Assembly (NCBI GenBank): GCA_002418885.1
Contig: DIEZ01000040.1
Span: 9,245 to 31,182 of the forward strand
Origin: Syntrophaceae bacterium UBA5761
GTDB lineage: Bacteria > Desulfobacterota > Syntrophia > Syntrophales > UBA4778
Length of the DNA: 21,938 nucleotides
Reading direction: 5' to 3'
A model generated the notes under the pieces. It worked only from the letters and a program-made list of their open reading frames with translations. It ran no database searches and was not told where the DNA came from. The translations under genes and the position numbers were made by a program. Shown in pieces: positions 1 through 21,938 of the stretch. Within the stretch, counting starts at the first letter, position 1. The number at the start of each line of letters is the position of its first letter.

Positions 1-133
1 CGTCGTAATCCTTGATGACGCCCTTCAGTTCGTCGTGCGTGAGATTGGTCATCACGTCGACTTCGATGGACGGCGCCTGCTTCAATATTTCTATACCTTC
101 CTTGTCGAGGGTGTCGCTTACCAGAATCCTCAT
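1..133 (-). CDS. serA: D-3-phosphoglycerate dehydrogenase, N-terminal fragment (cut by window edge)
   Basis: Only the first 44 codons are in the window; the rest lies beyond position 1. The protein begins MRILVSDTLDKEGIEIL and continues with a stretch typical of the N-terminal substrate-binding half of SerA, which oxidises 3-phosphoglycerate to 3-phosphohydroxypyruvate, the first step of serine synthesis. The ATG at 133 is preceded by GAGGAG at a usable distance. It starts 18 bases after the stop of serC on the same strand, so the two consecutive pathway genes are almost certainly co-transcribed (serC then serA). The family call rests on a short fragment plus the serC context; other D-2-hydroxyacid dehydrogenases start similarly, but the neighbour makes SerA much the likeliest. 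Confidence 0.85.
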   Translation of the reverse strand, partial: MRILVSDTLDKEGIEILKQAPSIEVDVMTNLTHDELKGVIKDYD

Positions 134-151
134 CGTCAAAATGCTCCTCTT

Positions 152-1279
152 TTACAAAGTGTTGATCCTCTGCCGGTATACCTTGTCCAGCGCCGTAAGG
201 GCCGTCCGTACGTCCGAAGGTTCGACCGTCGGGCCGCACCAGAATCGGAACCCCGGGGGTGCGTCTTTATATGAATTTATATCCTGGGCGATGTTCTCCT
301 TGCCCAGAACCTCGGCGATGCCTTTCAGGAAGGCGGACTGTTTTTCCTTCGGGAGCGCCCTGAATCTGTCGTTCCTGACGCTCAGGCAGACGGACGTATG
401 CGAGCGTATCTCCGGTGACTCGGCCAGAAACTCCACCCAGTCCGTCCCGGCCACCCAGTCTTCGACGACCCTGAAATTATCCAGGCTGCGCCTGACGAGT
501 CCCTCAAGCCCGATTCCTTCGGCCCACTTGAGGGCGTCGAGATAATCCTCGACGCAGAGCAGTGAGGGGGTGTTGATCGTATCCCCCTCGAAAATGGCTG
601 TGTCGACCTTGCCCTTTTTCTTGACCCGAAATACCTTGGGCATGGGCCAGGGCGGGTCGTATGCTTCTATCCTTTTCAAGGCCCTCGGGCTCAAGACCAG
701 GATGCCGTGGGCGGCCTCGCCGCCGAGGCACTTCTGCCAGGAATAGGTAAGGGCATCCACCTTGGGCCAATCGACCTCCATGGCAAAGACGGCGCTCGTG
801 GCGTCACAGAGGGACAAGCCCTCCCGCTCCTGCGGTATCCAGTTCCAGTCCGGTATCCTCACCCCGCTCGTGGTTCCGTTTGCAACGAAAACGACGTCGC
901 CCTTCCAATCGACGGAATGGAGGTCGGGGATCCTGCCGTAGTCGGCCCTCAGGATGCGGGGACTGAGCTTGAGTTCCTGTTGGACGTCCTTCGCCCACCC
1001 CTCGCTGAAGCTCTCCCAGACGAGAACCGTGACTGGCTTCGGTCCAAGGAGCGACCACATAGCCGCTTCGAAAGCACCGGTATCGGAGCCGGGGAGGATT
1101 CCGAGCAGGTAGTCGTCGGGGACTTTCAGTAGCCTCCTCGACCTCTCCATGGCTTCTTTTATTTTTTTCTTGCCGAGGGCGGACCGGTGCGATCGGCCGA
1201 GGGCCGCATCTTTCAGACCATCAAAGCTCCATCCGGGCCGCTTGCTGCACGGTCCGGAGCTGAAATTCGGGTTATGCAT
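152..1279 (-). CDS. serC: Phosphoserine aminotransferase, archaeal/alphaproteobacterial-type branch
   Basis: This is a class V, PLP-dependent aminotransferase of about 375 residues. It would convert 3-phosphohydroxypyruvate plus glutamate to phosphoserine and 2-oxoglutarate in the cytoplasm. The N-terminus (NPNFSSGPCSKRPGW), the GRSHRSALGKKK segment and the LGILPGSDTGAFEAAMW glycine-rich segment match the SerC branch known from Methanosarcina and alphaproteobacteria rather than the E. coli type. The PLP lysine should be K183 in SWQKCLGGE. The open frame reaches an ATG at 1285, but GAGG is only one base from that codon and about seven from the ATG at 1279, so I chose 1279 (MHNPNF). It lies 18 bases upstream of serA. 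No clear sigma70 promoter was seen for it in the gap shared with radA. Confidence 0.9.
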   Translation of the reverse strand: MHNPNFSSGPCSKRPGWSFDGLKDAALGRSHRSALGKKKIKEAMERSRRLLKVPDDYLLGILPGSDTGAFEAAMWSLLGPKPVTVLVWESFSEGWAKDVQQELKLSPRILRADYGRIPDLHSVDWKGDVVFVANGTTSGVRIPDWNWIPQEREGLSLCDATSAVFAMEVDWPKVDALTYSWQKCLGGEAAHGILVLSPRALKRIEAYDPPWPMPKVFRVKKKGKVDTAIFEGDTINTPSLLCVEDYLDALKWAEGIGLEGLVRRSLDNFRVVEDWVAGTDWVEFLAESPEIRSHTSVCLSVRNDRFRALPKEKQSAFLKGIAEVLGKENIAQDINSYKDAPPGFRFWCGPTVEPSDVRTALTALDKVYRQRINTL

Positions 1280-1378
1280 ATACATACCTCACAATGAATT
1301 TAACCAGCGGATTTATCTATCAGAGTCCATGAGATTACACAAGATATTTCGGTTCAAGGCATTTTTTCCTGTTTGTCG

Positions 1379-1407
1379 TTGACGGGCAGATGAAAAGCTC
1401 ATATAGT
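1379..1407 (+). promoter_or_regulatory. Sigma70-type promoter for radA
   Basis: TTGACG (1379-1384) and TATAGT (1402-1407) are separated by exactly 17 bases, five of six matches to each consensus hexamer. It sits about 50 bases upstream of the radA ATG in the 179-base gap between the divergent serC and radA. Because phoB follows radA by 11 bases with no terminator visible, this promoter may also supply basal phoB transcription. Confidence 0.7.
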
Positions 1408-1458
1408 CACTAACTATTCATCAACGTTCGGTCGAACATCGCAGAAAGGCGGATATCC

Positions 1459-2826
1459 ATGGCCACCACCCGTGACAGGGTCAAGACATCCTTTTTCTGT
1501 CAGGACTGCGGCTACCAGTCCCCGAAATGGCTCGGAAAATGCCCGGCCTGCGGCGGGTGGAATAAGTTCGTCGAGGAGGAGATCAGGGTGACCGACCCTG
1601 CAACCTCCCGTGACCTCCAGTTCAGTGAGGCGGCAACGCCCATCGACAGGATAGAGGCGGACGAGGGGGAAAGGCTCCGGACCGGCATCGACGAGATGGA
1701 CCGGGTCCTGGGAGGGGGCATCGTAGGAGGGTCGACCATCCTTGTTGGCGGCGACCCGGGGATCGGGAAATCGACCCTTCTCTTGCAGATGATGCAGAGC
1801 CTGGCGGCGAAAGGCTTATCTGTGCTCTACGTCACCGGCGAGGAATCGGCCAGACAGGTCAAACTGCGCGGCAAGCGGATCGGCGCCTCATCGCCCAACC
1901 TCCTGGTCCTCGTGGAAATATCGCTCGAGGGTATCATCCAGAAAATGCGGGAGATAAACCCGGTCGTCGTGGTTGTGGATTCCATCCAGACCGTCTATAC
2001 ATCGGCCCTGTCCTCGGCGCCGGGCAGCGTCGGGCAGGTGCGCGAGGCATCGGAGAGGCTGATCATCCAGGCGAAGAAAGCGGGCATCCCGACGTTCCTC
2101 GTGGGTCACGTGACCAAAGACGGCTCGATCGCAGGCCCCAGGGTGTTGGAGCACATGGTGGACACGGTCCTTTACTTTGAAGGAGATTCGGGGCATGCTT
2201 ACCGGATCATCCGCAGCATCAAGAACCGCTTCGGACCGGCTAACGAGATCGGCGTCTTCGAGATGCGGGACCGCGGCCTGGTGGAAGTTTCCAACCCGTC
2301 GGAATTTTTCCTCTCCGAGAGGCCGAAAGGGGCCGCCGGGTCGGTGGTCGTCCCGAGCATGGAGGGCACGAGGCCTATCCTGATCGAACTGCAGGCACTC
2401 GTAAGTCCCACCGGTTTCGGGATGCCCCGAAGGACGTCTATCGGCGTGGATTACAACCGGGTTTCGCTGCTCGTGGCCGTGATGGAAAAGGTCTGCGGCC
2501 TTCACCTTGGAAACCACGATATATTCCTGAACGTGGCGGGCGGCGTCCGCGTGGATGAGCCGGGGGTCGACATGGGGATCGTATCCTCGGTGGCGTCGAG
2601 TTTTCTCGACCGCCCGATCGACCCGGGGACCGTTGTGTTTGGGGAGGTGGGGTTGACCGGAGAGGTGAGGGGGATAAGCCAGATGGACGTCAGGGTCAAA
2701 GAGGCGGAGCGCATGGGATTCGGCCGCTGCATCCTGCCGCGGAGTACTTCTCGTGAGCTTCCAGGGACTAAGCTCGATCTCGTCAGGATAAGAAGTCTGA
2801 GGGAGCTGCTCGAACATCTGTTTTAG
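1459..2826 (+). CDS. radA: DNA repair protein RadA (Sms)
   Basis: RadA is a RecA-like ATPase that acts on branched recombination intermediates and helps extend D-loops during repair. The 455-residue length is typical. In order: an N-terminal C4 zinc finger (C14, C17, C28, C31), a RecA-type ATPase core with Walker A GGDPGIGKST at about 97-106, the RadA-specific KNRFG motif at 255-259, and a C-terminal Lon-protease-like domain beginning near residue 290 (MEGTRPILIELQALV onward). The ATG at 1459 has an AAGGCGG ribosome-binding site upstream and a sigma70 promoter about 50 bases away. phoB starts 11 bases after the stop, so read-through is likely. Nothing is missing relative to the family. Confidence 0.97.
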   Translation: MATTRDRVKTSFFCQDCGYQSPKWLGKCPACGGWNKFVEEEIRVTDPATSRDLQFSEAATPIDRIEADEGERLRTGIDEMDRVLGGGIVGGSTILVGGDPGIGKSTLLLQMMQSLAAKGLSVLYVTGEESARQVKLRGKRIGASSPNLLVLVEISLEGIIQKMREINPVVVVVDSIQTVYTSALSSAPGSVGQVREASERLIIQAKKAGIPTFLVGHVTKDGSIAGPRVLEHMVDTVLYFEGDSGHAYRIIRSIKNRFGPANEIGVFEMRDRGLVEVSNPSEFFLSERPKGAAGSVVVPSMEGTRPILIELQALVSPTGFGMPRRTSIGVDYNRVSLLVAVMEKVCGLHLGNHDIFLNVAGGVRVDEPGVDMGIVSSVASSFLDRPIDPGTVVFGEVGLTGEVRGISQMDVRVKEAERMGFGRCILPRSTSRELPGTKLDLVRIRSLRELLEHLF

Positions 2827-2837
2827 GAAGGCCGCCC

Positions 2838-3530
2838 ATGAAGATACTCGTTGTGGACGACGAAAGAGACATCGTTGAGCTCCTCTCCTACAACCTGGAG
2901 AAGGAGGGTTTTACGGTCATCAAGGTCTACGACGGGGAAGAGGCGCTGAAACTGGTGAAGGCCAAGAAGCCGGACCTGGTGATCCTCGACCTTATGCTTC
3001 CCGGCATCCAGGGAATCGAGGTCTGTAAGACCATCAGGGGGAACCCAGAGACGGCAACGCTCCCTGTCATCATGGTGACGGCGAAAGGCGAGGAGGTCGA
3101 CAGGGTCGTAGGGCTGGAAATGGGGGCCGATGATTACGTTACCAAGCCTTTCAGCGTCAGGGAGGTAGTTGCCAGGGTTCGGGCTGTTCTCCGGAGGACC
3201 GAGGCGGAAAAGCAACCGGAGAAGGAGACCTTTTCATTCGGCGGCCTCGAAATCGATTACGGCTCTCACGAGGTGACGTCTCAGGGGAAGAAAATCGAAC
3301 TGAGTCCCACGGAATGGAAGCTCCTCGTTTTCTTTGCCCGACACCCGGGCAGGGTCTACACCAGAGACCAGATTCTCGACCACGTCTGGGGCGATTCCGC
3401 CTTTGTAACGCCCCGCACGGTGGACGTTCATATCCGGCGTCTGCGGGCCCAGATCGAAAAAGACACCGACAACCCCCGTTTTATTCTCACCGTAAGGGGT
3501 GCGGGATATAAGTTCGCCGACGTTCGATGA
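2838..3530 (+). CDS. phoB: Phosphate regulon response regulator PhoB (OmpR family)
   Basis: A 230-residue response regulator: receiver domain at about 1-120 with acidic pocket D7/D8, phospho-acceptor D51 (VILDLMLPG), T81 and K103 (VTKPFS); then a winged-helix DNA-binding domain at about 133-228 with the typical TRDQILDHVWG and VRGAGYKF segments. Phosphorylated PhoB would bind Pho boxes such as the one before pstS at 4304. The start is supported by AGGAAGG six bases upstream. The PhoB name, rather than another OmpR-type regulator, rests on context: menG, pstSCAB, phoU and phoR follow on the same strand. It is unusual in being next to radA and about 5 kb from phoR; PhoBR genes are more often adjacent. 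Confidence 0.88.
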   Translation: MKILVVDDERDIVELLSYNLEKEGFTVIKVYDGEEALKLVKAKKPDLVILDLMLPGIQGIEVCKTIRGNPETATLPVIMVTAKGEEVDRVVGLEMGADDYVTKPFSVREVVARVRAVLRRTEAEKQPEKETFSFGGLEIDYGSHEVTSQGKKIELSPTEWKLLVFFARHPGRVYTRDQILDHVWGDSAFVTPRTVDVHIRRLRAQIEKDTDNPRFILTVRGAGYKFADVR

Positions 3531-3572
3531 CCCTTAATTCTATTCTTTCTCCCTTCTTTATTAGTAGCCTCT

Positions 3573-4280
3573 ATGGATAAATCGCGCGAGACCATCGGCG
3601 GGATGTTCGACAGAATAGCCCCATCTTACGACCTTCTCAACAAGGTATTGTCGCTTTACCTCGACGTCCTATGGCGGAAGAAGGCCCTCAAGCATCTTGC
3701 AGTCAAGGACGATGAGCAGGTGCTGGACATCGCCACGGGGACGGGCGACCTGGCGCTGGAGGCCTTGAAGACGGGGGGAGCCTGCCGCGTCTGCGGCCTC
3801 GACTTCTCGGAAGAGATGATGCGGGCGGCCGCGGCCAAGCGGGACAGGCTGGGCCTGCGGAACAGGTATCTCCTTGTCGCCGGCGACGCCCTGCGGATGC
3901 CCTTCAAGGAAAGGAGCTTCGACGGTGCCATGGTCGCCTTCGGCGTCAGGAATATGCCCGACGTCGGAGGTTTTTTCAGAGAAGCGCATCGGATCTTGCG
4001 AGACGGGGGGAGGTTGGCCGTCCTGGAACTTTCTCTTCCCGCGAATCCTTTCATCCGGGAGTGTTACCTTCTGTATTTCAAGAAGTTCCTACCCCATATC
4101 GGGGGCCTGCTCTCCGGGCGCTCAACAGCCTACCATTACCTGAGGGATTCCGTTCTCGACTTTTATGCCCCGCGACAGGTCGAAGAACTCCTCTGCAACT
4201 CCGGCTTCACTGTTTTGCGGTCCATCCCTCTCTCCTTCGGCGTCTGTCACCTTTACCTTGCAGAGAAACCATCCTCTTAG
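3573..4280 (+). CDS. ubiE: Demethylmenaquinone/ubiquinone C-methyltransferase UbiE/MenG
   Basis: A 235-residue SAM-dependent methyltransferase that would carry out the final C-methylation of demethylmenaquinone (or the ubiquinone-ring methylation). The family N-terminus is clear (GGMFDRIAPSYDLLNKVLS), followed by SAM-binding motif I VLDIATGTGDLAL at about residue 50, the GLDFSEEMM segment, and the post-I region with FGVRNMPD, all characteristic of UbiE/MenG rather than a generic methyltransferase. No other quinone gene is present, so which quinone is used cannot be told; menaquinone is likely if the organism is anaerobic. The ribosome-binding site is poor (no clear GGAGG before 3573). It sits between phoB and the pstS promoter, with a 42-base gap after phoB, so it is probably transcribed with phoB. 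Confidence 0.92.
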   Translation: MDKSRETIGGMFDRIAPSYDLLNKVLSLYLDVLWRKKALKHLAVKDDEQVLDIATGTGDLALEALKTGGACRVCGLDFSEEMMRAAAAKRDRLGLRNRYLLVAGDALRMPFKERSFDGAMVAFGVRNMPDVGGFFREAHRILRDGGRLAVLELSLPANPFIRECYLLYFKKFLPHIGGLLSGRSTAYHYLRDSVLDFYAPRQVEELLCNSGFTVLRSIPLSFGVCHLYLAEKPSS

Positions 4281-4303
4281 GTCTTAATCATATTTTTACC
4301 GGG

Positions 4304-4337
4304 TTGTCATCAAACTGTAACAACGGTGCCTTATCCT
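4304..4337 (+). promoter_or_regulatory. Pho box and -10 element upstream of pstS
   Basis: TTGTCAT (4304-4310), a CAAA spacer, then CTGTAAC (4315-4321) form two 7-base direct repeats spaced like the E. coli Pho box. Exactly 10 bases later comes TATCCT (4332-4337), the -10 position used by PhoB-activated promoters that lack a normal -35. The pstS ATG follows 33 bases downstream of the -10. This predicts PhoB-dependent induction of pstS, and of pstCAB by read-through, at low phosphate. Confidence 0.82.
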
Positions 4338-4369
4338 TGCCCAAAATCAAAATAGGGAGGAAAGTAAAA

Positions 4370-5188
4370 ATGCACAGAATCCTTAAATATGTGGCAGCAA
4401 CGCTCGTGGCGCTTTTTTTCACCCCAGTTTTCGCCGTTGCCGCTGAAACCGTTGTGATCAAGGGGTCGACAACCGTGCTTCCAATCGCGCAGGCGGCGGC
4501 TGAAGCCTTCATGAAGAAACGTCCCGACATCAACATCTCGTTATCGGGGGGAGGGTCCGGAGACGGAATAAAGGCACTCATAGACAAGTCTACCGACATC
4601 GCCAACTCTTCGCGGGATATGAAACCGGAAGAGGTAAAGCTCGCCAGGGAAAGGGGCGTCGATCCCGTCGCCCACCGGGTGGCTATAGACGCCATCGTCC
4701 CGATCGTCCATCCCGCAAACCCGATCACGGACCTCACCATCGAACAACTGAGCCTGATTTACCAGGGCAAGATCACCAACTGGAAAGAGGTCGGAGGGGC
4801 GGATAAAAAAATCGTTGTAATCTCGCGGGATACCAGTTCCGGTACGTACGAGACATGGGAGCAGAAGGTTCTCCATAAAGCGAAGGTCACCCCCCGGGCC
4901 CAACTGCAAGCCTCCAACGGGGCCATTGTCCAGGCCGTCTCGAAGAATAAATACGCCGTCGGGTACATCGGGATCGGCTACCTTAATAAGGCCGTTAAGG
5001 GTTTGAAGATTGCTGGCGTTCAGGCGTCCGCGCAGACGGCCCTTTCCGGACAGTATCCGATTGCGCGGCCCTTGTTCATGTTTACGAACGGGCAGCCGAA
5101 GGGGGCGACTGCCGAGTACATCAAGTTTTTGCTCAGCCCGGAGGGACAGAAGATCGTAAAAAAGGAAGGGTTTGTCCCCCTTAAGTAG
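4370..5188 (+). CDS. pstS: Periplasmic phosphate-binding protein PstS
   Basis: The substrate-binding subunit of the high-affinity PstSCAB phosphate importer, 272 residues. The first about 25 residues form a Sec signal peptide (basic MHRILKY, hydrophobic ATLVALFF core, cleavage near AVAA/E). The mature protein begins ETVVIKGSTTVLPIAQAAAEAF and contains LSGGGSGDGIKAL, NSSRDMKPEE and SRDTSSGTYETW, the phosphate-contacting segments of this family. The frame is open upstream into ubiE, but the ATG at 4370 is nine bases after GGGAGG and gives a proper signal peptide, so it is the true start. It lies under the Pho box at 4304 and is followed by an intrinsic terminator before pstC, which should let it be made in excess over the membrane subunits. 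Confidence 0.96.
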   Translation: MHRILKYVAATLVALFFTPVFAVAAETVVIKGSTTVLPIAQAAAEAFMKKRPDINISLSGGGSGDGIKALIDKSTDIANSSRDMKPEEVKLARERGVDPVAHRVAIDAIVPIVHPANPITDLTIEQLSLIYQGKITNWKEVGGADKKIVVISRDTSSGTYETWEQKVLHKAKVTPRAQLQASNGAIVQAVSKNKYAVGYIGIGYLNKAVKGLKIAGVQASAQTALSGQYPIARPLFMFTNGQPKGATAEYIKFLLSPEGQKIVKKEGFVPLK

Positions 5189-5235
5189 AGTATGCAGGCG
5201 GCGGGTGCTTTTCGGTCGAGCGTCGTGTAAAATGC

Positions 5236-5268
5236 AGAGGCAATCCTTTCCCTGGGTTGCCTCTTTTT
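5236..5268 (+). terminator. Intrinsic terminator/attenuator between pstS and pstC
   Basis: AGAGGCAA (5236-5243) pairs perfectly with TTGCCTCT (5257-5264); the stem can grow by TCC/GGG to about 11 pairs with a 7-base loop, and T residues run from 5264 to 5268. It starts 47 bases after the pstS stop and ends 29 bases before the pstC ATG. Partial termination here would set the PstS to PstCAB ratio. Confidence 0.8.
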
Positions 5269-5297
5269 CACCCTTTTTACGTTTACGGAAACAATTC

Positions 5298-6185
5298 ATG
5301 TCCAGGAAACTCAAAGAGAGTATCATAAAAAACCTTCTCCTTTTCTTTGCAGGTGGTTCCATCCTGATTCTGGGACTCATCGTTTTCTTTTTGTTCCGTG
5401 AAGCCTTGCCCATCTTCAGGGTGGCCACCATCGCTGATTTCATCTTCGGGACAGAGTGGTATCCCACCTACGATCCGCCTGAGTTCGGGATATGGCCCCT
5501 TATCGTCGCATCGCTTATAGTAACTTTTTTCTCGACTATGATCGCCGTGCCCGTAGGTGTTCTGTCCGCCGTGTACATTTCCGAGATCGCGCATCCGCTG
5601 ATGAAGGAGTTTCTGAAACCCGTCATCGAACTACTTGCCGGGATACCGTCGGTCGTGCTCGGTTTCTTCGGTATGGTGGTCGTTGCCCCGTGGATGCAGG
5701 AGACATTCGACCTGCCGACGGGGCTGAACATAGTCAACGCCTCCGTGATGCTGGCTATCATGGCCATTCCCACCATCTCGAGTATTTCCGAAGATGCCCT
5801 TTATTCGGTGCCGCGGGAATTCAAGGAGGCGTCTTATGCATTGGGTGCGACAAAATGTGAAACCATTCTGCGGGTGACGATCCCGGCGGCGTTTTCGGGC
5901 ATCTCGACGGCGGTCATTCTCGGAATGGCCAGGGCGATTGGAGAGACGATGGTTGTTCTGATGGTGGCGGGAGGGGCGGCGGCGATACCCGAGAGCCTGT
6001 TTGACGCCGTCAGGCCCATGCCGGCAAGCATCGCGGCGGAGATGGGCGAGGCGCCCTTTGGCAGCAATCATTACCACGCCCTCTTCGCCATAGGCGTAGT
6101 CCTCTTTTTCCTGACGTTGATCTTTAATCTGGTTGCAGACTATCTTTCCCACAGGTTCAGAGAAGTGGGTTCGGCGACACTATGA
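5298..6185 (+). CDS. pstC: Phosphate ABC transporter permease PstC
   Basis: An inner-membrane permease subunit, 295 residues with about six predicted transmembrane helices. The first is at about residues 15-38 (LLLFFAGGSILILGLIVFF). The family signature EASYALGATKCETILRVTIPA is the EAA loop that contacts the ATPase PstB. Other PstC hallmarks are GTEWYPTYDPPEFGIWPLI and the ELLAGIPSVVLGFFG segment. The frame is open back to 5172, but that extension would overlap pstS and the terminator and is basic and unlike the family, so the ATG at 5298 (MSRKLKE) is preferred. The ribosome-binding site is weak. The stop overlaps the pstA start by four bases (ATGA), indicating translational coupling. Confidence 0.95.
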   Translation: MSRKLKESIIKNLLLFFAGGSILILGLIVFFLFREALPIFRVATIADFIFGTEWYPTYDPPEFGIWPLIVASLIVTFFSTMIAVPVGVLSAVYISEIAHPLMKEFLKPVIELLAGIPSVVLGFFGMVVVAPWMQETFDLPTGLNIVNASVMLAIMAIPTISSISEDALYSVPREFKEASYALGATKCETILRVTIPAAFSGISTAVILGMARAIGETMVVLMVAGGAAAIPESLFDAVRPMPASIAAEMGEAPFGSNHYHALFAIGVVLFFLTLIFNLVADYLSHRFREVGSATL

Positions 6186-7072
6186 GTCTTGTGGGATACA
6201 CGGTTCAAAATCCGGCGCTGAGATGGCGCTATCTCAAACAGGTGCTTTTTTTCGGCGTCGTGAGGCTGTGCGTGATCATCATCGCAGTCTCTCTCGGCGG
6301 CATTTTGTTATACATCTTTATCAACGGCATCGGAGTGGTCAGCCTTGATTTCCTGACGGAGGCCCCACGAGATTCGATGACGGCGGGGGGCATCATGCCG
6401 GCCATCCTCGGGACGTTCTATCTTACCCTGGGGGCGATCGGGATTGCGCTTCCTCTCGGGGTCACATCGGCCGTCTATCTGAGTGAGTATGCCAAGCAGG
6501 GGCCGCTTGTCCGTGTGATCCGCATCGGCATCAATTGCCTCGCCGGTGTGCCTTCTATCGTTTTCGGTCTTTTCGGGTTGAGCTTCTTCGTTGTATACTT
6601 ACGTTTCGGCTCCTGTATCCTTTCGGGCGCCTTGACACTCGGTTTTCTCGTTCTGCCGACGATCATAGGGGCCTCGGAGGAGGCGTTGAGGGCGGTGCCG
6701 CAGACCTTCCGTGAGGCCTCCCTCGCCCTCGGGGCATCGAAGTGGCAGACGACCCTGAGGGTGGTTCTGCCCAACGCCTTGCCGGGTATCCTGACGGGTT
6801 CCATCCTCGGAATAGGGCGTGCGGCGGGGGAGACGGCCCCCATCATGTTTACGGCCGCGGCCTTTTTCACGGCAAGGCTGCCCCAGTCCGTCTTCGACGA
6901 GGTCATGGCCTTGCCATATCACATCTACGTGCTGGCGACGGCGGGGACGCACATCGACCAGACAAGGCCTATTCAGTATGGAACAGTCCTGGTGCTTCTG
7001 GCGCTCGTTCTCGGCGTGGATTTGATCGCTATTGCGGTGCGGAGTTATGTGAGGAGAAAAAAGCGGTGGTAA
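6182..7072 (+). CDS. pstA: Phosphate ABC transporter permease PstA
   Basis: The second membrane subunit of the Pst importer, 296 residues with about six transmembrane helices. It carries [18 protein letters not shown] near residue 76, the [15 protein letters not shown] segment, and the EAA loop [22 protein letters not shown] that docks on PstB. The long periplasmic loop near the C-terminus with [10 protein letters not shown] is typical of PstA and separates it from PstC. Its ATG overlaps the pstC stop codon (ATGA), and pstB begins five bases after its own stop. It forms the permease heterodimer with PstC. Confidence 0.95.
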
Positions 7073-7076
7073 TGGC

Positions 7077-7853
7077 ATGATCAATAACGGTATCATAAGA
7101 AACAAGATCATTGAAGTCAGAGACGTTGATTTTTATTACGGAGCGTTCAAGGCGCTATCCGGTGTCACGATGGATTTTGAGAAGAACAGGGTTACGGCCC
7201 TCATCGGCCCCTCGGGCTGCGGTAAATCGACGCTCCTGCGCCTTCTGAACAGGATGAATGACCTCATCGACGACACGCGGATCGAAGGAAGCGTCCTTTT
7301 TGAGGGGCGGAACATCTACGACCCTGATATGGATCCAGTAGAAGTACGTAAACGGATAGGCATGGTTTTCCAGAAACCCAACCCCTTTCCCAAGTCGATC
7401 TTCAATAACATCATCTACGGGCCGAAACTCGTGGGAGTTAACGGTAAGGACGACCTCGAAGTCCTTGTCGAGCAGAGCCTGAGGCAGGCCGTACTCTGGG
7501 ATGAAGTCAAGGATATCCTTGGACAGTCGGCCATGATGCTCTCGGGGGGACAGCAGCAGCGGCTGTGCATCGCCAGGGCCCTGGCCATGAAACCAGACGT
7601 CCTTTTGATGGATGAACCGACGTCCGCCCTCGACCCCATTTCGACCGCCAAGATCGAGGAACTGATCGAAGAGTTGAAAAGAAACTACACGATCATCATC
7701 GTCACCCACAATATGCAGCAGGCCGCCCGTATTTCGGATTATACGGGATTTTTTTATCTGGGGAGTCTCATAGAGTACAATGAGACGGAGAAGATCTTCA
7801 CCAAGCCCGATGTCAAGCAGACGGAGGATTACATCACTGGGCGCTTCGGCTGA
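7077..7853 (+). CDS. pstB: Phosphate ABC transporter ATP-binding protein PstB
   Basis: The 258-residue cytoplasmic ATPase that powers phosphate import through PstCA. Walker A is GPSGCGKST (44-52), the ABC signature LSGGQQQR begins at L155, and Walker B ends in D179-E180 (LLMDEP), followed by the D-loop SALD and the H-loop [25 protein letters not shown] is the PstB-specific Q-loop region. The length matches the family. The gene starts five bases after pstA with little ribosome-binding site of its own, so coupling is likely, and phoU follows after 19 bases. Confidence 0.96.
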
Positions 7854-7872
7854 GCCCTGAAAGGATTGCGTA

Positions 7873-8571
7873 ATGGAAGAAAAGAGGCACACGAGCTCCC
7901 AGTATGAGCGAGAACTTCGGGAGGTCAAGGACGGCCTGATGTACCAGGGGGCGCTCACGGAAAAAGCGATCGACTCCGCCCTCCGGTCTCTTCTGGAGCG
8001 GAATTCCGACCTTGCTCGCATGGTGATCGTCGAAGACGACCGGATCGACGCCTTTGATGCGGAGCTGGAAGATAAGTGCATAACACTTTTGGCGTTGCGG
8101 CAGCCGGCGGCAAGAGACTTGAGATTTATCGCGACGGCCATCAAGGTCAACGGACATCTGGAAAGGATCGGGGATATGGCCGTCAACATCGCCCAGAAGG
8201 CGATCATCCTGAACGAAGAGCCCCAGCTCAAGCCTTACATCGACCTTCCGAGGATGGCGGATATCACAAGGGAAATGATCAAGGAAGGCCTCGACGCCAT
8301 GGTTAACGAAGATGTTTCTCTGGCCGACAGGGTCAGAACAGCGGAGGACACGGTTGACGGCTTGAACGAACAGATATTTCGTGAACTCCTGACTTTCATG
8401 ATGGAAGATCCGAAGACGATCCACCGGGCCTTGATCATCATGCAGATATCGAAGAACCTGGAAAGGATCGCCGACCACGCGAAGGGTATCGCCGACATGG
8501 TGATTTACATGGTGACGGGAAAAAGCGTGAGGCACCAGTTCCATGCCACAACCGACAGGGAGACTCCATGA
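7873..8571 (+). CDS. phoU: Phosphate transport system regulator PhoU
   Basis: A 232-residue, all-helical cytoplasmic protein made of two PhoU repeats. It inhibits PhoR signalling and restrains Pst import when phosphate is sufficient. Each repeat shows the metal-cluster motif: ERIGDMAVNIAQ at about 97-108 and LERIADHAKGIADMV at about 196-210. RQPAARDLRFI is also diagnostic. AAAGGA precedes the ATG at a good distance. The last codons overlap phoR by four bases (ATGA), physically linking the inhibitor and the kinase it controls. Confidence 0.95.
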   Translation: MEEKRHTSSQYERELREVKDGLMYQGALTEKAIDSALRSLLERNSDLARMVIVEDDRIDAFDAELEDKCITLLALRQPAARDLRFIATAIKVNGHLERIGDMAVNIAQKAIILNEEPQLKPYIDLPRMADITREMIKEGLDAMVNEDVSLADRVRTAEDTVDGLNEQIFRELLTFMMEDPKTIHRALIIMQISKNLERIADHAKGIADMVIYMVTGKSVRHQFHATTDRETP

Positions 8572-10310
8572 GGAGCAGGTTGTTCTATAAGGTGTTCGCA
8601 ACCTACCTCGTTGTGACGATCCTTTCGGTATCCGTCGTGTCTATTCTGGTGGGCCATGAGGTAAAGAGGTCTTCAACGAAGGGCGTTGAGGAGGAGTTGA
8701 CGGCCTACGCCCGAATCATAGACTTTAGCATGGGAAAGGACATTGGGGCAAAGGTGGAAAGGTTGGCCTCCGCGTCGCGTTCCCGCGTCACCCTGATCGA
8801 CGCCGTGGGCAATGTCACCGTCGACTCGGAACGGGCAGTCGCCGGGATGGAAAACCATCTGAACCGTCCGGAAATTCAGGAGGCCAGGGTCAAGGGGAGG
8901 GGAAGCGCAGTCAGGTTCAGTTCAACGGTCGGGGTTGATATGCTTTACGTGGCCGTTCCCGTCGAAGAAGGCGGGTACGTCCGGCTGGCGCGCCCGCTCT
9001 ATGAAGTCAAGCAATCCATCGACAGCATCTACCGTTCTTTCTTTACGGCCCTTCTTCTCGTCATCCCTCTTTCGCTCTTGGTGGCCTTTGTTTTTTCCTA
9101 TCGGCTTACCACGCCTATCAAGTCCATGGAGGAATTCACGGAGAAACTGAGGCGGGGGGACGTCTCAGGGTCGCTTCTCGTAAAAACGACCGACGAGGTG
9201 AAACAGCTTGCCGACAACATCAACTATCTCGTCGTGGAGCTGCAGGAGAAAATCCGGGTGGCCGACGAAGAGAGAGGGAAGCTCGTTGCTGCCTTCGCGA
9301 GCATGACCGAAGGGGTTTTGATCCTTGACGGCGAGGGAAGGATCGAGGTCTTCAACCGGGCGTTCCGGGAGATGTTTGCCCCCCGGTACGGAGACGTCCA
9401 GGGCAAAACCATGATCGAGGCCTTCCGGAATCTCGACCTGCAGAATGCCTTCGACCGTTTCAAAAAAACAGGCGGGCCGACGACGGAAGAGATCACGATG
9501 GGCGCCTTGAACCCGGTCATACTCGACGTCAGCATTTCGTCGATTCCGGGGGAGGAGAAGACCATGATCGTCTTTCACGACGTGACGCGCCTCAAAAAGT
9601 TAGAAGAGATGCGGGTGGACTTCGTGGCAAACGTTACCCATGAAATCAGAACCCCCCTGACCGCTATCCTTGGGTTCATCGAGACCCTGCAGGAGGGGGC
9701 CATTGAACAGGAGGGGACGGCAAAGAAGTTTCTGGAGATCATCTCGCGGCACGCCGGGAGGCTAAACCGCCTCGTGGAGGATCTATTGACGCTATCCGAT
9801 ATCGAGCTCGGCGAGATGAAATTCTTCTTTGAAAGCGTATACCTGAGCGGCATCGTGGAGAACGTCCTGCCCGTAGTAGCCGCACGGGCGGCGGAAAAGA
9901 AGATTGCCATTGTGAAGGAGATTCCGGAGAATCTTCCGCCGGTCAGGGCCGACCGCGACCGGCTGGTCCAGATACTGTTGAACATCCTTGACAATGCGGT
10001 CAAGTTCACGCCTGATTCGGGGAAAATAACGCTGTCGGCAGCGGCGGAAGGAGACGACTATGTGGTCGTGCGGGTCGAGGATACGGGTATCGGCGTGCCG
10101 GCAGACGAAATACCCCGGCTGGGAGAACGTTTCTACCGGGTGGACAAGACGCGGTCGAGGGAGATGGGCGGAACGGGACTGGGATTGTCCATCGTCAAGC
10201 ACCTCATAGCTGCGCACGGCGGCCGGATGGAGATCGAAAGCCGGCTGGGAAAAGGAACAATCGTATCCTTATTATTTCCCGCCATGAAGGACACGGCATT
10301 GCGGTTATGA
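8568..10310 (+). CDS. phoR: Phosphate regulon sensor histidine kinase PhoR
   Basis: A 580-residue membrane kinase expected to phosphorylate PhoB at D51. Domain order: TM1 about 10-29, extracytoplasmic sensor about 30-157, TM2 about 158-180, HAMP about 181-235, PAS about 245-345, HisKA with phospho-acceptor H358 (NVTHEIRTPL), and the ATPase domain with the N-box around N472-N476 (NILDNAVKF), G1 DTGIGVP and G2 GGTGLGLSIVKH. All catalytic motifs are present. The large extracytoplasmic domain is like Gram-positive or deltaproteobacterial PhoR and unlike E. coli PhoR, which has almost no periplasmic part. Its first about 100 residues align without gaps to the stand-alone sensor protein at 20169-20744. 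The start overlaps the phoU stop. PhoR is inferred from context plus architecture. Confidence 0.92.
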   Translation: MRSRLFYKVFATYLVVTILSVSVVSILVGHEVKRSSTKGVEEELTAYARIIDFSMGKDIGAKVERLASASRSRVTLIDAVGNVTVDSERAVAGMENHLNRPEIQEARVKGRGSAVRFSSTVGVDMLYVAVPVEEGGYVRLARPLYEVKQSIDSIYRSFFTALLLVIPLSLLVAFVFSYRLTTPIKSMEEFTEKLRRGDVSGSLLVKTTDEVKQLADNINYLVVELQEKIRVADEERGKLVAAFASMTEGVLILDGEGRIEVFNRAFREMFAPRYGDVQGKTMIEAFRNLDLQNAFDRFKKTGGPTTEEITMGALNPVILDVSISSIPGEEKTMIVFHDVTRLKKLEEMRVDFVANVTHEIRTPLTAILGFIETLQEGAIEQEGTAKKFLEIISRHAGRLNRLVEDLLTLSDIELGEMKFFFESVYLSGIVENVLPVVAARAAEKKIAIVKEIPENLPPVRADRDRLVQILLNILDNAVKFTPDSGKITLSAAAEGDDYVVVRVEDTGIGVPADEIPRLGERFYRVDKTRSREMGGTGLGLSIVKHLIAAHGGRMEIESRLGKGTIVSLLFPAMKDTALRL

Positions 10311-10368
10311 TCCGTTCTCAAAAAAATGCCATTTCTGAAGTCAAGGTTTTCCTCCTCCTCAGGGGAGT

Positions 10369-12207
10369 TCAAGCGTTCCATTCTTGCCTCATTCGGCGTT
10401 CGAATAAATAGCCGCTTTTCCCCGACTCATACGTCTTCTGCTTGATTTTTTTCTTCAATGATGCCGCTAGTTCTGAGAACAGGGCGGGATGCATGTCGCC
10501 AGACATTTTTGTGCCGTCTATGACAGCGATGCTCAGCGTGACAAGAGGCATTCTGGCAGGGTTTCCCCGGCGGTCGTCAACCTCTACAAAACCCCTTTCG
10601 GTATCTTCTTTCTTGAAGAAATTCAGCTTGTTAGCGTCGAATGTTTTACATAGTTCATCCAGAGTGCTTTCACAAATGATCGCCGGGCTGACGATGACAA
10701 AATCGTCACCGCCGATGTGTCCCACCTTCGCGGGAATATCTACTAAACGATCTGCCCATTGAACAAGTGTCCTTGCGGTAAAGCGCAGCAATTCGTCGCC
10801 CATAAGAAAGCCGTAAAGGTCGTTATATGCCTTGAATTGGTCGAGGTCGAAGTAGAGTACCATGTATTCCTTCCCGGAAAGGGCATCGTGGATCCAGCGG
10901 TGGATTACGTTGTTGCCCGGCAAGCCGGTCAAAGGATTGCGTCCAATTGCCGAATGAATCTCCAATTCAATCGATTTGGTCAGCACCTGCTTTAGCGTGA
11001 CTGTTCCAAGGAACTTGCCCGTAGCATCCACGACCAGAACTGGGTCATACAAATCATCGGAGGCTCGTTCCATGGCGAGCTTGGCCAGCGTTGTGATAGA
11101 GATTCTCTCTCCTACGCAAAGGGGATTCGGCTTGCAGACCGTCTCGACCTCTTTCTTTTTGAACAAAGCGTATCCGAAAGCTCCGCCGGTTTTCAAGTAA
11201 AAGTGCTGGCGTGTCATTAATCCCGCAACGGAATTGCCATCCAGGACTACGACGTGGTCCACATGGGAGTTTTTTTTGAAGACGAGGTCCAGGTGCATGC
11301 ACTGAATTGTATGTTTCTGAATCGTTTCGGGATAGGCAACCAGGTTGCCGATCGTTGCGTCTGATTCGAGGGCCGATGGGTCGTACTTCTTAACCAGGTG
11401 TTCCAGCCTGGTCTTCCAGTCTATCGAGAGTCCGTAAGGCTCCGGCTGGGGGGTGCCGAACAAAAAACCCTGAGCATACCGGACACCGTAACGAACCAGA
11501 ATGTCCAGTTCTTCAAGACATTCGATGCCTTCGGCGATTATGCCTGTATTGACGCTGGAGGCGAATGATACGATCGCCCGGACCAGATTCTGCTTGTAAT
11601 AGTGTTTGTGAACATCGCGGACAACAGCCATGTCCAGCTTCAGGAAATGGGGAGTCGAGGAGATGAGCGTAATCAATCCTGAATGTCCCGATCCGTAGTC
11701 ATCCAGGGCTATATGAAACCCGCGGCCGGCATAATTTGCGATCTGCCTTTCAAAGGCGTCGCAATCATTTATCCGTTTTTCTTCGGTAATCTCAATAACG
11801 ATCTGGCAGCAATCAATTCCGTATTTGCGTAAATACGATTCCGTAAACCTGGAGGTAAACCTCTGATCGCTGAAGACTGCCGGACTGAAGTTGATGAAAT
11901 ACTTCCATCGGTTGGACGACTCCTGGAGAGAGGCTATTTTTGCCAGCGCAGCGTCGCAGCATGCCATTTCCAGGTCCCATGTGGCCCCTAGTTCGGCAGC
12001 TTGCCGGAACATTTTGTCGGGAGATTCAAACGGCGGGACTCCGCGCGACAAGATTTCGAATCCGATTATCGCCCCGGTGAAAAGATCAACAATGGGGTGA
12101 AAGTGAGGCCGGACCTGAACCGATGCGATGAAATCCGCTATTGTATCGCCTGACCCCAGTTTAAGTACGTTACAGAGCGGATTATCTAACGGCACAACCT
12201 GTCCCAT
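10369..12207 (-). CDS. EAL-CBS-GGDEF cyclic-di-GMP signalling protein
   Basis: A 612-residue soluble protein with three parts. The N-terminal EAL phosphodiesterase domain (about 25-265) keeps the metal and catalytic residues: E51 (EIL in place of EAL), N106, E139, D169/D170, K190, E226 and Q246. A CBS-like pair (about 290-415) may bind a nucleotide. The C-terminal GGDEF cyclase domain (about 422-605) has GLPGNN, the FDLD metal site (453-456) and GGDDF (499-503), a tolerated variant; no canonical RxxD inhibitory site sits at the usual spacing. It could therefore both make and break c-di-GMP, or one domain may regulate the other. No transmembrane segment was seen. The start is supported by AAAGGA and a promoter at 12265-12293. 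It is convergent with phoR and has no obvious link to the phosphate genes. Confidence 0.9.
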   Translation of the reverse strand: MGQVVPLDNPLCNVLKLGSGDTIADFIASVQVRPHFHPIVDLFTGAIIGFEILSRGVPPFESPDKMFRQAAELGATWDLEMACCDAALAKIASLQESSNRWKYFINFSPAVFSDQRFTSRFTESYLRKYGIDCCQIVIEITEEKRINDCDAFERQIANYAGRGFHIALDDYGSGHSGLITLISSTPHFLKLDMAVVRDVHKHYYKQNLVRAIVSFASSVNTGIIAEGIECLEELDILVRYGVRYAQGFLFGTPQPEPYGLSIDWKTRLEHLVKKYDPSALESDATIGNLVAYPETIQKHTIQCMHLDLVFKKNSHVDHVVVLDGNSVAGLMTRQHFYLKTGGAFGYALFKKKEVETVCKPNPLCVGERISITTLAKLAMERASDDLYDPVLVVDATGKFLGTVTLKQVLTKSIELEIHSAIGRNPLTGLPGNNVIHRWIHDALSGKEYMVLYFDLDQFKAYNDLYGFLMGDELLRFTARTLVQWADRLVDIPAKVGHIGGDDFVIVSPAIICESTLDELCKTFDANKLNFFKKEDTERGFVEVDDRRGNPARMPLVTLSIAVIDGTKMSGDMHPALFSELAASLKKKIKQKTYESGKSGYLFERRMRQEWNA

Positions 12208-12239
12208 AATCGTTGTTTCCTTTCTTAGCTAATCTACAG

Positions 12240-12252
12240 CGCGTCCCACGCG
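12240..12252 (-). repeat. Short GC-rich hairpin in the EAL-GGDEF leader
   Basis: CGCGT-CCC-ACGCG is a perfect 5-base-pair inverted repeat with a three-base loop, lying just inside the predicted 5' leader and about 20 bases upstream of the AAAGGA ribosome-binding site. It could stabilise the mRNA 5' end or be an operator. It does not match a c-di-GMP riboswitch that I can recognise. Confidence 0.4.
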
Positions 12253-12264
12253 GCGGTCGAGACG

Positions 12265-12293
12265 TTTATCTCTAAATCGGTGCTCATTGTTAA
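12265..12293 (-). promoter_or_regulatory. Sigma70-type promoter for the EAL-GGDEF gene
   Basis: On the minus strand, TTAACA (12293-12288) and GATAAA (12270-12265) are separated by exactly 17 bases, with five and four matches to consensus. The predicted transcript would begin near 12258, about 50 bases before the ATG at 12207. Confidence 0.5.
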
Positions 12294-12582
12294 AATAAGG
12301 TTAGTGAATCGTGAAGATAAGATGACATTTTATGACCAGGCTTGAGTGAAGGAGATTCATCAATGCTTCTTAGTTATGAGTTATGAGCCGGCTTCCGATT
12401 TCCCTCACCGCTTCGATGGTTTCTCCTTAAGAGGCAAGTATTTTCCGTCATCATCTGATATGTGCGTCGGCTTTCAAAGTCTTCGGGCTGAAGGGCTTTG
12501 TATCGCGTACACATCGCCGATAGTGGCCATTAAGCCGAAGGTCACAAACACGCGCAACCGATGTTTGCGGAAAAGATGGGAT
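12294..12582. other. Non-coding stretch, no gene recognised
   Basis: Between the EAL-GGDEF promoter and the end of the MBL gene I see no convincing gene. It contains a direct repeat ATGAC-ATTTT-ATGAC (12322-12336), with half-sites one helical turn apart, about 30 bases upstream of the EAL-GGDEF -35. It also holds an imperfect hairpin at 12543-12569: CACAAACA against TGTTTGCG, eight pairs with one G-T, 11-base loop. That hairpin lies 14 bases past the MBL stop and has no T-run, so it is not a standard terminator. An 87-codon open frame from 12346 on the plus strand has no protein-family character. Confidence 0.5.
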
Positions 12583-13332
12583 CTACTCTGCCCCGTCAAG
12601 GTTATTTGAATTGGTATCCTCTTTGAAGCGGGTTATTTCAACCTCGCCTTCATTCTTTAAGAGCGCCTTCGCATTCTCGACGGCCTTTTCCATGTCTTCC
12701 TTCGGATTCTTCGACATCTCACCGTGTCCGGGGTATATCTCTGAGATCTGTCTCGTGCTCAGTGACAGTATGGAATTGATATAATCGCCGATGCTTCCCG
12801 ATTCGGCTATGTACGAGAGTGTTCCGCCGGCAAAGAGGGTATCGCCTGTGAAGAGAAACCTCCCGACCGGTTCGTAGATGCAGATGGAACCAGAGGTATG
12901 ACCGGGGGTGTGGATGATATTGAGGCTGTAATTGCCTAAATCAAAGCGGCTCTTGCTCTCCAGCCAGAGCTGGACTTTCAGCGGAATCTCGTTCAAATCG
13001 GCAGATTTATAAAGAGTAACGTATCGGTCGTCTAAGGTAATCTTTGTCGCAGCGAAGCGGTGGGCAGCGACGAGGGCATAATCCTGAAAGTAGCGGTTGG
13101 CGCCGATATGGTCGAAGTGTTCGTGTGTATTAATCACTATGTCTATATCCTTGACCTTTATTCCGATCTTCAAAAGAGATTTCTGGAGGGCAGGGAAATT
13201 TGCATCTACGCCGGAATCGATGAGGATGATCGCGTAATCTCCCCTGATGATGTAACTGTGGCTGCTGGTTCCATGTCCTTTGATCAAAAAAATATCAGGC
13301 TGCAGTTCCAGTATATCGCTCTCTTTTCCCAT
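12583..13332 (-). CDS. Metallo-beta-lactamase-fold hydrolase
   Basis: A 249-residue MBL-fold protein with the full dinuclear metal motif: H70-E-H72-F-D74-H75 (NTHEHFDHIG), H145 (TPGHTSGSI), D164 (FTGDTLFAGG) and H203 (PGHGE). The arrangement resembles glyoxalase II-like and other small thioesterase or lactonase members; the substrate cannot be told. No signal peptide, so cytoplasmic. The frame is open to a TTG at 13389, but the ATG at 13332 (MGKESDILELQPD) has a GGGAG upstream and starts right at the conserved fold, so it is preferred. With this start it overlaps the STAS gene upstream by 38 bases, which implies coupled translation and perhaps a shared signalling task. Its base composition looks more A+T-rich than the pst region, by eye. 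Confidence 0.85.
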   Translation of the reverse strand: MGKESDILELQPDIFLIKGHGTSSHSYIIRGDYAIILIDSGVDANFPALQKSLLKIGIKVKDIDIVINTHEHFDHIGANRYFQDYALVAAHRFAATKITLDDRYVTLYKSADLNEIPLKVQLWLESKSRFDLGNYSLNIIHTPGHTSGSICIYEPVGRFLFTGDTLFAGGTLSYIAESGSIGDYINSILSLSTRQISEIYPGHGEMSKNPKEDMEKAVENAKALLKNEGEVEITRFKEDTNSNNLDGAE

Positions 13333-13684
13333 ATCTTCTTTTCTCCCAGGGGCTGTTTTCCGCGCTATCCAGGTCATCGTAAACGTCAAATATCCGGTAC
13401 AGCCCGTTTTTTAGTAGATAGTCTTTTATACGCGGCCTTAATGAGCAGATCTTCAAATATCCGTTCGCAAGATCCACCTCTTTTTTGAATGCGTTGATTA
13501 TGGACAGCTGTGCAAGTACGTTGCTATCTTCGTCTATGCCTCCCAGGTCTATTACTATCCTTGGTTCCTTTCTGTCTCGCCAGGGACGCAAAATATCCCG
13601 GGCTGAAAAAGGAGCGCTCTTACTCAATGACCCACCGACCTCCGCGAGAATAAAAGCCTTTTTTTCAATCACATTGCATTTCAT
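13295..13684 (-). CDS. STAS-domain protein (anti-sigma-factor-antagonist-like)
   Basis: A 129-residue protein whose middle reads PRIVIDLGGIDEDSNVLAQL, then about 40 residues later LKICSLRPRIKDYLLKNGLYRIFDVYDDLDSA. This is the STAS pattern of SpoIIAA-like proteins: a beta-strand ending in D, the DS phospho-site loop, a helix, then the strand with a GL..F.IYDD-like end. The serine of EDSN corresponds to the site phosphorylated by partner-switching kinases, but the usual DSxG glycine is N-V here, so a classic partner-switch role is uncertain. No RsbW/SpoIIAB kinase or PP2C phosphatase is adjacent. GAGG lies 11 bases before the ATG. The gene runs 38 bases into the MBL hydrolase gene. The last about 20 residues are basic and not STAS-like. 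Confidence 0.65.
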   Translation of the reverse strand: MKCNVIEKKAFILAEVGGSLSKSAPFSARDILRPWRDRKEPRIVIDLGGIDEDSNVLAQLSIINAFKKEVDLANGYLKICSLRPRIKDYLLKNGLYRIFDVYDDLDSAENSPWEKRRYGKRERYTGTAA

Positions 13685-13881
13685 TGTCTTAACGCCTCAT
13701 CAAAGTGTTTTTTCAAGTCCGGAGAGGTAAGTAGCAGTAGATTGTTAAATCGCTATTAGGGTTCCATTATGATTCAATGAAATCTACCGTGAAAATAATC
13801 ACCGAGGCGGATTGCGCACCCAAATGATGTGTAAGGATGGCATCTACGAATAAATCACGGAGAATCTGTTTTGCCCCGGCC

Positions 13882-13910
13882 TTGTTACAATATTTTAACA
13901 GCTCTTTAAT
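13882..13910 (+). promoter_or_regulatory. Promoter of the four-gene lipid-like operon, with Pho-box-like repeat
   Basis: TTGTTA (13882-13887) and TTTAAT (13905-13910) are separated by 17 bases, giving a plausible sigma70 promoter 57 bases before the ATG at 13968. The same bases can be read as a degenerate Pho box: TTGTTAC (13882-13888), AATA, TTTTAAC (13893-13899), identical at 12 of 18 positions to the pstS box, with TACAAA (13910-13915) exactly 10 bases downstream. The region is A+T-rich, so the Pho reading could be chance. Confidence 0.5.
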
Positions 13911-13967
13911 ACAAAACACATAAAATGATTGTATATGTTACCCGAATCAATATGTAGGGGGGGTTCG

Positions 13968-15455
13968 ATGAAAGAATGGATGAAGAAGTTGCAGTTGCAT
14001 TACGAGCGGATCAGGAGCCTTCATCCCGAAGATAGATTGATGATTCTTTTTGACATCGACGGCACGATTCTGGACATGCGCCATATGATCCTATCTACAC
14101 TCCGGTCTTTTGACAACCGGCATGGCACTCACTATTTTCGCGACCTCAAAATCGAGAATATACAGGTTCATGAGACGGACATCGTCGCGTTGCTCGACAA
14201 GCTCGCGATTCAAGAAAAAGATATAGCGCGCGTGGTCGAGTGGTATGAAAAAAACTTCTGGTCGGCGGACTCCGTCATGGAATCCCATAGGCCCTTCATG
14301 GGCGTCATGGAGGTGATCCGATGGTTTCAGATCCAGCCGAAAACCTTCGTGGGCTTAAACACCGGGAGGCCCGAATGCATCAGAGCGGATACGCTTCATT
14401 CCCTCAACAAGATAGGGCAGGAGTTCAAAGTGCGTTTCGGCAATGAATTTCTCTACATGAACAAGAACGGATGGGAGGGCGACATCGTCACTTCTAAAAT
14501 TGCGGGTGTCCTCCATTTTCAGAAGTGCGGGTACCGAATATTCGCTTGCGTTGACAACGAACCGGAAAATCTGAGGGCCATAGCCGGCGTAGACCCGCTG
14601 AAACAAATTCTTTTGCTCCATGCCGACACTTTATTCAAGTCGAAACGCAGGCGGTTGCCTCCCCACGCCGTCAGCGGAAAACGATATGACCTTGCCACAC
14701 TCATTCAGGAAAAGGCGCTTCCAAAACACGTGCAATTTGTTTGGCATGGGGTGAATGACGAAGTGAACCTGAGACAATTCCTTGCATCGGGAATTCAGTG
14801 GGCGGAATGCGATGTTCGCCTGGACCCTGCCCGAGACAGGGTCATCCTTCGAGACGACTCTTTTGAAAGCGTTCCTCTCCAGGAAGATGAGCGTCTCCTG
14901 ACACTGGAGGACGTTCTCGACCCCATTTGTCACACGGGCAAATCCGTGAAGCTTGATTTGAAAGAGAACGGTAACCTGATCGACCGGGTCTTGTGGGTTC
15001 TCCGCCGATATTCCTTTGACGGTATGAACCTGTGGTTCAACGGTCGCGTCGACGAATTGAAACAGGAAGGGTTTCGCAAACTGGCCGGGGCCTTCCCCCA
15101 ATCCGTTATTCAGGTCCCTATCGATTCCCTCGTTCCTCTTATCTTGAGTGTCCCCGGAGAAGCCCTGGCCCTTCTCGACAAGTTTAGAAGTTGGGGCGTA
15201 AATCGTTTTTCCATGAGCTGGAAATCATCGAATATCCATCGCGTTCTCGACAAGCTGGACAAATGGGGGTTTGAAGCCAACATTTACAATGTCCCGGATC
15301 TGGAGTCTTTTCTGCAGGCCGTGCTGCTTTTGCCCGCATCCGTGACCTCGGATTTCAATTTTCCGAAATGGCACTATTACGGCAGGGGATCAGGCGAAAA
15401 CCAGAAAAGGCATTCTTATAAAATCGTCAGAACCACGCAGAGCTTGTCCCTATAG
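13968..15455 (+). CDS. HAD-family hydrolase fused to a menorin/GDPD-like phosphodiesterase barrel
   Basis: A 495-residue two-domain protein with no signal peptide. Residues about 20-225 form a HAD-type domain: motif I FDIDGT with nucleophile D29 and D31, motif II around GLNTGRP (T132), and the final acidic motif VDNEPEN near D196. Residues about 250-475 resemble the PLC-like phosphodiesterase TIM barrel, closest in layout to menorin/FAM151 and glycerophosphodiester phosphodiesterases: WHGVN (H260, N263), AECDVRL (E280, D282), VKLDLK (K328, D330) and LWFNGRV. The second catalytic histidine of those families (HD or HP) seems replaced by R295 in VILRDDS. GGGGGGG seven bases upstream supports the ATG at 13968 over the in-frame ATG at 13929. 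It heads a tight four-gene run. A combined phosphatase/phosphodiesterase on a phospholipid or its head group is a guess. Confidence 0.72.
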   Translation: MKEWMKKLQLHYERIRSLHPEDRLMILFDIDGTILDMRHMILSTLRSFDNRHGTHYFRDLKIENIQVHETDIVALLDKLAIQEKDIARVVEWYEKNFWSADSVMESHRPFMGVMEVIRWFQIQPKTFVGLNTGRPECIRADTLHSLNKIGQEFKVRFGNEFLYMNKNGWEGDIVTSKIAGVLHFQKCGYRIFACVDNEPENLRAIAGVDPLKQILLLHADTLFKSKRRRLPPHAVSGKRYDLATLIQEKALPKHVQFVWHGVNDEVNLRQFLASGIQWAECDVRLDPARDRVILRDDSFESVPLQEDERLLTLEDVLDPICHTGKSVKLDLKENGNLIDRVLWVLRRYSFDGMNLWFNGRVDELKQEGFRKLAGAFPQSVIQVPIDSLVPLILSVPGEALALLDKFRSWGVNRFSMSWKSSNIHRVLDKLDKWGFEANIYNVPDLESFLQAVLLLPASVTSDFNFPKWHYYGRGSGENQKRHSYKIVRTTQSLSL

Positions 15456-15508
15456 ATTGACCGGAAGGTCGGAATGGAGATGCCTAATATGAAAAGGGGG
15501 GATGAACG

Positions 15509-17980
15509 ATGAGTCGACTCCATACCATCACCGAGTATCTTGAACGAAAAAATGCCTCGCCGCCCGACGACCCCGAATTCCTGAAGAAGATCGTCGAGCT
15601 GATGGGAATCGACACCCGGAGCGGTGGGGCGCTGGTTGAGACGCTTCCCTTTTCCGGAAACGATGCAACGGCAGGTGCGGAGACGGAACTCCAGGCCGCC
15701 GTCATCGGCAGACGAAGCGATGTCGACCTACCCATCATGATCGAACAATCCAATTATTACGCTAACATTATGAGGCGGACAGCGGCTGGAGACACACCCA
15801 GAAAGGTCATTACCGACCTCGAAAAGTGGTTGACCTCAAACCAGGAAAATGTTTGGGAAAACAGTTGGGTCCGCTTTCCCCGGGCCGTGTTGAGCTCCTT
15901 TGCCGAAGATGTTTTCCGGAAAGACCTGTTGGCCGATAAACAAAGCCGGAACGCCGTTTTGAGGAGCGATGCGCATAAGTTCGTCGTTTCCGTCGGGGGC
16001 GAGGAATACCTCCGGGTCCCGCTCAGTTACCTGCTCAAGCTGGCTCTGGCTGATGTGGTCAGTGCGAGTGCTGATGTGCCCCGACCGATTCACAGGGTGG
16101 GCTGCGAGTTGATGGAACATTTTCTCAGCGACAACACCTCTCCGGAGACGCATTCCTTTTGGCTGGTCTTTTCCGGCAAGGACAGCGACACGGGAAAGGG
16201 GATTGCCGGAGAAACTTCGATACGATTCCTTCTTACGCAACTTCTCATCATGTATGCCAACCGGAAGTTTTGCCTGGCCGGGAACGGACAGAAGGCCATC
16301 ATATTCTCTTCGCCCCATCCTCCTGTCAGGCAGAAATGGCTTAACGATTGCATTTCTGACGCCTTTTACAGAGAACTGTTCATGAATCCCTGTCTGTCGG
16401 GTTGGGACAGGGGAGAGCTAAAACTGGAATACATGCATCTATGCCACGGGGTGTTGAGCAGGAGTCAGCTCAATAGCGTGGCCAAGCTCAAGGAAGCGGG
16501 CATCCTCACCAGGAATCTGGTAGTCCTGCCCAACCTTTCGAATATCAGCCTCGCCAATAACGGGACTCATATCAGCTTAGGGAGCCGAAGACTATCAAAG
16601 CTGCTGTCAGAGCCGTCATCGGGATTCACCCGCATTCACGAAAAATATGTGGGTGATCTGGTGATTAAGATAATGGAACACTTCCTGCCGCTTTTTGTGG
16701 GGACCTACAGTGCGGCGCCGTACCGTTTCGATTTCCAGGATTTTCACCCTGAAAAGGTTCTGGGATTTCTTCCCCATGAACTCGATTACACCCACCTAAG
16801 GATGTTCTGGCGGCGATGGAAGAAGAAGGCGCATATCAGTATCCTGGGAAGATCCTTGACTCCCTTCGGTATTGCCCGGCTTGATCGGATAGTCAGCGGC
16901 CTTTTCGGCCTGCATGGTGATTACGTCCCTGATCTACGCCTTATCGATTATCCGGTCATGCTCATGAGCACGGAAAAGAGTCCCGCGCTGGATGGAAAGC
17001 TTGGAAACTCCGATAGGCTGAAAAGAGATCTTTCCGATCTCGGCATCTTCGATGCTCGCATGTCCCTCTATATCCTATACAAGCTTCGGGAATATGAGGT
17101 CATGGGATTTTCGGGTTTTGAAGGACGTCATTACAGTCTCTTCGAGAATTACGAGGAGGATATGGGAAGGGCGGCTCAACTGCAGATCCTGATTGCCGCG
17201 CTTGCCTATAAATACGTTGCCATGGGTCTGTACGCACACACCCACATTCCCGACGACCCTTTTGTTGAAAGCGAACGCCGACAGGTGATCTTTGGAACGG
17301 CTGCCGGGATACCGACTTTTTTCGTCAGGAGTGACACGATAAACCTATTTCTCCGGAGAATTCTCCGGCGGGTATCCCGCATGCGTAAGAGTAGACGGTA
17401 TCCCGGATACCTCAGGGTGCACAACGTGGAATATCGGAAAGCCCTGGTCCATGTCTTGGAGGAAGATGCCGCCGACCTCATCGAGTGCTTGTGCATGAAG
17501 GAAACTCTTAAGGATCTCATGAACCGCCTGGATAACGACGAGTTTTCAGCGGCCGGCAGATTGACCCGCGGGGTCGTCGAAGAAGCGAACACGAACGACC
17601 CCATGAAACTGAATGCGCAAGAATTCAACAGCGCGGCCGAAAGGTATTACCGTGAACGGCTGAGGAAACGACATCTGACGGAGGCCATCCTGTGCCTGGA
17701 GAGGGGTCTTGTAAATATGGAAAGGCATTCGCAGGACGTCGACTCTGTATCAACCCTTGCTCTCAAGACGACGCTCGGCCACCAGCGCCCCAATGACTTC
17801 CTTCAACTTGTCAAGGAGGATGTCATAGAGGATCGGATTTCTCTGGGAGATATCATCAAACTAATTTACCTTTCTCTTCTCTATACGTATATGGAAAGAT
17901 GTAAGGCAAAGTCGTTGTCAAGAAGGATTTATGACGATGAAGACAGGACATCACCAGTATCTGGACCGGGAATCCGGTAA
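15509..17980 (+). CDS. Large conserved-looking protein of unknown function (823 residues)
   Basis: I do not recognise this family. It is a long, mostly soluble protein with no signal peptide and no clear transmembrane helix. It has several blocks that look constrained: GAETELQAAVIGRRSD (56-71), WENSWVRFPR near 116-125, GEEYLRVPLSYLLKLALAD (164-182), FEGRHYSLFENYEEDMG (537-553), ALAYKYVAMGLYAHTHIPDD (564-583), FVESERRQVIFG (585-596), RRYPGYLRVHNVEYRKAL (629-646) and EFNSAAERYYRERLRKRHL (705-723). The His/Asp/Glu/Arg-rich C-terminal half suggests an enzyme. The ATG follows GGGGGG at seven bases. It starts 53 bases after the HAD fusion, and its last 50 bases overlap the decarboxylase gene in another frame. 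The lipid-type genes around it suggest a role on the same substrate, but this is inference. Confidence 0.8.
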   Translation: MSRLHTITEYLERKNASPPDDPEFLKKIVELMGIDTRSGGALVETLPFSGNDATAGAETELQAAVIGRRSDVDLPIMIEQSNYYANIMRRTAAGDTPRKVITDLEKWLTSNQENVWENSWVRFPRAVLSSFAEDVFRKDLLADKQSRNAVLRSDAHKFVVSVGGEEYLRVPLSYLLKLALADVVSASADVPRPIHRVGCELMEHFLSDNTSPETHSFWLVFSGKDSDTGKGIAGETSIRFLLTQLLIMYANRKFCLAGNGQKAIIFSSPHPPVRQKWLNDCISDAFYRELFMNPCLSGWDRGELKLEYMHLCHGVLSRSQLNSVAKLKEAGILTRNLVVLPNLSNISLANNGTHISLGSRRLSKLLSEPSSGFTRIHEKYVGDLVIKIMEHFLPLFVGTYSAAPYRFDFQDFHPEKVLGFLPHELDYTHLRMFWRRWKKKAHISILGRSLTPFGIARLDRIVSGLFGLHGDYVPDLRLIDYPVMLMSTEKSPALDGKLGNSDRLKRDLSDLGIFDARMSLYILYKLREYEVMGFSGFEGRHYSLFENYEEDMGRAAQLQILIAALAYKYVAMGLYAHTHIPDDPFVESERRQVIFGTAAGIPTFFVRSDTINLFLRRILRRVSRMRKSRRYPGYLRVHNVEYRKALVHVLEEDAADLIECLCMKETLKDLMNRLDNDEFSAAGRLTRGVVEEANTNDPMKLNAQEFNSAAERYYRERLRKRHLTEAILCLERGLVNMERHSQDVDSVSTLALKTTLGHQRPNDFLQLVKEDVIEDRISLGDIIKLIYLSLLYTYMERCKAKSLSRRIYDDEDRTSPVSGPGIR

Positions 17981-18983
17981 AGTTCTTACGGAAAAACTTT
18001 ACGGGGATAGGGCGGTGCGCTTTCTTTATTCCTCGTTGCGGGAAAGAGCTCCCGCATTGTTTCGCGCGGTGACCAGCGCCCGGATATGCAGTTTTCTGGC
18101 GTTTATAAGTTTTAATGATTTCCTGTCGGAAAGGCGTTCAGGTTATAAAGAATTGATGAACGCCTGTAGAATCAACCTGACTGAGTGCTTGGAATGTCCC
18201 GACCGTCTCGATACCCTCGAGAAAATCTTTCAAAGAAAGATTCGCTATTGGGAGTGTCGACCGATGCCGAAAGAAACATGCACGGTGGTCTCTCCGGCCG
18301 ACGCAAAGGTCCTGTTGGGTTCCTTTTGCGAGACGTCGAGCCTTTTCATCAAAGGAAAGTTCTTCGATTATGAGGAATTATTAGGTCGTGACAAAACTGA
18401 CTGGTTGACTGCTTTTTGCGAAGGGGATTTTGCCGTCTTCAGGCTGACGCCTGACAAATACCACTACAACCACACGCCCGTGGCCGGTAGAGTCGTCGAT
18501 TTCTATGAAATACAAGGAGAGTACCATTCCTGTAATCCTGATGCCGTCATCAGTGTAGCCACCCCTTACTCCAAGAACAAACGGGTGGTAACGGTCATCG
18601 ACACAGACGTGCCGGGCGGAACGGGTGTGGGTCTTGTGGCTATGATCGAGGTCGCGGCCCTGATGGTCGGCCAGATCGTCCAGTGCTACAGCAAAGAGAA
18701 ATATGATGACCCGGTGCCGATTTACCAGGGCCTTTTTATGGACAAAGGGATGCCGAAAAGCCTTTTTCGTCCCGGCAGCAGCACGGACATTCTGGTATTG
18801 CAAAAGGGTCGTATGCGTTTTTCTGAGGACCTTGTTTGCAACTTGCGCCGTCCGGACGCCGAAAGCCGTTTTACCGTGGGATTCGGTCAACGCCTTGTAG
18901 AGACGGACGTCAAGGTTAGGTCCTTGATCGGGCAGGCGGTAGACCTTCCAACCTCGCAGAACCTCAACAATGAGCCACTATGA
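17931..18983 (+). CDS. psd: Phosphatidylserine decarboxylase-like proenzyme
   Basis: A 350-residue member of the PSD family of self-cleaving pyruvoyl enzymes, which turn phosphatidylserine into phosphatidylethanolamine. The cleavage motif is PGSST (281-285): cut expected between G282 and S283, making a pyruvoyl group from S283; this replaces the usual LGST. D124 (SPADAKV) and H181 (YHYNHTPVAG) match the catalytic Asp and His of the family. KFFDYEELLG, YHSCNP and DTDVPGGTGVGLVAMIEV are also family-like. It is longer at the N-terminus than short bacterial PSDs, with HQYLDRESGKV as the first conserved stretch. The ATG at 17931 (or 17937) follows AGAAGG inside the end of the upstream gene. It overlaps the next gene by four bases. 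Whether its substrate is phosphatidylserine itself is not certain. Confidence 0.85.
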   Translation: MTMKTGHHQYLDRESGKVLTEKLYGDRAVRFLYSSLRERAPALFRAVTSARICSFLAFISFNDFLSERRSGYKELMNACRINLTECLECPDRLDTLEKIFQRKIRYWECRPMPKETCTVVSPADAKVLLGSFCETSSLFIKGKFFDYEELLGRDKTDWLTAFCEGDFAVFRLTPDKYHYNHTPVAGRVVDFYEIQGEYHSCNPDAVISVATPYSKNKRVVTVIDTDVPGGTGVGLVAMIEVAALMVGQIVQCYSKEKYDDPVPIYQGLFMDKGMPKSLFRPGSSTDILVLQKGRMRFSEDLVCNLRRPDAESRFTVGFGQRLVETDVKVRSLIGQAVDLPTSQNLNNEPL

Positions 18984-20032
18984 TTGACTTGATTTTTATC
19001 GTCGTCCTCGTCCTTCTGTTTACCTTACTTTTTGGTTGGAGTTTCAAACATTTGCCCGAGGAGCGATGGCAGATACTGGCATCCGTTCCGGTCAAGAAAG
19101 TTTCTCCCGGCGTATGGGAGGGCGTGAATTTGACTTATTACGGTTTGCTGAACGCAAATGCGATTGCCATTGCCGTATCCATCTTTTTCGTTCTGACCGG
19201 GGCCGTCAGAGTCCCGCTCTCCCTGACTTTAGCGACGGCTTTCCTTGTCCTACTTTTATGCGTGCCTGCATCGAGGATCCTCGCCCGGCTGATTGAGAAA
19301 AAGGCCTTCACCTCTACTGTCGGCGGCGCATCATTCGTAGGCCTGCTGGTTGCCCCGGTGGTTCTATGGGCCATGAACGGCGCCCGGCATATGATTGCCG
19401 CGGATCCGTTTAATCCCATGCCGATCCTGGCGGCGATAGCTGTTGCGTATGCGTTCGGAGAAGGGTCGGGGCGGCTGGCCTGCATCAGTTTCGGTTGCTG
19501 CTACGGGAAACCCCTTTCTCAATGCGGCCGTGCACTTCAAGCGGTGTTCAGGCATTGCAGTTTTGTCTTCTCGGGCGAAACGAAGAAGATTGCCTACGAG
19601 AGCGGTCTGGAGAACCAGAAAGTTATTCCCACCCAGGCCATTACAGCCGTTATCTGTGTCGGGATAGGACTTGTCGGAACCTATCTTTTCCTGCAGGCTC
19701 TCTTCACAGCCGCTTTTCTGGTAGCGGTTCTTGGGACGCAGGTCTGGCGGATCGTGTCAGAGACGCTGAGAGCGGATTGGCGGGGTGGAGGACGTATGAC
19801 GGCTTATCAGCTCATGAGCTTTGGGGGCGCCGCGTATGCCGTTTTTATTGCGACGGTGATGCCTGCGAGACCCGACCCTGTCGTGAGCGTGGTAGACGGG
19901 TTGCGATCGTTACTGCACCCGGGCACGATTTTTTTTCTTCTCCTGTTGTGGTTTTTCAGCTTTATCTATACGGGGCGCAGCCGGGTGACCGGGTCCCAGG
20001 TGACGGTGTACGTGCACCCTGGTCGGATCTGA
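18980..20032 (+). CDS. Lgt-like integral membrane protein (prolipoprotein diacylglyceryl transferase family)
   Basis: A 350-residue polytopic membrane protein with about seven to eight hydrophobic helices. Lgt features are visible: GGASF near 115-119, EGSGRLACISFGCCYGKP (161-178; R165 matches the essential arginine of GRxGN), IPTQ (217-220; HPTQ in Lgt) and R257..E261..R264 matching the EFFR region. However, the FHGG motif reads FVGL, so the essential histidine is V120, and the usual Asn after GR is C168. Canonical Lgt moves diacylglycerol from phosphatidylglycerol to a lipobox cysteine; this one may have another acceptor or activity, and a standard lgt probably exists elsewhere. It starts on the ATGA shared with the decarboxylase stop, so the two are translationally coupled. 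I leave the symbol blank because the active site differs. Confidence 0.78.
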   Translation: MIDLIFIVVLVLLFTLLFGWSFKHLPEERWQILASVPVKKVSPGVWEGVNLTYYGLLNANAIAIAVSIFFVLTGAVRVPLSLTLATAFLVLLLCVPASRILARLIEKKAFTSTVGGASFVGLLVAPVVLWAMNGARHMIAADPFNPMPILAAIAVAYAFGEGSGRLACISFGCCYGKPLSQCGRALQAVFRHCSFVFSGETKKIAYESGLENQKVIPTQAITAVICVGIGLVGTYLFLQALFTAAFLVAVLGTQVWRIVSETLRADWRGGGRMTAYQLMSFGGAAYAVFIATVMPARPDPVVSVVDGLRSLLHPGTIFFLLLLWFFSFIYTGRSRVTGSQVTVYVHPGRI

Positions 20033-20168
20033 CAACAACGACGGCCTGTTTCGCAGATGAATTTCAGTTCCCGTCGGCAATCATGATAGATGTGCAAAAA
20101 GATGGCTGACCATGGGCGGAATCAGAAAGGTTTTTACCTGTACTTCTTCAGTGATGACGACCTGAAAA
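20033..20168. other. Convergent intergenic gap, no clear terminator
   Basis: This 136-base gap lies between the converging Lgt-like gene and the sensor protein. It holds a weak inverted repeat, CGACGG near 20038 against CCGTCG near 20073, without a T-run. I looked here on the minus strand for a missing HAMP or kinase continuation of the sensor gene; all frames run into stops and none looks like HAMP. Confidence 0.4.
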
Positions 20169-20744
20169 TCAATCTTCTGTCACCCGTGACGCTATGAATC
20201 TTGAAAAGAGAAGCGCAAGAATGAGGGAAGGAATCACGACAATGTACAACGTTATGTGTATCGCCCGATATAGAATATCTATCGATTTCGTCACTGCGGT
20301 CATCGGACGTGCCAATCGAATGTAACCCTTGATGCGGGAATTTTCTTTGATCGGGAAAGCTACATACAGCATGCTTTCCTGGATTGTCACACTGAAGCGT
20401 GATGACTTGCCTTGTCCTTCTTTGACGGCCTGCTGGATTTCGGGCCGGTTTAGATGGTTGTCCATTTTTGACGCGTCGGCCTGAGAATTGGCCAGAACCC
20501 GTCCGGAAGGGTCTATGAGAGTCAACCGAACGTTCAGCTGTTTGGCTATCTCCGGAATGTCACTTTGAATGCGTTCTCCGGGAATGAAGGCCGTAACTCG
20601 GGCAACACTGAATAACTCGTCCTCCACTCCCTTTGTCATGATGTCCTTGATCTGCTGCGTGAGAAAAAAATCCAGGACGGCCACAGTAATGAGGACCAGT
20701 ATCAGATAAGAAGCGAATACTTTTACGAAGGTAAGACGTTTCAT
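20169..20744 (-). CDS. Stand-alone PhoR-type sensor protein lacking the kinase
   Basis: A 191-residue protein with TM1 at about 9-28, an extracytoplasmic domain at about 30-158 and TM2 at about 161-182, ending ten residues later. It matches the sensor part of PhoR at 8568 without gaps over the first about 100 residues (TKGVE at 37-41 and NHLNRPEIQ at 96-104 in both), and the two share MLYVA, YIRLARP/YVRLARP and KSID further on. HAMP, PAS, HisKA and ATPase domains are absent. It has its own ATG with GAGGGAG about ten bases upstream and no internal stop, so it may be a real small membrane protein, e.g. a modulator that pairs with PhoR. It could instead be the remnant of a duplicated kinase. It follows the PiT transporter gene by 176 bases on the same strand, which favours a phosphate-linked role. 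Confidence 0.75.
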   Translation of the reverse strand: MKRLTFVKVFASYLILVLITVAVLDFFLTQQIKDIMTKGVEDELFSVARVTAFIPGERIQSDIPEIAKQLNVRLTLIDPSGRVLANSQADASKMDNHLNRPEIQQAVKEGQGKSSRFSVTIQESMLYVAFPIKENSRIKGYIRLARPMTAVTKSIDILYRAIHITLYIVVIPSLILALLFSRFIASRVTED

Positions 20745-20920
20745 GGTTGAATAACTCCCTCAATAAACAAACAGATTCACCACCCCATACGATGCAGCAT
20801 CCTTGCGCTATTTGCGCAGTCGGGCAAGAAGTATATAACAACTTGGCTCGGAAGGACAGATGAATCAAAATATGGGGGGGAATAGCTTCAAGGGGAAGTC
20901 GTGGTCAGGAAGCACTGTGA

Positions 20921-21919
20921 TTAAAATGAAGCTTTTGTGGCAAAATAGAAGGCCGCTGATATCAGTGCCGAGACCGGTATCGTCAGGACCCATGCCCAGA
21001 GGATATTCCCGGCAACGCCCCAGCGCACAGCCGTAAGGCGTTTTGTGGACCCGACGCCCATGATGGCGCCGGTGATGGTGTGGGTAGTGCTAACAGGGAT
21101 GCCTGCAGCGGAAGCCCCTATGATGGCGATGGCCGCGGCCGTTTCCGCGCAGAAACCGCCCATGGGTTGAAGTTTAGTGATTTTTGTGCCCATGGTTTTG
21201 ACGATGCGCCATCCCCCCGTCATGGTTCCAAGGGCTATGGCTGTGTAGCATGCGATCTCGACCCAGTAAGGGATATGAAAAGTCGACCCCAGGTAGCCGT
21301 TGTTGAAGAGGATGATCGCGATAATCCCCATGGTCTTCTGGGCGTCGTTCATCCCGTGACCCAGACTGTATACGGCGGCGGAGAAGAGCTGCAACCGCCG
21401 GAATACCCGGTCTGTCTTGCTCACCGTTTTTTTTCCTGAGATGTTCAGGACGAGGACCATCATGACGAACCCGAGAACGAGGCCGATGGTCGGCGAAAGG
21501 ACGATGAAGCTCGCCGTCTTGAGAATGCCCTCCCAGACGAGGGTTGCCGTGCCGCCCTTCATCACGGCGGCTCCGATCAGGCCGCCGATCAGGGCGTGGG
21601 AAGAACTGCTCGGCAGGCCCACCCACCATGTGATAAGATTCCATGCAATCGCACCGGCGAGGGCTGAGAGAATGAGGCGGTTGTCAACGATTGCGGGGTC
21701 GATGATGCCGGTTCCGACTGTCTTGGCGACGGCGACACCTATGAAGAACGCGGCGATAAAGTTGAAAAAGGCCGCGAAGAGGACGGCCTGCCTGGGTTTA
21801 AGAACACGGGTCGAGACGACGGTAGCGATCGAATTCGCTGCGTCATGGAATCCATTTATAAAGTCGAAAACAAGGGCAACAAGGATGACGAAAACGACGA
21901 CGGCCAAGGAATCACCCAT
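20921..21919 (-). CDS. pit: PiT-family inorganic phosphate transporter
   Basis: A 332-residue low-affinity phosphate symporter of the inner membrane with about ten hydrophobic helices. Both PiT signatures are present: FDFINGFHDAANSIATVVSTR near the N-terminus (about 19-39) and GHGMNDAQKTMGIIAI in the second half; GLPSSSSHALIGGLIGA and GIPVSTTHTITGAIMGVG are the paired serine-rich repeats of the fold. It is complete, with the ATG at 21919 only 19 bases from the window end, so any promoter or upstream DUF47/PhoU-like partner, common for this family, would be outside. It supplies phosphate when it is plentiful, complementing PstSCAB. The PhoR-like sensor gene lies downstream. Confidence 0.95.
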   Translation of the reverse strand: MGDSLAVVVFVILVALVFDFINGFHDAANSIATVVSTRVLKPRQAVLFAAFFNFIAAFFIGVAVAKTVGTGIIDPAIVDNRLILSALAGAIAWNLITWWVGLPSSSSHALIGGLIGAAVMKGGTATLVWEGILKTASFIVLSPTIGLVLGFVMMVLVLNISGKKTVSKTDRVFRRLQLFSAAVYSLGHGMNDAQKTMGIIAIILFNNGYLGSTFHIPYWVEIACYTAIALGTMTGGWRIVKTMGTKITKLQPMGGFCAETAAAIAIIGASAAGIPVSTTHTITGAIMGVGSTKRLTAVRWGVAGNILWAWVLTIPVSALISAAFYFATKASF

Positions 21920-21938
21920 GTTTCAGGACTATTCCCTC

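Follow-up and report, generated by a model that had tools for sequence, protein, structure and literature searches.

A conserved gene triad in Syntrophaceae and distantly related bacteria as a candidate route to a modified membrane lipid

The window analyzed here is a stretch of 21,938 nucleotides from Syntrophaceae bacterium UBA5761 (Desulfobacterota), and its contig belongs to a 2.03-Mb assembly of 89 contigs that is 89% complete. Four tightly packed genes lie on the plus strand. The first (13968-15455, within a listed frame of 13929-15455) encodes a 495-residue fusion of a HAD phosphatase with a menorin/GDPD-like barrel and is an upstream accessory. The second (15509-17980) is the first of three core genes and encodes an 823-residue protein, termed U823 here, which is predicted to be a carboxylate-amine ligase of the GCS/glutamine-synthetase fold. 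The third (17931-18983) specifies a PSD-like pyruvoyl decarboxylase of 350 residues with the autocleavage motif PGS-S284-T, and the fourth (18980-20032) an LGT-like integral membrane transferase, likewise of 350 residues. As stated in a preliminary description of this DNA, the genes are spaced by a gap of 53 bases and then by overlaps of 50 and 4 bases. Purine runs resembling ribosome-binding sites precede U823 and the PSD-like gene. The single promoter proposed for all four genes found no backing, with 7 promoter-like matches versus a mean of 6.1 in shuffles. No NCBIfam model matched any of the four proteins above its cut-off, and searches of the window with Rfam (gathering cut-offs) and for tRNAs returned nothing.

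The three core genes form a triad shared by scattered, distantly related bacteria. Loci encoding U823 were gathered from a contig scan (17 loci, one of them a fragment) and from a sample of 297 genomes of the phylum, and triad genes were counted by tblastn. Two U823 fragments at contig ends (L018 and G002) and the duplicate contigs L006, L007, L009 and L017 (equal to L058, L059, L063 and L074) were left out of the counts, and L016 was left out of the triad statistics because of a contig end. The order U823, PSD-like, LGT-like on one strand is found in 42 of 43 distinct loci; in L016 the contig stops within the PSD gene. Both gaps between match ends are below 510 bases in 40 of the 42 triads, the exceptions being 2.6 kb between U823 and PSD in L067 and 4.8 kb between PSD and LGT in L066. 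A check proposed earlier, whether the PSD-like and LGT-like genes accompany the 823-residue family, came out positive in all 31 genomes that encode full-length U823. Among the 297 genomes, the PSD and LGT subfamilies are each found in 32, and the 31 are common to all three genes. G002 is a 32nd U823 genome, with only a fragment at a contig end. G118 encodes the PSD-like and LGT-like proteins and has no U823 elsewhere in the genome; the pair lies 146 bases from a contig edge, where U823 would start. Five of 77 Nitrospinota genomes match, including the one that holds L010, and the triad is present in the other four too. Judging from protein names, U823 also occurs in Candidatus Wunengus (Brocadiaceae), and Candidatus Brocadia has the LGT-like gene. 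Desulfuromusa kysingii and Desulfosarcina widdelii are among the cultured carriers. The U823 tree groups the loci largely by family, with the five Nitrospinota together and Syntrophaceae as the nearest named relatives of the window copy, and the triad therefore seems to be ancient and passed on mainly by descent, with frequent losses. Distances among the PSD-like, LGT-like and U823 proteins all intercorrelate beyond permutation, which may partly stem from shared species history because the tree largely follows families.

The HAD/barrel gene is accessory and lies outside this conserved core, since it occurs at few triad loci (4/43; it precedes the triad in the window and L002 and follows it in L003 and L005) and in few genomes of the phylum (5/297, two of which encode U823). 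L064 carries half of the gene on the opposite strand. A four-gene operon as a conserved unit was thus rejected. The earlier notion of an uncharacterised lipid gene set is supported as regards the relatives of lipid enzymes and the large protein outside Pfam, and unsupported where it counts the HAD/barrel gene among the constant members. The N-terminal part of the fusion exceeds the Pfam cut-off of HAD_2 marginally (24.0 versus 23.8), and the HAD motif DxDGT reads D29-I-D31-G-T in 5 of 5 rows. The C-terminal part scores 15.3 bits for Menorin, under the Pfam cut-off of 25. Replacement of a catalytic histidine by R295 had been suggested for the barrel. Judged by an HD pair, which we take to locate that histidine, the window copy does depart from it, but at the next residue, D296, where L003, alone among three full-length relatives, has the histidine.

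Pfam scans of 116 of the 231 neighbouring open reading frames (100-520 residues; neighbours of L052 and L070-L077 left out) revealed no recurrent partner gene, with no family in more than 7 of the 116. PhnCDE-type transporters adjoin few triads only. A DksA/TraR-type zinc-finger-like family lies between PSD and LGT in L063 and L065 and beside the triad in L002, L059 and L060. A family of 617-856 residues, PHP-domain-like by eye, is found near the triads of L011, L012, L015, L066, L069 and L074. On the minus strand of the window, genes of the metallo-beta-lactamase fold and STAS-like genes overlap each other (12583-13684). Genes named by eye as pstS-pstC-pstA-pstB-phoU and a PhoR-type kinase lie upstream of the triad (4061-10310), with a Pho-box-like site at 4304 scoring 15/18. 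A PiT-type phosphate permease, also named by eye, lies downstream (20921-21919). A 191-residue protein (20169-20744) resembles by eye only the sensor part of the PhoR-type kinase, without the kinase domain, and has a 194-residue counterpart in L002. The role in phosphate starvation hinted at by this context is not borne out by Pho-box scores. Pho regulation of the triad found no support: the best Pho-box-like score 5' of U823 is 13/18, which is reached in 3-18% of shuffles. Seven of the 47 loci have this score 5' of U823, one contig being represented twice; upstream of the HAD/barrel gene the score is also 13, and the pst promoter of the window has 15. A mobile element and a defence system were rejected: tblastn with U823 matched none of 72,556 plasmid and 50,697 phage records, and in PADLOC the four proteins had no match at E <= 0.1.

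The largest gene had been described as unassigned, which holds for Pfam, where no family exceeds its cut-off. U823 can now be assigned to the GCS/glutamine-synthetase superfamily, however, by the predicted fold that it shares with these enzymes. Foldseek alone gave no match at E <= 0.001 (best 2.6e-3). Sequence searches stayed at chance level, with RMI1_N_N in Pfam at E 0.11 and under its cut-off, one NCBIfam model at E 0.17 and polyphosphate kinases in the PDB at E 0.60 and 0.64. The metal/ATP motif set compared comprises GxExE, Asp, His and ExR. Residues E58, E60, D73, H354, E538 and R540 are invariant in 97 of 97 sequences and were tentatively equated, by motif order, with metal/ATP residues that we presume to form the GshA active site. 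E58, E60, H354, E538 and R540 sit in predicted strands. When U823 was compared with E. coli GshA and a GCS2 protein (L080) by profile alignment, nothing emerged, so the case for an equivalent active site relies on the fold, the order of the motifs and the presumed GshA residues. E117 was dropped as a counterpart of GshA 'E99' because that GshA residue is a methionine. Spacing differs as well, with 13 residues from E60 to D73 against 31 in GshA, and 281 from D73 to H354 against 90 between GshA D60 and H150. At E <= 1, U823 has no Pfam match to GshA (PF04262), to YbdK/GCS2 (PF04107) or to the PafA/Dop family (Pup ligase/depupylase). Unlike GshA and YbdK/GCS2, it comprises 823 residues and has fixed lipid-gene partners. 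The family includes at least 2948 homologues at E <= 0.001 among 7992 candidates. Names in the best 120 listed homologues each of U823 and the LGT-like protein are only 'hypothetical protein' or 'prolipoprotein diacylglyceryl transferase'. We know of no lipid enzyme of the GCS/glutamine-synthetase fold, and the lipid reading of U823 therefore rests on its partner genes. Amidoligases are reportedly treated in a 2009 study by Iyer et al.

The PSD-like protein shares with phosphatidylserine decarboxylase the match to PF02666 (PS_Dcarbxylase; 130.2 bits, cut-off 22) and the autocleavage residues. The motif PGSST was correctly described and is found in most copies, with PGGST in two, PGSSV in one and PGSSS in one, against LGST in phosphatidylserine decarboxylase. 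S284 occupies the position of the serine that is turned into the pyruvoyl group. On sequence grounds the protein is a subfamily of its own. It falls under the NCBIfam equivalog cut-offs of phosphatidylserine decarboxylase (132 versus 371; 78 versus 111.75), and the boundary is sharp, as no PSD outside the 32 genomes reaches 1e-40 among the 297. The suggested departure in catalysis was not found, with D124, H178, H181 and S284 kept in 46 of 46 rows. Passages of PMC7952604 give D90/D142-H144-S254 as the main maturation residues of E. coli PSD, with S254 inside the LGST motif. The PSD-like protein should be an active pyruvoyl decarboxylase, and its substrate may be phosphatidylserine or something else; intact catalytic residues would be equally expected of an ordinary phosphatidylserine decarboxylase.

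The LGT-like protein matches Pfam LGT (PF01790) at 31.3 bits (cut-off 24.9) and was assigned the Lgt fold along with this match. Foldseek alone found nothing at E <= 0.001, its best match (4.2e-3) being to Lgt. By spacing, Y54, R165, R257, E261 and R264 match Lgt Y26, R143, R239, E243 and R246, and they are kept in 69 of 69 rows each of alignment A4 and in 41, 40, 41, 41 and 41 of the 41 rows of A3. V120 had rightly been placed at the position of the HGG histidine, which is found there in none of the rows (0/41 in A3, 0/69 in A4), the residue being V, L, A, I, T, M, F or C. V120, C168, C173 and T253 stand for Lgt H103, N146, E151 and Y235, a match to Lgt (PF01790, 5azb) made by motif and spacing and not by residue-level superposition. 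C168 and C173 occur in 69 of 69 rows of A4 and T253 in 66 of 69. According to passages of PMC4728403 and PMC8689077, replacing H103, N146, E151 or Y235 inactivates E. coli Lgt, and the latter proposes the histidine as activator of the lipobox cysteine. Without these four residues, the LGT-like protein could thus perform quite different chemistry. The family counts at least 2724 homologues at E <= 0.001 among 8000 candidates, and the subfamily is sharply bounded in the 297 genomes, where E-values jump from 1.6e-74 to 1.9e-7. Another PSD is present in all 31 U823 genomes (two PSD matches in 25, three in 6) and canonical Lgt in 28 of them, the exceptions being G000, G160 and G280 (89, 91 and 87% complete). 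The PSD-like and LGT-like proteins of the triad therefore look like dedicated paralogues.

We suggest that the triad is a three-enzyme cassette dedicated to an amide-bearing, amino-type membrane lipid, and we give this proposal roughly even chances. A biosynthetic line to such an aminolipid would suit the order ligase, decarboxylase and transferase, the dedicated paralogues and the presence of a membrane enzyme. U823 would be a soluble ATP-dependent carboxylate-amine ligase, turning a carboxylate, probably the gamma-carboxylate of glutamate, into an acyl phosphate before joining it to an amine. The PSD-like protein would be a self-cleaving pyruvoyl enzyme for a substrate with a free alpha-amino acid group. 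If it acted first, phosphatidylserine would be decarboxylated and the amine then acylated by U823. If U823 acted first, the gamma-glutamyl amide would retain a free alpha-amino acid, the target of pyruvoyl decarboxylases, and would thus be converted to a 4-aminobutyryl amide. Several residues that serve Lgt in binding and activating the phospholipid donor appear to be retained in the LGT-like protein, and the His/Asn/Glu/Tyr set essential to E. coli Lgt to be missing. The LGT-like protein would move a diacylglyceryl group to an acceptor other than a lipoprotein cysteine. The HAD/barrel gene of some Syntrophaceae would be an optional add-on to the cassette.

Lipidation of proteins or peptides is an alternative that we consider improbable. 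A PafA-like U823 would link a peptide or protein carboxylate to the amine of phosphatidylethanolamine supplied by the dedicated PSD, and the LGT-like protein would add or exchange a diacylglyceryl anchor. The histidine proposed in passages of PMC8689077 to activate the lipobox cysteine is missing from the LGT-like protein, which speaks against this. The lack of a recurrent partner gene among the neighbours scanned does so weakly, because the frames were of at least 100 residues and near the triad, and a Pup-sized partner would escape. We find it equally improbable that the PSD simply adds to the phosphatidylethanolamine pool, that the LGT-like protein is a phospholipid-remodelling enzyme and that the amide formed by U823, for instance a regulatory metabolite, is unrelated to them. 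The intact PSD catalytic residues make ordinary phosphatidylserine decarboxylation possible, but the 31 genomes already have another PSD, and the strict three-way linkage argues for a single pathway. Still less credible is a thiol attached to a lipid, or else a gamma-glutamyl compound that is soluble, with U823 as the gamma-glutamyl ligase of GshA-less organisms and its product decarboxylated and S-diacylglycerylated. In its favour, PF04262 GshA is found in 0 of 31 U823 genomes and GCS2 in 4 of 31, and Lgt normally alkylates a thiol. Against it, those 4 do carry a GCS2 gene as well, GCS2 is commonly missing from genomes of the phylum (37 of 39) whereas full-length U823 occurs in 31 of 297 only, and the LGT-like protein lacks the histidine proposed to activate the thiol.

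The fullest version of the aminolipid cassette would be the first membrane-lipid pathway driven by an amide ligase of the glutamine-synthetase fold. U823 would form a gamma-glutamyl amide, the PSD-like protein would convert it to the 4-aminobutyryl form, and the LGT-like protein would add diacylglycerol from a phospholipid. This would yield an aminolipid of a new class, which might contain no phosphorus and would be made by sulfate reducers, syntrophs, relatives of Geobacter, Nitrospinota and anammox planctomycetes. Taken as a whole, this scheme is speculative and rather unlikely to hold. Considered jointly, the three genes resemble a so far undescribed pathway to a modified membrane lipid. 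Titles and abstract openings, a scope that mostly excludes subscription papers, name neither the gene set nor its product, an absence that carries little weight. Databases apply the name Lgt to some copies of the third gene, though they lack residues that Lgt needs, and the large family to which U823 belongs has no functional name. Unassigned lipids occur in anoxic environments, and a three-gene marker would make it possible to link a lipid structure to genes and organisms.
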